Below, in pieces: positions 1-64,000 of a stretch of DNA of 64,000 nucleotides. The stretch's first letter is position 1. Each line of letters starts with the position of its first letter. Below the pieces are notes generated by a model. That model made no database searches, was not told where the DNA came from, and saw nothing but the letters and a program-made list of their open reading frames with translations. The position numbers and the translations under genes are program-made. This DNA comes from Parabacteroides sp. Marseille-P3160 (GTDB taxonomy: Bacteria > Bacteroidota > Bacteroidia > Bacteroidales > Tannerellaceae): NCBI RefSeq assembly GCF_900162725.1, contig NZ_LT799418.1, forward strand, positions 1,663,836-1,727,835, given 5' to 3'.

Positions 1-104
1 GCGTCGGAGACCCCGATTTCGATAAACCGTTTCACCGATTGTTCTCTCTCCAGGTCGATTATCACTCCGCCTAAATCGAAAATAATGTTTTTAATTCCCA
101 CCAT
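1..104 (-). CDS. HAD-superfamily hydrolase (partial, N-terminus only)
   Basis: Reading leftward from an ATG at 104-102, the first 34 codons are present before the window ends. They begin MVGIKNIIFDLGGVIIDLER. The motif NIIFDLGGV is HAD motif I of the subfamily IA phosphatases in which DxD is replaced by DLG, common in the YihX-like and beta-phosphoglucomutase-like groups. The substrate cannot be told from this fragment. The gap to the DUF1015 gene upstream is 67 bp on the same strand, so it may be the last gene of the serine cluster transcript. Confidence 0.75.
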   Translation of the reverse strand, partial: MVGIKNIIFDLGGVIIDLEREQSVKRFIEIGVSD

Positions 105-171
105 TCTTTCTTTTATCTTGTTTATAAAAACGGACGAGGCTGCAAAGTCTCGTCCGTTGAAATTCTATTTT

Positions 172-1422
172 TTATGATTCCAACGAATGGACTACCAGGC
201 CGGAGCGGAGCTTCGGTTCGAACCAGGTTGTCTTCGGAGGCATGATATTGCCGCTATCGGCTATATTAATCAATTGTTCCATCGACACGGGATACAAAGC
301 CAGCGCTACTCGCATTTCTCCGTTGTCCACCCGGCGTTTCAATTCGCCCAATCCACGGATTCCACCGACAAAATCGATGCGTTTATCCGAACGTAGGTCC
401 TTTATTCCAAGGATTTCGTTTAAAATCAAATCGGAAGAAATAGTTACATCCAGTACCCCGATCGGATCGTTATCGTCGAAAGTCCCCGGCTTTGCCGTCA
501 GGGAATACCATATCCCTCCCAGATAGAGAGAGAAGTTATGCAGAGCAGTCGGCTTGTAAATTCCCGCCCCTTTCTCCTCTACGGTAAAATGTTTGTTCAG
601 CCGGGATAGGAATTCAGCCTCTGTTAAACCGTTGAGATCTTTGACGACCCTATTGTAATCGATGATCGTCAGCTGGCTGGCGGGGAAACACACTGCCATA
701 AAGTAATTGTATTCCTCATCGCCCCGATGATGCGGATTCTGTTTTGCTTTTTCGGCGCCCACCAAAGCTGCGGCTGCTGAACGATGATGCCCATCGGCAA
801 TATAGAGCGAGGGGATGGTGGCAAACAACTCCGTAATGCGCCGGATGTCTTCTTCCCGGTCAATAATCCAAAATGTGTGGGAGAAGCCTTCCGGCTGCGC
901 AGTAAAATTATATTCCGGCGGAGTAGCAACATATTTCTGCACGATTGCCTCCAAGTCCGCATTGTCGGGATAGGAGAAAAAAACGGGTTCCATGTTTGCA
1001 TTCGTAATCCGTACATGCTTCATCCGGTCTTCTTCTTTGTCCCGGCGGGTAAGCTCGTGCTTTTTTATATGCCCGTCCAGATAATCCTGTACCGAAGCGC
1101 AGACCACCAGTCCGTATTGTGTATGCCCGTTCATCGTCTGGGCATAAATGTAGTATTGCTCCTTCGAGTCCTGTCTGAGCCAGCCTTTTTGTTGGAATTT
1201 CAAAAAGTTTTCCCGCGCTGTTTCATAGACGGCAGGTTCATGTTCGTCCATTCCTCTGGGAAAATCAATCTCCGGCTTGATGATATGGTATAATGATTTT
1301 TCATTTCCTTCCGCTTCCCGACGCGCCTCTTCCGAATTCAAGACATCATAAGGACGGGAAGAAACCTGCGTAACCCATTCTTTTGGGGGACGGATTCCTT
1401 TAAAAGGTTTGATAATAGCCAT
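172..1422 (-). CDS. DUF1015 family protein of the serine biosynthesis cluster
   Basis: A 416-residue protein of the DUF1015 family. The family signature ADGHHRSAAA (about residues 208-217) is intact and resembles a metal- or phosphate-binding motif. No signal peptide or membrane segment is visible, so it is probably cytosolic. It lies 14 bp downstream of serA, which itself follows serC by 3 bp, so the three probably share a transcript. In Bacteroidetes and some Firmicutes this family travels with serA and serC, which suggests a link to serine metabolism, perhaps the missing phosphoserine phosphatase step or its control. That role is inference; the enzymatic activity of the family is not established to my knowledge. 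Confidence 0.9.
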   Translation of the reverse strand: MAIIKPFKGIRPPKEWVTQVSSRPYDVLNSEEARREAEGNEKSLYHIIKPEIDFPRGMDEHEPAVYETARENFLKFQQKGWLRQDSKEQYYIYAQTMNGHTQYGLVVCASVQDYLDGHIKKHELTRRDKEEDRMKHVRITNANMEPVFFSYPDNADLEAIVQKYVATPPEYNFTAQPEGFSHTFWIIDREEDIRRITELFATIPSLYIADGHHRSAAAALVGAEKAKQNPHHRGDEEYNYFMAVCFPASQLTIIDYNRVVKDLNGLTEAEFLSRLNKHFTVEEKGAGIYKPTALHNFSLYLGGIWYSLTAKPGTFDDNDPIGVLDVTISSDLILNEILGIKDLRSDKRIDFVGGIRGLGELKRRVDNGEMRVALALYPVSMEQLINIADSGNIMPPKTTWFEPKLRSGLVVHSLES

Positions 1423-1436
1423 TTAATCAGTAAGAA

Positions 1437-2360
1437 TTATTTATTTACCCTATATTTTTGGTTCCCGTTTTTCAAGAAGTCGACGATTTGCTCTGCAGCG
1501 GCAATTCCAGCATTGATGTTGGCTTCCGCTGTCTGGGCGCCGATCTTCTTTGGAGTGCTGAAATAGCGTTCCCCGTAGTTTGCCTTCAATTCTTCATCGA
1601 TCGACGGCTTGACATCAGACAAGTATTTGAAGTCCGGACGCTCGGCAAAAGCCTTCTGTAATCCCTCTTCATCGATCACTTCCTTTCGGGCCGTATTCAG
1701 TAGAATCGCCCCTTTTGGCATGCTCTGTATCAATTTGAAACCGATCGAGCCTTTGGTTTCCGGAGTTGCCGGTATATGCAGGGATACGACCTGGCTTATC
1801 TTGAACAGTTCTTCCGTTGATTCCACCGGTTTAACTCCTTCACTCTCTATGATTGTGGAGGGGCAATAGGCGTCATAAGCATAGACCTCCATTCCGAAAC
1901 CCTTCGCGATGCGGGCTACGTTGCGCCCGACATTTCCATAGGCCAGAATTCCCAGTTTCTTTCCTTTCAATTCCGTTCCGGAAGTGCCGTTATAGAAATT
2001 ACGTACGGCATAAACCAATAATCCGAAGGCCAGCTCGGCTACAGCATTCGAATTTTGTCCCGGAGTATTCATGACGCAGACGTGCTGCGCTGTCGCCGTG
2101 TCCAAGTCTACATTATCGTAACCGGCTCCGGCACGAACAACGATTTTCAGTTGCTTGGCAGCCTTCAGAACTTCCGCGTCCACAATATCGCTGCGGACGA
2201 TCAGCGCTTCGGCGTCTTTTACGGCCTCCAGCAGTTGCGCCTTCTCCGTATATTTTTCCAACAAAACAGGTTCGAACTCCGCTTTCTCAATCACGTCGCG
2301 AATTCCTTTGACTGCTATCGCAGCAAAAGGTTTTTCTGTTGCTATAAGTATTTTTGCCAT
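1437..2360 (-). CDS. serA: D-3-phosphoglycerate dehydrogenase
   Basis: A 307-residue D-isomer-specific 2-hydroxyacid dehydrogenase of the short type without a C-terminal ACT regulatory domain. It oxidises 3-phosphoglycerate to 3-phosphohydroxypyruvate with NAD, the first step of serine synthesis. The Rossmann glycine motif LGILAYGNVGRNVA is visible near residues 135-148. The catalytic region shows VVRAGAGYDNVD and, later, NTARKEVIDEEGL with the conserved Arg. Near the C-terminus GAQTAEANINAG takes the place of the usual catalytic His/Trp region. Lack of an ACT domain suggests it is not feedback inhibited by serine through that domain. The gene follows serC by 3 bp. Confidence 0.93.
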   Translation of the reverse strand: MAKILIATEKPFAAIAVKGIRDVIEKAEFEPVLLEKYTEKAQLLEAVKDAEALIVRSDIVDAEVLKAAKQLKIVVRAGAGYDNVDLDTATAQHVCVMNTPGQNSNAVAELAFGLLVYAVRNFYNGTSGTELKGKKLGILAYGNVGRNVARIAKGFGMEVYAYDAYCPSTIIESEGVKPVESTEELFKISQVVSLHIPATPETKGSIGFKLIQSMPKGAILLNTARKEVIDEEGLQKAFAERPDFKYLSDVKPSIDEELKANYGERYFSTPKKIGAQTAEANINAGIAAAEQIVDFLKNGNQKYRVNK

Positions 2361-2363
2361 TGT

Positions 2364-3431
2364 TTAATGTTGTTGTTCAAACTCTTTCATTGTCTCTACC
2401 AATGCTTCCACACTGCTTTTCGGCAGGGCGTTGTATAAAGAGGCGCGGAAACCGCCTACCGAACGGTGTCCTTTGATTCCGACCATCCCCTTGGCTGCAG
2501 CAAAGTTTGCAAAATCAGCTTCCAGTTCCTTATATTCTTCCTTCAGGACAAAGCATACATTCATCAGGGAGCGGTCTTCCGGTACGGCGGTTCCCACGAA
2601 CAATTTGTTCCGGTCGATCTCATCATATAAAATAGCCGCCTTCACCTCGTTCTTCTTTTGAAGAGCCTTGATGCCTCCCTGTTCCTTGTACCATTTCAAT
2701 GTCTGCAAAGCAGCATAGATAGCCACTACCGGAGGGGTGTTGAACATGGATTTGCTGTCGATATGCGTCTGGTAGTTCAGCATCGTCGGAATCGGACGTT
2801 CCACTTTCCCCAGTGCATCCGTACGTATGATTGCCAGGGTAACGCCGGCCGGAGCCAGATTCTTTTGCGCTCCTGCATAAATCAATTCATATTTGGAAAC
2901 GTCCACCGGACGGGAGAATATATCGGAAGACATATCGGAAATCAAAGGAATCGATACATTCGGGTCCTCGTGAAGTTCCGTTCCGTAGATCGTATTGTTT
3001 GTCGTGATATGGAAGTATTCCGAACCGGCGGAGATCGTATAATCTTTAGGAATGTAAGTGTAATTTTTGTTTTTGGAGGAAGCAACGACATCTACTTCAC
3101 CGAAGAACTTTGCCTCTTTGATGGCTTTGGAAGCCCATACGCCGGTGTCCAGATAAGAGGCTTTCTTGTTCAGGAAATTGAAGGGAGCCATGCAAAACTG
3201 AAGGCTGGCACCACCGCCAAGGAAGAGGACTTCATAGCCGGAAGGAATATCCAACAGCTCTTTGATCAACTCTTGCGCTTCGTCATTGACGGCAATGAAT
3301 TCTTTACTGCGATGTGAGATTTCAAGTAGAGATAATCCTGTGTTTGCGAAGTTTTCAACTGCTGCTGCAGTGTTTTTAATTGTATATTCACTTAGAATAG
3401 ACGGACCTGCATAAAAATTATGCTTTTTCAT
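2364..3431 (-). CDS. serC: Phosphoserine aminotransferase
   Basis: A 355-residue class V PLP aminotransferase that converts 3-phosphohydroxypyruvate and glutamate to phosphoserine; it also serves pyridoxal phosphate synthesis in many bacteria. It starts [13 protein letters not shown], the usual SerC opening. The PLP lysine lies in [17 protein letters not shown] (about residues 184-200). The end [17 protein letters not shown] is the substrate-phosphate binding tail typical of the family. Length matches the family. It is the first gene of the leftward serC-serA-DUF1015 unit. Upstream (3499-3506, minus strand) is a -7-like box TACATTCG, a variant of the Bacteroidetes consensus with no matching -33, so the promoter is uncertain. 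Confidence 0.95.
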
Positions 3432-3552
3432 TGCAAAATGTATTAAATGTTAATAAAGAAATTCATTTTTACCGAATTTTGATTGTGCTATGAGTGTACG
3501 AATGTACGTCTTTTTTCTCAATACTATATGTTTGGAGGTGACTTTTCAACAG

Positions 3553-4833
3553 TCACTTATATCGGTCGCCCCACAGGTGGTGCATCTGGTCTATTAACTT
3601 TTGTTCAGCCGGATTGGATTGTCCTTCCCACAAACGTTGGTCTTTCACTTCTTTAGGTAGATATTCCTGTCGGATAAAATGTCCGGGGAAATCGTGGGCA
3701 TATTGGTATTCCTTTCCGTAATCCAATTCTTTCATCAACTGGGTAGGAGCGTTGCGCAGGTGGAGCGGAACCGGCAGGTTGCCTGTTTCGTTCACCAAAG
3801 CGATCGCTTTGTCGATAGAGAGATAAGCCGAATTGCTTTTGGGACTGCAGGCAAGGTATACCGTTGTTTCCGCCAGGATGATCCGTCCTTCCGGCCAGCC
3901 GATTTTCTTCAGTGCGTCGAAACAGGCGTTCGCCAGAAGCAGAGCGTTCGGGTTGGCCAGTCCGATATCCTCGGAAGCCAGAATCAGCAGACGGCGGGCG
4001 ATGAATTCCGGATCCTCTCCTCCGGCTACCATCCGCGCCAACCAATAGATTGCGGCGTCCGGGTCGCTTCCACGTACCGATTTGATGAATGCGGAGATGA
4101 TATCGTAATGCATTTCTCCTCCCTTGTCATATGCCGCCGGATTCTCCTGTAGACGTTCGACTACTTTGGCGTCGGTGATTTCAACCGCATCTTTCGGATT
4201 TTCTGCGGATACGACTAACTCCAGAATATTCAGCAGTTTCCGGGCATCCCCTCCCGAATAACGGAGTAGGGCGTTGGTCTCGGTCAACCGGATTTTCCGT
4301 TCTTTCAATATGATATCTTCCATAATGGCGCGGTGAAGCAGTTCCAACAAATCCTCTTTTCCCAATGATTTCAAAACATAGACCTGGCAGCGGGAGAGGA
4401 GGGGACGGATCACTTCAAAGGAAGGGTTTTCCGTCGTGGCGCCGATCAGGGTGACAATTCCTTTTTCTACGGCATTCAAGAGTGAATCTTGTTGGGACTT
4501 GCTGAAGCGGTGAATTTCGTCGATGAAGAGGATGGGGGCAGCGGTCGTATCGAAAAAACGGTTGCTTTGCGCCCTGTCAATGACCTCGCGTACGTCTTTT
4601 ACTCCCGAGTTGATGGCGCTAAGCGTATAGAACGGCGTTTCCAATTTGGAGGCGACAATTTGTGCCAACGTCGTTTTGCCTACCCCCGGAGGTCCCCATA
4701 AGATAAAGGAAGGTACGTGCCCCGCTTCGATCATTTTCCGAAGTACGGCGCCCGGCCCCACCAAGTGCTTTTGTCCGATGTATTCATCCAGTGTTTTGGG
4801 GCGTAATCTTTCTGCTAAAGGTTGACTTATCAT
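3553..4833 (-). CDS. rarA: Replication-associated recombination protein A (AAA+ ATPase)
   Basis: A 426-residue MgsA/RarA/WRNIP1 family AAA+ ATPase, related to clamp-loader ATPases and acting at stalled replication forks. Walker A is GPPGVGKTT near residue 48, Walker B is [10 protein letters not shown] near residue 103, and sensor 1 is [12 protein letters not shown]. The C-terminal half shows the MgsA signature [12 protein letters not shown] and [13 protein letters not shown]. Length is normal. It is transcribed leftward with a 121-bp gap before serC and 57 bp after the antiporter gene, so it may have its own promoter. Confidence 0.95.
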
Positions 4834-4890
4834 ATACGCAAAAGTCGGGATAAATATTCAGTATTCAAAACAAAAAACGAGGGCAAACCA

Positions 4891-7161
4891 TCAGCTTGCC
4901 TTATTCTCATATTGCTGAAGCAAATTGGCCAACTGCTTCTTCTCTCCTGCCAAAGTCAGCACGTCTCCTTCCAGAAGCACAGTGTCGGCGGCGAAGTCGG
5001 TCAGGTATTCGTTATTGCGGCTGATACCGATGATCATGCATTCGGTTTTCTCACGCAGCTTCAGGTCGCGTATCGAACGGTTAAGCAGAGGAGAGTTAGA
5101 TTCAATGACTAATTGACCCAGTCCCACCTGGTGTTGCGGGATGACCAGTTCATTCATCTCACGGTTTTTGTCTTCGATGGCGTTGGTGAACTTCTGTATA
5201 TTCTCGTCCGTGCCGGCCAGAATGATGCGGTCGAATGGATACAGCCGGTCGTTTGCCGTCGGAATATTGATCTTTTGCGCCCCGCGGATGATGCTGACGA
5301 TATTCACTCCGGTTTCTTGCTTGAAGTTTAATTCAGCGAGGGTTTTGCCTATCCGGCAGGAATTCGGCGGAACTTCAATTTCTTCTATATGTATGTTCAT
5401 TCGCAGCAGTTGGTCTTTGGTCTGGAGATTGATTGTCCGTTTGCTGTCTTCTATCCGCTCTTTGCGGTGAAGATTGTCGAGGAATTTCTGTTCCATCCTT
5501 TTTGACTGGATGCCGAAGCCCTGGATGAAAGAAATTGCAATAGCGATTAACCCTGAGATCACCAGCAGAAGAGATGTTGCTTGGGGGAACAGGGGGATCA
5601 GGACAAAGAAAACGAGAATGACGCAAACACCGAAGCGAAGGAGCGTCAAGGCGATCAGAACCGCTTTATTGAGGTGGTTGTCTTCCCATAATTCTTTGAA
5701 TTCCCTGGTTTTGTTTTTACGTTTCATGATCCCACTCATGAAGGGCGCCATGATAAGTAAGGTAACCAGGGCATAGAGAAGCGATCCCCAGATGTCCGGA
5801 ATATAGGATGTAATCACTGGTTTCAGGAACTTTCGGGCGATAAAAAGGATGGCCAGCGATAAGGAAAAATAGACGGATACGTAAACCAGCACATTCCGGA
5901 GAATTTTCTGCCATGAATTGTGTTTTATAACGTTTTTTTGGTTGGAAGCGGCATATCCTATAATCAGTTTATTCCATCCCTTGGGGATGCGGGCCTCGAT
6001 AAAGTCGGAAATCGGATTCGCAGCCCGGATGAAGTAAGGGGTTGTGAATGTGGTGATGACTGACACAGCCACAATAACGGGGTAAATATAGTCGCTGATT
6101 ACGCCCAGTTGCATTCCGAGGGTGGCGATGATAAAGGAGAATTCGCCGATTTGCGCCAGGCTGAAACCGGCATGGAGCGAATCGTTGAGCCCTTGCCCCG
6201 ATGCCAGGACTCCCAGAGTGGCGAAGATAACGCGCCCGATTAGTACGACAACGGTCAGTATCAGGATCGGAACGGCATATTCGACAATCACTTCCGGAGC
6301 GATCATCATGCCGACGGATACGAAGAACACGGCGCCGAACAGGTTTTTAAGTGGCTCGATGAGATGTTCGATATGTCTGGCCTCAATTGTTTCAGCCAGT
6401 ATGGAGCCCATGATGAAAGCTCCCAATGCCGCTGAAAAGCCTACGGCATCGGCAAACCAGACCATCCCGAGGCAGAGGGCGACTGAAATAACCAGTAAGG
6501 TTTCGTCGTTCATGTGGGCTTTCAGTTTCTTCAGGATAGTAGGGATCAGGTAGATGCCGACGATAAACCAGATCAGAATGAAGAAGAGTAGTTTGAGTAT
6601 GTTGTCGATCAGCTCCATACCCTCGAAATGTTTGCTGACCGCAAGGGTGGTGAACAGTACCATCATCAGAATCGCGGCAAGGTCTTCCACGATCAGCATC
6701 CCGAAAACGATGCCGGCGAACTTCTTCTTCTGCAATCCCATATCGACAAATGCTTTAATGATGATCGTCGTGGATGACATGGAGAGCATGCCGCCGAGGA
6801 AAAGGCTTTCGATATTGGTCCAACCCATTAGCTGCCCGACAATATATCCGATCGTAATCATCGATCCCATGTTGATGGCTGTTGCGATGGAGGCTGTCCC
6901 GCCTACCGCTATCAGTTTTTTAAAACTGAATTCGAGTCCCAGGGCAAAAAGCAGGAAAATGACTCCTATTTCCGCCCATTGGGAGATGTTGGCCGGGTCG
7001 GCTACGGAAGGTAGCAGCATGAAATGGGGGCTTATCAAAAGACCTGCGACAATATACCCTAAGACGACCGGCTGTTTTATCAGTTTGAATAATACAGTAA
7101 CAATACCGGCTGTAATTAGGATAAGAGCCAAGTCGGTGACAAGAGTTGGTAAATGTGACAT
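4891..7161 (-). CDS. KefB-type cation:proton antiporter with C-terminal regulatory domains
   Basis: A 756-residue CPA2-family monovalent cation:proton antiporter. Residues 1-385 form the Na/H exchanger membrane domain of about 12-13 helices, starting MSHLPTLVTDLALILITAG. A second group of four hydrophobic segments follows (about 425-560). The soluble C-terminus (about 590-750) carries two TrkA-C/RCK-C-like modules (NSCRIGKTLAEL and LLNRSIRDLKLRE), which usually sense ligands or nucleotides and gate transport. No full RCK-N NAD-binding domain is seen. It probably exchanges K+ or Na+ for protons across the inner membrane. A -7 box TATTTTTG sits on the minus strand at 7214-7221, about 50 bp before the start, without a clear -33. 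Confidence 0.88.
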   Translation of the reverse strand: MSHLPTLVTDLALILITAGIVTVLFKLIKQPVVLGYIVAGLLISPHFMLLPSVADPANISQWAEIGVIFLLFALGLEFSFKKLIAVGGTASIATAINMGSMITIGYIVGQLMGWTNIESLFLGGMLSMSSTTIIIKAFVDMGLQKKKFAGIVFGMLIVEDLAAILMMVLFTTLAVSKHFEGMELIDNILKLLFFILIWFIVGIYLIPTILKKLKAHMNDETLLVISVALCLGMVWFADAVGFSAALGAFIMGSILAETIEARHIEHLIEPLKNLFGAVFFVSVGMMIAPEVIVEYAVPILILTVVVLIGRVIFATLGVLASGQGLNDSLHAGFSLAQIGEFSFIIATLGMQLGVISDYIYPVIVAVSVITTFTTPYFIRAANPISDFIEARIPKGWNKLIIGYAASNQKNVIKHNSWQKILRNVLVYVSVYFSLSLAILFIARKFLKPVITSYIPDIWGSLLYALVTLLIMAPFMSGIMKRKNKTREFKELWEDNHLNKAVLIALTLLRFGVCVILVFFVLIPLFPQATSLLLVISGLIAIAISFIQGFGIQSKRMEQKFLDNLHRKERIEDSKRTINLQTKDQLLRMNIHIEEIEVPPNSCRIGKTLAELNFKQETGVNIVSIIRGAQKINIPTANDRLYPFDRIILAGTDENIQKFTNAIEDKNREMNELVIPQHQVGLGQLVIESNSPLLNRSIRDLKLREKTECMIIGISRNNEYLTDFAADTVLLEGDVLTLAGEKKQLANLLQQYENKAS

Positions 7162-7368
7162 AAGCTATGTTGTGTTGATTTTTTAATGGGCAATAAATGT
7201 CTGCCCCGTCGAACAAAAATAGCAAAAATGGAGGATTTATGGGTTCGTATTTTCCTTATTTGTGTTTTTTATGGCATTTTTTAACGATTTGGGGCTTACT
7301 ATGGATTTTTATTGTATATTCGCTTTTAAATAATCAATTTATTTATCACTAAATAAAATGTAAAAGTT

Positions 7369-7791
7369 ATGGGATTTGTAAAAGAATTTAAGGAGTTTGC
7401 TATGCGGGGAAATGTCCTCGATATGGCGATAGGTATCATTATTGGTGGCGCTTTCGGGAAGATCGTCTCTTCGCTTGTGGGAGATTTGATCATGCCGGTC
7501 ATCGGTTTGCTTGTTGGAGGCGTTAACTTCACGGATCTGAGAATCATACTGAAAGATGCAGTCGTGGAAGCCGGGCAAACAGTAACGCCAGAGGTCTCTA
7601 TTAACTATGGTAATTTCCTTCAGGTTACTTTTGACTTCATCATCGTCGCCTTTGCAATCTTTCTTTTGGTGAAGGGAGTGAACACCCTGAAGAAGAAACA
7701 GGAGGCTCCTGCGCCTGCACCGGCCGCCCCGCCTGAAGACATCACTTTATTAAAGGAGATTCGTGACCTGTTGAAGGAAAAGAATAAATAG
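7369..7791 (+). CDS. mscL: Large-conductance mechanosensitive channel
   Basis: A 140-residue MscL homologue, an inner-membrane pore that opens on osmotic downshock. It starts [20 protein letters not shown], the conserved amphipathic N-terminal helix. TM1 follows ([20 protein letters not shown]) with the gate glycines and alanines, then the periplasmic loop and TM2 ([16 protein letters not shown]). The C-terminal cytoplasmic helix [12 protein letters not shown] is present after a proline/alanine-rich linker. Length is normal. A -7-like box TATATTCG lies at 7315-7322; its -33 is not convincing. Confidence 0.97.
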
Positions 7792-7868
7792 ATCGTCTAT
7801 TTTGAGGGAACATAATGAATGGACTGTTGTTATTAGTATATAACCAATAAAAAAGAAAGGATTAATCT

Positions 7869-8351
7869 ATGTTAAGCGAAAAAATGCAAAAAGCACTAAA
7901 TGATCAGATTGCCGCAGAGATGTGGTCTTCTAACCTGTATTTATCCATGTCGATTCATTTTGCGATATTGGGATATTCCGGTTTTACTTCCTGGTTGAAA
8001 AGACAATCCCTGGAAGAGTTGGAGCATGCACATAAAATTATAGATTATGTGGTTGACCGGGGTGGTACGCCTGTCGTTTCGGAGATAAGTGTGGTTCCCG
8101 ATGGTTATGGTAGTGCCTTGGAGATATTTGAGCATGTCTATGAACACGAGGTCAAAGTTTCCAAAATGATTGATGATCTTGATGATTTGGCCTTGGCCGA
8201 GAATGATAAAGCCACACAAGACTTTTTAAGATGGTTTATTCATGAACAAGTGGAGGAAGAATCTTCATCTAAGGCCATCGTAGACAAGATCAGATTGTCC
8301 GGAGGCGAACAATTCTTGTGGTTTGTCGATAATTCATTGAATACGAAATAA
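7869..8351 (+). CDS. ftnA: Ferritin
   Basis: A 160-residue non-haem ferritin of the prokaryotic FtnA type, which oxidises Fe(II) and stores it in a 24-subunit cytosolic shell. The ferroxidase ligands are visible: Glu in AAEMWSSNLYLS (helix A), the E-x-x-H motif in LEELEHAHKI (helix B), Glu in YEHEVKVSKMID (helix C) and Gln/Glu in FIHEQVEEESS (helix D). It lies 77 bp after mscL, has a purine-rich ribosome site (aagaaagg) and ends at a strong terminator. Next to a peroxiredoxin, it fits an iron and oxidative-stress neighbourhood. Confidence 0.96.
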   Translation: MLSEKMQKALNDQIAAEMWSSNLYLSMSIHFAILGYSGFTSWLKRQSLEELEHAHKIIDYVVDRGGTPVVSEISVVPDGYGSALEIFEHVYEHEVKVSKMIDDLDDLALAENDKATQDFLRWFIHEQVEEESSSKAIVDKIRLSGGEQFLWFVDNSLNTK

Positions 8352-8371
8352 TTTTTTTGAATTTTATCTCT

Positions 8372-8420
8372 AAAAGAAGGAGAGTGAGCCGAGAGGACAT
8401 CATTCTCCTTCTTTTTTTTT
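8372..8420 (+). terminator. Rho-independent terminator after ferritin
   Basis: A perfect 12-bp stem (8372-8383 pairing with 8404-8415) with a 20-base loop, running into a run of T. It starts 21 bp after the ferritin stop and separates it from the peroxiredoxin gene. Confidence 0.9.
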
Positions 8421-8550
8421 GACCGACCGACTTACGGATCTATTATTTGATCCCTTTCCATGAGGAAATCAACTTGATGGTATTGATATTATCTATATCT
8501 CTATAAATACTATCCATTGCATTTTTTAGGATTGTCTGGATAGGCTTTCG

Positions 8551-8558
8551 TAGATTTG
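8551..8558 (+). promoter_or_regulatory. -7 box of the peroxiredoxin promoter
   Basis: TAGATTTG matches the Bacteroidetes -7 consensus TAnnTTTG, 37 bp before the start codon at 8595. A TTG at 8532-8534 is only 16 bp upstream, shorter than the usual 19-21, so the -33 box is doubtful. Confidence 0.5.
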
Positions 8559-8594
8559 TGTCAGATAAAAAAACAAGAACTGAAAAGTTAAATT

Positions 8595-9224
8595 ATGAAG
8601 TCACTAATTAGGAAAAAAGCGCCGGTATTCAAAGCTCCGGCAGTCATTAACGGCAATGAGATTGTTTCAGATTTTTCATTAGAACAGTACATTGGGAAAA
8701 AGTATGTTGTCTTTTTCTTCTATCCAATGGACTTTACATTTGTTTGTCCGACAGAACTACACGCTTTTCAGGAAAAACTAACCGAATTCGAAAAACGTAA
8801 TGTCGCTTTGGTTGCTTGTTCGGTTGATTCCGAGCAATCACATTTTGCTTGGTTGCATCAGGAAAAAAATAAAGGGGGTATTAAAGGGGTTACCTATCCG
8901 ATCGTTTCTGATTTCACCAAAACGATTTCACAAAATTATGGCGTTTTAGCCGCCGATTATTTAACTGTTGAAGGAACTTCCGTTTGCATAGGTGAACCGG
9001 TTGCATACAGAGGTTTGTTCCTGATCGATAAGAAAGGAATTATACGTCATGCTACGATTAACGATCTGCCTTTGGGTAGAAATGTGGAAGAAGTATTGCG
9101 TACGGTAGATGCATTGCAGCATTTTGAAGAGTATGGCGAAGTTTGTCCGGCTAACTGGTCAAAAGGCAAAGATGCATTGAAAGCATCAAACGAAAGTGTT
9201 GCTGACTATCTAAGTCACCACTAA
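8595..9224 (+). CDS. Peroxiredoxin (AhpC/TSA family, 2-Cys type)
   Basis: A 209-residue typical 2-Cys peroxiredoxin that reduces hydrogen peroxide and organic peroxides in the cytosol. The peroxidatic cysteine lies in FYPMDFTFVCPTELHAF (about residue 52) and the resolving cysteine in YGEVCPANWSKG (about residue 178). The catalytic Arg is in DLPLGRNVEEVLR. Length is slightly above AhpC (about 187) and closer to the Prx1 class. No ahpF lies next to it, so the reductant is unknown. The gene stands alone with its own probable promoter and a downstream terminator. Confidence 0.93.
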   Translation: MKSLIRKKAPVFKAPAVINGNEIVSDFSLEQYIGKKYVVFFFYPMDFTFVCPTELHAFQEKLTEFEKRNVALVACSVDSEQSHFAWLHQEKNKGGIKGVTYPIVSDFTKTISQNYGVLAADYLTVEGTSVCIGEPVAYRGLFLIDKKGIIRHATINDLPLGRNVEEVLRTVDALQHFEEYGEVCPANWSKGKDALKASNESVADYLSHH

Positions 9225-9256
9225 AAGACTAATAGAAGAGTGAGTAGAGTTTTTTT

Positions 9257-9295
9257 GATAGTCCTTGGGATGTGAATCTCGAGGCTATTTTTTTT
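9257..9295 (+). terminator. Probable terminator after the peroxiredoxin gene
   Basis: An imperfect hairpin (left arm from 9258, right arm ending near 9287, with single-base bulges) followed by a run of T at 9287-9295. Weaker than the ferritin terminator. Confidence 0.55.
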
Positions 9296-9387
9296 ATGCC
9301 TGTCTTTTGATTTCATCGGTCTTTTAATTCTTTAAATCAGGAAATAATCCTATCTTCGTTGCTATATAAACTTAAAACAATATAATT

Positions 9388-9924
9388 ATGAAAGCAATCA
9401 GTAGTGCACCCCTCCGGGGCGTGTTGTCTATATTATTAGGACTGGCATTGATTATCTGGCCGGAAACGGCGATCACATACCTGGTGATTACCCTTGGAGT
9501 CTTGTTTATCCTTCCGGGTATATTTTCCCTGATCTCTTATTTTACCCGTCCGAAAGAGCTGGTTGGTTCACGTTTTCCGATCGAAGGAGCAGGAAGCATC
9601 TTGCTCGGTATCTGGCTCGTGGCGATGCCCGCTTTCTTTGTCAATATCGTGATGTATGTATTGGGAGCCTGCTTGTTGATTGCGGGGATCCAACAGTTTT
9701 TCACCTTATTGAGGGCACGGAAGTATTACTGGGTGCCTTGGGGATTGTATGTGATACCTTCCCTGTTACTTATTACGGGTATTATTGTGTTGTTGAACCC
9801 GTTTGATACAGCTTCGGCGGTCTTCATTGTTTTCGGCATTGCGATCGTTGCCTATGGCGTCAGTGAACTGGTCAACTGGTATCGGTTCCGTCCGCAGACA
9901 GCAAAAGTGATCGATAATTATTAA
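9388..9924 (+). CDS. DUF308 / HdeD-like membrane protein
   Basis: A 178-residue integral membrane protein of the DUF308 family, whose best-known member is the acid-stress protein HdeD. Six hydrophobic segments are visible, arranged as three similar pairs, for example GVLSILLGLALIIWP, GAGSILLGIWLVAMPA and PSLLLITGIIVLLNP; the repeated G-x-x-x-I-L-x-G-x-x-L-x-x-x-P pattern is the family hallmark. Its function in Bacteroidetes is unknown. A TATCTTCG box just upstream could be a variant -7 element. It is 65 bp before the next gene on the same strand. Confidence 0.88.
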   Translation: MKAISSAPLRGVLSILLGLALIIWPETAITYLVITLGVLFILPGIFSLISYFTRPKELVGSRFPIEGAGSILLGIWLVAMPAFFVNIVMYVLGACLLIAGIQQFFTLLRARKYYWVPWGLYVIPSLLLITGIIVLLNPFDTASAVFIVFGIAIVAYGVSELVNWYRFRPQTAKVIDNY

Positions 9925-9989
9925 TGGGTGAGAACCCAATAAATACCCCCGGCTTCCGTTATGTGTTTAGTATGTTTAACTGACGGGAT

Positions 9990-11039
9990 ATGAAAAAGGC
10001 TTGCACATTCTTGTTATTACTTGTTTTTTCGATCTACTTGTATATGGGCTACGATTTGTTCCGGAAAAACACATTGACTGAAAAGACTCGTGGTTTCTTG
10101 TCCGATATTGCTAAAGAGGTGGTCGCTGTTCCTTTGGAGACAATTCCCGGTATAAAGTTGGAAGACGCCAGGTTGATCAGGAGAGATGGAGAGCATTTGT
10201 TTTTGGTCAACAACCGTCAGCTTTATCATTTTGATATCTCAGGACGGCTGGTCTGTCGGATCACGGACCTGCACGGAGAGGACAAGCTTGTGGCCAATTA
10301 TGTCGTTGATATTATCCGAAAGCAATTGATTGTGATCACCGACCGGCGGGAAGCGTTGTACTATACTTATGACGGAAAATTGCTCGCCGGGAAAGACTTG
10401 GCAGGAGAATCCCTTTGGGATCGTTTATACACGCTGTCTTTCTATAACGGGATGTTTTGGGCCGTGGTGGATAAATACGTCCGGGATGCGGATGACCCGT
10501 CTGTCTGCCACAGGGAGCGGAGGTTATGCAAATACTCTACCGATTTTCTGGAATTGGAAAGTCGAAAGTTATCGCCGGCCAACCTTGGGCGCGAGTGCAG
10601 CGCTTATTTCGATCCCGAAATCTGTGTGGGAGAGGAGGGCGTCTATGCTTATACTCCTTCTTTGGAGCCGCATAGGCTTTTGAAAGATACGCTTCATATC
10701 CTTCAATACCAGGGCTTATTTGCCTCTTCCGAGGCGGAAGCATCGGCTTATCCCGTTGTCTTGGGGAAGCGGTTCTTGCTCTCTTCCTACTATAATGCAG
10801 GAAAAGAGCCTCGAACCTATACTTTTTGTTATGATAAAACGGAGAACATTGCTTATTCGGTGGCCGATGGATTCCAGGATGATTTCTATCAAACGGGAGC
10901 AATCCCTAAATTGCAGCCTCTCGACGCCTATGCGCATACATTCTGCTTTAGCAAGAGCGGAAAGGATTTGAAGCGCGCATTTCCCAATTGGAAGGCCGGA
11001 GATAATCCCATAGTCTTCCTTGTCCGGTTAAAGGCCTGA
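9990..11039 (+). CDS. Membrane-anchored or exported protein of unknown function
   Basis: A 349-residue protein I do not recognise. The N-terminus (MKKACTFLLLLVFSIYLYMG) is a signal anchor or uncleaved signal peptide without a lipobox. The rest is soluble, with several beta-rich stretches of similar rhythm (LFLVNNRQLYHFDISGRLV, LIVITDRREALYYTYDGKL), which is suggestive of the 6-bladed beta-propeller proteins common in Bacteroidales. This is inference from pattern only. It follows the DUF308 gene by 65 bp on the same strand and converges with yebC. Confidence 0.75.
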   Translation: MKKACTFLLLLVFSIYLYMGYDLFRKNTLTEKTRGFLSDIAKEVVAVPLETIPGIKLEDARLIRRDGEHLFLVNNRQLYHFDISGRLVCRITDLHGEDKLVANYVVDIIRKQLIVITDRREALYYTYDGKLLAGKDLAGESLWDRLYTLSFYNGMFWAVVDKYVRDADDPSVCHRERRLCKYSTDFLELESRKLSPANLGRECSAYFDPEICVGEEGVYAYTPSLEPHRLLKDTLHILQYQGLFASSEAEASAYPVVLGKRFLLSSYYNAGKEPRTYTFCYDKTENIAYSVADGFQDDFYQTGAIPKLQPLDAYAHTFCFSKSGKDLKRAFPNWKAGDNPIVFLVRLKA

Positions 11040-11116
11040 ATCTTTTTTTTCCCTACTCCTTTTGGCAGACCCGTATGTAATCGATATCATACTTGATTAC
11101 TCCGGGCAAAATGCTT

Positions 11117-11836
11117 TTAGTCCTCTTCTTTCATGTTGTGAAAGACATTCTGTACGTCTTCGTCTTCTTCTAGTTTCTCCAGAAGTTTCTCAATCGTTTC
11201 GCGTTGTTCGGGAGTTACTTCCTTCTGGTCGTTGGGCAGGCGGACAAATTCGCTGCTGGTGATTTCGTAGCCGTTTTCTTCCAGATATTTCTGAAGGGCT
11301 GCATTTTGCGAGAACTCTCCGTAGAGAATGATTTCGCCTTCGTCTTCCTCAACCTCATCTACCCCATAGTCGATCAACTCCAGTTCGAGCTCTTCCAGGT
11401 CGGTATCCTCTTTCTTTGTCAGGTGGAAAACGCATTTATGGTCGAATAGGAATTCCAGGGAGCCGGAAGTACCTAATGAGCCGCCATGTTTGTTGAAATA
11501 GCTGCGGATATTGGCAACGGTACGGGTGGTGTTATCGGTTGCCGTTTCAACGAAGATAGCGATGCCGAAAGGACCGTATCCTTCATAGTTCACTTCCTTA
11601 TAGTCTGTGAAATCTTTTGACGTTGCTTTTTTGATGGCGCGTTCCACATTGTCTTTCGGCATATTTTCTTTCTTGGCCGTTTGCATCAATATGCGTAAAC
11701 GCGGATTATTTTCCGGTTCAGGACCGCCTTCTTTGGTTGCAATTGTGATTTGTTTGCCTAATTTTGTAAATACGCGAGCCATATTGCCCCAACGTTTAAG
11801 CTTTGTCGCTTTACGATATTCAAACGCTCTTCCCAT
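11117..11836 (-). CDS. yebC: YebC/PmpR (TACO1) family regulator
   Basis: A 239-residue cytosolic YebC/TACO1 family protein. Members act as DNA-binding regulators in some bacteria and as translation factors easing stalling at proline stretches in others. The N-terminus MGRAFEYRKATKLKRWGNMA and FTKLGKQITIA match the family, as do PKDNVERAIKKATS and YEGYGPFGIAIFVE. Length is normal. It lies 33 bp downstream of pheT on the same strand and is probably co-transcribed with it. Confidence 0.95.
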   Translation of the reverse strand: MGRAFEYRKATKLKRWGNMARVFTKLGKQITIATKEGGPEPENNPRLRILMQTAKKENMPKDNVERAIKKATSKDFTDYKEVNYEGYGPFGIAIFVETATDNTTRTVANIRSYFNKHGGSLGTSGSLEFLFDHKCVFHLTKKEDTDLEELELELIDYGVDEVEEDEGEIILYGEFSQNAALQKYLEENGYEITSSEFVRLPNDQKEVTPEQRETIEKLLEKLEEDEDVQNVFHNMKEED

Positions 11837-11869
11837 ATATTTTTATCTCTTTATTTTAAAAACGGATTA

Positions 11870-14332
11870 TTATCTAAGTTGTGCCGATACTTTTTGTTCC
11901 AGGTTCGTTTGTATTTTCTTCATGATCGCATCGATCTGTTTGTCGTTTAGAGTCTTACCCTCGTCTTGCAGATAGAAGCTGACGGCATAGGACTTCTTGC
12001 CTGCCGGCAGGTTCTTCCCTTCGTAGACGTCGAAGAGTGTGATCTCTTTCAGTAATTTCTTTTCGCTTTCCCTGGCAACCTTCCGGATCTCTTCAAAAGT
12101 TACCCGTTCGTCTATCAATAAGGCCAAATCCCTTTTTACCGCCGGGAAGCGGGATATTTCGGAATACGTTATCTTGGCTTTCTTTATCTCTTTCATCAAT
12201 TGTGTCCAGGAAAGTTCCGCATAAAACACTTCTTGCTCGATATCGATCGTTTTCCGTATCTTTTTATGGATAATGCCTAAGGTTCCGATCTTTCGCCCCG
12301 AAAGGGTTGAAATCGCAAGGGCGTCTGCATACAAATCGCCGGAGAATTCCTCGTATGCGACTTTGCCCGGATTGATACCCAGGCGGGTCAGGATATTCTC
12401 CACATAAGCCTTTAATTCATAGACGGAAGAAGGTTCGTCAGGATGTGCCCAATTATTTTCCACCCGGCTTCCGCTCAGCCATAATCCTAAACGGTATTCC
12501 TCGCTGTATCCGGAGAGCGTGTTGTCTTCCCTTTTATTTTCGGTGTTGAAATCATAGCAATTGCCGAATTCAAAGAATCGGATTGCGCCGTTTTTATGTT
12601 TGATATTATGTTCAATGCTTTCCAATCCGCCGAATAGCAATGTTTGCCGCATGACATTCAGGTCGTTGCTCAACGGATTCATTAATTTGACGGAATGGGA
12701 TGCCGGATAGCTCGTTAGACCTTCATAATAGGCGGCGCGGGTCAGGGAGTTGTTCAGTATTTCGTGGAATCCGCTGCCTACCAATTGCTCTGAAATAATA
12801 TTTTCCCAATGATAGTTGCGGTCGGTCAGCGTCTGATAGCTTAAATTGGACTTTACCTGGTCGCCGATTTCCACATTGTTATACCCATAGATACGCAGGA
12901 TATCTTCAATCACATCCACATCCCTCTGTACGTCGATCCGGTAAGGAGGAACTTCGAGGAATAAGCCTTTCTCTGTCTCGGAGACGATCTTTATTTCCAG
13001 GCTTTCCAGGATACTTTTTACCGTGGCTTCAGGAATGGCCTTTCCGATCAGAGTGTTAATCTTTTGGTAGGTGATTTCTACCGGATAAGGTTTCATTATT
13101 TCCGGATAAACATCCTGTATTTCGCCCGTGATGCGGCCTCCTGCCAATTCCTGAACCAGCAGCGCAGCCCGTTTCAGAGCATAGATGGTTTGGTTGGCAT
13201 CCAATCCCCGTTCAAAACGGAAGGAGGCATCGGTATTCAGTCCGAAACGTCGGGCTGTCTTACGTATCCAGGTCGGGTGGAAGCAGGCCGATTCAAGGAA
13301 GACATCCGTCGTCTCTTCCGTTACGCCGGAGTCCAGACCGCCGAAGACGCCAGCGATACACATAGGCTCGTTTAGGTTACAAATCATCAGGTCCTGATCC
13401 GTCAGTGTACGTTCCACTCCGTCCAAAGTAATAAACTTCGTGTCGGCCGGTTCGGTACGCACCACCACTTTGTTTCCTTTTATCTTAGAGGCGTTAAAGG
13501 CGTGAAGCGGTTGTCCCAACTCATGCAGGATGAAGTTGGTTATATCCACCACATTATTAATAGGGCGCAGGCCGATGAGCGTTAATTTGTTTTTCAGCCA
13601 ATCCGGGCTTTCCTTTACGGTTACTCCCTTGATCGTTACTCCTGAATAGCGTATACATGCCTCTTTGTTTTCAACGGTTACTTCGATGCCCGGCGTCGGG
13701 TCGTCGATTTTAAATCCGTCCACGGACGGACGTTCCAGATGCGCCGGCTTTCCGTTTTGCTTCAGATAAGCCGCCAGGTCGCGTGCCACGCCGAAGTGGG
13801 AGGTCGCATCCACCCGGTTGGGGGTAATGTCTACTTCCAAAACGTAATCGCTCTGGATCTTGTAATATTCTTTTGCCGGCGTGCCTGGGACAGTCGTCGG
13901 AGGTAGGACGATGATTCCTGCGTGATCCGTTCCGATGCCGATTTCATCTTCCGCGCAAATCATGCCGTTGGATTCGACGCCGCGGATTTTGGAACGTTTG
14001 ATGGTGAAGGTCTCTTCCCCGTTGTAAAGCTGCGTTCCGTTGACAGCCACAACGACCCTTTGACCGGCTGCCACATTCGGTGCTCCGCATACAATCTGCA
14101 AAGGCTCTTCTTTACCTATGTTCACTGTCGTTATATGGAGATGGTCTGAATTGGGGTGCTCGACGCATGTCAGCACCTCTCCGATTACTAATCCTTCCAA
14201 GCCTCCCTTTATACTCTGAACTTCCTCCACTCCGCCTGTTTCCAGGCCAATAGAGGTCAATGCCTTCGAAACTTCCTCCGGCGATAAATCAAAATGAAGA
14301 TACTCCTTTAACCAATTGTATGATATATTCAT
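11870..14332 (-). CDS. pheT: Phenylalanine--tRNA ligase beta subunit
   Basis: An 820-residue PheT, the beta chain of the cytosolic alpha2-beta2 enzyme that charges tRNA-Phe. Domain order is normal: N-terminal helix MNISYNWLKEYL, tRNA-binding OB domain (GLVIGEVLTCVEHPNSDHL), the B3/B4 editing region (NVVDITNFILHELGQPLHAF), the B5 domain (RIYGYNNVEIGD) and the C-terminal ferredoxin-fold anticodon-binding domain (SRFPAVKRDLALLIDE). I chose the ATG at 14332 over a GTG one codon earlier. pheS is not in the window. A -7-like TACTTTTG lies at 14382-14389 on the minus strand. Confidence 0.96.
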   Translation of the reverse strand: MNISYNWLKEYLHFDLSPEEVSKALTSIGLETGGVEEVQSIKGGLEGLVIGEVLTCVEHPNSDHLHITTVNIGKEEPLQIVCGAPNVAAGQRVVVAVNGTQLYNGEETFTIKRSKIRGVESNGMICAEDEIGIGTDHAGIIVLPPTTVPGTPAKEYYKIQSDYVLEVDITPNRVDATSHFGVARDLAAYLKQNGKPAHLERPSVDGFKIDDPTPGIEVTVENKEACIRYSGVTIKGVTVKESPDWLKNKLTLIGLRPINNVVDITNFILHELGQPLHAFNASKIKGNKVVVRTEPADTKFITLDGVERTLTDQDLMICNLNEPMCIAGVFGGLDSGVTEETTDVFLESACFHPTWIRKTARRFGLNTDASFRFERGLDANQTIYALKRAALLVQELAGGRITGEIQDVYPEIMKPYPVEITYQKINTLIGKAIPEATVKSILESLEIKIVSETEKGLFLEVPPYRIDVQRDVDVIEDILRIYGYNNVEIGDQVKSNLSYQTLTDRNYHWENIISEQLVGSGFHEILNNSLTRAAYYEGLTSYPASHSVKLMNPLSNDLNVMRQTLLFGGLESIEHNIKHKNGAIRFFEFGNCYDFNTENKREDNTLSGYSEEYRLGLWLSGSRVENNWAHPDEPSSVYELKAYVENILTRLGINPGKVAYEEFSGDLYADALAISTLSGRKIGTLGIIHKKIRKTIDIEQEVFYAELSWTQLMKEIKKAKITYSEISRFPAVKRDLALLIDERVTFEEIRKVARESEKKLLKEITLFDVYEGKNLPAGKKSYAVSFYLQDEGKTLNDKQIDAIMKKIQTNLEQKVSAQLR

Positions 14333-14335
14333 CAC

Positions 14336-14610
14336 TAAATAAGTTTATGTATTTTTTAACATAGGGTCTGTAAATGACCAACAAAAGTAGAAAGAATTCT
14401 TCAAACGATTAAGAAACTGTTTAAATTTTACCAAATATCCTCTTATTGAGGTTTTGCCGGTAAACCCGAAACACTGGTTTGCGGGGGGATATTTCGATAG
14501 AAACTATGCAAACCGGTTGGAGCTGCGAATGATGATTAGCCCCTACATTATCAATGTTCATAAATAAAATGTCGGAGTGTAACTTATGGTACAGATTTAT
14601 CCGGCTCTCT
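14336..14610. other. Gene-free interval with one imperfect inverted repeat
   Basis: This stretch between divergent pheT and the cupin gene holds no convincing ORF. It contains the pheT -7 candidate and an inverted repeat with 10-bp arms, one mismatch (14473-14482 with 14508-14517), around a G6 run at 14483-14488. No further structure was seen. Confidence 0.5.
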
Positions 14611-14615
14611 TATAG

Positions 14616-14623
14616 TAGATTTG
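14616..14623 (+). promoter_or_regulatory. -7 box for the cupin/methyltransferase pair
   Basis: TAGATTTG fits TAnnTTTG. It overlaps an in-frame ATG at 14621, so that codon is unlikely to be the start, which supports translation from 14684. No clear -33 box is seen. Confidence 0.5.
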
Positions 14624-14683
14624 TGGTATCGGTCGTCGAATAAAGAGGCCGGAGTTAAAATTATAAACTTAAAATTACCGATT

Positions 14684-15013
14684 ATGCAAGAAATAATTAA
14701 GAAAGCGGAGGTTTGGGAACCGGAGAAACTGATCGAATATTCCTCCGGAGGAATCGTCAGCAAACAGGTGATGAAGAATGAAGCGGGCAATATCACGCTC
14801 TTCTCCTTTGACAAGGGGCAGGGATTGTCGGAACATACGGCGCCATTCGACGCCTTTGTACAGATTCTGGATGGAGAGGCGGAAATTCGCATCGGAGGAC
14901 AACCGCACCGGGTGAAGAAGGGTGAAGCGATCCTTATGCCGGCAAACATCGTTCATGCGCTACAGGCAGTGGAATCGTTCAAGATGTTATTAACCATGAT
15001 CCGCGGAAAGTGA
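14684..15013 (+). CDS. Small cupin-domain protein
   Basis: A 109-residue single-domain cupin. The two cupin motifs are recognisable: G-x5-H-x-AP in GQGLSEHTAPFDAFVQILDG and G-x5-P-x2-IVHAL in GEAILMPANIVHAL, giving the usual metal-binding His residues. Such proteins bind a divalent metal or a small ligand; the substrate is unknown. An upstream in-frame ATG at 14621 lies inside the -7 box and was rejected as start. The stop codon overlaps the ATG of the next gene (TGATG at 15011-15015), so the two are translationally coupled. Confidence 0.85.
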   Translation: MQEIIKKAEVWEPEKLIEYSSGGIVSKQVMKNEAGNITLFSFDKGQGLSEHTAPFDAFVQILDGEAEIRIGGQPHRVKKGEAILMPANIVHALQAVESFKMLLTMIRGK

Positions 15014-15852
15014 TGAAGACACCGATAGAAAAAGCGCAGGGCCATTGGGTATTGGCCGGAATGGGGAAAAGAGTATTGCGTCCGGGCGGAAAAGAACTGA
15101 CACTCCGGCTGATGGAAGGCCTTCAGATCGGGCCGGCCGACGAAGTCATCGAGTTTGCGCTGGCATAAATCCGAACACTATTCCTTTTGGCAATATCGCC
15201 GGCCGACGAAGTCATCGAGTTTGCGCCCGGTCTCGGTTTCACGGCTTCCATTGCTTTGAAAGCCGAGCCGAAGTCCTATACTGGAGTTGAGCTCAACAAA
15301 GAGGCGGTCGCCTATTTGCAAAATATCATCCAAGGGCCTAATTACCGCATACAGGCGGGCAATGCCAATGCGACGGGCTTGCCGGACGAATCGGCGACCA
15401 AAGTCTATGGAGAAGCCATGCTCACGATGCAGTCAGCTCGCCAGAAAACGGATATCATCCGGGAGGCCTACCGCCTGTTGAAGAAAGGAGGCCTTTATGG
15501 AATCCATGAAATAGCCCTGACAGCCGAAGGATCTGATCCGGCGATCCGGCAGCAAATTTACCGGGAGATGCAGGGAGCGATCCTTTCGAATGTAGCCCCG
15601 TTGCCGACAGCCGAATGGGAACAGTTGCTGAAAGACGAAGGCTTTGCCGTACGGAAGGTGATAACAAACCCCATGCATCTGCTGGAACCCAAACGTGTGA
15701 TCGACGATGAAGGCTTCTTCCGGACGCTCCGGATCCTGTTCAACATCCTGACCCATCCGGCAGCTGCCAAACGAATCCGGGGAATGCGCCGTATCTTCCG
15801 ACGTCATGAAGGACGGATCATGGCCATCGCCATCATTGCCGAAAAAGTGTGA
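15013..15852 (+). pseudogene. Class I SAM-dependent methyltransferase interrupted by a 66-bp insertion
   Basis: The frame opens at the ATG overlapping the cupin stop, reads 51 codons ending in PADEVIEFALA, then hits TAA at 15166-15168. The same frame continues beyond the stop and repeats PADEVIEF, now followed by APGLGFTA, the AdoMet-binding glycine motif, and a full methyltransferase body (ELNKEAVAYL, YGEAMLTMQS, REAYRLLKKGGLYGIHEIAL). A 29-bp direct repeat at 15132-15160 and 15198-15226, with 37 unrelated bases between, explains this: removing one repeat and the spacer (66 bp, 22 codons) would restore a 257-residue enzyme. A shorter product could start at 15187 but would lack the N-terminal 50 residues. 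Confidence 0.85.
15132..15226. repeat. 29-bp direct repeat flanking a 37-bp insert
   Basis: Two identical 29-bp copies (15132-15160, 15198-15226) are spaced 66 bp apart, an exact multiple of three. The bases between (15161-15197) carry the stop codon that breaks the methyltransferase. Confidence 0.95.
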
Positions 15853-15954
15853 TTTTACATTTTATTCAGTCTTTGTGGACAAACAATCCTTAAAGCGTCT
15901 CTGTTATAGTTATAGATTTTATAATTAAATAGTAAATTGATAAAAATAATCATT

Positions 15955-16557
15955 ATGGGACTTAGTTTTAAGGAAGCCGTTGAAAAACGGAGAACATATT
16001 ACGGAATCAGCAATGCATCGCCCGTTTCGGATGCAGAAATCCAGGAAATAATTGAAGAGGCCGTAAAGAATGTGCCTTCCGCATTCAATTCGCAATCTAC
16101 GCGGATCGTACTTCTTTTAGGTGAGAATCATAAGAAGTTCTGGAACATTACAAAAGAGATTTTACGCAAAATCCTCCCTACCGATGCTTTCGGGGCTACG
16201 GAAAATAAGATCGACGGAGCTTTTGGCGCAGGATACGGGACAGTTCTTTTCTATGAGGATCAGGAAGTGGTCGAAGGGTTGCAAAAAACGTTTGCCCTCT
16301 ACAGCGAAAACTTCCCCGTTTGGTCGCAACATACTTCCGCCATGCACCAGTATGTGATCTGGACAGCATTGGAAGAAGTGGGATTCGGAGCCTCCCTTCA
16401 GCACTACAATCCGCTGGTCGACACGGAAGTGGCTAAGGCATGGGACATCAATCCGAGGTGGAAGCTGATAGCCCAACTGCCTTTCGGTACGCCTACCGTC
16501 CAACCGGGTGAAAAGGAAATTGCCCCGATTGAAAAGAGAGTATTAGTTTATAGATAA
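15955..16557 (+). CDS. Nitroreductase-family flavoprotein
   Basis: A 200-residue member of the nitroreductase superfamily, the compact HBN1/YdgI-like group. These are FMN-dependent cytosolic NAD(P)H oxidoreductases acting on nitro compounds or quinones. The N-terminal FMN-phosphate motif appears as EKRRTYYGIS with NVPSAFNSQSTRIVLLL, and GFGASLQHYNPL supplies the second FMN-binding segment. The start at 15955 (MGLSFKEAV) is preferred to an ATG six codons earlier, since family members begin close to this point. It is a single gene with a strong terminator after it. Confidence 0.88.
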   Translation: MGLSFKEAVEKRRTYYGISNASPVSDAEIQEIIEEAVKNVPSAFNSQSTRIVLLLGENHKKFWNITKEILRKILPTDAFGATENKIDGAFGAGYGTVLFYEDQEVVEGLQKTFALYSENFPVWSQHTSAMHQYVIWTALEEVGFGASLQHYNPLVDTEVAKAWDINPRWKLIAQLPFGTPTVQPGEKEIAPIEKRVLVYR

Positions 16558-16581
16558 AGGAAACGGCCTGTTTCCAACCGG

Positions 16582-16614
16582 AAGGCGCCCTTCAAAGGAC
16601 GCCTTTCTTGTTTC
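16582..16614 (+). terminator. Rho-independent terminator after the nitroreductase
   Basis: An 11-bp stem with one mismatch (16582-16592 with 16595-16605), a 2-base loop and a T-rich tail. Confidence 0.8.
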
Positions 16615-16654
16615 TACCCTCATTCAGGTAGGCGGATATGCCATAAACAGGCGA

Positions 16655-16685
16655 TTGTCCGGTAAGAAGGGTTCCACTATCTTTG
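16655..16685 (+). promoter_or_regulatory. Bacteroidetes-type promoter of the trans-sulfuration gene
   Basis: TTG at 16655-16657, 20 bp spacer, then TATCTTTG at 16678-16685. Both boxes and the spacing match the Bacteroidetes sigma-ABfr consensus. An in-frame start codon at 16683 lies inside the -7 box, so translation must start at the ATG at 16713. Confidence 0.85.
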
Positions 16686-16712
16686 CCCCGAACTAACAAT
16701 TATATATTTATC

Positions 16713-17894
16713 ATGGCAAAAAACATAGATTTATCTTACGGATTCTCTACACGAAGCGTACATGTGGGAAACAGTATCGATAAGGAGACCGGAGCCATCC
16801 GGCGGCCGATCACAATGGCCAACAGCTACGCCCTCCCTTACGATCCGAGCGGGGTCAACTGGAGCGAAGCGGGTACCAAACTTTACACCCGCAACGGAGG
16901 AGCCAACCAAGAGTATCTACAGGAGAAACTGGCGGCGCTGTCTGAAACCGAAGATGCGGTAGTGCTGGCAACCGGAGTCGCCGCCTTGCATAGCATCTTC
17001 TTCACTTTTCTGAAATCAGGCGATCATGTGGTCGTATCCAATATCACCTATATCGCGGTCTACCGGCTGCTCAACGAATACCTGCCCGAAAAATACAATA
17101 TCACCAGTACGTTGGTCGACAGTTCCGACCTCGGGGCTGTGCGCGAAGCGATCCGTCCTAATACCAAACTGATTCATATCGAGACGCCGGGAAACCCGAC
17201 ACTCAGTATCAGCAATATCCGGGCGATCGCCCAATTGGCGCACGAACACGGGGCCTTGCTGTCGGTCGATAACACCTTTGCTTCGCCGTACAACCAACGG
17301 CCGACCAAGCTGGGAGCCGACCTGGTCGTTGAAAGCCTTACAAAGTATATCAACGGGCATGGCGACGCCATGGGCGGAGCCGTCCTCGGTAGTCTGGAAC
17401 GGATCGACAGGATACGGAAAGAAGCGATGATCAATGTGGGAGGAGCGATCAGCCCCTTCAATGCCTGGCTGATTATGCGCGGAGCCATCACCCTGAAGCT
17501 GCGCATGAAGCAGCATAACAACAATGCGCTATTGATTGCCGGCTTTCTGGAAAGCCATCCGAAGGTGCGCTTCGTATCTTTCCCCGGCCTGCCTAGCCAT
17601 CCACAGCATGAGGTGGCCAAAGCACAAATGTCGAACGGATACGGAGGTGTCATGGCTTTCGGCCTGAAGGGCGACACCGAAACCCATAACCGGTTTGTCA
17701 GTTACCTGAATGTCATCACATCCGCCGTCTCACTGGGACACGACGAAAGCCTGATTGTCTTCCTTGGGCCGAATGACGAACGCCAATATTTGTATCCAGA
17801 AGTTTTCAGGGAAGGATTCCTGCGCTTCAGCGTCGGGCTGGAAGATGCAGAAGATCTGATTGAAGACCTGAGACAGGCCTTGGATAAGATTTAG
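16713..17894 (+). CDS. Trans-sulfuration PLP enzyme (cystathionine gamma-synthase / methionine gamma-lyase type)
   Basis: A 393-residue Cys/Met-metabolism PLP enzyme. The PLP-binding lysine is in VVESLTKYINGHGDAMGG (about residue 210), and IHIETPGNPTLSISNI and VDNTFASPYNQRP are family signatures. The usual active-site GGTY segment reads NITYIAVYRLLNEYLP, so substrate choice between cystathionine synthesis and gamma-elimination of methionine or homocysteine is open. It has its own promoter, and its TAG stop overlaps the TAA stop of the convergent helicase gene (17891-17894). Confidence 0.9.
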   Translation: MAKNIDLSYGFSTRSVHVGNSIDKETGAIRRPITMANSYALPYDPSGVNWSEAGTKLYTRNGGANQEYLQEKLAALSETEDAVVLATGVAALHSIFFTFLKSGDHVVVSNITYIAVYRLLNEYLPEKYNITSTLVDSSDLGAVREAIRPNTKLIHIETPGNPTLSISNIRAIAQLAHEHGALLSVDNTFASPYNQRPTKLGADLVVESLTKYINGHGDAMGGAVLGSLERIDRIRKEAMINVGGAISPFNAWLIMRGAITLKLRMKQHNNNALLIAGFLESHPKVRFVSFPGLPSHPQHEVAKAQMSNGYGGVMAFGLKGDTETHNRFVSYLNVITSAVSLGHDESLIVFLGPNDERQYLYPEVFREGFLRFSVGLEDAEDLIEDLRQALDKI

Positions 17895-19900
17895 CCGTTT
17901 GTTTCGCCCCGTAAGGCATTGGCAATGGTCAGATGTTTAAGGTATAATTCTTCCTCCCCAAGATGGCGGTAAGCCTCGGCTAGGTACTCATGCGCTGCTG
18001 CATGGCGTGGCTTGATACCGACGGAACGGTTCAGGTCGGAAGCTGCCTCATCATAATACTTCAGTTGCAGATGCAATTTCCCGCGGTTATATAAAGCCTT
18101 AAAGGAGCGGGGGCTGAGACGAACAGCTTCGTTCAGGCAAATCTGGGCGGCATAGCTCTCGCCTAAATCCGATAAGGTGATCCCTTTACGCACCCAAACG
18201 TCCACATAGCCGGGATAAAGCTTCAAGGCCTTATCAAAACAACGGATAGCCGCATGGGGGTCATGCCCTTTCGTGACACACTCATTTCCCATCAGATAGT
18301 ACTCGTGGGCATACTCTTTCATGGCTTCAGCCTGTTCATGAAGTTTCTCTTTTAATTCACGGATCTGATTTTCCTGGTTGTTCAGGCGAGACAATTTCCG
18401 CTGCAGGAAGCGTCGTATCAGTGGCTTGGAAAGCTCGTTCCGCTTGTCGACCGCTTTGGAAAAAGCGTCCAAGGCTTTCCCCATCTCTCCTTTGGAGAAC
18501 GAATATGCAGCCTGGGAATACAGCAGGTCGGCTTCGCTTTCCTCCATGCTTTCCCGGATCAACTGTTGGTTATTGAACTGCTTGCTGAAAGCGACGATTT
18601 CTTTCCGGACGAACACATCGTAGGGATTCAGTTTCGATTTCAAGACCAGCCCTTCCAACGACATGCACCGGCTCAGGGCGACATAGGCTTGCCCCCCGGC
18701 AAAAACGCCGCGCGACAGGTCAACAATGACACGGGCAAAAGTCAGTCCCTGGCTTTTGTGTACCGTGATCGCCCAAGCCAACCGTATCGGCAGCTGCTCG
18801 AAGGTGCCGATAATCTCTTCCTCTATCCGTTTTTCCTTTTCGTTATATTTATATTTATAGTTCCGCCACGAAGCCGGTTCTACCAAATGCTCCACGCCGT
18901 TATCCAGTAGCACATAGACATGTCCTTCCTCATCGATTCCGGAGATCATGCCGATCGTCCCGTTCACCCAACGCCGGTCGGGATCGTTATCGATAAAAAT
19001 GACTTGAGCCTGTTCCTTTAGCGCCAGATCCAATTGTGTCGGCAGGGATGCTTCGGGGAAATCCCCGCTGATGATGCCGTGATAGATCTGTTCTTCTCCC
19101 GGCAATTCCGCCAGCTTCTCCCGGTTGATCGAATCCACGAGGGAGCGGTGGGTCGCCACTGTAATATACATATCCTCGTTTTGCGGATTGAAGTCAGGGA
19201 AAACCCTCTCGTTCAACAAATCCAAATCCCCGGGGAGCACTTCATTGCTGCGGATATGATCCAGGATACGGATAAAATCCGCATCTTTCTGCCGGTATAC
19301 CTTCTGTAATTCGATCGGAACCAAATTGATCTCCTTAAAGATATGGGCGGAAAAGAAAAAGGAAGATGCGTAAAAACGGGACAAGATCTCCTTCTGGTCT
19401 GTCGTTACTACCGGCTCCAACTGAAAGACATCCCCCACAAACAGCAGTTGCTTCCCGCCGAACGGCAGGCGCGTATTTCCGGAGAATACCCGCAGGATCC
19501 GGTCGATGCAATCGATCGTATCCGCCCGCACCATCGAAATCTCGTCGATAATGATCAGTTCCACTTCCGTGAGCAGCTTGCGCTGTTTCTTTCCGTATTT
19601 GAAGAACTCATAGATCCGCCCTTTCTTGGCGCTCAGGTCGGGATCGTCCGGTAAAATCGGACGAAAGGGTAGTTTGAAGAAGGAATGGAGCGTAACGCCT
19701 CCGGCATTGATCGCAGCAATTCCCGTCGGGGCCAGCACCACATATTTTTTCTTGGTGTGGGCGCAGATATATTTCAGGAACGTGGACTTTCCCGTCCCGG
19801 CCTTTCCCGTAAGAAAAACCGACTGCCGCGTATGCGTAATCAAGTGCAAGGCATCCTGAAAAGGAGCATTATCCGTATCTATTTGAAAAGTAGTTTCCAT
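17891..19900 (-). CDS. PIF1/RecD-like SF1 DNA helicase with C-terminal TPR repeats
   Basis: A 669-residue fusion. The N-terminal 430 residues form an SF1B helicase: Walker A LTGKAGTGKSTFLKY, motif Ia VLAPTGIAAINAGG with TLHSFF, Walker B LIIIDEISMVRAD, motif III QLLFVGDVFQLEPV, and motif VI in AITVHKSQGLTFARVIVDL and QAYVALSRC, as in PIF1. The C-terminal part (from about 480) is helical with TPR-like units such as AIRCFDKALKLYPGYVDVWVRKG. This points to 5'-3' unwinding plus a protein-docking arm. A GTG at 19912 is embedded in a -7-like box (TAGCTTTG, 19912-19919 minus), so the ATG at 19900 is preferred; that leaves a very short leader. Confidence 0.9.
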   Translation of the reverse strand: METTFQIDTDNAPFQDALHLITHTRQSVFLTGKAGTGKSTFLKYICAHTKKKYVVLAPTGIAAINAGGVTLHSFFKLPFRPILPDDPDLSAKKGRIYEFFKYGKKQRKLLTEVELIIIDEISMVRADTIDCIDRILRVFSGNTRLPFGGKQLLFVGDVFQLEPVVTTDQKEILSRFYASSFFFSAHIFKEINLVPIELQKVYRQKDADFIRILDHIRSNEVLPGDLDLLNERVFPDFNPQNEDMYITVATHRSLVDSINREKLAELPGEEQIYHGIISGDFPEASLPTQLDLALKEQAQVIFIDNDPDRRWVNGTIGMISGIDEEGHVYVLLDNGVEHLVEPASWRNYKYKYNEKEKRIEEEIIGTFEQLPIRLAWAITVHKSQGLTFARVIVDLSRGVFAGGQAYVALSRCMSLEGLVLKSKLNPYDVFVRKEIVAFSKQFNNQQLIRESMEESEADLLYSQAAYSFSKGEMGKALDAFSKAVDKRNELSKPLIRRFLQRKLSRLNNQENQIRELKEKLHEQAEAMKEYAHEYYLMGNECVTKGHDPHAAIRCFDKALKLYPGYVDVWVRKGITLSDLGESYAAQICLNEAVRLSPRSFKALYNRGKLHLQLKYYDEAASDLNRSVGIKPRHAAAHEYLAEAYRHLGEEELYLKHLTIANALRGETNG

Positions 19901-19919
19901 TTCTACAGGCACAAAGCTA

Positions 19920-20255
19920 AGGATTTTATTTATTCCCTGCTTTCTTTCCGGAAAACAATCTGAGGGGTCGCTCTATTTTTCTTCGCTTTTGTCCGACTCG
20001 AATTTTAATTCAATTGAATTCCCCTCTTTTTCAGGGAAGCCAACGCTCATGCTGTCTGTCATACCCTTTTTAAGAAAAATGAATATCCGATTGAATCCGT
20101 TCGGCGTAGGCGATTGTCTATTCTGCCGCCCAGTTCCAAGGTAATAGCGGAGAGTAATCCAACCAACAGTTGAGACTGCGGAAGTCTTTCTCTCCTGTAT
20201 TAGATGCAAGTAATAATGCCAATGGGGATCCAATAGGGAAAGTGCAAACTTTCCT
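19920..20255. other. Gene-free interval between divergent helicase and tgt genes
   Basis: No convincing gene. A 117-codon leftward frame (19973-20326) exists, but its N-terminal third is just the translation of the tandem repeat next to it and it matches no family I know. Confidence 0.5.
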
Positions 20256-20340
20256 TTCACCGGCCAGTGAAAGATCTTCCACCGGCCAGTGAAAGATCTT
20301 TTGCCGGCCAGTAGAAAATCTTTCACCAGCGGGCGAAAAT
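20256..20340. repeat. Tandem array of 22-bp units, core CCGGCCAGT
   Basis: Units begin at 20260, 20282, 20304 and 20326, exactly 22 bp apart. Each carries CCGGCCAGT followed by a GAAAGATCTT-like block; the fourth is degenerate (CCAGCGGGCGAAAA). The near-palindrome CACCGGCCAGTG and the palindrome AAGATCTT alternate. A further decayed unit may precede 20256. The array sits in the divergent intergenic region upstream of tgt. Confidence 0.9.
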
Positions 20341-20518
20341 TAGCTTGTCAGTACATTTATATTATAATCAGTATATTGTGATAACAAAATCAATAACCTT
20401 AAAAACGCATTCGAGTGAGGATGATCCAAGAAATAAATCTACCTCTTCTTCTTTATCTGACAGTAGTGATTTTTTTCTCTGCCCGCTTGCCTTGCTTATG
20501 TGATTCGAAATTATAATG

Positions 20519-20526
20519 TACCTTTG
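20519..20526 (+). promoter_or_regulatory. -7 box directly before the tgt start
   Basis: TACCTTTG fits TAnnTTTG but ends 1 bp before the ATG at 20528. If used, the transcript would be leaderless or nearly so. No -33 box at the right distance was found. Confidence 0.4.
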
Positions 20527-20527
20527 C

Positions 20528-21673
20528 ATGAAATTTTTAAGAGTGAAGTTCAACGTACAACATACCGATCCTAAATCCGATGCACGGGCGGGTGTGATCA
20601 CAACCGGTCACGGAACCATCGAAACGCCTATTTTTATGCCTGTCGGTACGCAGGGGGCCGTGAAAGCTGTCCATATGACCGAGCTGGAAAACGATATTCA
20701 TGCGCAGATCATTCTGGGTAATACCTATCATCTCTATCTGCGTCCCGGGCTGGAAATACTGGAGAAGGCCGGCGGATTGCACCGATTCAACAGTTGGGAT
20801 CGTCCGATCCTGACCGACAGCGGAGGCTTCCAGGTCTTTTCGCTCGCGGAGAACCGCAAGCTCTCGGAAGAAGGCGCCGAATTCCGTTCGCATATCGACG
20901 GCTCCAAGCATTTCTTCTCTCCCGAAAAAGTAATGGACATCCAGCGCAGCATCGGAGCCGACATCCTGATGGCTTTCGACGAATGTTGCCCGGGAGATGC
21001 CGACTATGCCTATGCCGAACAGTCGTTGAAACTGACGGAGCGCTGGTTGGACCGCTGCGTGAAGCGTTTCCGGGAAACCGAACCGAAGTATGGGTATGAG
21101 CAAAGCCTCTTCCCTATTGTGCAGGGTTGCGTCTATCCGGATCTACGCATCCGGGCGGCGGAAAAGATTGCCGCCATCGGAGCGGACGGCAATGCCATCG
21201 GGGGCCTGGCGGTAGGCGAGCCGACGGAGAAGATGTATGAGATGATCGAAATCGTGAACGGGGTGCTGCCCAAAGACAAACCCCGCTATCTGATGGGTGT
21301 CGGGACGCCGGCAAACCTGTTGGAAGCCATCGAACGGGGTGTCGATATGTTCGACTGCATCATGCCGACCCGCAACGGGCGCAACGGCCAGTTGTTCACC
21401 CGTTACGGCACGATGAACATGCGGAACCAAAAGTGGGAAAGCGACTTTTCTCCTATCGATCCCGAAGGGACTTCGTTCGTTGACACGCTGTATAGTAAGG
21501 CTTATTTACGCCATTTATTCAAGGCGGATGAAATATTAGGGCTGCAAATTGCTTCAATCCATAACCTTTCTTTCTATCTTTGGCTCGTTAAAGAGGCGCG
21601 ATTGCATATCCAAGCCGGAGATTTCACGGTTTGGAAGGATAAAATGGTACGTCAAATGTCAAACAGGTTATAA
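20528..21673 (+). CDS. tgt: tRNA-guanine transglycosylase
   Basis: A 381-residue bacterial TGT that swaps guanine for preQ1 at position 34 of tRNAs with GUN anticodons, in queuosine synthesis. The first catalytic Asp is in ILTDSGGFQVFSLAE and the nucleophile in VDMFDCIMPTRNGRNG; the recognition segment FDECCPGDADY and the GGLAVGEP motif are present. Zinc ligands near the C-terminus are not all obvious: the family's CxCxxC region reads YSKAYLRHLF here, as in the variant Bacteroidetes enzymes. The start MKFLRVKFNVQHTD is set by homology of the opening beta strand. The permease gene follows by 7 bp. Confidence 0.95.
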   Translation: MKFLRVKFNVQHTDPKSDARAGVITTGHGTIETPIFMPVGTQGAVKAVHMTELENDIHAQIILGNTYHLYLRPGLEILEKAGGLHRFNSWDRPILTDSGGFQVFSLAENRKLSEEGAEFRSHIDGSKHFFSPEKVMDIQRSIGADILMAFDECCPGDADYAYAEQSLKLTERWLDRCVKRFRETEPKYGYEQSLFPIVQGCVYPDLRIRAAEKIAAIGADGNAIGGLAVGEPTEKMYEMIEIVNGVLPKDKPRYLMGVGTPANLLEAIERGVDMFDCIMPTRNGRNGQLFTRYGTMNMRNQKWESDFSPIDPEGTSFVDTLYSKAYLRHLFKADEILGLQIASIHNLSFYLWLVKEARLHIQAGDFTVWKDKMVRQMSNRL

Positions 21674-21680
21674 TAGAGGA

Positions 21681-22766
21681 ATGAAGTTCAGGCTAAAGAA
21701 GATCGATTGGTATATTATCAAGCAGTTTCTGGGGACTTATATCTTCGCGATTGCGTTGATTATCTCCATCTCCGTGGTCTTCGACATCAACGAAAAAATC
21801 GACAAGTTCCTGCAGCCGGAAGTTCCTCTGAAAGCAATCATTTTCGACTATTATTTCAACTTTGTCCCTTACTTCGCCAACCTGTTCAGTCCGCTTTTCA
21901 CTTTTATCGCCGTGATCTTTTTTACTTCCCGGCTGGCCGATAAATCGGAAATTATCGCCATGCTGGCAAGCGGGATGAGTTTCAAGCGCCTGATGGTACC
22001 TTATATGATTTCGGCAACCGTGATCGCTGTCGGCACGTTCATCCTCAATGCGTTTGTTATCCCGCCGGCCAATATCACCCGTATCGATTTCCAGAACAAA
22101 TACATAAAAGATAAGAAAATTATGGACGCACGGAACGTGCAGTTGGAAGTAGAGCCGGGCATCTTCGCTTATTTCGACCGCTACGATGCCCGCGCCAATA
22201 TGGGTTACCGCTTTTCTCTGGAACATTTCGACAAGAAAAAACTGATTTCCCGCTTAACGGCCAAATCCATTAAATACGACTCGCTTTACCAATGGACAAT
22301 CATGGACTATATCATCCGGGATTTCGACGGCATGTACGAAAAGATCAGCGAAGGCTCGCGGAAGGATACGAGCCTGACGATCGTCCCCTCCGACTTCCTC
22401 ATTTCGGAGAATGATTGTGAAACCATGACCAGCCCTCAACTGGCAACCTATATCAGCCGGCAGAAGAAAAGAGGAATCGGCAACATCCAGACGTTTGAAA
22501 TCGAATATCATAAACGGTATGCCACTATCATGGCGTCTTATATCCTTACCATCATCGGCGCCTCTCTCTCTTCGCGGAAGATCAAGGGAGGTATGGGGTT
22601 GAACATCGGGATCGGACTGGGCCTCAGCTTTTCCTATATTCTGTTCATGACCGTCACGTCCACTTTTGCCATCAGCGGAGCCGTCAGTCCGATGGTGGCG
22701 GCTTGGATACCCAATGTCGTCTACACGTTTATCGCCATCTATCTTTACCGCAGAGCTCCGCGGTAA
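21681..22766 (+). CDS. LptF/LptG-family permease (YjgP/YjgQ)
   Basis: A 361-residue inner-membrane protein of the LptF/LptG family, the transmembrane part of the ABC exporter that extracts lipopolysaccharide toward the outer membrane. Six membrane helices are split by a periplasmic beta-jellyroll: three N-terminal (TYIFAIALIISISVVFDI and others), about 130 soluble residues, then three C-terminal (ATIMASYILTIIGASLSSRK, FSYILFMTVTSTFAISG). The start at 21681 has a good ribosome site (agagga); longer upstream frames would run back into tgt. It is probably co-transcribed with tgt. Confidence 0.92.
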   Translation: MKFRLKKIDWYIIKQFLGTYIFAIALIISISVVFDINEKIDKFLQPEVPLKAIIFDYYFNFVPYFANLFSPLFTFIAVIFFTSRLADKSEIIAMLASGMSFKRLMVPYMISATVIAVGTFILNAFVIPPANITRIDFQNKYIKDKKIMDARNVQLEVEPGIFAYFDRYDARANMGYRFSLEHFDKKKLISRLTAKSIKYDSLYQWTIMDYIIRDFDGMYEKISEGSRKDTSLTIVPSDFLISENDCETMTSPQLATYISRQKKRGIGNIQTFEIEYHKRYATIMASYILTIIGASLSSRKIKGGMGLNIGIGLGLSFSYILFMTVTSTFAISGAVSPMVAAWIPNVVYTFIAIYLYRRAPR

Positions 22767-22856
22767 TCTTTTCCCTGCCGGGTTTCGGATGGCCATCCGG
22801 TAAAAAGATGTAAATCCTTAGTATGCTACCTTGTTCTTACTTTCAGTTTTATTACT

Positions 22857-22864
22857 TACCTTTG
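22857..22864 (+). promoter_or_regulatory. -7 box of the AAA/DUF4435 gene
   Basis: TACCTTTG fits TAnnTTTG, 22 bp before the ATG at 22886. A TTG at 22831-22833 is 23 bp upstream, slightly too far. Confidence 0.5.
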
Positions 22865-22885
22865 GTGGGAAATCGAGAAAGTAAT

Positions 22886-24439
22886 ATGGAATTCAAGCTT
22901 CCTGCGAATGTTGATAAAAAGGTTCCGACAATAGACGCCCATACGTTGGTGGTCATTGGCGCCAACGGTGCGGGGAAAACTTCTTTTGGCAAGGAAATTG
23001 TCCGGCAGCATCCGGACGAAGCTATTTATATATCCGGCCTCCACGGTCTGTTCGTCAATTTCAGAGGGAGCGTGGACAGCCTCATCGATTTGAAATCATT
23101 CCACCGGCTGATCGCCGACCGGCTTCTGTCTTCCCCTCTATCGGATTACGAACGTCTCATCCTGCAATTGCAGCAAGAAGAGTTTGAGGCGGCTGTCAAC
23201 TACAAGGAAGCCGGTAAAAAGGAAGAACATCCGCCTCTTCCGATTACGAAAATTGACCGGATTCAGGTGATCTGGGAACATATGTTCCCACATAATCGCC
23301 TCGTCCGTAAATCCGGTTTTTTCGAGTTGGCCTCAACCAGCCGGGACGGGCAATCCTATACCGCCGAACGGATGAGCGACGGGGAAAAGGCCGTTTTCTA
23401 TTTTATCGGTTCCGTCTTGTGCGCTCCTCCCGAAGCGCTCCTAATCATCGAAGAACCGGAGTTATTGCTTCACAATTCCATCAAAAACAATTTATGGGAT
23501 GAGATCGAGGCCATGCGCCCCGATTGTACTTATATCTACCTGACTCACGACATCGACTTTGCCACGTCGCGAACGAACAGTATCCGCCTATGGATTCGCG
23601 CCTTCAATGCGGATCTGCAGGAGTGGGATTATGAAATCATCGAGGGGAACACCAGCCTCCCGGAAGAACTGTACATCGAGATTTTAGGTAACCGCAAACC
23701 TATCCTCTTTATCGAGGGAACGGATGCAAACAGTCTCGACAACCGGCTTTATCCGCTGATCTTCCCGGAGTACCTGGTCAAGCCGATGGGCGGCTGTCAG
23801 AAAGTGATCGAAACGACCAAGGCTTTTACACAGCTCAAGGACTTCCATACGCTGGACTCCAAGGGGATTGTGGATCGCGACCGTCGTACGCCGGGCGAAA
23901 TCGCCTACTTGCGGGAACAAAACATCTTTGTCCCAGATGTCGCTGAAGTCGAAAACCTGCTCATGTTGGAGCCGATCATCCGGACGGTGGCCCGCCGGAT
24001 GTTGAAAGATCCGGATCTGGTCTTCCAGGAGGTCAAGGAGAGCGTGATCGAGCTTTTTACCAAAGAGCTGGAAGCGCAGATCATCCTCCACGCCAAACAC
24101 TGGGTACGGAAGAAACTGGAAACGATTGTAGACCGGAAGATTACGACGGTAGAACAATTGAATGAACATGTACAAAACATTCGGGAAAACATTCATGTCA
24201 ATGAAATCTATCATAAAATAAAAACGGATTTTGAACAATACGCTTCTTCAGGCGATTATAAAAGTATCCTGCGGGTTTACAATCAAAAAGGGATGTTGCC
24301 CCAGAGCCGTTTATGCGGGCTTTGCGGACTGCGGAACAAAGAGACCTATTTTGATTTTATCCTCTCGATATTGAAAGAGAAAAGTAATGATGCAACAGTC
24401 ATCCGGGAGGCTATACGGAAATCGTTGGATATTATATAG
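22886..24439 (+). CDS. ABC-type AAA ATPase fused to a DUF4435 (TOPRIM-like) domain
   Basis: A 517-residue two-domain protein. Residues 1-250 are an SMC/ABC-like ATPase: Walker A VVIGANGAGKTSFG near residue 25, signature RMSDGEKAVFY, Walker B ALLIIEEPELLLH and the switch His in YLTHDIDF. The C-terminal half opens ILFIEGTDANSLDNRLYPL and continues KGIVDRDRRTP and VAEVENLLML; these acidic positions match DUF4435, a TOPRIM-like nuclease fold. The same pair of domains makes up AriA and AriB of the PARIS anti-phage system, which also occurs as a fusion. Here the gene sits among housekeeping genes, so a chromosomal homologue with another role is equally possible. Confidence 0.82.
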   Translation: MEFKLPANVDKKVPTIDAHTLVVIGANGAGKTSFGKEIVRQHPDEAIYISGLHGLFVNFRGSVDSLIDLKSFHRLIADRLLSSPLSDYERLILQLQQEEFEAAVNYKEAGKKEEHPPLPITKIDRIQVIWEHMFPHNRLVRKSGFFELASTSRDGQSYTAERMSDGEKAVFYFIGSVLCAPPEALLIIEEPELLLHNSIKNNLWDEIEAMRPDCTYIYLTHDIDFATSRTNSIRLWIRAFNADLQEWDYEIIEGNTSLPEELYIEILGNRKPILFIEGTDANSLDNRLYPLIFPEYLVKPMGGCQKVIETTKAFTQLKDFHTLDSKGIVDRDRRTPGEIAYLREQNIFVPDVAEVENLLMLEPIIRTVARRMLKDPDLVFQEVKESVIELFTKELEAQIILHAKHWVRKKLETIVDRKITTVEQLNEHVQNIRENIHVNEIYHKIKTDFEQYASSGDYKSILRVYNQKGMLPQSRLCGLCGLRNKETYFDFILSILKEKSNDATVIREAIRKSLDII

Positions 24440-24474
24440 GCTGCCGGGATTTAATTTAAAAGGAAATCGAACGT

Positions 24475-25926
24475 ATGCGAACCTCAACACTTCAATATTT
24501 GTATTTGCAAAAACCGATCAGCACCGCAATTATTGTTTGTCTGATTTCCACCCTTCCTTGGCTCGGGGTAGGCGGCTTCTCCAGCCAACAGGAACGGCAG
24601 GAGGCAATGATTGCTTCCACCATCCTGAAAACCGGTGAATGGACTTTGCCCCAGACCGAATCGGGTATTCCGTCTTATTGTCCGCCGATGGCGCAATGGG
24701 TAATCGCCCTTTGCTCTTATCCGCAGGGAGAAGTAAATACGTTTACGGCGCGACTGCCTTCAGCATTAGCTTTCGCCATCCTGATCGCGGCGGTCCTTAT
24801 TTTTTTCGGTAAACGGATCCGCTTCCAGGAGGCTTTTATCGCCACTTTCCTATTGCTTACCTGCTTTGAAATGCATCGGGCGGGGATGACTGCAGGCTCC
24901 GATATGCTGTTTACGATGTTCCTTTTCCTATCGTTCATCCAACTTTACCGATGGGAGAACAAGCTGGAACTGAAAGGACTTCCGGTTCTTGTTCCGCTCC
25001 TGTTGAGCGGAGCGATACTGACGAAGGGGGTGGTCGGAATCATCCTGCCCCTATTCGTGTTCGGAGTCTATTTGCTGATACTTCGAAAATACTGCATGCG
25101 GAAAGTATTGAAAACCTTGCTTTATACTTGCGTCTCCTCTTTGTTTTTGCCGTTACTCTGGTACATTTCTGCATGGAAAGAAGGAGGTGACGCCTTTCTG
25201 AGCGCGGTATGGTTTGAAAATATAGGACGACTGTCTCCGGTTCCTTTACAGGACGGATATACAACCGTTCCGGTACATAGCTTTTGGTATCACTTTGTGA
25301 CGTTATTCTGTGGTTTTTTCCCGTGGACATTGCTTGCCTTCTTTTCTCTGTTCGGGTTGGAAATCAAACGTTCGGGGAAATCGGTCGGAGAGGTGGCGAA
25401 GACGATCTGGTCGCAGGTTTGTTCATTGGATAAAATCAAGCTGTTCAGCTTGGTTGCTTCGGTCTGTATTTTTGTTTTCTATTCCATTCCGGCGCATAAG
25501 CAAAGTATGGATCTCTTACCTGTTTATCCGTTCATAGGCCTGTTTTTGTCGCAGCTTTTCCTGTATATCACTGAGCATCGCTCTAAGGTGACCCGTGTTT
25601 TCGCCACGTTAGTAGCTATCGTTGTTTCTTTGGGTGTGCTTCTGATCGCATTATTCATGGTAGGGGCATTGAATCCGGCGGAGATTCCGGCGATTCATCC
25701 GGAGATCGCGAAAATACAGGCTCATGCAATGCATATCATCAGCCAGCAGTTCCTTTCGCCTTCGATCGTAACGATCCTTTTATCGCTGTTGCTTCTCGCT
25801 ACCTTGGGAACCGTCTACTACCAGATGTTTAAGCGGATAAATATTAAAATGCTATATGCAACCATTTTATTGACATTCTGCGTGAACTTACTGTACAACG
25901 CAGTCGTTATATATGAAACAGCCTGA
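24475..25926 (+). CDS. ArnT-like / GT39-GT83 family membrane glycosyltransferase
   Basis: A 483-residue polytopic protein of the dolichyl/undecaprenyl-phosphate-sugar transferase class (PMT_2/ArnT). The first periplasmic loop carries the family's acidic and aromatic pattern (FSSQQERQEAMIASTILKTGEW, then PPMAQWVIAL), and about eleven hydrophobic segments follow up to residue 480. Such enzymes move a sugar from a lipid carrier to lipid A, protein or another glycan on the periplasmic side. The acceptor is unknown. It lies 35 bp after the AAA/DUF4435 gene. Confidence 0.88.
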   Translation: MRTSTLQYLYLQKPISTAIIVCLISTLPWLGVGGFSSQQERQEAMIASTILKTGEWTLPQTESGIPSYCPPMAQWVIALCSYPQGEVNTFTARLPSALAFAILIAAVLIFFGKRIRFQEAFIATFLLLTCFEMHRAGMTAGSDMLFTMFLFLSFIQLYRWENKLELKGLPVLVPLLLSGAILTKGVVGIILPLFVFGVYLLILRKYCMRKVLKTLLYTCVSSLFLPLLWYISAWKEGGDAFLSAVWFENIGRLSPVPLQDGYTTVPVHSFWYHFVTLFCGFFPWTLLAFFSLFGLEIKRSGKSVGEVAKTIWSQVCSLDKIKLFSLVASVCIFVFYSIPAHKQSMDLLPVYPFIGLFLSQLFLYITEHRSKVTRVFATLVAIVVSLGVLLIALFMVGALNPAEIPAIHPEIAKIQAHAMHIISQQFLSPSIVTILLSLLLLATLGTVYYQMFKRINIKMLYATILLTFCVNLLYNAVVIYETA

Positions 25927-25994
25927 CAATAAGAAATTGAAAAATAAAATTAAAATGCGGGTTTCCAAACGAACTTTGCTCAACAGATTCACCT

Positions 25995-27227
25995 ATGAAA
26001 TATAAATTATTGGTCTTAGATATTGATGGTACCTTGCTGAATGATCAGCATGAGATAACAAAACGTACCCATACCGCCTTAATCAAGGCGCAACATATGG
26101 GTATCCGGGTGGTCATTGCATCCGGGCGCCCGACCTGCGGAGTTACTCCGCTTGCAGAAGCCATTGAACTGGGTAATTTCGACGGCTATTTTTTTTCCTA
26201 TAACGGAGGAAAGATATTCGATGCAAAATCCAACAGGCTTCTTTTCGAGAAAGCGGTAGAGAAAGAGATGGTCCCTTTCTTGCTGAAATTGTCAAAGAAA
26301 CATAATCTGGCAATTTTTACATATAACCGGAATACTATTCTCACCGATTCTCCCGACAATGAATATGTAAAAAGAGAGGCCGAGCTGAACGGCATGACGA
26401 TCATCCCGAGCACTAATTTTGGTGAAGATATCAATTTTGCCATCCATAAGATCATGTTGGTGGGTAATGATCCTGAAGTATTGGATCATTTGGCACAACA
26501 GGAAAAGAAGAGGTTGAACGGCGCCTTGAGTATTATACGTTCCGAACCTTATTTCCTGGAATTTGCACCCCAAAATATCGACAAAGCCAATGGTCTTTCC
26601 ATACTCATGGACAAGATCGGCGCCCATAAAAGTGAAGTCATGGTCATTGGAAACGGCATCGCCGATATTACGATGATCCAATCCGGAGGCCTGGGCATCG
26701 CCATGGGAAATGCACCGGATGCGGTAAAAATCTGCGCCGGCGAAACGACGCTGTCCAACAACGAAGACGGAGTGGCCGAAGCGATAGAGAAACATATCCT
26801 GAAGGAAAGTATTCCGTCGGCGATCATCCTGAAACAGCTCAATGCCAACACAGCCCATTCGCTCATGGGAAATCTGGGAATAGAGTATACCTACGCTTCC
26901 CCTGAAAGGGTGGAGGCCATTATGCCGGTGAATGAGCGCAATCGGCAGCCGTTCGGAATCCTGCATGGAGGCGCTTCCCTTGCATTGGCGGAAACCATTG
27001 CCGGAGTCGGTTCGATGTTGATTTGCGGAGCGGACGAAATTGCCGTCGGGATGCAGGTCAGTGGTAACCATGTTTCTTCCGCCCGGGAAGGCGATACGGT
27101 CCGCGCAATCGCGACGATCATTCACAAAGGTCGTTCTTCGCATGTATGGAACGTGGACATCGTCACCTCTACCGACAAGCTGGTTTCTTCCGTCCGTGTC
27201 ATCAACAGTGTCTTGAAAAAACGCTGA
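25995..27227 (+). CDS. Cof-type HAD hydrolase fused to a PaaI/MenI-like hotdog thioesterase
   Basis: A 410-residue fusion. Residues 1-270 are a HAD-IIB (Cof) phosphatase: motif I LLVLDIDGTLLND, motif II VVIASGRP, motif III Lys in NIDKANGLSIL. Motif IV reads IGNGIADITMI where most relatives have GDxxND, so the first metal-binding Asp is Asn. Residues 275-410 are a hotdog thioesterase: QPFGILHGGASLALAETIAGVGS holds the active site pattern of the PaaI/DHNA-CoA hydrolase group. The second half could serve menaquinone synthesis; that is inference. The gene is alone between a glycosyltransferase and the DUF3857 pair. Confidence 0.88.
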   Translation: MKYKLLVLDIDGTLLNDQHEITKRTHTALIKAQHMGIRVVIASGRPTCGVTPLAEAIELGNFDGYFFSYNGGKIFDAKSNRLLFEKAVEKEMVPFLLKLSKKHNLAIFTYNRNTILTDSPDNEYVKREAELNGMTIIPSTNFGEDINFAIHKIMLVGNDPEVLDHLAQQEKKRLNGALSIIRSEPYFLEFAPQNIDKANGLSILMDKIGAHKSEVMVIGNGIADITMIQSGGLGIAMGNAPDAVKICAGETTLSNNEDGVAEAIEKHILKESIPSAIILKQLNANTAHSLMGNLGIEYTYASPERVEAIMPVNERNRQPFGILHGGASLALAETIAGVGSMLICGADEIAVGMQVSGNHVSSAREGDTVRAIATIIHKGRSSHVWNVDIVTSTDKLVSSVRVINSVLKKR

Positions 27228-27271
27228 CAGAATTTGCTATCGACAAATTACTTAACCAACCAATAATATAT

Positions 27272-29224
27272 ATGAAGTATTTCTTTATAATGACGCTCTG
27301 TCTTTCGGCAGTTACGACACTGACGGGACAGGTATGGCAACCGCAAAAAGAAGCCTTGCAAAGGGAAACAAAATATGCCTCCTATGATTGCATAACGCTT
27401 CTCGACAGTATAAAAGTGGAAGTGGAACCGACCGGCTCCGGCAGCTTTACCGTCTATAACGCTTTCAAGGTACAAACCCCTAAGGGTGCCCTCAATAACC
27501 GGGTAATCAAATACGATTACGACCCATTGACGGCTCATGCCGCTTTTCATTCGGCCAGTATCTACCATGCGGACGGAAGCGTTGAGAACCTGGACGTGAG
27601 CAAGGCGCTCGATTATGCCGCTCCGGCCCGGATGATTTACTGGGGAGCCCGTCAGATCATGCTGGAAGCCGGACGGCTGGAACCGGGCGATATCGTTGCC
27701 TATGAGATACGGAAAAAAGGATTTACTTACGCCCTGCTTTCCGGCGTTGGAGACGACGATTCGCGCTTCATCCCGCCGATGCGCGGGCATTTTTATGATA
27801 TTGTCCCTTTCTGGAGCCAGACGCCGACGATCCGTAAAGTCTACAAGGTGTCCGTCCCGATGGAAAAGGAGTTGCAGTTCCAGTTTTACCAAGGCGAATG
27901 CAGTTCTTCGCTGCGTTACGAAAACGGGAAAAAGGTCTATACCTTCGCCGTGGAAAACCTACTGCCTTTCCCACGGGAAGATAATATGGTCGACCTTTTC
28001 GACGCCGCCCCGAAGTTAATGATGTCTTCCACCCCGACCTGGAATGATAAATCCCGCTGGTTCCATAAAGTAAATGAAGACTACGGAAGTTTTGCTTCCC
28101 TGCCCGAAGCCCAGAAAAAGGTGGATGAACTGATCAAGGGGAAAAAGACGGAAATGGAGAAGATCGCTGTCCTTACGCACTGGGTGGCGGACAATATCCG
28201 CTATGCGGGCATCTCCATGGGGAAAGGCGAAGGCTATACGCTGCATAACACGAAAATGAATTATACCGACCGTTGCGGAGTCTGCAAAGATATTGCCGGC
28301 ACACTCATTTCTTTCCTCCGTATGGCCGGGTTCGAAGCCTATCCGGCGATGACGATGGCCGGCAGCCGGGTGGAAAGCATCCCGGCCGACCATTTTAACC
28401 ATTGCGTGGCTGTCGTCAAACTGGGCAACGGCACCTATATGCCGCTCGACCCGACCTGGGTTCCTTTTTGCCGGGAATTATGGAGCAGCGCGGAACAACA
28501 ACAGAATTACTTGCCCGGCGTGCCGGAAAGTTCCGACCTCTGCGTGACGCCGGTTTCCGCTCCCGAAAATCATTATGTACGTATCAAGGCTTCCAATCGC
28601 CTGGATGAAAAGGGAAATCTCAAAGGCGAATTTACCATTACCGCCGAAGGGCAGTCGGACAGCAATATCCGCCGGATCTTTACGACCGGATGGCAGTCCG
28701 AATGGCAGAATACGATGGAAAGACAGCTTTTGCAAGTCTCTCCCAAAGCTCGTATGCTAAGTGTGGATTATGGCAAGAATCCCAAAGACTACCAGGCAGG
28801 CCCGATCCGGATCACTTTCCGCTATGAAATTCCGGACTATGCCGTCCGGGGAAAAGAGGAGCTACTATTCAGGCCTTTGGTTATGAATAACCTTTACTCG
28901 CAAGTCATGACCTTCTTGCAGATCAATACGGATCCGGAAACCCGCCGGTATGGCTTCAAAGACCGGTGTTCTCGTTTAGTCGTGTTGGACGAATCGATCC
29001 AACTGCCTGCCGGTTACCGACTGCTGAATAAAGAAAAGGAAGAGAACCAGAAGAGCAGCATCGCCGATTTCAGCGGGCACATCTGCCAAACGAAAGACAA
29101 AATAGAATTACACCAGACTCTGGCGCTGAAGAAACGGGTCTATGCGGCGGAAGACTGGCCCTGCTTCCGGGATGCAGTCAATGCATACAAGAGTTTCGGT
29201 GAATATCTGGTCGTAAAAAAATAA
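27272..29224 (+). CDS. Exported DUF3857 / transglutaminase-like protein, catalytic residues present
   Basis: A 650-residue protein with a signal peptide (MKYFFIMTLCLSAVTTLTG), a DUF3857 domain (about 40-220) and a transglutaminase-like core (about 290-400). The Cys-His-Asp triad is intact: Cys in YTDRCGVCKDIAGTLIS, His in ADHFNHCVAVVKL, Asp in MPLDPTWVPF. The C-terminal 200 residues are beta-rich (DUF2569/3858-like). It is probably periplasmic or surface-exposed; the substrate is unknown. The start at 27272 matches the signal peptide; longer frames run back into the previous gene. The second DUF3857 gene follows by 20 bp. Confidence 0.88.
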   Translation: MKYFFIMTLCLSAVTTLTGQVWQPQKEALQRETKYASYDCITLLDSIKVEVEPTGSGSFTVYNAFKVQTPKGALNNRVIKYDYDPLTAHAAFHSASIYHADGSVENLDVSKALDYAAPARMIYWGARQIMLEAGRLEPGDIVAYEIRKKGFTYALLSGVGDDDSRFIPPMRGHFYDIVPFWSQTPTIRKVYKVSVPMEKELQFQFYQGECSSSLRYENGKKVYTFAVENLLPFPREDNMVDLFDAAPKLMMSSTPTWNDKSRWFHKVNEDYGSFASLPEAQKKVDELIKGKKTEMEKIAVLTHWVADNIRYAGISMGKGEGYTLHNTKMNYTDRCGVCKDIAGTLISFLRMAGFEAYPAMTMAGSRVESIPADHFNHCVAVVKLGNGTYMPLDPTWVPFCRELWSSAEQQQNYLPGVPESSDLCVTPVSAPENHYVRIKASNRLDEKGNLKGEFTITAEGQSDSNIRRIFTTGWQSEWQNTMERQLLQVSPKARMLSVDYGKNPKDYQAGPIRITFRYEIPDYAVRGKEELLFRPLVMNNLYSQVMTFLQINTDPETRRYGFKDRCSRLVVLDESIQLPAGYRLLNKEKEENQKSSIADFSGHICQTKDKIELHQTLALKKRVYAAEDWPCFRDAVNAYKSFGEYLVVKK

Positions 29225-29244
29225 TCATTAAAAAGAGATAGAAT

Positions 29245-31005
29245 ATGACTCACATACGATACAAAACCCTTATCCTGTCCGTCCTTCTGCTGTCTGCCGC
29301 TACTGTCTTTGCCGGCCCGGAAGCGGAATTCAAACTACTCTCCAAATCATGGACGTTGCATGGGGACGGAAGCCAGGAATTCCGTTATGCCAAAGAGTTG
29401 GCGATTTATACCCATACAGCCATGAACTCGACTTACGGAGAGACATTTATCCAATACAATCCGGAATATCAGGAGGTAAAGATACATTCCTCCTATACAA
29501 AGCAAAAAGACGGGACGATCGTGAAAACGCCGGAGAATGCTTTTGTGGAAGTGCTCCCTCGCGCAGCCGCCGACGCTCCGGCTTATAACCAACTGAGAGA
29601 ACTGGTAGTCGTGCATACCGGATTGGAATTGGGCGCTACCATCTTTCTGGACTATTCGGTGCTTTCCAAGCCCGGTTACCTTCCCGAAATCGATTTATGC
29701 GAAACACTGGCGGAGTCTTCCCCGGTCAAGGAATACCGGTTGAGCATTTCCGCCCCGGAAGGCAAGCCGCTGCATTATGCCATCACCAATCTGAATGCCA
29801 AGGCGATCCAAACCGTTAAGGATGGCACTAAGCAGATCAGTTGGACGTTGTCGAATCTGCCGGCCGGTTCCAAGGCTCCCTATGTGTCGGTTCAGGCAGG
29901 CGATATTCCGCAACTGACCGCCTCCTCTTTCGCTTCCGAAAAGGAAGCTTTGGAAAAACTGCAGTTCCAATACGGACGCACCCGTGACCTGAGAGTTCCT
30001 GCCTTAGCCCAACATCTGACCAGGGAAGCCAAGACGGACACCGAAAAGCTGCAAATCCTTCTCTCTTATGTAGTCGACGAAGTGGGCTATTCTCCCTTGA
30101 CATTGACGGAAACCGGCTTCCGGGTACGTCCCGAAATCTCCGTGATCAATACCGCTTACGGTACGGGAGCGGAAAAACTGGGCTTACTCGCCGGATTGTT
30201 GAAAGGAGCGGGTATCGAAGCCAAAACGGCCGCCGTCTATCCGACCCAGGCTCCTTCCGCCAGTTTGGGCCTTTCTGCTATCAGCGAATTCATCGTTCTT
30301 GCGTCGGCGGATGGAAGGGAATATGTGCTTTCCCCGACCAGCAAATCCATCGCCAATGCGGCCTGGTATACCGCCTATGAAACGATACTCGGGCTTTCTT
30401 CCGCCGGTGAAAAGATCACGTTGCCATCGCCCTCCCATGCAATAGACTGTAAAACCCAGCTAAAGGTTTCGCCCGACAAAGCCGAAGCGACGGTCACCGC
30501 CGTACTTGGTAACGGTTTGATTCCTTATATAGGCTCCCTTCAGGCGCTCACCCAAGGAGGAAAAGAGCTTAAGACCACTCCGGGGAAAGATGACGAAACG
30601 TTTGAATATACCGCCGTCCAGACCTTAAAAAGCAACAACGGCTACGCCCTGCTGTCCTTCCCCGTACCGGCCGTCGCCTTCCTTCATTCTTCATACGACC
30701 GCCTGAACACCCGCCGTACCGAGCATCTGTTGCTTCCGTATCCGGCCAATGAGCAATATCATTACACCGTCACGCTGGATGAGGGCTGGCAGTTAAGCAC
30801 GCCGGAGACAAATATCGAATTGGACAATGCCGTCGGACAGCTCGCCATCCAAGTGAAGCAATCGGGCTCTGTCGTCCACGTTATCCGCAACCTTGCGCTC
30901 AAAAAACAGCTTATCACCCCGGCTGACTATGCCGCTTTCCGCCAGTTGCTGACCGCCTGGTCCGATCCCAACGGAACGCAACTCCTCCTGAATTTGAAAG
31001 ATTAA
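29245..31005 (+). CDS. Exported DUF3857 protein with a degenerate transglutaminase-like domain
   Basis: A 586-residue partner of the preceding gene, with signal peptide (MTHIRYKTLILSVLLLSAATVFAG ending near residue 24) and DUF3857 domain (about 25-220). In the region that should carry the transglutaminase core, the Cys position reads NTAYGTGAEKLGLLAGLLKGAGIEA, without cysteine, and the Asp motif reads YVLSPTSK instead of LDPTW. It is therefore probably a non-catalytic paralogue that binds the same ligand or the active partner. It is followed by a terminator shared with the convergent DUF3836 gene. Confidence 0.87.
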   Translation: MTHIRYKTLILSVLLLSAATVFAGPEAEFKLLSKSWTLHGDGSQEFRYAKELAIYTHTAMNSTYGETFIQYNPEYQEVKIHSSYTKQKDGTIVKTPENAFVEVLPRAAADAPAYNQLRELVVVHTGLELGATIFLDYSVLSKPGYLPEIDLCETLAESSPVKEYRLSISAPEGKPLHYAITNLNAKAIQTVKDGTKQISWTLSNLPAGSKAPYVSVQAGDIPQLTASSFASEKEALEKLQFQYGRTRDLRVPALAQHLTREAKTDTEKLQILLSYVVDEVGYSPLTLTETGFRVRPEISVINTAYGTGAEKLGLLAGLLKGAGIEAKTAAVYPTQAPSASLGLSAISEFIVLASADGREYVLSPTSKSIANAAWYTAYETILGLSSAGEKITLPSPSHAIDCKTQLKVSPDKAEATVTAVLGNGLIPYIGSLQALTQGGKELKTTPGKDDETFEYTAVQTLKSNNGYALLSFPVPAVAFLHSSYDRLNTRRTEHLLLPYPANEQYHYTVTLDEGWQLSTPETNIELDNAVGQLAIQVKQSGSVVHVIRNLALKKQLITPADYAAFRQLLTAWSDPNGTQLLLNLKD

Positions 31006-31044
31006 ATTTGAACAGTCATTATTATTTAGACTTCTAAAACAGAA

Positions 31045-31073
31045 AAGGGAGAATTCGTCACGAATTCTCCCTT
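31045..31073. terminator. Bidirectional terminator between convergent genes
   Basis: A perfect 13-bp stem with a 3-base loop (31045-31057 with 31061-31073). The T-rich tail is better on the minus strand, so it mainly serves the DUF3836 gene. Confidence 0.85.
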
Positions 31074-31095
31074 ATGCTAAATTGAGTTTATATGT

Positions 31096-31506
31096 TTATG
31101 AAAAAATATTTTCGTAATCTGAAGCAGGAAGATCGATTTCCTGGACATTCAAATTATACTCGTTCGCTTTTCCGTTCCATATCCCATAAACAGAATGGAT
31201 TTCTCCTGTTTCCGTATTATAGGTAAAAGTCGTCCTATAGAAAGGAGTCCAGTCGTTTTTCCGGCTGTTCCACCGATATGCTTTTTTCTCGGCAACCTTA
31301 CCGGAATCGTAGTAGGTAAATTCATATTTTACTTCCTTGCTAAGGAGACCGTCTTCATTCAAAAAGATGGTTTTTGAAATGACTTTCCCATTTTCCTCTT
31401 TCGTATCATGGATATAGTTACGGGGAGGGGAAACGGCATTCATCGTGAGACTGCATACAAACAAGGCGATTAATGTAAAAACTGTTGTAATTCCGTATTT
31501 TTTCAT
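31096..31506 (-). CDS. Exported DUF3836-type protein
   Basis: A 136-residue small secreted protein resembling the Bacteroidales-specific DUF3836 family. It has a clear signal peptide (MKKYGITTVFTLIALFVCSL) and a short beta-repeat body with the pattern KVISKTIFLNEDG, KEVKYEFTYYDSGK and RTTFTYNTETGEI, similar to YD/toast-rack-like repeats of single units. Function is unknown. A TATATTTG box on the minus strand at 31546-31553 is a plausible -7 element. Confidence 0.8.
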   Translation of the reverse strand: MKKYGITTVFTLIALFVCSLTMNAVSPPRNYIHDTKEENGKVISKTIFLNEDGLLSKEVKYEFTYYDSGKVAEKKAYRWNSRKNDWTPFYRTTFTYNTETGEIHSVYGIWNGKANEYNLNVQEIDLPASDYENIFS

Positions 31507-31678
31507 GGTGAATTAATTTAATAAATATACTATCAAATTGTAAGGCAAATATACGTATAATATTTAATTGTAGACTTGTTGTGTGTCATATTGAAATGTA
31601 ATTAGTAATATTTAACCTTATTGCCGGCCGACCGGCCGAAATTACTCCATCGGAATTACGTAGGGAAAGCGAATATAT

Positions 31679-33370
31679 TTACCATGTAAAGGTATGGTTG
31701 AAAACGGAAAAATTGCCACAAGCATCGGTGACCGTCAGTGTCAATTCATGGGAGCCGGTTTTCAGCCGTTGCCTGTCGAGATCATAGGTTATTAATGCAT
31801 TTTTCCCATCCATTTCGAATAGGACGAACTTGCCGTCTATTTCTCCTCTGTAGGATTGGATGCCACTCAGATTGTCCGTGATTGTAAAGGCTATTTGCTT
31901 TTTACTGAGCCATTGTGCCTGGCGAACCGGACTTATCCGGGGAGGGATGCTGTCGATTCGTACGGTATAACTGCCCATTTCCCGGATGTCTCCATCTATC
32001 CATCCGTCCCGGTAGGTCCCGCCGATCCAACTTGCACGGCCGTTGTGCAGGCTGACGATTCCATACTGAAGCTTGTTTTCCAAGGAATCTTTTTGCAGGC
32101 GAAGGGATAACTGGGCGGAGCGATGGAGCGGCACCGGTTTGTCGTGGAGCCTATGAATCGCTGCGATGGCTCCCTCCGGCTCTTGTACGGAATAGCGGAA
32201 ATGCAGGTCGTCGTAGAGGTTGCCTTTGGGAATTGTCAACCGGATTCCTTTGGCTCCGAAAATATTATCGGTTATCCACCGGAGAAAAGTAGAGCCGGTC
32301 GTATCCAGCGGCTCGATATTCTGCTCTTTCCCTTCGATCCAGATCGGCAATTGGGTCGTATTACCGTGTAGATCTTTCAACTGAAGGGTCAGATGATAGG
32401 TTCCTTCCTTGCGGATATAAATATATCCTCGATTGACGGTCTGGATGAAACGGAGCTTATTACCTGGTTCCACGAACAGATTCGTATAGAAAGCATGGGT
32501 ATTTCTCCATTGGGGATAATCGACGAAGCTGTTTAGGTAACGCGTTTCATTCAATGCGTACTGGTTTATTTTACTGTGAAATAAGACAATCGTATCGGCT
32601 GAAAGGGTAATTTCCCGTACGCCGTAGATATTTCCCGTACCGGTTATATAATCGTTGGCGCGCAAGGAAAATCCGACTTTTCCCCATGCTTCGATTTTAC
32701 CGCTGATTGTTTGCTTCCCGTCCTTGCCGGTGACCAGTTTGAGTGTCTGCCGCTCTTGCGAACCGTCGACAACGCCGAAGCCTTTGGCCGGACAGATCTG
32801 CAGGCCCAGAATCCGAGGCGCCCTGTCGTCTTTGATTTTATCTTGGTAATAGAGTAGGGGATCCATTACTTCGTCCGACTTGGTGTCCCGTATTTCAAAA
32901 TGCAGATGGGGACCTCCGGAGCCACCCGAGTTTCCGCTCAATGCAATGACTTCCCCCTGCCGGACAGGAAATAGTCCGGGCTCCGGCGTTAGGTTGACGG
33001 CAAAGCTTTCCCGTTCATATTGTTGCTCTTTTACATAATCGGCGATTCGCTTTTCAAACCGTTGCAGATGAGCGTAAACGGTGGTTGTACCGTCCGGATG
33101 ACTTACATATAAAATATTGCCGTATCCCCAGGGACTTACGCCGATGCGCGATACATAACCGCTTTTAACGGCATGAACCGGCTTGCCCTCCACGCCCTGC
33201 GTCTTGAAATCAAGTCCGGAATGGAAATGGTTCGGACGAAGCTCTCCGAAATTAGCGCTGAGTAAAATGGGAAAGTCGAACGGATTGCGATAGGTTTCCT
33301 GCGCCTGCACAAACCCTCCTTCGAATGCTCCCGATAAAAAACAAAGGCTAAAAAATAAAAAACGATACAT
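31679..33370 (-). CDS. M23 family (LytM) metallopeptidase
   Basis: A 563-residue exported peptidase with a signal peptide at residues 1-23. The M23 domain comes first (about 30-165): PNHFHSGLDFKTQG supplies HxxxD, and GGPHLHFEIRDT supplies the HxH motif, so the zinc site is intact. It is predicted to cut cell-wall peptide cross-links in the periplasm. The remaining 390 residues are beta-rich, with Ig-like segments near the end (DNLSGIQSYRGEIDG), unlike the coiled-coil of the EnvC type. It stands alone in its orientation. Confidence 0.92.
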   Translation of the reverse strand: MYRFLFFSLCFLSGAFEGGFVQAQETYRNPFDFPILLSANFGELRPNHFHSGLDFKTQGVEGKPVHAVKSGYVSRIGVSPWGYGNILYVSHPDGTTTVYAHLQRFEKRIADYVKEQQYERESFAVNLTPEPGLFPVRQGEVIALSGNSGGSGGPHLHFEIRDTKSDEVMDPLLYYQDKIKDDRAPRILGLQICPAKGFGVVDGSQERQTLKLVTGKDGKQTISGKIEAWGKVGFSLRANDYITGTGNIYGVREITLSADTIVLFHSKINQYALNETRYLNSFVDYPQWRNTHAFYTNLFVEPGNKLRFIQTVNRGYIYIRKEGTYHLTLQLKDLHGNTTQLPIWIEGKEQNIEPLDTTGSTFLRWITDNIFGAKGIRLTIPKGNLYDDLHFRYSVQEPEGAIAAIHRLHDKPVPLHRSAQLSLRLQKDSLENKLQYGIVSLHNGRASWIGGTYRDGWIDGDIREMGSYTVRIDSIPPRISPVRQAQWLSKKQIAFTITDNLSGIQSYRGEIDGKFVLFEMDGKNALITYDLDRQRLKTGSHELTLTVTDACGNFSVFNHTFTW

Positions 33371-33481
33371 GGATTATAATCTTTTCAGAATTTATATTAA
33401 CAAAGGTACTTCTATCCTTGTAAAGTGAATGCTAAAAAGACTTATTTTAGGATAAAGAGATTTTTAAACCGGGAAAAATCG

Positions 33482-33489
33482 TATTTTTG
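33482..33489 (+). promoter_or_regulatory. -7 box of the DUF4886 gene
   Basis: TATTTTTG fits TAnnTTTG, 24 bp before the start codon. The -33 is poor. Confidence 0.45.
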
Positions 33490-33512
33490 GATACTTAATA
33501 AATTTAATTCAG

Positions 33513-34472
33513 ATGAAAAACATTTTATTTAAAGTTGCTTTATTAGCATTCGTATTGATATTCCTGCCGAATCGTACGGCATGTCAGGAAAAGGCAGTTA
33601 GCGCCTTGTCCGTTACCAATTTAAGAAATAACTCGTTACCCCATCATCCTTCTTCACTGAAGATCCTGGGCATCGGAAACAGTTTCACGGAAGACGGGAT
33701 GCAGTATCTTCCGGATTTGTTGGAAAGCGCCGGCATCGATAACGTGACGCTGGGTAAGCTGACCATCGGAGGGTGCTCCCTTGAGAAACATTACCAACAA
33801 TACCTGACCGGGGATTCGGCTTACAGATATCAGAAATCCTATCCCGGAAAGAATGTCTGGGAAGAAGCCGATAATAAATGTACATTTACGGAGGCCGTCT
33901 CGGATGAGCCCTGGGATATCATTATTATCCAGCAGGTATCGGGCAATTCCGGCAAATATGAAACATACCAACCTTATTTGAAGTACCTGATAGACGCCAT
34001 GATTGTCCATTGCCCTAATGCGGGCGTCTGCCTCGGCTGGCAGATGACCTGGGCCTATGGAACGGATTCCAAGCACCAGGACTTCGCCAAATACGGCAGC
34101 AATCAGGATACCATGTACCATGCTATTCTCCGGGCAGTGAAATCCATGATTGCGGAAACCGGGATCGACCTGATCATCCCGTCCGGCACAGCCATACAAA
34201 ACCTTCGGAACACCTCGCTGAATAATGCTCCGTTGGATCTTACCCGGGATGGATACCATAGCGACTTGGGAGCCGGCCGTTATACATTGGCTTGCACTTG
34301 GTTTCAGACGCTGATCGCTCCCTGCCTGGGTAAAACTATTGCCGGAAACACATTTCGTACGGGCAATGGAAACGTTCCGGTGACGGATGCCAATTTCCGC
34401 CTTTGCCAGAAAGCAGCGCAATATGCCTGTAGTACCCGTTTTGAGGTTATTCCGGTCGAAGAAAAGCAATAG
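33513..34472 (+). CDS. Exported DUF4886 (SGNH-hydrolase-like) protein
   Basis: A 319-residue protein with signal peptide (MKNILFKVALLAFVLIFLP). The body matches DUF4886, a GDSL/SGNH-like family: block I is ILGIGNSFTEDGM with the nucleophilic Ser, WDIIIIQQVSGNSG follows, and the C-terminal DGYHSDLGAGRY holds the D-x-x-H pair. It is likely an esterase acting in the periplasm or on the surface; the substrate is unknown. It converges with the exonuclease-family gene with only 5 bp between stops. Confidence 0.87.
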   Translation: MKNILFKVALLAFVLIFLPNRTACQEKAVSALSVTNLRNNSLPHHPSSLKILGIGNSFTEDGMQYLPDLLESAGIDNVTLGKLTIGGCSLEKHYQQYLTGDSAYRYQKSYPGKNVWEEADNKCTFTEAVSDEPWDIIIIQQVSGNSGKYETYQPYLKYLIDAMIVHCPNAGVCLGWQMTWAYGTDSKHQDFAKYGSNQDTMYHAILRAVKSMIAETGIDLIIPSGTAIQNLRNTSLNNAPLDLTRDGYHSDLGAGRYTLACTWFQTLIAPCLGKTIAGNTFRTGNGNVPVTDANFRLCQKAAQYACSTRFEVIPVEEKQ

Positions 34473-34477
34473 CCGGA

Positions 34478-35503
34478 TTAATTATCGCCTCCCGTTCCGA
34501 TGATGAGATCGGCGCGGACAGGAAGATGGTCGCTAAAGCCGCCTTCATATTTGTATCCGTAATACGTCCGGCGGGGGCGTTTGCCCCGGTAGGTCTTATC
34601 TTCGGTAAACAGGAAAGATGGGTCGAACAGGCAGGCGCTGCCGTCTACATAATGGATTGGCGAGTCCGGCGAAAGGAGTGACGGACTTAGGAGGATTTGA
34701 TCCAATTGCAACCAATTGCCCTGGTATTTGTTGCTTCCGGGTTGCGTCAACCGGGCGGGATCGGCAAAAAGGTTCGTAAGCGGGTGGCTTCCGGAGGAGA
34801 GGAGGCGCAGGCTCTTGTTCCGGGGCGTATCGTTGAAGTCGCCCATGACAACCAGAGTCGGATGTTGCCGTATGGCAGACAGCGAATCGCAAAGACGGTG
34901 CAGATAAGAGGCCGCGTCCCATCGGGAAGATTCACTCCCTTTCTCCCCTCCGTAGCGGGAGGGGAAATGGCAGACGAATACATCGAGCGTATCCCCGGTG
35001 CTCACTTTTCCCCAGACATGCAGAAGGTCGCGCGAGTGTTTCTCCGGATCCCTGAAGGGAATCCGGTAAGCAGTATGCCCAAGGTATGCAAAACGGTCGC
35101 GCTGATAGAGCAGGGCGATATTGATCCCTCGCGGGTCGGAGCCATGCGTCAGGCAATACCGGTAAGGAAAGGCTTTTAAAGGAGTATGGTTTACCAGTCG
35201 GTGCAGCACCGAATCGTTTTCCACTTCGCATAGTCCTACCAAAGCGGGCGTTCCCCATTCACCGGCAGCGGTGATCACTTTGGCGATCTGTTGCATCTTC
35301 GTGTAATAACGGCCGCGCGTCCAATGGCGACCGCTTTCCGGCAAGTATTCGTCATCCTGCTTCTCCGGATCGTCGGTCGTGTCGAAACTATTCTCCGTAT
35401 TATAGAAAAGGATGCGGAATGCGGATTGCGCCTTTCCTCCCGCCGGGCAGCCGAATAGAGAGAGCAAGAAGGTGATACAAAATACGTAGAACGCGTGTTT
35501 CAC
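34478..35503 (-). CDS. Endonuclease/exonuclease/phosphatase (EEP) family protein
   Basis: A 341-residue exported member of the EEP superfamily (signal peptide at residues 1-25). Catalytic signatures are visible: ILFYNTENSFDT, LVGLCEVENDSVLH with the metal-binding Glu, VVMGDFNDTP and GGFSDHLPVRADL with the catalytic DH. It may act on nucleic acid, phospholipid or another phosphoester outside the cytoplasm. The start is a GTG (35503-35501) overlapping the TGA stop of the upstream lipoprotein gene, which indicates translational coupling. Confidence 0.9.
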   Translation of the reverse strand: MKHAFYVFCITFLLSLFGCPAGGKAQSAFRILFYNTENSFDTTDDPEKQDDEYLPESGRHWTRGRYYTKMQQIAKVITAAGEWGTPALVGLCEVENDSVLHRLVNHTPLKAFPYRYCLTHGSDPRGINIALLYQRDRFAYLGHTAYRIPFRDPEKHSRDLLHVWGKVSTGDTLDVFVCHFPSRYGGEKGSESSRWDAASYLHRLCDSLSAIRQHPTLVVMGDFNDTPRNKSLRLLSSGSHPLTNLFADPARLTQPGSNKYQGNWLQLDQILLSPSLLSPDSPIHYVDGSACLFDPSFLFTEDKTYRGKRPRRTYYGYKYEGGFSDHLPVRADLIIGTGGDN

Positions 35504-36993
35504 TTCTTCTCTTCCTCCTGAGGCACGTAGACATAAGCGCCGATGTCTGGCGCATTCGCTGTCCGCGGTATACCGTAGCGGTCGGCCGGATAGTTTGCTG
35601 CAATCGTTGGATCGGCCTTGCCGATGCCTAAGGATTCATTAGCCAGCCGGTAGTCGTAGATGTAATTGCTGGATATCCCGGTTGCCACATACGTCGGGCT
35701 CTTTCCGAAAAGAACCGACACGAAGTAGGTGTTTTCATTTCCCTTGGTTTTGATCAGGCAGTGATTGAAGCGATAATTGAAAAGAATGCCTTTGGCCTCG
35801 GAAAGCATGAGTTCCCCGTGTAATAATGTGTCTCCTATGCCCGAAGCGGCATAACTACCGTCGATAATACAGTTATCGAAGGACGCCTGCAGGAGCGGAA
35901 GGTCTTTTTTCACGTTATCGATGGTTGCGCTGTTTGCCATCGTTAGGCTGGGCGTATTCGTGGAGCGTCTTTTCAAAGACATATAATTGGCAAACGTGCA
36001 ATGGGTGAAAGCGTAATGCCCGCCGATGAGGGTAACCAGGCCGTCTTTCGCATTGCTGAATTCAGAATTGAAGGCTTCGAGCCGGCAATTAATAGCGGAC
36101 AGGATCGGCCCGTCTGCATTGGTGACCTGCGAATTGCCGATCTTGATCTTCGGTTGTTCGGGCGTCGATTCTTCAAACACCAAGCCGGAAGTTACATTCC
36201 GTACGGTCACGTAGTCGAATTCGTTCCCGAAGCTATTTTGCAGGAAAAAGATGCCGTCCCATTGTCCCGGGGTCCGGTCGTAAGGCAAAACGACATCATT
36301 CTCATCCAAGAGTATATCCATGCGATCTCCCCGGAAAGTGATCGGCTTTTCCAGCGTCCCTTTAGCCAGGAGGCCGCCTTTGACAATAATCTTTGCCTTA
36401 TCATGCATATAGAGCGAAGCGCCCGGTTCGATTGTCAGGACCGCACCTTCGGAGATGAAGAGGCTGTCGTAGATCAAATAGGGACGTTCGGCTGTAAAAG
36501 CCGTGTCTTTCGTAATGAATTTCCCTCCGCGATAGATTTCGGCGTCTTGCCCGTAAGCCTGCAGAAGTACGGACTGCCGGATCCCGTTCGTGGAGAAAAT
36601 AACCGAATCCTCGACAAGCAACGGCTGGTTCTTTTGATTCGGGTCGATAGTTACTTCCACGAAAACATAGAGGCTGTCTTTGGGCCAGATGGTAATGTCG
36701 TGGAAGGAATCCCCCTTTCGTCCGTCTACATTGATCCGGTAGGATTTGCCGGCATTTGCCAACAGGACGGATTCTATCTTCAGCGCTTCGTTGTTCCGGT
36801 TATAAACCATGATCTTTTTGGTGGCCGAACCGATAGTGGTAAAGACCGTGTCGAAGGTGAGGGTATCGGCGGAGAATGTGAGGCGGTCGTTCGGGTCGGT
36901 CGAATAGTTTTCGTCTAACCCTTCGCATCCCGTAAGGAAGGAAAGCAAAAGGTAAACGGAAAACAAAATTGGAAACAGGATAACCCTTTTCAT
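35500..36993 (-). CDS. Beta-helix lipoprotein
   Basis: A 497-residue lipoprotein with lipobox LSFLTGCEG. The N-terminal region (about 30-135) is an Ig-like module (LTFDTVFTTIGSATKKIMVYN), then residues 160-440 form a right-handed beta-helix of polymorphic repeats (GAVLTIEPGASLYMHDKAKI, FDYVTVRNVTSGLVF, LEAFNSEFSNAKDGL). The end (DRYGIPRTANAPDIGAYVY) is a motif common in such Bacteroidetes surface proteins. It probably sits on the outer membrane. The start at 36993 gives the signal peptide; a longer frame reaches back to 37101 without support. It is coupled to the EEP gene. Confidence 0.85.
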   Translation of the reverse strand: MKRVILFPILFSVYLLLSFLTGCEGLDENYSTDPNDRLTFSADTLTFDTVFTTIGSATKKIMVYNRNNEALKIESVLLANAGKSYRINVDGRKGDSFHDITIWPKDSLYVFVEVTIDPNQKNQPLLVEDSVIFSTNGIRQSVLLQAYGQDAEIYRGGKFITKDTAFTAERPYLIYDSLFISEGAVLTIEPGASLYMHDKAKIIVKGGLLAKGTLEKPITFRGDRMDILLDENDVVLPYDRTPGQWDGIFFLQNSFGNEFDYVTVRNVTSGLVFEESTPEQPKIKIGNSQVTNADGPILSAINCRLEAFNSEFSNAKDGLVTLIGGHYAFTHCTFANYMSLKRRSTNTPSLTMANSATIDNVKKDLPLLQASFDNCIIDGSYAASGIGDTLLHGELMLSEAKGILFNYRFNHCLIKTKGNENTYFVSVLFGKSPTYVATGISSNYIYDYRLANESLGIGKADPTIAANYPADRYGIPRTANAPDIGAYVYVPQEEEKK

Positions 36994-37080
36994 ATTAAAC
37001 AATGATCTATTTGTCTTGTGATCTATCTTTTTTAAAGACGCGGGCACGAGTGGAAACGTTGCATGCGGTTTAAAAAAAGA

Positions 37081-37235
37081 AGAGAGTGCGTTAAAAATCA
37101 ATTGCTTATCAATTGTAAAAATGATAGCTATGAATGAACGCAGCCATAACTATGAATCGGTGCAGTCATAACTATGAATGAATACATTTATAGTTATGAA
37201 TTCTTGCAAAGCTTTCTTCTTCTGGCGCACTCTCT
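37081..37235. repeat. Tandem array of 22-bp units, core ATAACTATGAAT, inside an inverted repeat
   Basis: CTATGAAT or TTATGAAT occurs at 37128, 37150, 37172 and 37194, exactly 22 bp apart. Unit 1 has the palindrome ATAGCTAT, units 2 and 3 ATAACTAT, and unit 4 its reverse complement ATAGTTAT; about 9 bp between cores are variable. The array is flanked by inverted 10-bp arms (37081-37090, 37226-37235) that continue into A and T runs. It lies upstream of the beta-helix lipoprotein gene and after pepD. Confidence 0.88.
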
Positions 37236-37260
37236 TTTTTATAACGTTTTTACTCCCTTA

Positions 37261-38718
37261 TTATTGTACGGGAATATTCTTTAATACTTCGAGCAAATGC
37301 CTCCACCAAAGATCTACCGTTTTTATCTCGATGCGCTCGCCCGGAGAATGTACTTCACGAAGGGTAGGGCCGAAAGAAATCATATCCAGATACGGATATT
37401 TTTCAAGGAATAACCCGCATTCCAACCCTGCATGGATAGCCATGATCTCGGCTTCTTTGTGAAATAGTTTACGGTAAGTCTCTTGTGCAATCTTCAATAT
37501 TTTCGAATCCGGATTCGGCGCCCAGCCGGGATATCCGTCCCCTTGTTTTATCTCGGCGCCGGCCAATAAAAAGACGGCGGCAACCTGGTTGGCTACGGCG
37601 ATCTTCTGGGATTCGAGGGAACTGCGTTGGCTGGTGCTTACGATAATCTTGTTGCCGTCTATGTCCTTGACCGATGCCAAATTCGTAGAGGTTTCGACCA
37701 GCCCGGGCACATCGTAGCTCATTCCGATAACGCCGTGAGGGCAAGCGGAAAGGGCATAAATGATACGTTTCTTCAGATCCTTGTCAAGTACATGGGACGG
37801 ACGGTCTACCGAGCCGATGGTCAGTTTTACATTCGGATCGATATGCTTCAGTTCATTTTCTACCTGGCTGCTGAAAATATTCAGCAAAGCCCCTGCTTTT
37901 TCCCGGTCGTCAGGCAGCAAACCGATCACGGCATGCGCCTCGCGGGCAATGGCGTTCCTTAGGTTTCCCCCTTCGATCGTACTAAGTACAAAATCGTATT
38001 TTTCCTGGAGAAGATAGAGGAAGCGCACAAGGATCTTGTTGGCATTTCCCAATCCTTTATGGATGTCTCCGCCCGAGTGTCCGCCGTTTAGTCCTTTTAC
38101 GCCGATACGGAAATAAATCCGGGAATCGGGAGCGGGAAGCGGCTCATAAGCAAAGGTCGCCGTGGTGTCTTTGCCTCCGGCGCATCCCATGAAGATTTGA
38201 CCTTCGTCTTCACTATCCAGGTTGATTAGAATGCTTCCGCCAAGGAATCCCTTCTGAAGCGCTTTGGCGCCGCTCAGGCCGGTTTCTTCGTCTACGGTGA
38301 AAAGACATTCTATCGGCCCGTGTTCGATGTCGTCCGAAGCGAGTATGGCCAATTCGGCAGCTACACCTACCCCGTTGTCCGCGCCGAGTGTCGTTCCGTT
38401 GGCGCGGAGCCAATCGCCGTCTACAATCGTCTCGATCAGATCCTTATCGAAATCATGCACAACGTCGCTGTTCTTCTCGCAGACCATGTCGACATGCGAT
38501 TGCAGGATAACCGTCTGGCGGTTTTCATAGCCCGGAGTTGCCGGCTTTGAAATTAAAACGTTACCGATTGCGTCTTTCTTGACTGCCAGATGATGTTTGG
38601 CTGCAAAATCCTCAAGGTAAGCTATGATTTTCTCCTCTTTCTTCGAGGGACGGGGAATTTGTGTAATCTCATGGAAGAAACTCCATACTGCCGTTGGCTT
38701 CAAATCTGTAATTTTCAT
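37261..38718 (-). CDS. pepD: Aminoacyl-histidine dipeptidase (M20 family)
   Basis: A 485-residue cytosolic metallopeptidase of the M20C/PepD group, which cleaves Xaa-His and other dipeptides. Metal ligands are visible in order: QSHVDMVCEKN, TLGADNGVGVAA, FTVDEETGLSGA and INLDSEDEGQIFMG, ending with a His in MAIHAGLECGLF. Length matches the family. It is a single leftward gene, 260 bp from the next, with the 22-bp repeat array just after its stop. Confidence 0.95.
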   Translation of the reverse strand: MKITDLKPTAVWSFFHEITQIPRPSKKEEKIIAYLEDFAAKHHLAVKKDAIGNVLISKPATPGYENRQTVILQSHVDMVCEKNSDVVHDFDKDLIETIVDGDWLRANGTTLGADNGVGVAAELAILASDDIEHGPIECLFTVDEETGLSGAKALQKGFLGGSILINLDSEDEGQIFMGCAGGKDTTATFAYEPLPAPDSRIYFRIGVKGLNGGHSGGDIHKGLGNANKILVRFLYLLQEKYDFVLSTIEGGNLRNAIAREAHAVIGLLPDDREKAGALLNIFSSQVENELKHIDPNVKLTIGSVDRPSHVLDKDLKKRIIYALSACPHGVIGMSYDVPGLVETSTNLASVKDIDGNKIIVSTSQRSSLESQKIAVANQVAAVFLLAGAEIKQGDGYPGWAPNPDSKILKIAQETYRKLFHKEAEIMAIHAGLECGLFLEKYPYLDMISFGPTLREVHSPGERIEIKTVDLWWRHLLEVLKNIPVQ

Positions 38719-38836
38719 GCTTTATATATTTAAAATGATACCTTTCTGTATTTTCCAATCCTAACTGTTTTTACAGTATAAATCAAAAAAAAGTAGAATT
38801 AAATATGAAAAACGCGCGTGATAATTGTTAAACTCT

Positions 38837-38844
38837 TATCTTTG
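38837..38844 (+). promoter_or_regulatory. -7 box of the OmpH-like gene
   Basis: TATCTTTG fits TAnnTTTG, giving a long leader of about 130 bases before 38982. No -33 is clear, and no riboswitch-like structure was recognised in the leader. Confidence 0.5.
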
Positions 38845-38981
38845 CGTTCACAAATATATGGAAAATGAGCTTAATCCGGTGATGGATATTCATAAATCTT
38901 CTTATTTGTAAGGTGTTCCTTAGTTGTTGTAGCAAGTATAAAACAAAATAGATATAACGATAAAGTATTAAAATTCGCTCT

Positions 38982-39593
38982 ATGAAGAATATTAACTATG
39001 TCATCAGCGGTATATTAGCCGTTGCCGTTGTGATCTTGTTTATCTTACATTTTTCCGGGAAAAAAGTGACAGGTAATACTCAGGTAAGGGAGGTTTCCAA
39101 AGACGGCTCCATTGCCACTCTTCCCATTGCCTACGTTGATGTGGACACTTTGTTGATGAATTATAACTTCTCCAAGGATTTGAACGAACAGATCCTGAGA
39201 AAACAGGAAAACGCCCGCGCCAACTTTACGCAGAGGGCCCGCCAGTTGGATACCGAAGTGAAGGAGTTCCAACGTAAACTGGATAATGGCGCTTTTCTGA
39301 CCCGTGAGCGTGCGGAACAGGAACAACAACGCCTGGTGAAGAAACAACAGGAACTTCAGGAACTGGATCGTAAATTGTCCCAGGAACTTGGCGAAGAACA
39401 GCAGAAGATCAACGGGCAGCTCCGGGATACGTTGATTGAGGAATTAAAGAAATTCAATGCGGACAAGAAATACCAGATTATTCTCAGCAGTACCGTTGGG
39501 GGAACCGTCCTTCTGGCTGACAAGGTTTATGATATCACAGCCGAAGTGCTTGAATATCTGAATAAGAACTATGCTACCAAGATAGATAAGTAA
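38982..39593 (+). CDS. OmpH/Skp-family periplasmic protein
   Basis: A 203-residue protein with an N-terminal signal anchor (IVSGILAVAVVILFILHF region) followed by the Skp fold: a short beta strand (LPIAYVDVDTLLMNYNFS) and a long coiled coil (about 75-160, rich in E, Q, K and R) forming the tentacles of the trimeric chaperone for outer-membrane proteins. The end KYQIILSSTVGGTVLLADKVYDIT matches the returning strand. It probably works in the periplasm while tethered to the inner membrane. A terminator follows. Confidence 0.9.
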   Translation: MKNINYVISGILAVAVVILFILHFSGKKVTGNTQVREVSKDGSIATLPIAYVDVDTLLMNYNFSKDLNEQILRKQENARANFTQRARQLDTEVKEFQRKLDNGAFLTRERAEQEQQRLVKKQQELQELDRKLSQELGEEQQKINGQLRDTLIEELKKFNADKKYQIILSSTVGGTVLLADKVYDITAEVLEYLNKNYATKIDK

Positions 39594-39627
39594 AAAAGCA
39601 AAACATAAATTCACAACAATAAGGAAG

Positions 39628-39663
39628 GCGAGCGCTCCGTTTGGAGTCCCCGCTTTTTTTATT
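39628..39663 (+). terminator. Terminator after the OmpH-like gene
   Basis: A GC-rich hairpin (39628-39638 with 39643-39653, two mismatches, loop GTTT) followed by a T7 run. Confidence 0.75.
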
Positions 39664-39718
39664 TCTGTACCGGAAGGGAATCGACTTGATATTTCAGGTA
39701 AACTCGCATTTATCCCTT

Positions 39719-39864
39719 TGTTCGGCGGAGTGTCCTCACTCCGTCGTGTTGGAAGCAAAAACTCCTGCTTTGACTATACTTAAAAAGGAGAATCATTGCG
39801 AGGCGGGAGCCTCGCTTTTATCACCGACGGAAGCTCGAGCTTCCGCCGAACATGACAGGAGTTT
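39719..39864. repeat. REP/MITE-like cluster of three hairpins
   Basis: Outer 11-bp inverted arms TGTTCGGCGGA (39719-39729) and TCCGCCGAACA (39842-39852) enclose three hairpins: GGAGTG/CACTCC (39727-39742), GCGAGGC/GCCTCGC (39798-39815) and the perfect 18-bp palindrome CGGAAGCTCGAGCTTCCG (39828-39845). A second interleaved pair, AAACTCCTG (39758) and CAGGAGTTT (39856), is also inverted. No ORF of substance lies inside. Confidence 0.85.
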
Positions 39865-39893
39865 AAATGCGTTTGGCCTGCCTGATTTTGCCG

Positions 39894-40217
39894 TTATTCT
39901 TTCGGCGCCCTGAAGGCGAAATAAAGTTGGTAAATCGCGGAGATGGTCAGGAAGACTATCCATGCCTTGTGCCCTTTGAACATGATGGCGGAGGCGACGA
40001 TCATCAATACACCGGAAAACAGGTTATAACGGTAAAAACGCCTCTGGCGGAAATCGAGTTCCTTGTATGGGGCGGTCAGGAAAGAGACCGTCATTCCGGC
40101 CGCTCCCAAAGCGAAGAGATAGGGGGCATACGTCCACTGGATGAAATAGAGAACGGCACCGGCCAGGATGAATAATCCCGAAATGTTGTATAATAGTGTT
40201 CTTGCTTCTTTGGTCAT
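39894..40217 (-). CDS. Small conserved membrane protein
   Basis: A 107-residue protein with four hydrophobic segments (LLYNISGLFILAGAVLYFI, YLFALGAAGMTVSFLTAP, NLFSGVLMIVASAIMF, AWIVFLTISAIYQLYF). I do not recognise the family by function. Its start overlaps the divIC-like stop by one base (TAATG on the minus strand), so it is translated with that gene, hinting at a role in the envelope or division. Confidence 0.82.
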   Translation of the reverse strand: MTKEARTLLYNISGLFILAGAVLYFIQWTYAPYLFALGAAGMTVSFLTAPYKELDFRQRRFYRYNLFSGVLMIVASAIMFKGHKAWIVFLTISAIYQLYFAFRAPKE

Positions 40218-40522
40218 TATTTCTCAACAATAATATAAATATCTTCGTCCGGCTTCTTCATATAATATTGCTCGCGCGCAAAACGTTCCAGCCCGTCCTT
40301 ATTGGTATGCAGGTCATGTAGCTTTTGGTTGTTTACCTCGATTTCTTCCTGATAAAACTTGATTTCCTTTTCCAGTTCACGTATTTTTTCGTCGTACTGG
40401 TAACGCTTATACAACGTACTGTCGCCGGCCGTGAAGGTTAGTATCAGGAATATAATAGTTACCAACCAGTATTTGTTGATTTTGGATAAATATTTTGTGT
40501 AAAAGTCTTTGATCCGTGACAT
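40217..40522 (-). CDS. Septum formation initiator (DivIC/FtsB family)
   Basis: A 101-residue bitopic protein: a short cytoplasmic N-terminus, one membrane helix (YWLVTIIFLILTFTAG), then a periplasmic coiled coil (KIRELEKEIKFYQEEIEVNNQKL cut at residues 45-70) and the conserved tail GLERFAREQYYMKKPDEDIYII. This layout is that of FtsB/DivIC, which links early and late divisome proteins. A longer frame up to 40618 overlaps the dnaX promoter and start and was rejected. Confidence 0.9.
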   Translation of the reverse strand: MSRIKDFYTKYLSKINKYWLVTIIFLILTFTAGDSTLYKRYQYDEKIRELEKEIKFYQEEIEVNNQKLHDLHTNKDGLERFAREQYYMKKPDEDIYIIVEK

Positions 40523-40539
40523 GGGAATACCTGTTTCTG

Positions 40540-40547
40540 CAAATGTA
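40540..40547 (-). promoter_or_regulatory. -7 box of the divIC-like gene
   Basis: On the minus strand TACATTTG fits TAnnTTTG, 17 bp before the ATG at 40522. It is back to back with the dnaX -7 box. Confidence 0.55.
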
Positions 40548-40563
40548 CAATAAATTATTTTGC

Positions 40564-40571
40564 TATCTTTG
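40564..40571 (+). promoter_or_regulatory. -7 box of dnaX
   Basis: TATCTTTG fits TAnnTTTG, 22 bp before the ATG at 40594, which rules out the longer frame starting at 40516. It forms a divergent pair with the divIC-like promoter. Confidence 0.55.
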
Positions 40572-40593
40572 TCTGGAAAGAAGAAAATACACC

Positions 40594-42351
40594 ATGGATA
40601 ATTATATCGTTTCAGCAAGGAAATATCGTCCGTCCACCTTTCAAAGCGTTGTAGGGCAAAAGTCGCTGACGACCACTTTGCGGAATGCGATTCTTACGAA
40701 TAAACTGGCGCACGCCTATCTGTTTTGCGGTCCGCGCGGGGTAGGGAAGACTTCCTGCGCGCGGATTTTTGCCAAGACGATCAATTGCATGAACCTGACT
40801 CCGGAAGGGGAGGCCTGCAACGAATGCGAATCCTGCCGGGCGTTCAACGAGCAACGCTCGCTGAATATCCACGAGCTGGATGCCGCTTCCAATAACTCGG
40901 TCGACGACATCCGCTCGCTGATCGACCAGGTACGCATTCCGCCGCAATTGGGGAAATACAAGGTTTACATCATCGATGAGGTACATATGCTGAGCCCGGC
41001 GGCTTTCAACGCTTTCCTGAAAACATTGGAAGAGCCTCCACATCATGCGATCTTCATTCTGGCGACGACAGAGAAGCACAAGATCCTGCCGACTATTCTT
41101 TCCCGCTGCCAGATTTATGACTTCTCCCGGATTTCAGTCTCTGACGTGGTCGAGCACCTGCAATACGTGGCTTCCTGCGAAGGGGTAACCGCTGAGCCGG
41201 AAGCGCTGAATGTTATCGCGCAGAAGGCCGACGGGGGGATGCGCGACGCCTTGTCCATTTTCGACCAAGTGGTCAGCTTTACGGGAGGGAATATTACTTA
41301 CCGGGCGGTGATCGAAAACCTCAATGTCCTGGATTATGAGTATTTCTTCCGCCTGACGGAGGCTATACTGAACGGCAACGTGCGGGAATGCCTGCTGATT
41401 CTGAACGAGATCATCAGCCATGGTTTCGAGGGGCAGAATATCATCACCGGACTGGCAGCCCACTTCCGGGATCTGTTGGTCTGCCGTGACGAGGCGACGT
41501 TGGTCTTGTTTGAAGTCGGCTCTTCTATTCGCGAACGGTATAAGGAAATGGCGAAACGCTGTCCGGAAGCTTTCCTCTTTAAGGCGATTGAACTTTGCAA
41601 CACCTGTGACCTGAATTATCGTAACAGCCGGAATAAACGATTACTCCTGGAACTGACGTTGATCCAGCTCTGCCAGTTGAACCGTCCCACGACGCCTTCT
41701 CCGGCGGATTCGTCTCAAAAGCACCTGAACCCTTTGAACGCGAATGCAAAGGAGGACAGACAGTCTCCATCCGCTTCCCCGCAGGCGCCGGCTACCTCCC
41801 AAGCGGCCTCGTCCGATGCACGTCCGACGGTAGTGACAACCCACATTCCGTCTTCGGCTTCTATGCCGTCTTCTCCCTCCGCGACTCCCAAGCGTACGAC
41901 GCATGCCCCTATCGGTGCGTCGCTAAAGGAGATCGGCTCCGTAAAACCGAAAGCGCAGGTGGTACAGGAAACGCAGGTAGTGGATCAGAAGGAGTCTTTT
42001 ACACAGGAGGATTTACAGCTTTGCTGGGATGAATTTTCAGAAACGATCGAGCAAAAAGTCCATCTAAAGAACACGATGATCAACAACAAGCCGGTACTCT
42101 TGTCCGACTCCCAAATCGAAGTGCCGGTCTATAATCCCGGCCAACAGGATGAGCTTCTGAACAACAGCCTGGAGATCCTGTCCTACCTCCGTTCCCATCT
42201 CCGGAACACCCATATCCAGATGAGCATCCGTATCCTGGAAACCAACGAAAACCAGAAAGCCTACACGTCCACTGACAAATTCAAACTTCTCTCCGACATC
42301 AACCCGACCCTCCTCAAGCTCAAGGATGAATTCAACCTCTCCATTGAATAG
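40594..42351 (+). CDS. dnaX: DNA polymerase III gamma/tau subunit
   Basis: A 585-residue clamp-loader ATPase. It begins MDNYIVSARKYRPSTFQSVV; Walker A is FCGPRGVGKTSCAR, the four zinc cysteines are in CMNLTPEGEACNECESC, Walker B is VYIIDEVHMLS, and the SRC motif is LSRCQIYDF. Residues 370-450 form a proline/serine/alanine-rich linker and the final 120 residues a tau-like C-terminal domain. No programmed frameshift site was recognised. A diverged copy of codons around residue 330-346 occurs 150 bp downstream of the gene (42503-42554). Confidence 0.96.
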   Translation: MDNYIVSARKYRPSTFQSVVGQKSLTTTLRNAILTNKLAHAYLFCGPRGVGKTSCARIFAKTINCMNLTPEGEACNECESCRAFNEQRSLNIHELDAASNNSVDDIRSLIDQVRIPPQLGKYKVYIIDEVHMLSPAAFNAFLKTLEEPPHHAIFILATTEKHKILPTILSRCQIYDFSRISVSDVVEHLQYVASCEGVTAEPEALNVIAQKADGGMRDALSIFDQVVSFTGGNITYRAVIENLNVLDYEYFFRLTEAILNGNVRECLLILNEIISHGFEGQNIITGLAAHFRDLLVCRDEATLVLFEVGSSIRERYKEMAKRCPEAFLFKAIELCNTCDLNYRNSRNKRLLLELTLIQLCQLNRPTTPSPADSSQKHLNPLNANAKEDRQSPSASPQAPATSQAASSDARPTVVTTHIPSSASMPSSPSATPKRTTHAPIGASLKEIGSVKPKAQVVQETQVVDQKESFTQEDLQLCWDEFSETIEQKVHLKNTMINNKPVLLSDSQIEVPVYNPGQQDELLNNSLEILSYLRSHLRNTHIQMSIRILETNENQKAYTSTDKFKLLSDINPTLLKLKDEFNLSIE

Positions 42352-42502
42352 AAAAAGGGCAAAAAGGATAAAAATATACAGAAAACAGAGGAAAGTGATT
42401 TATTGCAACCACGGTTGATTCAACCGCTATTGCAAATATAGCAAACAAATAATTCTTATTAAAACTTATTCAAGGCATCGCCTGAAGATTCATTCTCTTT
42501 TC

Positions 42503-42554
42503 AAGGCGATTGAACTTTGCAATGTCTGCGACCTGAATTACCGCGTAATAGCCG
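42503..42554 (+). repeat. Diverged fragment of dnaX
   Basis: This 52-bp stretch matches 41581-41630 inside dnaX with only a few substitutions and a 2-base insertion. It begins with the same 20 bases (AAGGCGATTGAACTTTGCAA). It is not the 3' end of dnaX but an internal piece, in the same orientation. Confidence 0.9.
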
Positions 42555-42559
42555 TATAT

Positions 42560-43467
42560 CTACATTACGTATAACACGTAGTTGTGTGATTCTATATTCA
42601 TTTTAATACTCATTAGAAATAGTTTGCTGCAAAATTGATGATATTCCAGATAAAGCTCGATAAACTGTCTCATACGAGACAGTACAGCTTGTTTCAGCAT
42701 CTGCTCAATCAAACGGCTTTCTTCGTTTTTTTGTAATTCGGAAATGAGGTTTGAACTGTAATATTCTTTTTGTCCTTGAGTTAATATGGCAGCGATGTCA
42801 TATCCCAACCAAGTGGCTCCGACGACAAACGTATCAAAATCATCCATTTCATAAACCTCCTGATGATAGTTCTTTTCAATATTTCGTTCTTCAAAAACAT
42901 TGTAATAATTCTCAAGAATGTAGCATAAGTCTTCGGCATCTTTACTCGTTGATACGTTGCGATCTATCCAAGCATTGAGTTTTAATAGAAATAAGCCACT
43001 GAGTGAAGTGATCCGGATATCAAACTCATTATCAATCCGAATGGTGATAAAGTTTTTCAAGACTTCATTGAATCCTTTTACAGACATGGCTATTTCCTCC
43101 TTAGGTGGCCAATAAATATTTTCATCTTTTTTGGCTACTGCTCCGAATGGATAATATCCAGTTCATAGATTTTGTGGTAATAAAACCGTTGCTTTTGGTG
43201 GGTAGATTTTTCAAAGTCATTTAGCTGTACTATCTCGTTTGATATTTCCTCAAATTTATTCCAGTCAGTTATGGTAATAGCAATATCCAAATCCCGTGTA
43301 TAGCGGGATGATTCCTGATCTGCCAGTTGCTTCATTATTATATCCCGCGCTGTTGCACCTATCACATAGAAAGGCAGATTCTTCCTTTCGAAATATGAAC
43401 TAAGCACTTGTAATAACTCCTTTAATAAAGGATTATTGAATTTATCACTGGAGATGCTGTAACTCAT
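42560..43467 (-). pseudogene. AbiEii-type nucleotidyltransferase toxin, frameshifted
   Basis: Two leftward frames form one nucleotidyltransferase of the AbiEii/AbiGii group. The first (43467-43135) has the motif YVIGATARD and the catalytic pair RDLDIAI, with the third carboxylate in YELDII, then ends in a premature stop. The second, one frame over, continues PFGAVAKKDENIYWPPKEE and MSVKGFNEVLKN, the typical sequel. A one-base deletion near 43149 (CC where CCC is expected on the coding strand) explains the break. The intact toxin would be about 302 residues. Its start overlaps the antitoxin stop by 23 bp. Confidence 0.85.
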
Positions 43468-44440
43468 TCTTGTATATTCTTTGTGCAGCTTCGATATTAC
43501 GGCTGTTGCCACTTCCCATCAAATCGGCATATGTTAATAATACGGGAGTCATTCTTTCGTCATTTGTGAAAGTCCAGAATTTATTATAAACAAAGATTTC
43601 TCCATTTTCGTCTGTACGGAGTCCGGTTTTTACTAATGCTCCGATATTCCCACCATATAAGGTATATTGTCTCGGATACAAATAACCGTCATATAAATTA
43701 GCAGCAGATTCGCCTCCCCAAAAACAATCAGGGGGAAGTGATATATTTTTCCAATCTTTTTTGATATTACTATCTTTGAAAGTCATCTTCCTTACAAACC
43801 GTTTGGGCTTAAGAATATCATTGTATCCGACTATCCATCGTTCTAATAGCTCTTTCCTGTTTTTTAGAGATTTACCTTCATTTGTTTTTAGGATATAGCC
43901 GGACTCAATCAATTCATTCATGATAATATTGACAGAACCTAATGAAACATTTGCCGATTCTTGTATTTGCCGGTAAGGTAAATTCACCCAGTCCGGATTT
44001 TCCAATAACCGGAATATGATTTTCAGACCAGCCTCCTGAAATAGCCTGCTCTTGCTCGAAACGGGTATGGAATATTTTCCTGTTGTCTTTTTCCCCTCCA
44101 CATGAAGAATTAATTTATCAACTCTTATTTGACAATTCCCTGCAACATCCATGCTGTTTATTTCGTTTTGAATAAGCTCAATCATGAGGCCCGGATAAAT
44201 ACTTTGGACCACAAGGAGGATAGGGATCTCAGTTTGCTTTTGCAATTCAATGAGGTTTCTTTGAATATTTCCGAAGTTACTTGTTGTTATAGCTCCCTTA
44301 ACTTTGCAAAGAAATTCTATATCATTGATATGCAAGATATAATCAAAATCAGGATTAGGAGATTTCTCCAACCGAATATTTGCATTACCAACAATTTCAG
44401 AGAGCCTATCTATAGCGCTATTTACAAGTTCCTTTTCCAT
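43445..44440 (-). CDS. AbiEi-like type IV antitoxin / transcriptional regulator
   Basis: A 331-residue protein that precedes the nucleotidyltransferase. The N-terminal half (1-150) resembles the nuclease-like region seen in such regulators; a winged helix follows (LPYRQIQESANVSLGSVNIIMNELIESGYIL cut at about 175-205), and the C-terminal domain contains WGGESAANLYDGYLYP, like the AbiEi antitoxin core. In type IV systems the antitoxin counters the toxin without direct binding and represses its own operon. The start at 44440 is set by the promoter and operator just upstream; a longer frame to 44491 would run through the operator. Confidence 0.82.
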   Translation of the reverse strand: MEKELVNSAIDRLSEIVGNANIRLEKSPNPDFDYILHINDIEFLCKVKGAITTSNFGNIQRNLIELQKQTEIPILLVVQSIYPGLMIELIQNEINSMDVAGNCQIRVDKLILHVEGKKTTGKYSIPVSSKSRLFQEAGLKIIFRLLENPDWVNLPYRQIQESANVSLGSVNIIMNELIESGYILKTNEGKSLKNRKELLERWIVGYNDILKPKRFVRKMTFKDSNIKKDWKNISLPPDCFWGGESAANLYDGYLYPRQYTLYGGNIGALVKTGLRTDENGEIFVYNKFWTFTNDERMTPVLLTYADLMGSGNSRNIEAAQRIYKNELQHLQ

Positions 44441-44469
44441 ATCTGGTTTGTTTTTGTTCACTAAATACA

Positions 44470-44492
44470 CATGTTCACAAATAATGAACATG
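44470..44492. promoter_or_regulatory. Palindromic operator at the antitoxin promoter
   Basis: Perfect 8-bp inverted repeats CATGTTCA (44470-44477) and TGAACATG (44485-44492) with a 7-bp spacer. It abuts the -7 box and covers the expected transcription start. A half-site TGTTCA at 44455-44460 adds to it. Confidence 0.7.
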
Positions 44493-44524
44493 CAAATATA
44501 ATGAACGATATTGGTTTAAGCAAA
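44493..44524 (-). promoter_or_regulatory. Promoter of the AbiE-like operon
   Basis: On the minus strand: TTTG at 44524-44521, 20 bp spacer, TATATTTG at 44500-44493. It matches the Bacteroidetes consensus closely. Confidence 0.85.
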
Positions 44525-44653
44525 TAAGGAAATCTAATCGATTCGTTCTTGCTAAATCCTATTCAAGTACCGTATTAAGATTCTTGTAATTGACTAATTT
44601 TATGTTTCCGACTGTGTTCTCGTATGCTCCGGCGTAAATGATTGTTTTGCTGC

Positions 44654-45746
44654 TTATACGATTTTCAAATGTTTTCTCGACCACTTCTTTAAGCCTTTTT
44701 CAAATTCGCTGTTATAGGTTTGCGCCGATTTAATCTCTATGGCATCAAAGCGATCCTCATGTTTTAACATTAAGTCCACCTCGTTTTTATTACTATCCTT
44801 AAAAAAGAATAAATTACTATCTTTACCTTTATTATATCTTTGTTTTAAGGCTTCCGTAACGATGAAATTTTCGAATAAGTCACCTCTTTTTTTATCTCTG
44901 TTTAATTGCTGAGGAGTCTCTATACCTAATAAATAACAGGCTAATCCTGTGTCGAGGAAATAGAGTTTTGGCGTTTTGGTTAGTCGTTTGCTTGTGTTCT
45001 CAAAATAGGGGGGGGAGTATTGTTATAATATAAGATGTTTGTAAAACGGATAACCATGATTTTATTGTATTCACACTAACTCCCACTTCGTTCGATAGCT
45101 CTGAAGCAACGAATAGATTTCCTGTCCGTCCGGCGCATAGGCGGAGAAACGTTTGGAACTGCATCCAGTCTTTTACCTGTAATAAATCGCGCAAATCACG
45201 TTCAAGATATGTTTTTACATAATTGGGATAGAGGAAAGTTGCAATATTTTTTTTTGCATAAATGGCCGGATAGAAACCGTCAAACAACAACTCGTCCAAC
45301 GATTTATTGTCTGCTGAATCTTTGACTTCGGAATAAGACATGGGAAGTAATTCAAAGATAGCCGTTCTTCCGGAAAGAGACTGTGTGATTGATCGAAGCA
45401 TGGAAAATTGGGAACTACCCGATAAGATAAATCGTTTTGACGGATTTTCATCCACCATTCCCTGAATATAGGATAGCAATTCCGGAACGTTTTGCACTTC
45501 ATCTAAAATCATACCTTTTGTATCTTGATTCAAAAATGCGACAGGGTCATTTGCCGTATAGTTTCGGATATCCAGATTCTCTAAGGAGTAATAAGATAGC
45601 TCATCAAACAGATGTTTTATCAAAGTCGTTTTACCGAATTGCCGAGGACCTGTGATAGTGATTACCGGAAAGTATTTAATAGCTTCTTTTATAACTGGAA
45701 TGATTTCCCTATCAATAAATATTATCGCCAGTAATAATATTTTCAT
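44654..45746 (-). pseudogene. AAA/DUF4143 ATPase, out of frame at a C8 tract
   Basis: The first 248 codons (45746-45000) encode the AAA_14 domain: Walker A ITGPRQFGKTTLIKHL, Walker B GMILDEVQNVPELL, sensor FILSGSSQFSML, then the DUF4143 helical part up to SYIITILPPLF and a stop. If one C is removed from the C8 run (coding strand, 45008-45015), the frame continues PPYFENTSKRLTKTPKLYFL and LDTGLACYLLGIE and then NEVDLMLKHEDRFDAIEIKS, the DUF4143 nuclease-like motif, to a TAA at 44654-44656. That would give a normal 363-residue protein. The gene is either decayed or switched off by tract length. Confidence 0.85.
45008..45015. repeat. G8/C8 homopolymer tract inside the DUF4143 gene
   Basis: Eight G on the plus strand (C on the coding strand). 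Seven would keep the frame; eight shifts it to a TGA about 10 bases later. Confidence 0.9.
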
Positions 45747-45849
45747 GTTATATTCTTGTTTGTACTATGCGTGTTCGTGAAAAGTCAGTCACATGGTAGG
45801 CCTGCAGGCTCACCCGGTAAAAGATTGGTTTTAATATGTGAGTACTATG

Positions 45850-47193
45850 TTATGATATCTCGCGTTCTAATAGTAGAGGTAAGGCCCCTACGTAGTAAAA
45901 GGGGATATTGATTAATTTGAATGATTTCCCTTTTGGCGTTTTTACCTTGTCCACCGAATACTTCCCACTCCAGATACGCACAGCAGTCTCTCCTTTGGAT
46001 AAATCCATAAAAGATTGTACGGATCGTAGATGTGTATTATTTCCTGACTTTACTTCGATCGGGATGATGTCTGTTCCTCGCTGCCATATGAAATCAACTT
46101 CGGCATTCGAGCCTTTTTTATCGCGTACCCAGAAGTTCAACTTTTCGATATAAGCATTATCTAACAATACTCGTAGTTCTTGTGCAACGATGTGTTCTGC
46201 AATATCGCCCCGCCATGAATCGAGAATGTCTTTTTTCCCGATTAATTCAACTTGAAGATTTGCGGCAAAATTGACCAGGCCGGTATCTACCCAGCGCAGT
46301 TTGGGCGCTCGTCGGAATGATGCTTCAATGGGTGCTTGTACACTGGTGGTTGGATAAATCAATTCCAATAGAAAGGCTTTTTCCATAATTGTAAAAGCCT
46401 CCCGAACATCTTTAGAGAGATAATTAGAGCCGCCGAAGTTACCCAGTGTTATGATTTGTCCGGCTTTGCTCCAACCGGTATTTAGTATATGGCGTATGAT
46501 TTGCGTCTGTTTCTGTGTAGGTGCATATTTTTCCACATCTTCGTTATATCCCTTCAGCAGTGTATTGTAGATACGCTTCAATCGGGTTAAGTCTCTGTAT
46601 TCTGCATAGTCTGCCACCACTTCGGGCATTCCGCCGATAAGGGTGTATAAATTAAAGCGCTTAATAGCTTCTGCATGTAGCGCATCCGGTAATGTCGCTT
46701 GCTCGATAGCTTTTTTATATTGCATCTCACCGATAGCTCCCAAAAACTCTCCGAATGAGCAAGGCGCTAACTGCATATATTCCACACGTCCGACAGGAAA
46801 AGAAACACGCTCTTTCAATAAGGATTGCAATCTTGAACCTGCCGCTATGACATAAAGCTGCGGTATATCTTCGTAAAAATAGCGTAGTAATGCCACAGCT
46901 TTTGGTTCAGTTTGTATTTCGTCAATGAACAACAAGGTGCGTCCTTTCCCCATAGATATATTTTGGCGAAAGCAAACGACCTGCATAATATCTGAAACCG
47001 TGTCCGACTCTGTGAATAAGCGTGCATCTTCCGGTCTTTCGAGATTCAGATGAATGTAGTTGTCAAAATCCCGGCTAAATTCATTTATGATGGTCGTCTT
47101 GCCGACTTGTCTGGCACCTCTCAAAATCAGAGGTTTACGCTGCGGATTAGAAGCCCACTCTTTCAATCTTAGATATATGTTTCTGTAAATCAT
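45850..47193 (-). CDS. AAA_14/DUF4143 ATPase, intact
   Basis: A 447-residue protein. Walker A is LILRGARQVGKTTII, Walker B RTLLFIDEIQTEPKA, with sensor region YVIAAGSRLQSLL. The C-terminal DUF4143 part carries NAEVDFIWQRGTDIIPIEVKSG, a PD-(D/E)xK-like nuclease motif. The family is very common in Bacteroidetes accessory regions and is suspected of a role in conflict or DNA processing, but no function is proven to my knowledge. It starts at the ATG 47193 and has the same orientation as the out-of-frame relative downstream; identity between the two is low. Confidence 0.9.
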   Translation of the reverse strand: MIYRNIYLRLKEWASNPQRKPLILRGARQVGKTTIINEFSRDFDNYIHLNLERPEDARLFTESDTVSDIMQVVCFRQNISMGKGRTLLFIDEIQTEPKAVALLRYFYEDIPQLYVIAAGSRLQSLLKERVSFPVGRVEYMQLAPCSFGEFLGAIGEMQYKKAIEQATLPDALHAEAIKRFNLYTLIGGMPEVVADYAEYRDLTRLKRIYNTLLKGYNEDVEKYAPTQKQTQIIRHILNTGWSKAGQIITLGNFGGSNYLSKDVREAFTIMEKAFLLELIYPTTSVQAPIEASFRRAPKLRWVDTGLVNFAANLQVELIGKKDILDSWRGDIAEHIVAQELRVLLDNAYIEKLNFWVRDKKGSNAEVDFIWQRGTDIIPIEVKSGNNTHLRSVQSFMDLSKGETAVRIWSGKYSVDKVKTPKGKSFKLINIPFYYVGALPLLLEREIS

Positions 47194-47394
47194 TTTTATA
47201 TCATTTTTTTACAAGCAAAAAGATTGCTTGTTTTCTAAAGACATAGGCAAATATAGACAAAAATAAATTGAAAACATAGGCAAAAAGAGATGTAATAGTG
47301 ATGAAAACATAGGTAAGAAGTCTCTTTTCTTATCTCTGCTCAATTTAATAATGTAAGTTCCCTCTGATGATTGTAGTTTTCTTATCAGTGTTAA
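47194..47394. other. AT-rich interval without genes
   Basis: No ORF or clear promoter was found. It contains two similar sentences of bases (GAAAACATAGGCAAAAA-like at 47269 and 47302), too short to interpret. Confidence 0.4.
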
Positions 47395-47745
47395 GATTTA
47401 TTTGCCCGTGCGATATTCATGATGTTCATGATTAGTGAGGTTCATCCATTCAATGATGGCGACGGCCGAATATCAAGAATCATGATGACTGCAGAGTTGG
47501 TTAAAGCCGAACAGACACATATCATTGTTCCAACTGTTTTCAGGGAGGATTATATATTGGCATTAAGAAAACTTACACGCCAAAAGGATCCGAGTACATA
47601 CATCAACGTAATGGTAAAACTGCAAAAGTTCAGCGACAATCTCTATGGTTCTAATTTTATAGAACTGAAAGAGTATCTTCGGGCTTGCAATGCCTATGAA
47701 GAACCAACGCAAGCAAAACTGGAGATTATAGACAGGGTTATCTGA
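47395..47745 (+). pseudogene. Fic-family protein, C-terminal remnant
   Basis: The frame after a TAA at 47392-47394 reads DLFARAIFMMFMISEVHPFNDGDGRISRIM, the active-site region of Fic AMP-transferases (HPFxxGNGR, here with Asp for Asn), then a normal C-terminal part (REDYILALRKLTRQKDPSTY). About the first half of the gene is missing. An ATG exists at 47419, so a short product may still be made, but it would lack the N-terminal Fic fold. Confidence 0.8.
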
Positions 47746-48123
47746 TCGTTATGCTCTGAAATTTGTCGTCAGGACACATCTATTCGTCAAAATTTATAGT
47801 ACAAGGCAGATTTGAATAAGTTAGCTATAAAAATTTGTGTGAACAGCAGACAGAATATATAGTTCGATACACTTTATCCACATCCTTAGTAATCAGTACT
47901 ATCTGCTTTAATCGGTACGAGTAGTCATTTAACAAATGGGAGAGAAAGCTATGGGAAATTCAACTTTTTATTTATCAGAGTAATAACCTTTTTTCTCGTG
48001 CTGTGCTTTTTCCTTATGTACTTTTGCCGGAATTCTAGATTACAAAAGTAACGATAAAATGGCAGAAACGAGTAGAAAAAGGATGTTTTTGCTTTGGCAG
48101 ACTTATTTTTCTTTGAAAACGTG
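47746..48123. other. Gene-free AT-rich interval with facing -7-like boxes
   Basis: No gene was found. TACTTTTG at 48019-48026 (plus) and its reverse complement CAAAAGTA at 48043-48050 face each other across 16 bp. They may be decayed promoters. Confidence 0.4.
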
Positions 48124-48131
48124 TATCTTTG
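48124..48131 (+). promoter_or_regulatory. -7 box fused to the truncated DUF4143 gene
   Basis: TATCTTTG fits TAnnTTTG. The coding frame already runs through it, so the original start and N-terminal codons have been lost between here and 48165. Confidence 0.45.
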
Positions 48132-48176
48132 TATTTAGAGTTTTTCAATTTCTATTTCTATTTAGATGATCTTGAT

Positions 48177-49322
48177 ATGCTCTTTATGAGCCTTGAAGTC
48201 TATTTCAATCGTAAACTCACCCCACGTGCTAAAGCTGATGAAGAAGCACATTCGCTCATTATTCTTGATGAAGTGCAATTCTGCCCGCGTGCCCGGGTTG
48301 CCATCAAGCATTTGGTAGCCGATCATCGGTACGACTATATTGAAACGGGCTCGCTCATCTCCATCAAGAAGAATGTAAAGGACATCATGCTGCCATCAGA
48401 AGAACATGCCATTGAGATGCACCCCATGGATTTTGAAGAATTTCTTTGGGCGATGGATGATGAGATGATGATGCCTTATATACAACTCCAATTTGAAAAG
48501 CGCAAGCCTATGGGTGCTTTTCATCGCAAAACCTTGGATTACTTCCGCCAATATCTGATTGTAGGCAGTATGCCTCAGACAGTGGCGAAGTATGTGGAAA
48601 CGCACGATTTTGAAAAAGTGGATGAGGTGAAGCGTGACATTCTTGCTTTATATAGGAATGATATCAAGAAGTATGCCGACAACCAAGAAACGAAGGTGGT
48701 GGCTATTTTTGATGAGATTCCGGGACAGCTTCAGAAACATCAGAAAAAGTTCCGCTTATCTGCTTTGCAAAATGAGGCTCGTATGCGTGATTATTCAGAA
48801 GCATTTTTTGGGTTAGGTGATGCGAAAATTATCAATTGTTGTTACCTCAGCATTGGATTGAAACTGAACGAGGTGCGTACTACGTTGAAATGCTATATGG
48901 GGGATACAGGCTTGCTCATTAGCCATGCTTTTGATGAGCGTGGAATCGTGAGTGAGGAGCTTTATCAGAAACTGATGTTCGGTAAGTTGGAAGTAAACGA
49001 AGGTATGTTGATAGAAAATATTGTAGCTCAGATGCTACGCGCATCCGGGCATAGGCTGTATTTCTATAGCAATAGTTCCAGAACGTCTAATGACGACCGT
49101 ATGGAAATAGACTTTTTGATAGCAAAGCCCATAACCACCAGTCGTCATAACATTTTCCCCATAGAGGTGAAGTCTGGTAAAACCTATACACTTACCTCTC
49201 TTAAGAAGTGCATCGCTAAATATGGTAATCAGCTATCTATACCGTATGTGCTACATGATAAAGATGTGAGAGAGATGGATGGTCTCATTTATCTCCCCTT
49301 GTATATGACACCGTTATTATGA
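48177..49322 (+). pseudogene. AAA/DUF4143 ATPase lacking its P-loop
   Basis: The open frame extends from 48129 but its first plausible ATG is at 48177. It encodes the rest of an AAA_14/DUF4143 protein: Walker B SLIILDEVQFCPRAR, sensor DYIETGSLISIKKNVKDI, the DUF4143 core MHPMDFEEFLWAMDDEM, and DRMEIDFLIAKPITTSRHNI followed by FPIEVKSGK. The N-terminal 60-90 residues with Walker A are missing. A normal promoter box sits just upstream, so a deletion has joined promoter and gene body. There is also a short deletion in NCCYLSIGLKLNE relative to what I recall of the family. Confidence 0.8.
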
Positions 49323-49325
49323 TTA

Positions 49326-49530
49326 TGCAAATCATGGATAATAAACTCACATATCAGGACTTCTTGAAGAAAATATGTAGCTTCAAAAAGAGAATGATAC
49401 TCTTCGTTCTGAGATTATACGGCTAAAGAGTTTATTGTATATAGAAGAACCCCTCATAAAGCCAAAAGTAATTCAGCATTTCTCTTTGGAAGAGAAAGTT
49501 GCTTTATTTAGGAGCATAACGGAATTGTAG
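49326..49530 (+). pseudogene. Remnant of a TOTE-like conflict-system gene
   Basis: With one frameshift near 49380, this reads a short N-terminus (MDNKLTYQDFLKKI) followed by LQKENDTLRSEIIRLKSLL and FSLEEKVALFRSITEL, then stop. The pattern of a leucine/glutamate coiled coil followed by EEKVALFRS resembles the start of TOTE conflict-system primase-helicase proteins (EKIALFRSLFRG). Everything after that is missing. The identification rests on a short motif. Confidence 0.45.
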
Positions 49531-49702
49531 AAGGAAGTGTTAATCGACTTAAAAACATAAAACGACAAATGTATGGAAGAGCCGGGTTTGAATTACTCAG
49601 AAGAAAAGTTGTATTATCGACAACTGGATAAAGCTTCACCAAAAGTGACGAAGAATCCCAGAAGTGCAGCGTTTTTGGCAACAGTTGTCAATATAAAAAG
49701 AA

Positions 49703-49734
49703 AAAAGAGGGTGTTAACTTTAACACCCTCTTTT
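49703..49734. terminator. Bidirectional terminator after the SusCD locus
   Basis: A perfect 15-bp stem (49703-49717 with 49720-49734) and a 2-base loop, with A- and T-rich flanks on both sides. It lies 20 bp beyond the stop of the lipid-binding lipoprotein gene. Confidence 0.9.
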
Positions 49735-49753
49735 AGATATACAAAAATATGTT

Positions 49754-50254
49754 TTATTCATCTTCTGGCCAACCAGTTCTCCTAAATCCTGTAAAAGTAT
49801 ATGTGATGCCAGGAGTTTGCTCTGTTGTCAAAGTAAAAGATATTGCATCCGCTTTATGTCCGCTTGGAGTTGTTGCTCCATCTAAGACCACATTTCCATT
49901 GGAGATAGAAAAAGTTTTTCCATTAGTTAGAAAAGCGTTTGGTTGATCTGTCACGGAAAAAGTTTTTGCACTAATATTAATATCCACCTTTCCTCTTACC
50001 CCATAATTGGCATTGAAAGACGTTGCTGTTCCAATTCTAAGCCACATTTGAGTGGTACTTTCGTCAGATGTATTGTATGTATAAAGTACCACTTTTGCTG
50101 TTGCTCCCGTTGCAGAATTAGTCATAACCGTTTTCCATTCTCCAGATAAGGGGAAAACAGATGAATACTCAACTTCTGGGTCATCATAAGTCTCACAACT
50201 TACGCCGAATAATATTGCAAATACTATAATAGAAAATAATTTAATTTTTTTCAT
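49754..50254 (-). CDS. Lipid-binding-type lipoprotein of the SusCD locus
   Basis: A 166-residue lipoprotein with lipobox FGVSCETYDD. The body is a small beta-barrel-like domain (LSGEWKTVMTNSATGATAKV, TYTFTGFRRTGWPEDE) resembling the Lipid_bd family (PF12888) often found last in SusC/SusD operons. It is probably surface-exposed and may bind the imported ligand. It follows susD by 29 bp and ends at the locus terminator. Confidence 0.82.
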   Translation of the reverse strand: MKKIKLFSIIVFAILFGVSCETYDDPEVEYSSVFPLSGEWKTVMTNSATGATAKVVLYTYNTSDESTTQMWLRIGTATSFNANYGVRGKVDINISAKTFSVTDQPNAFLTNGKTFSISNGNVVLDGATTPSGHKADAISFTLTTEQTPGITYTFTGFRRTGWPEDE

Positions 50255-50283
50255 ATTCTATAATCTTTTATGGTTTAGAATGA

Positions 50284-51771
50284 TTATTTATGCCACCACA
50301 TCTTTTTTGTCAAAGGAATGACTGCTGGAGCATTAGGATTATTATCGGAAGAATTCTTCGGTATCAATATTCTTCTAGGAAATTCTCCAGAAGAAATCAC
50401 GGAGTTTACACTTGGTGTTAACTCTCCAATAATGTAAAGAGGATTAGGGGTCGTCCAATCTGTTGCTGATACTGGATATGTTGTCCCTAACTTAGGATAG
50501 CCCGTTCGATTAATATCAAAAAAAGCATCCCATGCTTGACAGCGAACAGAGGCAACCCATTTTTGGGTAATTATGGACTTTAACATAGTCTCTACGTTTG
50601 TATCATCAAATAAATAAGCTCCTATTAAAAAGTCGTTAGCTTGATCTGCAAATCCCCATCTATCAAAAGCTTTTGTAACAGCTAAATCATAAAATTCCTT
50701 TGCTTTTGTTTTATTTCCAAGCCTAGCATATGACTCTGCTTGCAAGAAATTGCTTTCCGCTACAGACATGAAATATACAGGATCTTCAGGAGCTAAACGT
50801 GCTCTTGAGAGAGTTGCAGAAGGAATAATGGTCTGTTCAATAGTATAACCTCCTTGAGGAAGTCCTTTGTAAGGATCCGTTCCTTCAGCTTGAGCATTTT
50901 CGTAATATGCGGAGATTCTAGGATCATTATATTCTAATAAGAATGCTACCATTGTTGCACTTGCACGTAAGTTGTTTGGAGTATTTAATTTCCTACGATC
51001 ATTTTCATATAATGGATTTGAATTATTTTCTTTATCCATGAATCCGTTCATTTTGGCATCATCTGTTGTTAAAAATCCTCCTTCATTTAGTAATGCTGTA
51101 ATCGCAGTCTGGTTTGCGGAAAAATCACGAAGAAGAATCTTTAATTTTAGTGTTTTTGCAAATTCAATCCATTTACTAACATCTCCTTTAAAAACAAAAT
51201 CTCTGTTTTCTATCGGTGAGTATTCAGATGCTGATCCTTTTTTAGCAATCGCTTCATCTAACATTGCGATAATGCTAGCATTAATTTCTTTACCTTCATC
51301 GTATTTTGGCGCTGCTATGTTTTCATTTAGTGCTTCAGAGAGAGGAATTGTTTCATAGAAATCGGCCAAAATATGATAGTTAAAAGCAATTAGAACTTGT
51401 GCTATAATCCATGAAGCAAAATCAGAATCTTTTTCTGCCTTTTCTTTTGCAAGGTATAAATCGGGTAAAGCACCTGAATACGCTGCACTCCATACACCGC
51501 TAAGATTTGTATTTAATATATTGTAAGAATCATAATTAGTATATTGATTGGATGCATTGTTCTGAGCATAATGCTGCGCCCATAGGCTTCCTAAAAGCTC
51601 TAAATCACTTCCTAAACGGGAAGAAGTCCATGCAATACCAGATGGAATCAACATTTCAACAGATGCTTCTGAAGGATAATTAGGATTGGTATTTACATCC
51701 AGCGTATTATCACAAGATATGGTTGTAAATATTACCAAGCAATAAATTATTATTTTATATATTGTTTTCAT
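50284..51771 (-). CDS. SusD/RagB-family outer-membrane lipoprotein (SusD_2 type)
   Basis: A 495-residue lipoprotein with lipobox FTTISCDNTL followed by DVNTNPNYPSEAS, the opening of the SusD-like_2 subgroup. TPR-like helices are visible (SNFLQAESYARLGNKTKAKEFYDLAV). It is the surface lid that captures ligand for the TonB-dependent channel made by the preceding gene. No hydrolase or sigma/anti-sigma gene is nearby, so the substrate cannot be named; this subgroup is often tied to oligosaccharides or peptides. Confidence 0.93.
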   Translation of the reverse strand: MKTIYKIIIYCLVIFTTISCDNTLDVNTNPNYPSEASVEMLIPSGIAWTSSRLGSDLELLGSLWAQHYAQNNASNQYTNYDSYNILNTNLSGVWSAAYSGALPDLYLAKEKAEKDSDFASWIIAQVLIAFNYHILADFYETIPLSEALNENIAAPKYDEGKEINASIIAMLDEAIAKKGSASEYSPIENRDFVFKGDVSKWIEFAKTLKLKILLRDFSANQTAITALLNEGGFLTTDDAKMNGFMDKENNSNPLYENDRRKLNTPNNLRASATMVAFLLEYNDPRISAYYENAQAEGTDPYKGLPQGGYTIEQTIIPSATLSRARLAPEDPVYFMSVAESNFLQAESYARLGNKTKAKEFYDLAVTKAFDRWGFADQANDFLIGAYLFDDTNVETMLKSIITQKWVASVRCQAWDAFFDINRTGYPKLGTTYPVSATDWTTPNPLYIIGELTPSVNSVISSGEFPRRILIPKNSSDNNPNAPAVIPLTKKMWWHK

Positions 51772-51793
51772 ATATCTAATTTTAGTTTGTTAT

Positions 51794-54700
51794 TTAAAAT
51801 ACAACTTTAAGGCTACCTCCGAATGTTCGAGTCGTGGGTGCAGCTGTAAATTCTCCAACTTCAGAAAGAATATCATTGCCATAGTTGGTTGCTTCAGGAT
51901 CAACAAAATTATTAGCTTTTGGAGTCCACATTAACAAATTTCTACCTACAGCAGAAATTTCTACTTCCTTAAGGAATGTCTTAGATAAGACTGTTTTTGG
52001 AATGGAATAAGTGATAGATACTTCTCTTAATTTAAAATAGTCTTTTGGAAGGACAAAATTTTTGTATTGAGCCGTATTCGTCGAATGGTTATAATAAGAA
52101 TACTGTGCATTCCACATAATAGGAACGTCATTCTCTGTATAATTATCCCCAACTTGTTTTACTGAATTAGGAATGACAAAAGGTTGTCTTTCATTATACA
52201 TGGTCGCTGTAGCGTTGCCGTTCCATGTGAGCATTTCCGCTGTATTACTCCAGAAGTTTCCTCCTTTTCTCCAATCGAATACAACGCCAAAGGATAGGTC
52301 TTTCCATTTTAAGCGGTTTACAAATCCCATTGTGAAGTCTGGGCTAGATGTACCGACTGCTTCTTTTTCTCCAGCTATTATTAGAGGTCTTCCTGTAGAT
52401 GCATTTACTACTGTTTTCCCTTCATATGTTTGTACTTTAGGTACTTTAAAAACACCTAACTCTTCTCCAACAAGTGCGACATAATCTACTCCATAAACAG
52501 ACCTGAGTACATATTCATTGACAGGTTTTCCATCGACATCCCATAGTTTTTTTACTTTGCTTTTATTTTTTGCAAAAGTAATATCGAAATTCCATTCCCA
52601 ATCTCGAGTTCTAATAGGAACAAGATTTAATGCCATTTCAATTCCTCTATTTTGGATTTCTCCAACATTTTGAGTAAATGACGTATACCCTGTTTCATAA
52701 GGTAGTGTTGCTGCAATAATTTGATCCTTGGTACTTTTGTTATAATATGCAAAGTCGTAGTTTATTCTATTGTCAAATAGTCTAATATCAAAACCCAACT
52801 CACCCTCGGTGGTGATTTCTGGTTTTAGGTTTTGATTACCTCTTCTATTTCCAACAGTGAGTCCTGGTACTCCATTTAAAGGTAAGTTAAGGTTTCCAAA
52901 TCCTAAAAGTATCTTGGTGGGTTCATAATTGGTGTCTATTAAATACCAATTTGCATCATTTCCTGTTTTTCCATATGATGCGCGAATTTTTAAGAAACTA
53001 AGAGAATTACTTTTTAAAGAAGGGAACATATCTGTTATGATGAGGCTTGAATTAATTCCCCAGTAAAAATAGCTTCGATTATCTTTGGGTAATGTTGATG
53101 ACCAGTCATTTCGTAAGGAAAGGGTAGTAAACCAATAATTTTTGAATCCTAATTCAGCCTGTCCTAAAGCTCCAATAAGACGACGTTTATAATTCCTGGA
53201 TACAGTTACGGGTTTATCATTTCCATTTTCTAGATTATACCACTCTGGCACATTTAATCCGTAAAGATATGCATCACTTGTGTAAAGATCCCTATGGTTG
53301 TAATTTATACCAGCAAATCCACTTAAATTAAAAAGGTCGTTTAATTTATAATTTGCATCAAGTAAAGCTGTAACATCAAGCTGTCCTCGGGATTCGTTAT
53401 ACTCATCATAAGTTCCAGGTTGATCTGTTTTATTTCCATAGCTATAAGAACCTTCAGTCATGATAGCCTGAGCATTCCATGATTTTCTACGAGAATCGAC
53501 AAAATCACCACTGATACGTCCGATACCTTTTAATCCTGGAATAAATTCATAACTAAGATCAATATTCCCAAATGTATGATTGTCTACATATTTATTTCCA
53601 TTATTTTTTGCTACCCAATAAGGATTTTCTGCATACCATGTGTAGTAATTATCAATCGTATTATATGGATTAGATAAATCTTTTAAGTCTTGATAATCTA
53701 TATCGACTGGAGTTTGAATAATTTCCTGAAATAGAGCAGCTCCATCACTTCCTTGACCCGCAGAAACCGCAGTAATCTGTTTTCTTACGTAATTTACATT
53801 ATAGCTAATCGATAATTTATCGTAATTAGTATTTCCACGGAAAGAAAAGTTATTTCTTTCAAATTTATCGACATCAGAAGGTACAATTCCATCAGAAGAA
53901 AGATTTCCATAAGAGATCACTATTCCAGTATGTTCTCCACTGCTGCTATATGTTATGTTATTATTCATTTCAAGTCCAGTCTCATAGAAATTTCGGAGGT
54001 TGTCTTTAACATAAGAGAATGGTTTCTGTCTTGCTACTCCATCAATTTCTGCTCCCCACTCATGCATTCTTCCATCTAACTTGGGTCCCCACGATCCGTT
54101 CTCTGCTGCGTCCCATAGAGGCCAACCTTCTCCGAACATATTTTGAGTTTGCGGAACTCTTAAAACGTTACTTCCTGAAAAAGTTCCAGAATAGGTTATT
54201 GTTGGTTTTTGATTGGCCTTCGCCTTTTTTGTGGTAATCATGATTACACCGTTTGCTGCTCTGGAACCATATAAAGCGGTTGCGGAGGCTCCTTTCAATA
54301 CAGTAACAGATTCTACATCATCAGGATTAATGTCTCCTGCTAAATTGCCGAAGTCAACAGAATTATTCGTTACATCATTCCCTGCAAAGCTATTCTGAAT
54401 AGGACTTCCATCAATAATGAATAAGGGTTGATTACTTGTAAAAGAAGTATAGCCGCGAATAATTACTTTTTGAGATGTTCCCGTTCCACCGGCCGTTGAA
54501 ATATTTAGACCTGCAACTTTTCCAACCAATCCAGACATAAGTGATCCTGATTTGGCTGCTGTAATTTCATCGCTTTTTACGGTTGACGCAGAATAACCTA
54601 ATGTTTTCTCGGATCTACTGAGTCCCAATGCCGTTACAACAACTTCATCAAGACTTTGTACGCTAGGTTCTAGCGTTACTCGCATTATTGGTCTGATTGG

Positions 54701-54949
54701 TACCTCTGCACTTTTCATTCCCACATAGGAGATAACCAACGTTTTTTCGCTGGTCGGTACAGATAGGCTAAATTTACCATCAAAATCTGTAACGGTTCCT
54801 CTAGTCGTTCCCTTCACTACTACCGATGCTCCAATAATAGGCTCGCCATCTCCGGCGGAAGTAACAGTACCTGTTACTTGCGTTGTTTGTGCCGAGGCCA
54901 TTCCAATACCTATAAATAGGCATAATAAGAAATAAGTACATTTTTTCAT
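51794..54949 (-). CDS. SusC/RagA-family TonB-linked outer-membrane protein
   Basis: A 1051-residue TonB-dependent receptor. After the signal peptide (MKKCTYFLLCLFIGIGMASA) come a carboxypeptidase-regulatory-like domain (VTGTVTSAGDGEPIIGASVV), the TonB box (SLDEVVVTALG), the plug (VIIRGYTSFTSNQPLFIIDGS) and the beta-barrel, ending in GGSLKVVF with terminal Phe. There is no STN domain, so no anti-sigma signalling is expected. The ATG at 54949 is preferred to a GTG two codons earlier. It is the first gene of the SusC-SusD-lipoprotein operon. Confidence 0.95.
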   Translation of the reverse strand: MKKCTYFLLCLFIGIGMASAQTTQVTGTVTSAGDGEPIIGASVVVKGTTRGTVTDFDGKFSLSVPTSEKTLVISYVGMKSAEVPIRPIMRVTLEPSVQSLDEVVVTALGLSRSEKTLGYSASTVKSDEITAAKSGSLMSGLVGKVAGLNISTAGGTGTSQKVIIRGYTSFTSNQPLFIIDGSPIQNSFAGNDVTNNSVDFGNLAGDINPDDVESVTVLKGASATALYGSRAANGVIMITTKKAKANQKPTITYSGTFSGSNVLRVPQTQNMFGEGWPLWDAAENGSWGPKLDGRMHEWGAEIDGVARQKPFSYVKDNLRNFYETGLEMNNNITYSSSGEHTGIVISYGNLSSDGIVPSDVDKFERNNFSFRGNTNYDKLSISYNVNYVRKQITAVSAGQGSDGAALFQEIIQTPVDIDYQDLKDLSNPYNTIDNYYTWYAENPYWVAKNNGNKYVDNHTFGNIDLSYEFIPGLKGIGRISGDFVDSRRKSWNAQAIMTEGSYSYGNKTDQPGTYDEYNESRGQLDVTALLDANYKLNDLFNLSGFAGINYNHRDLYTSDAYLYGLNVPEWYNLENGNDKPVTVSRNYKRRLIGALGQAELGFKNYWFTTLSLRNDWSSTLPKDNRSYFYWGINSSLIITDMFPSLKSNSLSFLKIRASYGKTGNDANWYLIDTNYEPTKILLGFGNLNLPLNGVPGLTVGNRRGNQNLKPEITTEGELGFDIRLFDNRINYDFAYYNKSTKDQIIAATLPYETGYTSFTQNVGEIQNRGIEMALNLVPIRTRDWEWNFDITFAKNKSKVKKLWDVDGKPVNEYVLRSVYGVDYVALVGEELGVFKVPKVQTYEGKTVVNASTGRPLIIAGEKEAVGTSSPDFTMGFVNRLKWKDLSFGVVFDWRKGGNFWSNTAEMLTWNGNATATMYNERQPFVIPNSVKQVGDNYTENDVPIMWNAQYSYYNHSTNTAQYKNFVLPKDYFKLREVSITYSIPKTVLSKTFLKEVEISAVGRNLLMWTPKANNFVDPEATNYGNDILSEVGEFTAAPTTRTFGGSLKVVF

Positions 54950-55032
54950 AGACACACTTTTTTGTTAAACTCAAATATAATTAGCTCTTTTTTTGATATG
55001 AAAATCGAGATATGTTAACACATTGTCAACTG

Positions 55033-55062
55033 CAAAAGTATATATAAAAAATAAGGAAACAA
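55033..55062 (-). promoter_or_regulatory. Promoter of the SusCD operon
   Basis: On the minus strand: TTG at 55062-55060, 19 bp spacer, TACTTTTG at 55040-55033; leader about 75 bases. An inverted copy of the -7 box lies at 55063-55070 on the plus strand, forming the 9-bp inverted repeat CAAAAGTAT...ATACTTTTG. Confidence 0.8.
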
Positions 55063-55070
55063 TACTTTTG

Positions 55071-55450
55071 TGTAAATTATATCGATAAAAACTATCTATT
55101 TAACATGTTGAATCCTCTATAACATCTTTGTTTTTCTCTCTAGAGCTGTTTTGAGGTATTTTATTGTTAGTGTTAAAATGTAATTTTATAGTGGAAATAA
55201 AGTGAAAGAGCTTTGATTAAAATAAAATAAAGAAAGTCTCTTTTTATTGGAAATCTTCTTGCAAAAAGGAGATATGACTTTGAACTTTCCTGTAAAAAAG
55301 GTCATTTAATTGATGATTTTTGTACAAATTCTATCAATTGAAAATCTATTCTTGCTCTTTGTAAATAAAAAATCAGATTATAAAGATGATAAAAAGGATT
55401 TCCATATCATAAAAACATAAATAACCTCTTCTTCTGTAAAATAAATAATT
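55071..55450. other. AT-rich interval without genes
   Basis: I see no gene in it. An 11-codon ORF (MTLNFPVKKVI) follows AAAGGAGAT near 55265, too weak to call. Confidence 0.4.
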
Positions 55451-55719
55451 TTATAGTTCCTCATGACTACTAAGGAGCGAAGTTCTACGCCAAATCCTTT
55501 CAGATTTTCTCATATCCTGCATGCTTGTATAATGAATGCCGACCCTTTTGTCTTTTACCGCTTGTTCTGCCAATTGGCGGTATTCTTCTATGGATAAAGG
55601 ACAATTATCTTTTTGTTTTACGGCGTCAATAAAAGCCAGCACGGCCTTATACATATCTTTACTGTCTATTCGGAAAGCAGCGTTTCCTTTTCTTCTCTAT
55701 TTAATATCAAAGTATCCAT
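55451..55719 (-). pseudogene. Small frameshifted gene of unknown function
   Basis: From an ATG at 55719 the frame reads MDTLILNREEKETLLSE then TAG. One base inserted at that point gives LDSKDMYKAVLAFIDAVKQ and joins the 67-codon frame ending at 55451 (PLSIEEYRQLAEQAVKDKR, then SLLSSHEEL). The whole would be about 88 residues. The helical, charged sequence resembles small antitoxin-like proteins, but I do not recognise the family. Confidence 0.55.
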
Positions 55720-55906
55720 AATAATTATTGTTAGACAATGCTTACAAAAATATAGAATTAATCTTATTTACAATAGACATTCAGAGATTATTAAAGAAAG
55801 GCTTTTCTTCTATAGTCTAATTGAAGTTTCCTTTTCAAATTGGCCATTATAATAAGTGAATCGTGTTTATTTGCTCTTATTTTATGTTTATTTGTTTCAT
55901 TATGTA

Positions 55907-55914
55907 TATATTTG
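55907..55914 (+). promoter_or_regulatory. -7 box of the amino acid permease gene
   Basis: TATATTTG fits TAnnTTTG, 23 bp before the start at 55938. No matching -33 was found. Confidence 0.5.
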
Positions 55915-55937
55915 TGGCGAAATAAATGCGATAAGTT

Positions 55938-57458
55938 ATGTTGTTTATAAGAAAACCGATGTCTGCATTGATGAAAGATGTAGAATCCAATACGGAGTTG
56001 AAACGGTCGTTGAGTGCGGCCTCGTTGATTTGTTTAGGGGTAGGAGCGATTGTCGGAGCCGGCTTGTTTTCATTGACCGGAATTGCCGCAGCGGATAATG
56101 CGGGGCCTGCAGTGACAATTTCTTTTATTATTGCCGCCATCGGTTGTCTGTTTGCCGGACTTTGTTATTCGGAGTTTGCTTCCATGCTTCCTATTGCAGG
56201 GAGCGCATACACTTATTCCTATGCGACGATGGGAGAGTTTATCGCCTGGATAATCGGTTGGGATCTGGTGCTGGAATATGCATTGGCGGCAGCCACCGTT
56301 TCGGTCAGTTGGTCGAGATACCTGATCGAGTTCTTAATACGGCATGATTGGAATTTCATTCCTTATGAACTATTTACTTCTCCTTTTGAAACGCTGACTT
56401 TATCGAATGGTATGGTGATTGATAACGGTGTAATTAATCTTCCGGCCATCTTCATAGTCTTTGTGCTGTCCTACGTTTTGATTTTGGGGACAAAAGGATC
56501 TGCGTGGACAAATAATATTCTCGTTGTGTTGAAATTAAGCGTCGTATTCATCTTTATAATCGTGGGATGGCGTTATATGAATCCGGCGAATCACGATCCA
56601 TATATTATTGCTAATGCTGGTGAGCAAGCGATGCGCAACGGAGAAATCGGATTCTGGGATTTCTTACATAGTGATGACTTCGGCCATTATGGCTGGTCGG
56701 GGATATTACGTGGTGCGGCTGTAGTCTTTTTTGCTTTTATCGGTTTTGATGCCGTCTCTACTGCTGCACAGGAAGCGAAAAAACCGAAAATAGGAATGCC
56801 TGTCGGCATATTGGGATCCTTGATCGTATGTACCATATTATATGTATTGTTTTCACATGTGATGACCGGCTTGGCACATTATACGGAATTTATCAATGAT
56901 GCAAAGCCGGTAGCGACAGCTATAGCACATACTCCTTACAATTGGCTGCAAGATGGTATCATCTTGGCGATACTTGCCGGATATACTTCGGTTATTTTAG
57001 TGATGTTGTTGGGACAGAGCAGGGTGTTTTATTCCATGTCGCACGATGGGTTGCTACCGAAAATGTTCTCCCAGGTACATAAGAAGTATAGTACTCCCTG
57101 GAAAACGAATCTGTTTTTTATGATTTTCGTGAGTCTCTTTGCCGGATTTGTCCCTGTCTCTGATTTAGGACATATGGTTTCGATCGGGACGCTTTTTGCG
57201 TTTATCCTGGTTTGTATCGGAGTAATCATTATGCGAAAGACGATGCCGGAGGTGCCTCGCAAATTCAAAGTGCCGTTCGTACCGCTTATCCCGATCTTAG
57301 GCATTCTGGTTTGTCTGTTGATGATGTCCTCGTTGCCTAAAGAGAGTTGGGAACGGCTGATCATCTGGATGGCGATTGGTGTTTCTATTTATTTCCTTTA
57401 TAGCCGTAAACATTCGGTTGTAAGGAAATTGGAAAAACGAAAAGAGGAGAAAGAATAG
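55938..57458 (+). CDS. APC-family amino acid permease
   Basis: A 506-residue inner-membrane transporter of the amino acid-polyamine-organocation superfamily, CAT/YfnA type. The conserved first helix GVGAIVGAGLFSLTGIAA carries the unwound GxG substrate site; AFIGFDAVSTAAQEAKKPK is the other family hallmark. About twelve membrane segments are present. The substrate is probably a cationic or neutral amino acid, taken up with protons. Start choices are 55938 and 55959 (MSALMKDVES); both fit the promoter. Confidence 0.92.
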   Translation: MLFIRKPMSALMKDVESNTELKRSLSAASLICLGVGAIVGAGLFSLTGIAAADNAGPAVTISFIIAAIGCLFAGLCYSEFASMLPIAGSAYTYSYATMGEFIAWIIGWDLVLEYALAAATVSVSWSRYLIEFLIRHDWNFIPYELFTSPFETLTLSNGMVIDNGVINLPAIFIVFVLSYVLILGTKGSAWTNNILVVLKLSVVFIFIIVGWRYMNPANHDPYIIANAGEQAMRNGEIGFWDFLHSDDFGHYGWSGILRGAAVVFFAFIGFDAVSTAAQEAKKPKIGMPVGILGSLIVCTILYVLFSHVMTGLAHYTEFINDAKPVATAIAHTPYNWLQDGIILAILAGYTSVILVMLLGQSRVFYSMSHDGLLPKMFSQVHKKYSTPWKTNLFFMIFVSLFAGFVPVSDLGHMVSIGTLFAFILVCIGVIIMRKTMPEVPRKFKVPFVPLIPILGILVCLLMMSSLPKESWERLIIWMAIGVSIYFLYSRKHSVVRKLEKRKEEKE

Positions 57459-57502
57459 TCCGGGTATTGTAAATTGTAAGAAGGTGGTAAAATTTTTGTA
57501 GA

Positions 57503-57521
57503 GGGCGAATTGCATTCGCCC
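57503..57521. repeat. Short palindromic repeat GGGCGAATTGCATTCGCCC
   Basis: A 7-bp stem with a 5-base loop just after the permease gene. This word is familiar to me from dispersed palindromes in many genomes; it may also help termination. Confidence 0.6.
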
Positions 57522-57579
57522 GCATGTATCCGTTGGTCTTTATTCTATTTTTTATTTTCGTTGTCATCGTTTATTTTAG

Positions 57580-57587
57580 TATCTTTG
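57580..57587 (+). promoter_or_regulatory. -7 box of the antitoxin-like gene
   Basis: TATCTTTG fits TAnnTTTG, 39 bp before the ATG at 57627. Confidence 0.5.
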
Positions 57588-57626
57588 TTAGTAGATTTCA
57601 TGTGAAACTTTATAATATTGACACCT

Positions 57627-57905
57627 ATGGAACGTATCGTATTGGAAGTAGACAGCGAAACTGCCCGGAAATGGAGAACAAGCTTCTATAGGTTTCGTTC
57701 CCACCTGAACCGGTTATTCAGTAAACAAATTAACGAGTTGTCGGAAACCGGCCTGCCTGATGAGGCCGAAATAGAACAGCATTACGACCGCGTACAAGAA
57801 AGCCTGCCGGAATACCGGAAGCTGTTGGACAAAGCCGGAAAAGAGGCTTCGGACAACGGACTGACGCCTGAAAAGCTGGATGAAATGCTTTCCGAAGAGG
57901 AATAA
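57627..57905 (+). CDS. Antitoxin-like small protein upstream of a PIN toxin remnant
   Basis: A 92-residue charged, helical protein (MERIVLEVDSETARKWRTS at the start, LTPEKLDEMLSEEE at the end). The N-terminal beta strand followed by helices resembles ribbon-helix-helix antitoxins. It overlaps the frame of a broken PIN-domain gene by 26 bp, the usual order and coupling in VapBC-like systems. The name VapB is not claimed, since the sequence is not specific enough. Confidence 0.75.
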   Translation: MERIVLEVDSETARKWRTSFYRFRSHLNRLFSKQINELSETGLPDEAEIEQHYDRVQESLPEYRKLLDKAGKEASDNGLTPEKLDEMLSEEE

Positions 57906-58136
57906 GCCCATCTTCGTTTTTGATTGTAACGCCGTTATCAGCGCCCATTTACTGCCGCAGTCCCCGTCAGTCGGATCGCATACGAAAAAGCCTTGGAGAA
58001 GGGTATTCTTATTCGTTCGCCAGATACATACGCCGAGTTTTCTTCCCGTTTCCTTCGTCGTTGTGAATACGTGTCAAAAGGGGCATATAAGGAAATTCGT
58101 CCCTACGGAATACCCTACAAGGACCTCATTTATTGA
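57880..58136 (+). pseudogene. PIN-domain toxin, frameshifted and shortened
   Basis: The frame starts MKCFPKRNKPIFVFDCNAVI, with the first PIN Asp in FVFDCNAVISAHLLPQSPS. Near 57965 the sense continues in another frame as SRIAYEKALEKGILIRSPDT and YAEFSSRFLRR, typical of PIN toxins of PhoH/VapC type. After that only 24 codons remain (ending PYGIPYKDLIY, stop 58134-58136), so the middle of the nuclease with later acidic residues is also lost. The toxin is inactive while its partner gene survives. Confidence 0.75.
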
Positions 58137-58174
58137 TTCATTTCATATTTATTGATGTATTTTCTTCCTTTTTT

Positions 58175-60427
58175 TTATTTCGGACTGACGCCCCATTCCT
58201 GTGACGGTGCAGGGCCCATTTCCAATTCCAGTGCGCCTCCGGCGGTAATGTCTTTGAAATCGATTGATACTGAGTTGTGGGCAACTCCGTTCAGTTTGGC
58301 GGATTGAACGTAGAGATTGGCCGCACTGTTATTATGGGCAACCACCCGGAACGTCTTGCCGTTTCCGACCTGAATCGTCGCTTCGTCGATGACCGGGCTG
58401 CCGATGATGTATTTGCCTCCGGCCGGCTCTACCTGATAAAGGCCTAATGCTGAAAGTACATACCAGGCTGACATCTGGCCTACGTCTTCATTACCGCACA
58501 GGCCGGCCGGCTGGTCGGTGTATAATTCACGTAGGATCTGACGTACTTTTTCCGCTGTTTTCCACGGCTGGCCGACATAAGAGTAAAGATAGACGATATG
58601 GTGGCTCGGTTCGTTGCCGTGCGCATATTGTCCGATCAGTCCGCTGATGTCGGGAGAGGCGTCTTTACCTAAATCACCCTCTGCGATAAAGAGTGAATCT
58701 AACTTTTGGATGAAGGCTTCTTTACTGCCGAACAGTCCAACCAGGCCGTCCACATCATGAGGAACCAACCAGGTGTATTGCCAGGCATTGCCTTCTGTAT
58801 AGTCATTCTCCCGGTGAATGGATTGGAACGGATTGAAAGGCGTCCTGAACTTTCCGTCGGAAGAACGTCCCCGCATAAATCCGACCGATGGATCGAAAAA
58901 GTGCGTATAAGCTTTACTCCTTTTCAGGAAATAGTCCGCATCTTCGGTTTTACCCATTTTTTTGGCTACTTGGGCGACGCTCCAGTCGGCCAATGCATAT
59001 TCCATCGTCTTGGCGACCGATTCATTCTCTTTGTCATAAGGGATATAACCGTATTCTTTCAGGTACTTCAATCCGCGTTCGTCCAGCATGGCCGAAGTTT
59101 TCATTGCTTCGAAAGCCAGTTCCTTGTCGAATCCGGTGAAGCCCTTCAACAGTGCGTCCGCTACTACCGGAATGCCCGGATTGCCGACCATACAGTCCGT
59201 TTCATTTCCCATGAGGTGCCATACCGGCAATTTACCCTGTTCCTTGTAGATGGTCAGCATCGTCTGGATGAGATCCGGTATTTTTTCGGGATGAATCAAC
59301 GTAATCAGCGGATGGGCGGCGCGATATGTATCCCAAAGGGAGAACGTGGTGTAGTTGGTGAAGGACGCATTGGCGTGAGGTTGAAGATCCGCTCCGAAAT
59401 AATCCTTGTTGACGTCGCAAAATTCGGAAGGTGCGATCATCGTGTGGTAAAGCGCCGTATAGAAAATACGTTTGATTTTGTTGTCTGCGCTTTGTATGTC
59501 GACTTTATTCAGTTCCTCGTTCCAGGCCCGGTCGGCTTTGGCGATGGTTCCTTCGAAATCCCAGCCGGGCAGCTCGGTTTGCATATTCAGCTTGGCGTTT
59601 TCGATACTGACGGGGGAGAGGGCGACTTTCACTAAAACCGTTTCCTTATCCGACGTCCGGAATGACGCTTCGCCATAGGCCTCTTTTGTTACCTCTTTGT
59701 TGTCGATTTTGCGGGTAACATTGCGGGTGGCAAATGATTGGATCGGCTTGGAGAAAATGGCCGTAAAATAAACCCGTTGGTCTTTTGCCCAACCGTTGGA
59801 AAAGCGGTAGCCGGAGACAACGCTGTCGTTTTCCTGTATAATCTTGCCTTCTGCCAGTTGATCCCAGCCGATGCCATGCTCCAGGTCGATAATTACCTTG
59901 GCGCTGTCCGATTGGGGGAACGTATATTTATGGAAGCCGACTCGTTTTGTGGCAGTCAGTTCTACATCGATATGAAAGCGATCCAGATGGACGGAATAAT
60001 AGCCGGGTTTTACTTTTTCCTTTTCGTGGGAGAATAAGGAATAGATTCCGGAAGCGGGATCTTTCAGGTCGCCTCTTGTGAGCGCTACCTGTCCGGTTGC
60101 CGGCATAAATGAAATATCGCCCAGGTCACCGATGCCGGTGCCGCTTAGGTGGGTATGTCCGAATCCGATGATCGTGGAGTCGGAATAGTGATAACCGGAG
60201 CACCAATCCCAGCCCTGGCTATAGTTCGTCGGGCCGAGTTGTACCAGTCCGAACGGCACATTGGCTCCTACAAACACATGGCCGTGATCACCGGTACCGA
60301 TGTAAGGGTCAACATATTGGGTCAAATTGTTCAACTGGCTTGCCGTTTCCTGTTTGGTTCCCTGGCAGGAAAGCAACGCCAATGAAAGAGGGAGATACAC
60401 GCAGACTTGCGTACAAAATGTTCTCAT
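58175..60427 (-). CDS. GH92 family alpha-mannosidase, lipoprotein
   Basis: A 750-residue GH92 enzyme, a calcium-dependent exo-alpha-mannosidase family expanded in gut Bacteroidetes for host and yeast N-glycans. The lipobox is LALLSCQGT. Family signatures: QYVDPYIGTGDHGHVFVGAN, PFGLVQLGPTN, TIIGFGHTHLSGTGIGDLGD, and in the catalytic domain MGNETDCMVGNPGIP, GNAWQYTWLVPHDVDGL and NEPSHHIVYLYSYVGQPWKT. Linkage (alpha-1,2, -1,3 and so on) cannot be assigned by eye. It is a single gene, without a SusCD pair next to it. Confidence 0.95.
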   Translation of the reverse strand: MRTFCTQVCVYLPLSLALLSCQGTKQETASQLNNLTQYVDPYIGTGDHGHVFVGANVPFGLVQLGPTNYSQGWDWCSGYHYSDSTIIGFGHTHLSGTGIGDLGDISFMPATGQVALTRGDLKDPASGIYSLFSHEKEKVKPGYYSVHLDRFHIDVELTATKRVGFHKYTFPQSDSAKVIIDLEHGIGWDQLAEGKIIQENDSVVSGYRFSNGWAKDQRVYFTAIFSKPIQSFATRNVTRKIDNKEVTKEAYGEASFRTSDKETVLVKVALSPVSIENAKLNMQTELPGWDFEGTIAKADRAWNEELNKVDIQSADNKIKRIFYTALYHTMIAPSEFCDVNKDYFGADLQPHANASFTNYTTFSLWDTYRAAHPLITLIHPEKIPDLIQTMLTIYKEQGKLPVWHLMGNETDCMVGNPGIPVVADALLKGFTGFDKELAFEAMKTSAMLDERGLKYLKEYGYIPYDKENESVAKTMEYALADWSVAQVAKKMGKTEDADYFLKRSKAYTHFFDPSVGFMRGRSSDGKFRTPFNPFQSIHRENDYTEGNAWQYTWLVPHDVDGLVGLFGSKEAFIQKLDSLFIAEGDLGKDASPDISGLIGQYAHGNEPSHHIVYLYSYVGQPWKTAEKVRQILRELYTDQPAGLCGNEDVGQMSAWYVLSALGLYQVEPAGGKYIIGSPVIDEATIQVGNGKTFRVVAHNNSAANLYVQSAKLNGVAHNSVSIDFKDITAGGALELEMGPAPSQEWGVSPK

Positions 60428-60467
60428 GAGTTTATTATATTGGGGTTGTAAAAATTCTTCTCAGATG

Positions 60468-60497
60468 CGAAGGTAGTAAATCCTCCTGGCAAAACAA
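60468..60497 (-). promoter_or_regulatory. Promoter of the GH92 gene
   Basis: On the minus strand: TTG at 60497-60495, 19 bp spacer, TACCTTCG at 60475-60468, a one-base variant of TAnnTTTG. The leader is about 35 bases. Confidence 0.65.
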
Positions 60498-60516
60498 GTT
60501 AAGATACTTTTAAAAT

Positions 60517-60595
60517 CGAGTATACTGGATGGACATTTTCAGTATACTCAATTCACCATTCCAGTATACTCGATAAATGCATTCAGTATACTCGT
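60517..60595. repeat. Tandem array of 22-bp units, core AGTATACT
   Basis: The 8-bp palindrome AGTATACT occurs at 60519, 60541, 60563 and 60585, exactly 22 bp apart, with variable 12-14 bp between. The first unit reads CGAGTATACTG and the last its reverse complement CAGTATACTCG; A and T runs flank them, so the array has inverted ends. A decayed unit may start at 60497. The array fills the space between the GH92 and rplU promoters. Confidence 0.93.
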
Positions 60596-60611
60596 TTTTT
60601 TGTAATTATTC

Positions 60612-60642
60612 TTGCATAATACATGAAGAATGAATACTTTTG
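60612..60642 (+). promoter_or_regulatory. Promoter of rplU-rpmA
   Basis: TTG at 60612-60614, 20 bp spacer, TACTTTTG at 60635-60642, a full Bacteroidetes-type promoter. Confidence 0.85.
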
Positions 60643-60649
60643 CGGTCTG

Positions 60650-60727
60650 AATTCTGCAGAGGGTAGACAAGCGGAGCCGAAGAAGGCGCCCACCCCCGGG
60701 AGGTAACCTGTTATAGAAGAAGAACAG
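60650..60727 (+). other. GC-rich 5' leader of rplU
   Basis: About 80 transcribed bases with GC-rich blocks (GGCGCCCACCCCCGGGAGG, 60684-60702) that can fold. Ribosomal protein leaders often bind their product; no known L21 leader was identified by eye. Confidence 0.35.
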
Positions 60728-61045
60728 ATGTACGTAATCGTAGAAATTAACGGTCAGCAGTTTAAGGCTGAACAAGGGAAGAAGTTATTCGTTCACCACA
60801 TTCAGCATGCTGAAAGCGGCGCTGTAGTGGAATTTGACAAAGTGCTGTTGGTGGACAAAGACGGGAGTGTAGAAGTAGGCGCTCCTACAGTAGAAGGAGC
60901 GAAGGTGGTATGTGAAGTACTTTCTCCGCTGGTAAAAGGTGATAGAGTCTTGATTTTCCACAAAAAAAGGAGAAAAGGACATCGCAAGTTGAACGGTCAC
61001 CGTCAACAATTCACCGAAGTGAGTATTAAAGAGATTGTAGCTTAA
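60728..61045 (+). CDS. rplU: 50S ribosomal protein L21
   Basis: A 105-residue L21 that binds 23S rRNA in the large subunit. It starts [20 protein letters not shown] and ends with the RNA-binding part [20 protein letters not shown] followed by [10 protein letters not shown]. Length is normal. rpmA follows by 21 bp, the standard rplU-rpmA unit. Confidence 0.98.
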
Positions 61046-61066
61046 CATTAAAAAAGGTAAAAGGAA

Positions 61067-61339
61067 ATGGCACATAAAAAAGGAGTCGGTAGTTCCAAGA
61101 ACGGCCGCGAATCGCATAGCAAACGATTAGGTGTGAAGCTTTTCGGTGGTGAATTAGCCAAAGCCGGCAACATTCTCGTCCGCCAGAGAGGCACGGTACA
61201 TCATCCGGGGGAAAACGTAGGAATCGGTAAAGATCATACGTTGTACGCCTTGACGGATGGAGTCGTTACCTTCCGCAAAGGAAAAAACGAACGGTCATTC
61301 GTTTCGATCCAGCCCAAGCAACCGGTCGCGGAAGCGTAA
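61067..61339 (+). CDS. rpmA: 50S ribosomal protein L27
   Basis: A 90-residue L27, whose N-terminal tail reaches the peptidyl transferase centre. It begins [20 protein letters not shown] and continues [20 protein letters not shown], the family signature. There is no N-terminal extension of the kind cleaved in Firmicutes and no need for processing beyond Met removal. It ends at a strong terminator. Confidence 0.98.
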
Positions 61340-61362
61340 GCCGGATTCAGGTAAAGAATAAT

Positions 61363-61404
61363 AAAAAATCGGATTGTCATTACGTATGGCAATCCGATTT
61401 TTTT
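61363..61404. terminator. Terminator between rpmA and kup
   Basis: A 14-bp stem (61363-61376 with 61390-61403) with A and T runs at its ends, working in both directions between convergent genes. Confidence 0.9.
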
Positions 61405-61405
61405 G

Positions 61406-63397
61406 TTATCCCTCCTTTTCCCCTTTGCCGATCGCTTCCAGTTTGGATTTCTGTAAAAGCCCCCGCAATTCTTCCTCCGTATGATCCGGGATAACGAGGG
61501 GAACAGTCTCCTGTACCGCAAAAGACGGATCGATATCCAGAACCCGGACATCGTTGCTGGCCAGTTTTTTCGTTAAGTCGTAGATTGAAACCAGGATCCG
61601 GCGAATAGGATTCAGTTCCAGATTACGGAAGATCCGGTCGACAACCACAAAGAGGAAGTCTCCCTTTATTTCGGTTCCTTTCAACGATGGATCCCGGGTG
61701 GAGAGATCGACCAAGCCGATTCTTTCCAGTTCATTGGTGATCAGATGTACATATTTATCGGTATGATAACCTAATTTGAATCCGGCGCGAATGTCGATTC
61801 TGAAGACTTTTTTCGGAATGAACGTTTTGACCGAATAGTTGAATTCGTAAGGCTCGTCACTGATAATCAGGCATACGAACCAGTAAGTATCCGCCCGTTT
61901 CGGACGTTTATAGAAGAGGGAATAATTTAGTTTACTCTCCAATTGGCTCTTGTTTTTGGCACGGGTGATGTAAACCAGATGAGTGGCGACTTTGGGAAGC
62001 GTTTGATCTTCGCTAACCTGCTCGATATGCCGTATTGTTCCGTCTACCGCATCGTAAGTCGTATACTTATTCTTAATTCTCCGTCCGTTGTACCAGGTAT
62101 ACATGATTAAGAATATCATGCCTGCTATTATGAGTGAAATGAAGCCGCCGTGAGTGAATTTCTGCATGTTGGCGATGAAAAAGCTCATTTCCACTATCAG
62201 GAAAAAGAGCGTCAGGGGAATGCTGTACCATAAGGGTTTCTTTGTCTGCAGGAAGTAAAGGAACAAGAGTAAACTGGTCATTATCATGCTGAGGGTAATT
62301 GCCAGCCCGTAGGCCGCTTCCAACTTCATGGAGGATTGGAAAATTAAAACGATCAACAGGCATAAAGCCAATAATATATAATTCACGGAGGGGATATACA
62401 TCTGGCCTTTGATATCCGTCGGGTATTTGATCTTAACCGATGGCCAGATATTTAATGACATCGCTTCGCTGATGACGGTAAACGAACTACTGATCAAGGC
62501 CTGGCTGGCGATAATTGCCGCGACCGTGGCCATGCCGATTCCCGGAAAGACAAACCAGGAAGGCATCATGGAGAAAAAGGGGTTGACATCATGCACTGCC
62601 CGTTGCGGATTATCCAGTATCCAGGCAGCCTGTCCCAGGTAGTTGAATATCAACATGGTTTTGACCATGAACCATGAGATACGGATATTCTTCAATCCGC
62701 AGTGCCCAAGGTCTGAATAAAGTGCTTCCGCTCCCGTGGTACAAAGGAAAATGGCGCCCAGAATGACCAATACGTCCGGCGCTTCCTGCAGGAAATGAAA
62801 TGCATACATCGGGTTGAAGGCTTTGAACACATCCAGGCGGAAAATGAATTGGCTGATTCCCAAAAGGCCTATCATCAGAAACCAACAAACCATAACCGGG
62901 CCGAAATATTTGCCTAAGGAACCGGTACCGAAGGGTTGGATCAGGAAAAGAATCAGAATAATGGTGATGGTGACAGGAACGACAGAGACCGAGGGAACTG
63001 CGCTATGCAGTCCCTCGATGGCCGAGAGCACCGTCATGGCCGGAGTAATGACTCCGTCCGCCAGCAGGGTGGCTGCGCCGAAAGCGGCGATAATGTAAGC
63101 CCAGCGATAGTTTCTCCGGATGAGGGCGAAAAGGGATAAAATGCCCCCTTCCCCTTTATTATCCGCCCGGAGAGTAATTAGGACATATTTGATGGTTGTC
63201 TGTAAGGTAAGCGTCCAAATGACGCAAGAGACAGCGCCCAGTATGTAGTCCGGCTGATAACTGGCGCCGACCGGAAGGTCTTTGAGTACGGCCCGCATAA
63301 CATAAAGCGGCGAGGTTCCGATGTCTCCAAAAACGATACCTATAGCGAGAATTACTCCTAATGCATTAAAAGGGATGTTATGTTTTTTTGTATTCAT
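61406..63397 (-). CDS. kup: KUP-family potassium transporter
   Basis: A 663-residue K+ uptake protein of the Kup/HAK/KT family. The N-terminal signature is LAIGIVFGDIGTSPLYVMRA; ADNKGEGGILSLFALIRR, LLADGVITPAMTVLSAIEG and LCTTGAEALYSDLGHCG are also diagnostic. About twelve membrane segments span residues 15-460; the soluble C-terminal 200 residues are cytoplasmic. It probably imports K+ with protons. It stands alone and converges with rpmA. Confidence 0.96.
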   Translation of the reverse strand: MNTKKHNIPFNALGVILAIGIVFGDIGTSPLYVMRAVLKDLPVGASYQPDYILGAVSCVIWTLTLQTTIKYVLITLRADNKGEGGILSLFALIRRNYRWAYIIAAFGAATLLADGVITPAMTVLSAIEGLHSAVPSVSVVPVTITIILILFLIQPFGTGSLGKYFGPVMVCWFLMIGLLGISQFIFRLDVFKAFNPMYAFHFLQEAPDVLVILGAIFLCTTGAEALYSDLGHCGLKNIRISWFMVKTMLIFNYLGQAAWILDNPQRAVHDVNPFFSMMPSWFVFPGIGMATVAAIIASQALISSSFTVISEAMSLNIWPSVKIKYPTDIKGQMYIPSVNYILLALCLLIVLIFQSSMKLEAAYGLAITLSMIMTSLLLFLYFLQTKKPLWYSIPLTLFFLIVEMSFFIANMQKFTHGGFISLIIAGMIFLIMYTWYNGRRIKNKYTTYDAVDGTIRHIEQVSEDQTLPKVATHLVYITRAKNKSQLESKLNYSLFYKRPKRADTYWFVCLIISDEPYEFNYSVKTFIPKKVFRIDIRAGFKLGYHTDKYVHLITNELERIGLVDLSTRDPSLKGTEIKGDFLFVVVDRIFRNLELNPIRRILVSIYDLTKKLASNDVRVLDIDPSFAVQETVPLVIPDHTEEELRGLLQKSKLEAIGKGEKEG

Positions 63398-63503
63398 GCA
63401 AATAAATCCTATTTTTTCGCCGCTAAAGTACTCGAATATTTAAATGAATGAAAAAAACGGATATTCTTTTTTACAGAAGAGGGTTGTTTTATTGAAATTT
63501 TTC

Positions 63504-63511
63504 TATATTTG
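63504..63511 (+). promoter_or_regulatory. -7 box of the NlpC/P60 gene
   Basis: TATATTTG fits TAnnTTTG, 20 bp before the start at 63532. A TTG at 63484-63486 is 17 bp upstream, a little short. Confidence 0.5.
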
Positions 63512-63531
63512 TCCGAAACGAACTTTTTCTA

Positions 63532-64000
63532 ATGATGCTTAAACGACTCATTCTTGTCATAGCCTTATTTACAATCATGATCGCCCAGAGTTCCTGCGGG
63601 GCATTGAAGATTTCGTCCGAAGAGTTGGAGGTGCCAGTGTTGTTGTCCCGCCAATTCGGTTTACCGATTGCCCCGGGAGATAATATCGAATTATATGAAG
63701 CCGCTTCTACTTGGTTAGGCACTCCTCACCGCTATGGGGGCAATTCCAAAAAAGGAATCGACTGTTCGGGTTTCGTTTGGGTCATCTTTAAAGAAGTTTA
63801 CGGTCTATCCCTGGCCTCTTCTTCCCAAGGAATGTTATCATCCAATTGCAAAATGATTGCCAAAACGGATTTGCAAGAAGGCGATCTGGTTTTCTTCAAG
63901 ACCGGACGGCGGAAAGGGCGCACGACGAATCATGTCGGCATTTACCTGAAAGATGGAAAGTTTGTCCATACCAGTACCTCCAACGGAGTCGTTGTCAGCA
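63532..64000 (+). CDS. NlpC/P60 (C40) peptidase lipoprotein, partial
   Basis: The first 156 codons of a lipoprotein with signal MMLKRLILVIALFTIMIAQS and lipobox QSSCG. The C40 domain follows: HRYGGNSKKGIDCSGFVWVI holds the catalytic Cys and GRTTNHVGIYLKDGKFVHTS the catalytic His. It is an envelope endopeptidase that probably cuts peptidoglycan stem peptides. The gene continues past the right edge; the third catalytic residue is beyond the window. Confidence 0.93.
   Translation, partial: MMLKRLILVIALFTIMIAQSSCGALKISSEELEVPVLLSRQFGLPIAPGDNIELYEAASTWLGTPHRYGGNSKKGIDCSGFVWVIFKEVYGLSLASSSQGMLSSNCKMIAKTDLQEGDLVFFKTGRRKGRTTNHVGIYLKDGKFVHTSTSNGVVVS

Follow-up and report, generated by a model that had tools for sequence, protein, structure and literature searches.

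A palindrome repeat of 22-bp period upstream of rplU in a Parabacteroides genome, probably scattered by transposition

BrickBuilt, a MITE of Porphyromonas gingivalis, carries 23-nt repeats, always lies between genes and is predicted to form stem loops, and segments of it have bidirectional promoter activity in Escherichia coli (Klein et al. 2015, PMC4596501). The bacterial non-coding satellites surveyed by Subirana and Messeguer have a fixed length of 20-23 nt (and also of 52 nt) and unrelated sequences; they are called enigmatic there, and a protein polymerising on DNA is suggested (PMC8161180). Here we analyse an array of 22-bp period which lies upstream of rplU in Parabacteroides sp. Marseille-P3160, within a stretch of 64,000 nucleotides referred to below as the window. 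For Bacteroidales, a search of the open-access literature turned up no description of palindrome families phased at 22 bp and bearing several types of terminal inverted repeat (TIR).

The palindrome AGTATACT occurs exactly at 60519, 60541, 60563 and 60585, with no fifth copy in the 64-kb window, against 0.37 copies expected by chance; none of 100 shuffles reached four. All start-to-start distances between successive units are 22 bp, which confirms the spacing given in the first-pass annotation of this DNA. Its further claim that the first and last units are inverted copies of each other is borne out by an inverted 11-mer (CGAGTATACTG/CAGTATACTCG) common to units 1 and 4, and 60515-60529 is complementary to 60560-60574 at 15 of 15 positions. 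The promoter consensus of Bacteroidetes is TTG, 19-21 bp, TAnnTTTG. With -33 elements at 60495-60497 on the minus strand and at 60612-60614 on the plus strand (Table 1), the array fills the gap between both and ends about 17 bp short of the latter, so the placement described earlier agrees with the promoters as read from the sequence. All palindromes were also said to lie on one face of the DNA, 22 bp being about two helical turns. This needs correcting: at 10.5 bp per turn 22 bp amounts to about 2.1 turns, so that the face would drift by about 34 degrees per unit, and strict phasing requires a pitch near 11 bp per turn.

Table 1. Features of the rplU locus, other arrays in the window, and families of period-22 arrays
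Feature	Position	Strand	Remarks
Gene called GH92, 750 aa	58175..60427	-	GH92 is the assignment of the first-pass annotation
Putative GH92 promoter: -33 TTG, N19, -7 TACCTTCG	60468..60497	-	Read from sequence; -33 at 60497-60495, -7 at 60475-60468
Left arm TCCTGGCAAAACAAGTTAAGATACTTTTAAAATCG	60484..60518	+	Local alignment; resembles left arm of complete F1a elements
Array of four AGTATACT palindromes, period 22 bp	60519..60592	.	Read from sequence
Array end CGTTTTTTT (T-run)	60593..60601	+	Right terminal repeat not recognisable
rplU promoter: -33 TTG, N20, -7 TACTTTTG	60612..60642	+	Conserved in relatives from about 60606 on; -33 at 60612-60614, -7 at 60635-60642
rplU (L21), 105 aa	60728..61045	+	Followed by rpmA
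rpmA (L27)	61067-61339		Downstream of rplU
Second array, F4 (CCGGCCAGTGAAAGATCTTT)	20254..20327	.	Tandem Repeats Finder
Third array, F2 (CATAACTATGAA)	37124..37182	.	Tandem Repeats Finder; inverted AGAGAGTGCG/CGCACTCTCT ends around it
Family F1			AGTATACT/AGTGCACT; family of the array at 60519..60592
Family F2			TTCATAGTTATGA
Family F3			CTGTGAAACACGTGTTTCACAG, itself a 22-bp perfect palindrome
Family F4			CCGGCCAGTGAAAGATCTTT

Across the 4.76-Mb genome the motif AGTATACT-N14-AGTATACT, allowing at most two mismatches, has 70 matches on each strand, where a reversed control has 1; in 60 relatives it has essentially none. Array counts were made over 2.8 Mb of the chromosome, an array being defined as at least three units in which an exact 8-mer returns at a constant lag. 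Comparison of lags from 17 to 28 yielded 49 arrays at lag 22 and none at lags 17-21 and 23-28; according to codon-model gene calls none of the 49 lies in coding sequence, and for 31 the consensus is significantly palindromic. These 49 belong mainly to four families unrelated in sequence, F1-F4, and the number of families is at least four. The same 2.8 Mb holds about 25 occurrences of the AGTATACT/AGTGCACT family and some 50-90 arrays of this period overall. Period 22 is likewise dominant in 1.2 Mb from other Bacteroidales, where arrays of at least three units numbered 15 at 22, 4 at 23, 3 at 24, 2 at 21 and 1 at 27, and where the sequences of the period-22 arrays differ from those found here. 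F1 arrays lie between convergent genes in 7 of 20 cases, against 7.6% expected (P = 0.0005), and F3 arrays between divergent genes in 11 of 15 (after merging), against 36% (P = 0.003); the F3 arrays are mostly in wide divergent intergenic regions, for example at C5:2446703-2446766 and 2791542-2791599. Identical F2 arrays are found about 1.6-1.8 kb apart at C5:1350184/1351955 and 1366344/1367938, apparently through local tandem duplications that took in the array.

There is good evidence in the sequences that at least one of these families moves as a small transposon. Five F1 copies, designated F1a, can be aligned from end to end and have inverted 14-bp ends (ATGATTATCCGCAT/ATGCGGATAATCAT) with 0-1 mismatches. 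Their flanking duplications agree at 10/10, 9/10, 9/10, 8/10 and 4/10 bases, where the chance of 9/10 or better is 0.0001 (under a null model without runs of N), and the target duplications of complete F1a elements measure 9-10 bp. One copy is 118 bp long and the others are 161-162 bp, a difference of 44 bp, or twice 22. The F1a copies have the terminal inverted repeats and target-site duplications of MITEs, and as short non-coding copies (118-162 bp) they are dispersed over intergenic DNA. A second F1 group has quite different ends (GRGGCTGTCYAAAAAG), and those around F2 arrays are different again (GGRTGYGTCAAAAG), so that array type is tied to no single transposase. In 2.8 of the 4.76 Mb there was no convincing transposase-sized pair of the F1a ends that might represent an autonomous parent. 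The copy in the window is 74% identical to a complete element over 117 bp. Its left arm retains TCCTGGCAAA at the right distance, with a local alignment score of 14 (P = 0.0014 against intergenic 60-mers), while the right arm gives P = 0.71, and neither a right terminal repeat nor a target duplication can be discerned in this copy. Erosion or truncation of an element is the best reading of this copy, its membership being drawn from similarity to a family whose other copies display the element structure.

The first-pass annotation had proposed a search for the array upstream of rplU in related genomes. When 60400-60760 was compared with 125 genomes of the family, 105 matched, nearly all from about 60606 or later. 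The matched part is the rplU promoter and leader, and the array part had no match at rplU in any of these 105 genomes, in a collection drawn at family level in which the genome's own genus has no second member. In two relatives, L042 and L062, rplU likewise has a homologue of the GH92 gene (69-70% identity) as its divergent neighbour, and the intergenic regions there contain neither a 22-bp repeat nor AGTATACT. Absence of the array from close relatives had been named in the first-pass annotation as a refutation of its reading, and at family level the array is indeed absent. Conservation of the array upstream of rplU across Bacteroidales was considered and rejected: the 22-bp arrays that relatives have there (L017, L025, L031, L034, L035, L066, L070, L078) are their own and unrelated, and they were not counted as conservation since they are about as frequent as estimated for a long intergenic region. 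That of L078, a Tannerellaceae metagenome genome, is a six-unit array of AGTCGTATACTTATCCTAGATG at 9602-9738, some 300-400 bp upstream of rplU. Separately, conservation of the 5' leader of rplU (CTGCAGAGGGTA...CCACCCCCGGGA...AACCTGTT, 60645-60727) extends across Tannerellaceae and, in looser form, Bacteroidales. This leader matched no Rfam leader family at E up to 1 and is possibly an L21 leader RNA absent from the Rfam listing; over the array and leader together, Rfam gave no family with a credible score, the best (E = 0.07) being a chance miRNA match.

The individual units were also compared. The two bases at the centre were tallied over 71 F1 units: AT in 37, GC in 28, TA in 2, GT in 3 and AC in 1. 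They are paired in 94% of the units, and permutation lowers this to 48%; the count is unbiased, in that palindromic cores were not required, and the units in it are not independent events. A unit of mixed centre reads AGTGTACT. In F1a copies that are 91-96% identical, a given unit may read AGTATACT in one copy and AGTGCACT in another. Spacer cores from one array resemble each other (33%) no more than those from different arrays do (35%), and yet the 22-bp distance is kept. Paired centres, free spacers and fixed spacing together fit a dimeric protein bound in helical register, and the pattern is, on this comparison of units, unlike the outcome of recent tandem duplication. Selection is not the only possible source of pairing at the centre: template-switch correction could have produced it, or two founder types of unit could have been copied. 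In F2 the centre is asymmetric, GT or AC in 76 of 80 units, so perfect palindromy is not general.

It is tempting to suggest, then, that the array represents one copy, partly eroded, of a MITE-like element that is dispersed between genes and carries palindromes at exactly 22-bp spacing. Its absence from the relatives would imply that in this lineage the element inserted, or persisted, close upstream of the rplU promoter. The palindrome repeat was probably scattered over the genome by transposition. The palindromes would most likely be sites for a putative dimeric DNA-binding protein, either host-encoded or derived from the world of mobile elements, whose molecules would occupy neighbouring sites, two turns apart, on many arrays around the chromosome. 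A bound array, covering some 75-110 bp, would keep the promoters of GH92 and rplU apart; mild repression or insulation of these promoters could follow, any such effect being a local by-product. The geometry of dimer sites is supported by the pattern of the units; to the account as a whole, with sites acting genome-wide, we give about an even chance. The earlier suggestion of cooperative binding by a dimeric protein would stand, given paired centres, free spacers and a near-invariant 22 bp, but the two neighbouring promoters would not be its purpose. The asymmetric centres of F2, the indistinct right end of the window copy and its lack of a target duplication count against this account, as does the folding of most families into long hairpins, better than with shuffled spacers.

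That folding is an argument for regarding the array as a fold-back element that works at the level of RNA or single-stranded DNA. A long hairpin would then terminate transcripts arriving from either side, or make them more stable, and the periodicity would merely follow from the structure of the arms. An A-run precedes the array and a T-run follows it; the RNA fold of 60505-60605 has z = -8.2 on the plus strand and -5.8 on the minus strand; and with the cores kept, real spacers fold better than shuffled ones in most arrays of families F1, F2 and F3, for which z averages -1.8, -3.9 and -3.4, respectively. This folding, together with the enrichment of F1 between convergent and of F3 between divergent genes, makes a hairpin or terminator role possible, although a hairpin could form without a core every 22 bp, and the paired change sits at the centre of the palindrome, which would be the loop of a one-unit hairpin. 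Mirror units share the centre type only weakly above chance (59% against 43%), and the window copy lies between two promoters, upstream of both start sites, where there is little for a terminator to do. We regard a hairpin function as possible rather than probable. The TIRs and target duplications of related copies, the strictly non-coding location of the arrays and the absence from the rplU site of relatives would suit a dead MITE insertion, its repeats made by tandem duplication, binding no protein and having no effect. Simple duplication predicts spacers that are alike within an array, whereas here the spacers differ while cores and the 22 bp are kept, and one exact period is common to four unrelated families; passive filler seems to us unlikely.

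The first-pass annotation inclined towards a dedicated operator or insulator for the rplU and GH92 promoters, and the exact placement between the two -33 elements does favour one. This control or insulation of the two promoters did not survive as the main reading: the array belongs to a dispersed, MITE-like intergenic family present at about 25 other places, and it is missing both from L062 and L042, in which the gene pair is kept, and from rplU in the 105 matched genomes, all of which speaks against a custom device and renders it highly improbable. The locus is a warning against taking a mobile repeat for a custom operator. A wider version of the protein-binding account may also be entertained, namely that a single chromosome-wide protein system of Bacteroidales recognises dimeric sites only at a 22-bp repeat, each species having evolved its own arrays, which several unrelated MITEs would have spread as loading or polymerisation platforms; the period would then stay constant while sequences and transposon ends differ. 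Such a system seems doubtful.

Several other classes of repeat resemble the arrays in part. Like REP/RAYT and other palindromic intergenic repeats, they are dispersed intergenic palindromes, but F1a differs in having TIRs and 9-10 bp target duplications, and no RAYT gene was found flanked by the same palindrome. A RAYT-like Y1 transposase gene of 209 aa lies at C5:1729800-1730424 on the minus strand, about 2 kb past the end of the window; it is flanked by GTAGG-type hairpin repeats of its own, not by period-22 arrays. A RAYT/REP origin was rejected because this only Y1 transposase, 5.6 kb away, carries other repeats. Plasmid origins contain iterons that are protein sites, for example those of 22 bp in R6K; here too (putative) protein sites recur about every 22 bp, but their short arrays number in the dozens and are spread around the chromosome beside ordinary genes, and no replication initiator gene adjoins the array in the window. 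In CRISPR arrays, repeats of about 23-47 bp alternate with unique spacers that are similarly long, and cas genes accompany them, whereas this array has 8-bp repeats, 14-bp spacers and four units. Elsewhere, C5:1-1600000 has a very strong 77-bp periodicity (5535 recurring 9-mers), which suggests a long CRISPR array.

By analogy, the closest precedent is BrickBuilt, which like the present arrays belongs to Bacteroidales, is intergenic and MITE-like with small inverted-repeat ends, occurs in many copies and is limited to its species; both have a tandem unit of about two helical turns and predicted long stem loops (PMC4596501). BrickBuilt, however, has 23-nt direct repeats without spacers, a non-repeated leader and tail, and IS5-like ends (GAGACCTTTGCA), and the available part of that report mentions no palindromic unit (PMC4596501). 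The arrays described here have instead a period of exactly 22 bp, a conserved palindrome, a freely varying spacer and several TIR types, with ends that differ from GAGACCTTTGCA.

The satellites share with the present arrays their constant size, the presence of several unrelated families in one genome, their intergenic location, species specificity and a short conserved motif in each repeat (PMC8161180). In this genome too, several unrelated, species-specific, non-coding families have one constant length. The satellite survey took at least four repeats (PMC8161180), a number reached by the window array with its four; most present arrays have 2-4 units, and many sister arrays 2-3. Palindromic and MITE-borne units are a feature of the present arrays undescribed for satellites in the accessible part of the survey (PMC8161180). 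Satellites are called enigmatic since their length is fixed and their sequence is not, and a single genome here offers a compact, testable case of this, with at least four families of one exact period, mostly paired change within the palindrome, free spacers, and arrays that could serve as defined DNA baits in a hunt for the protein, if one exists.
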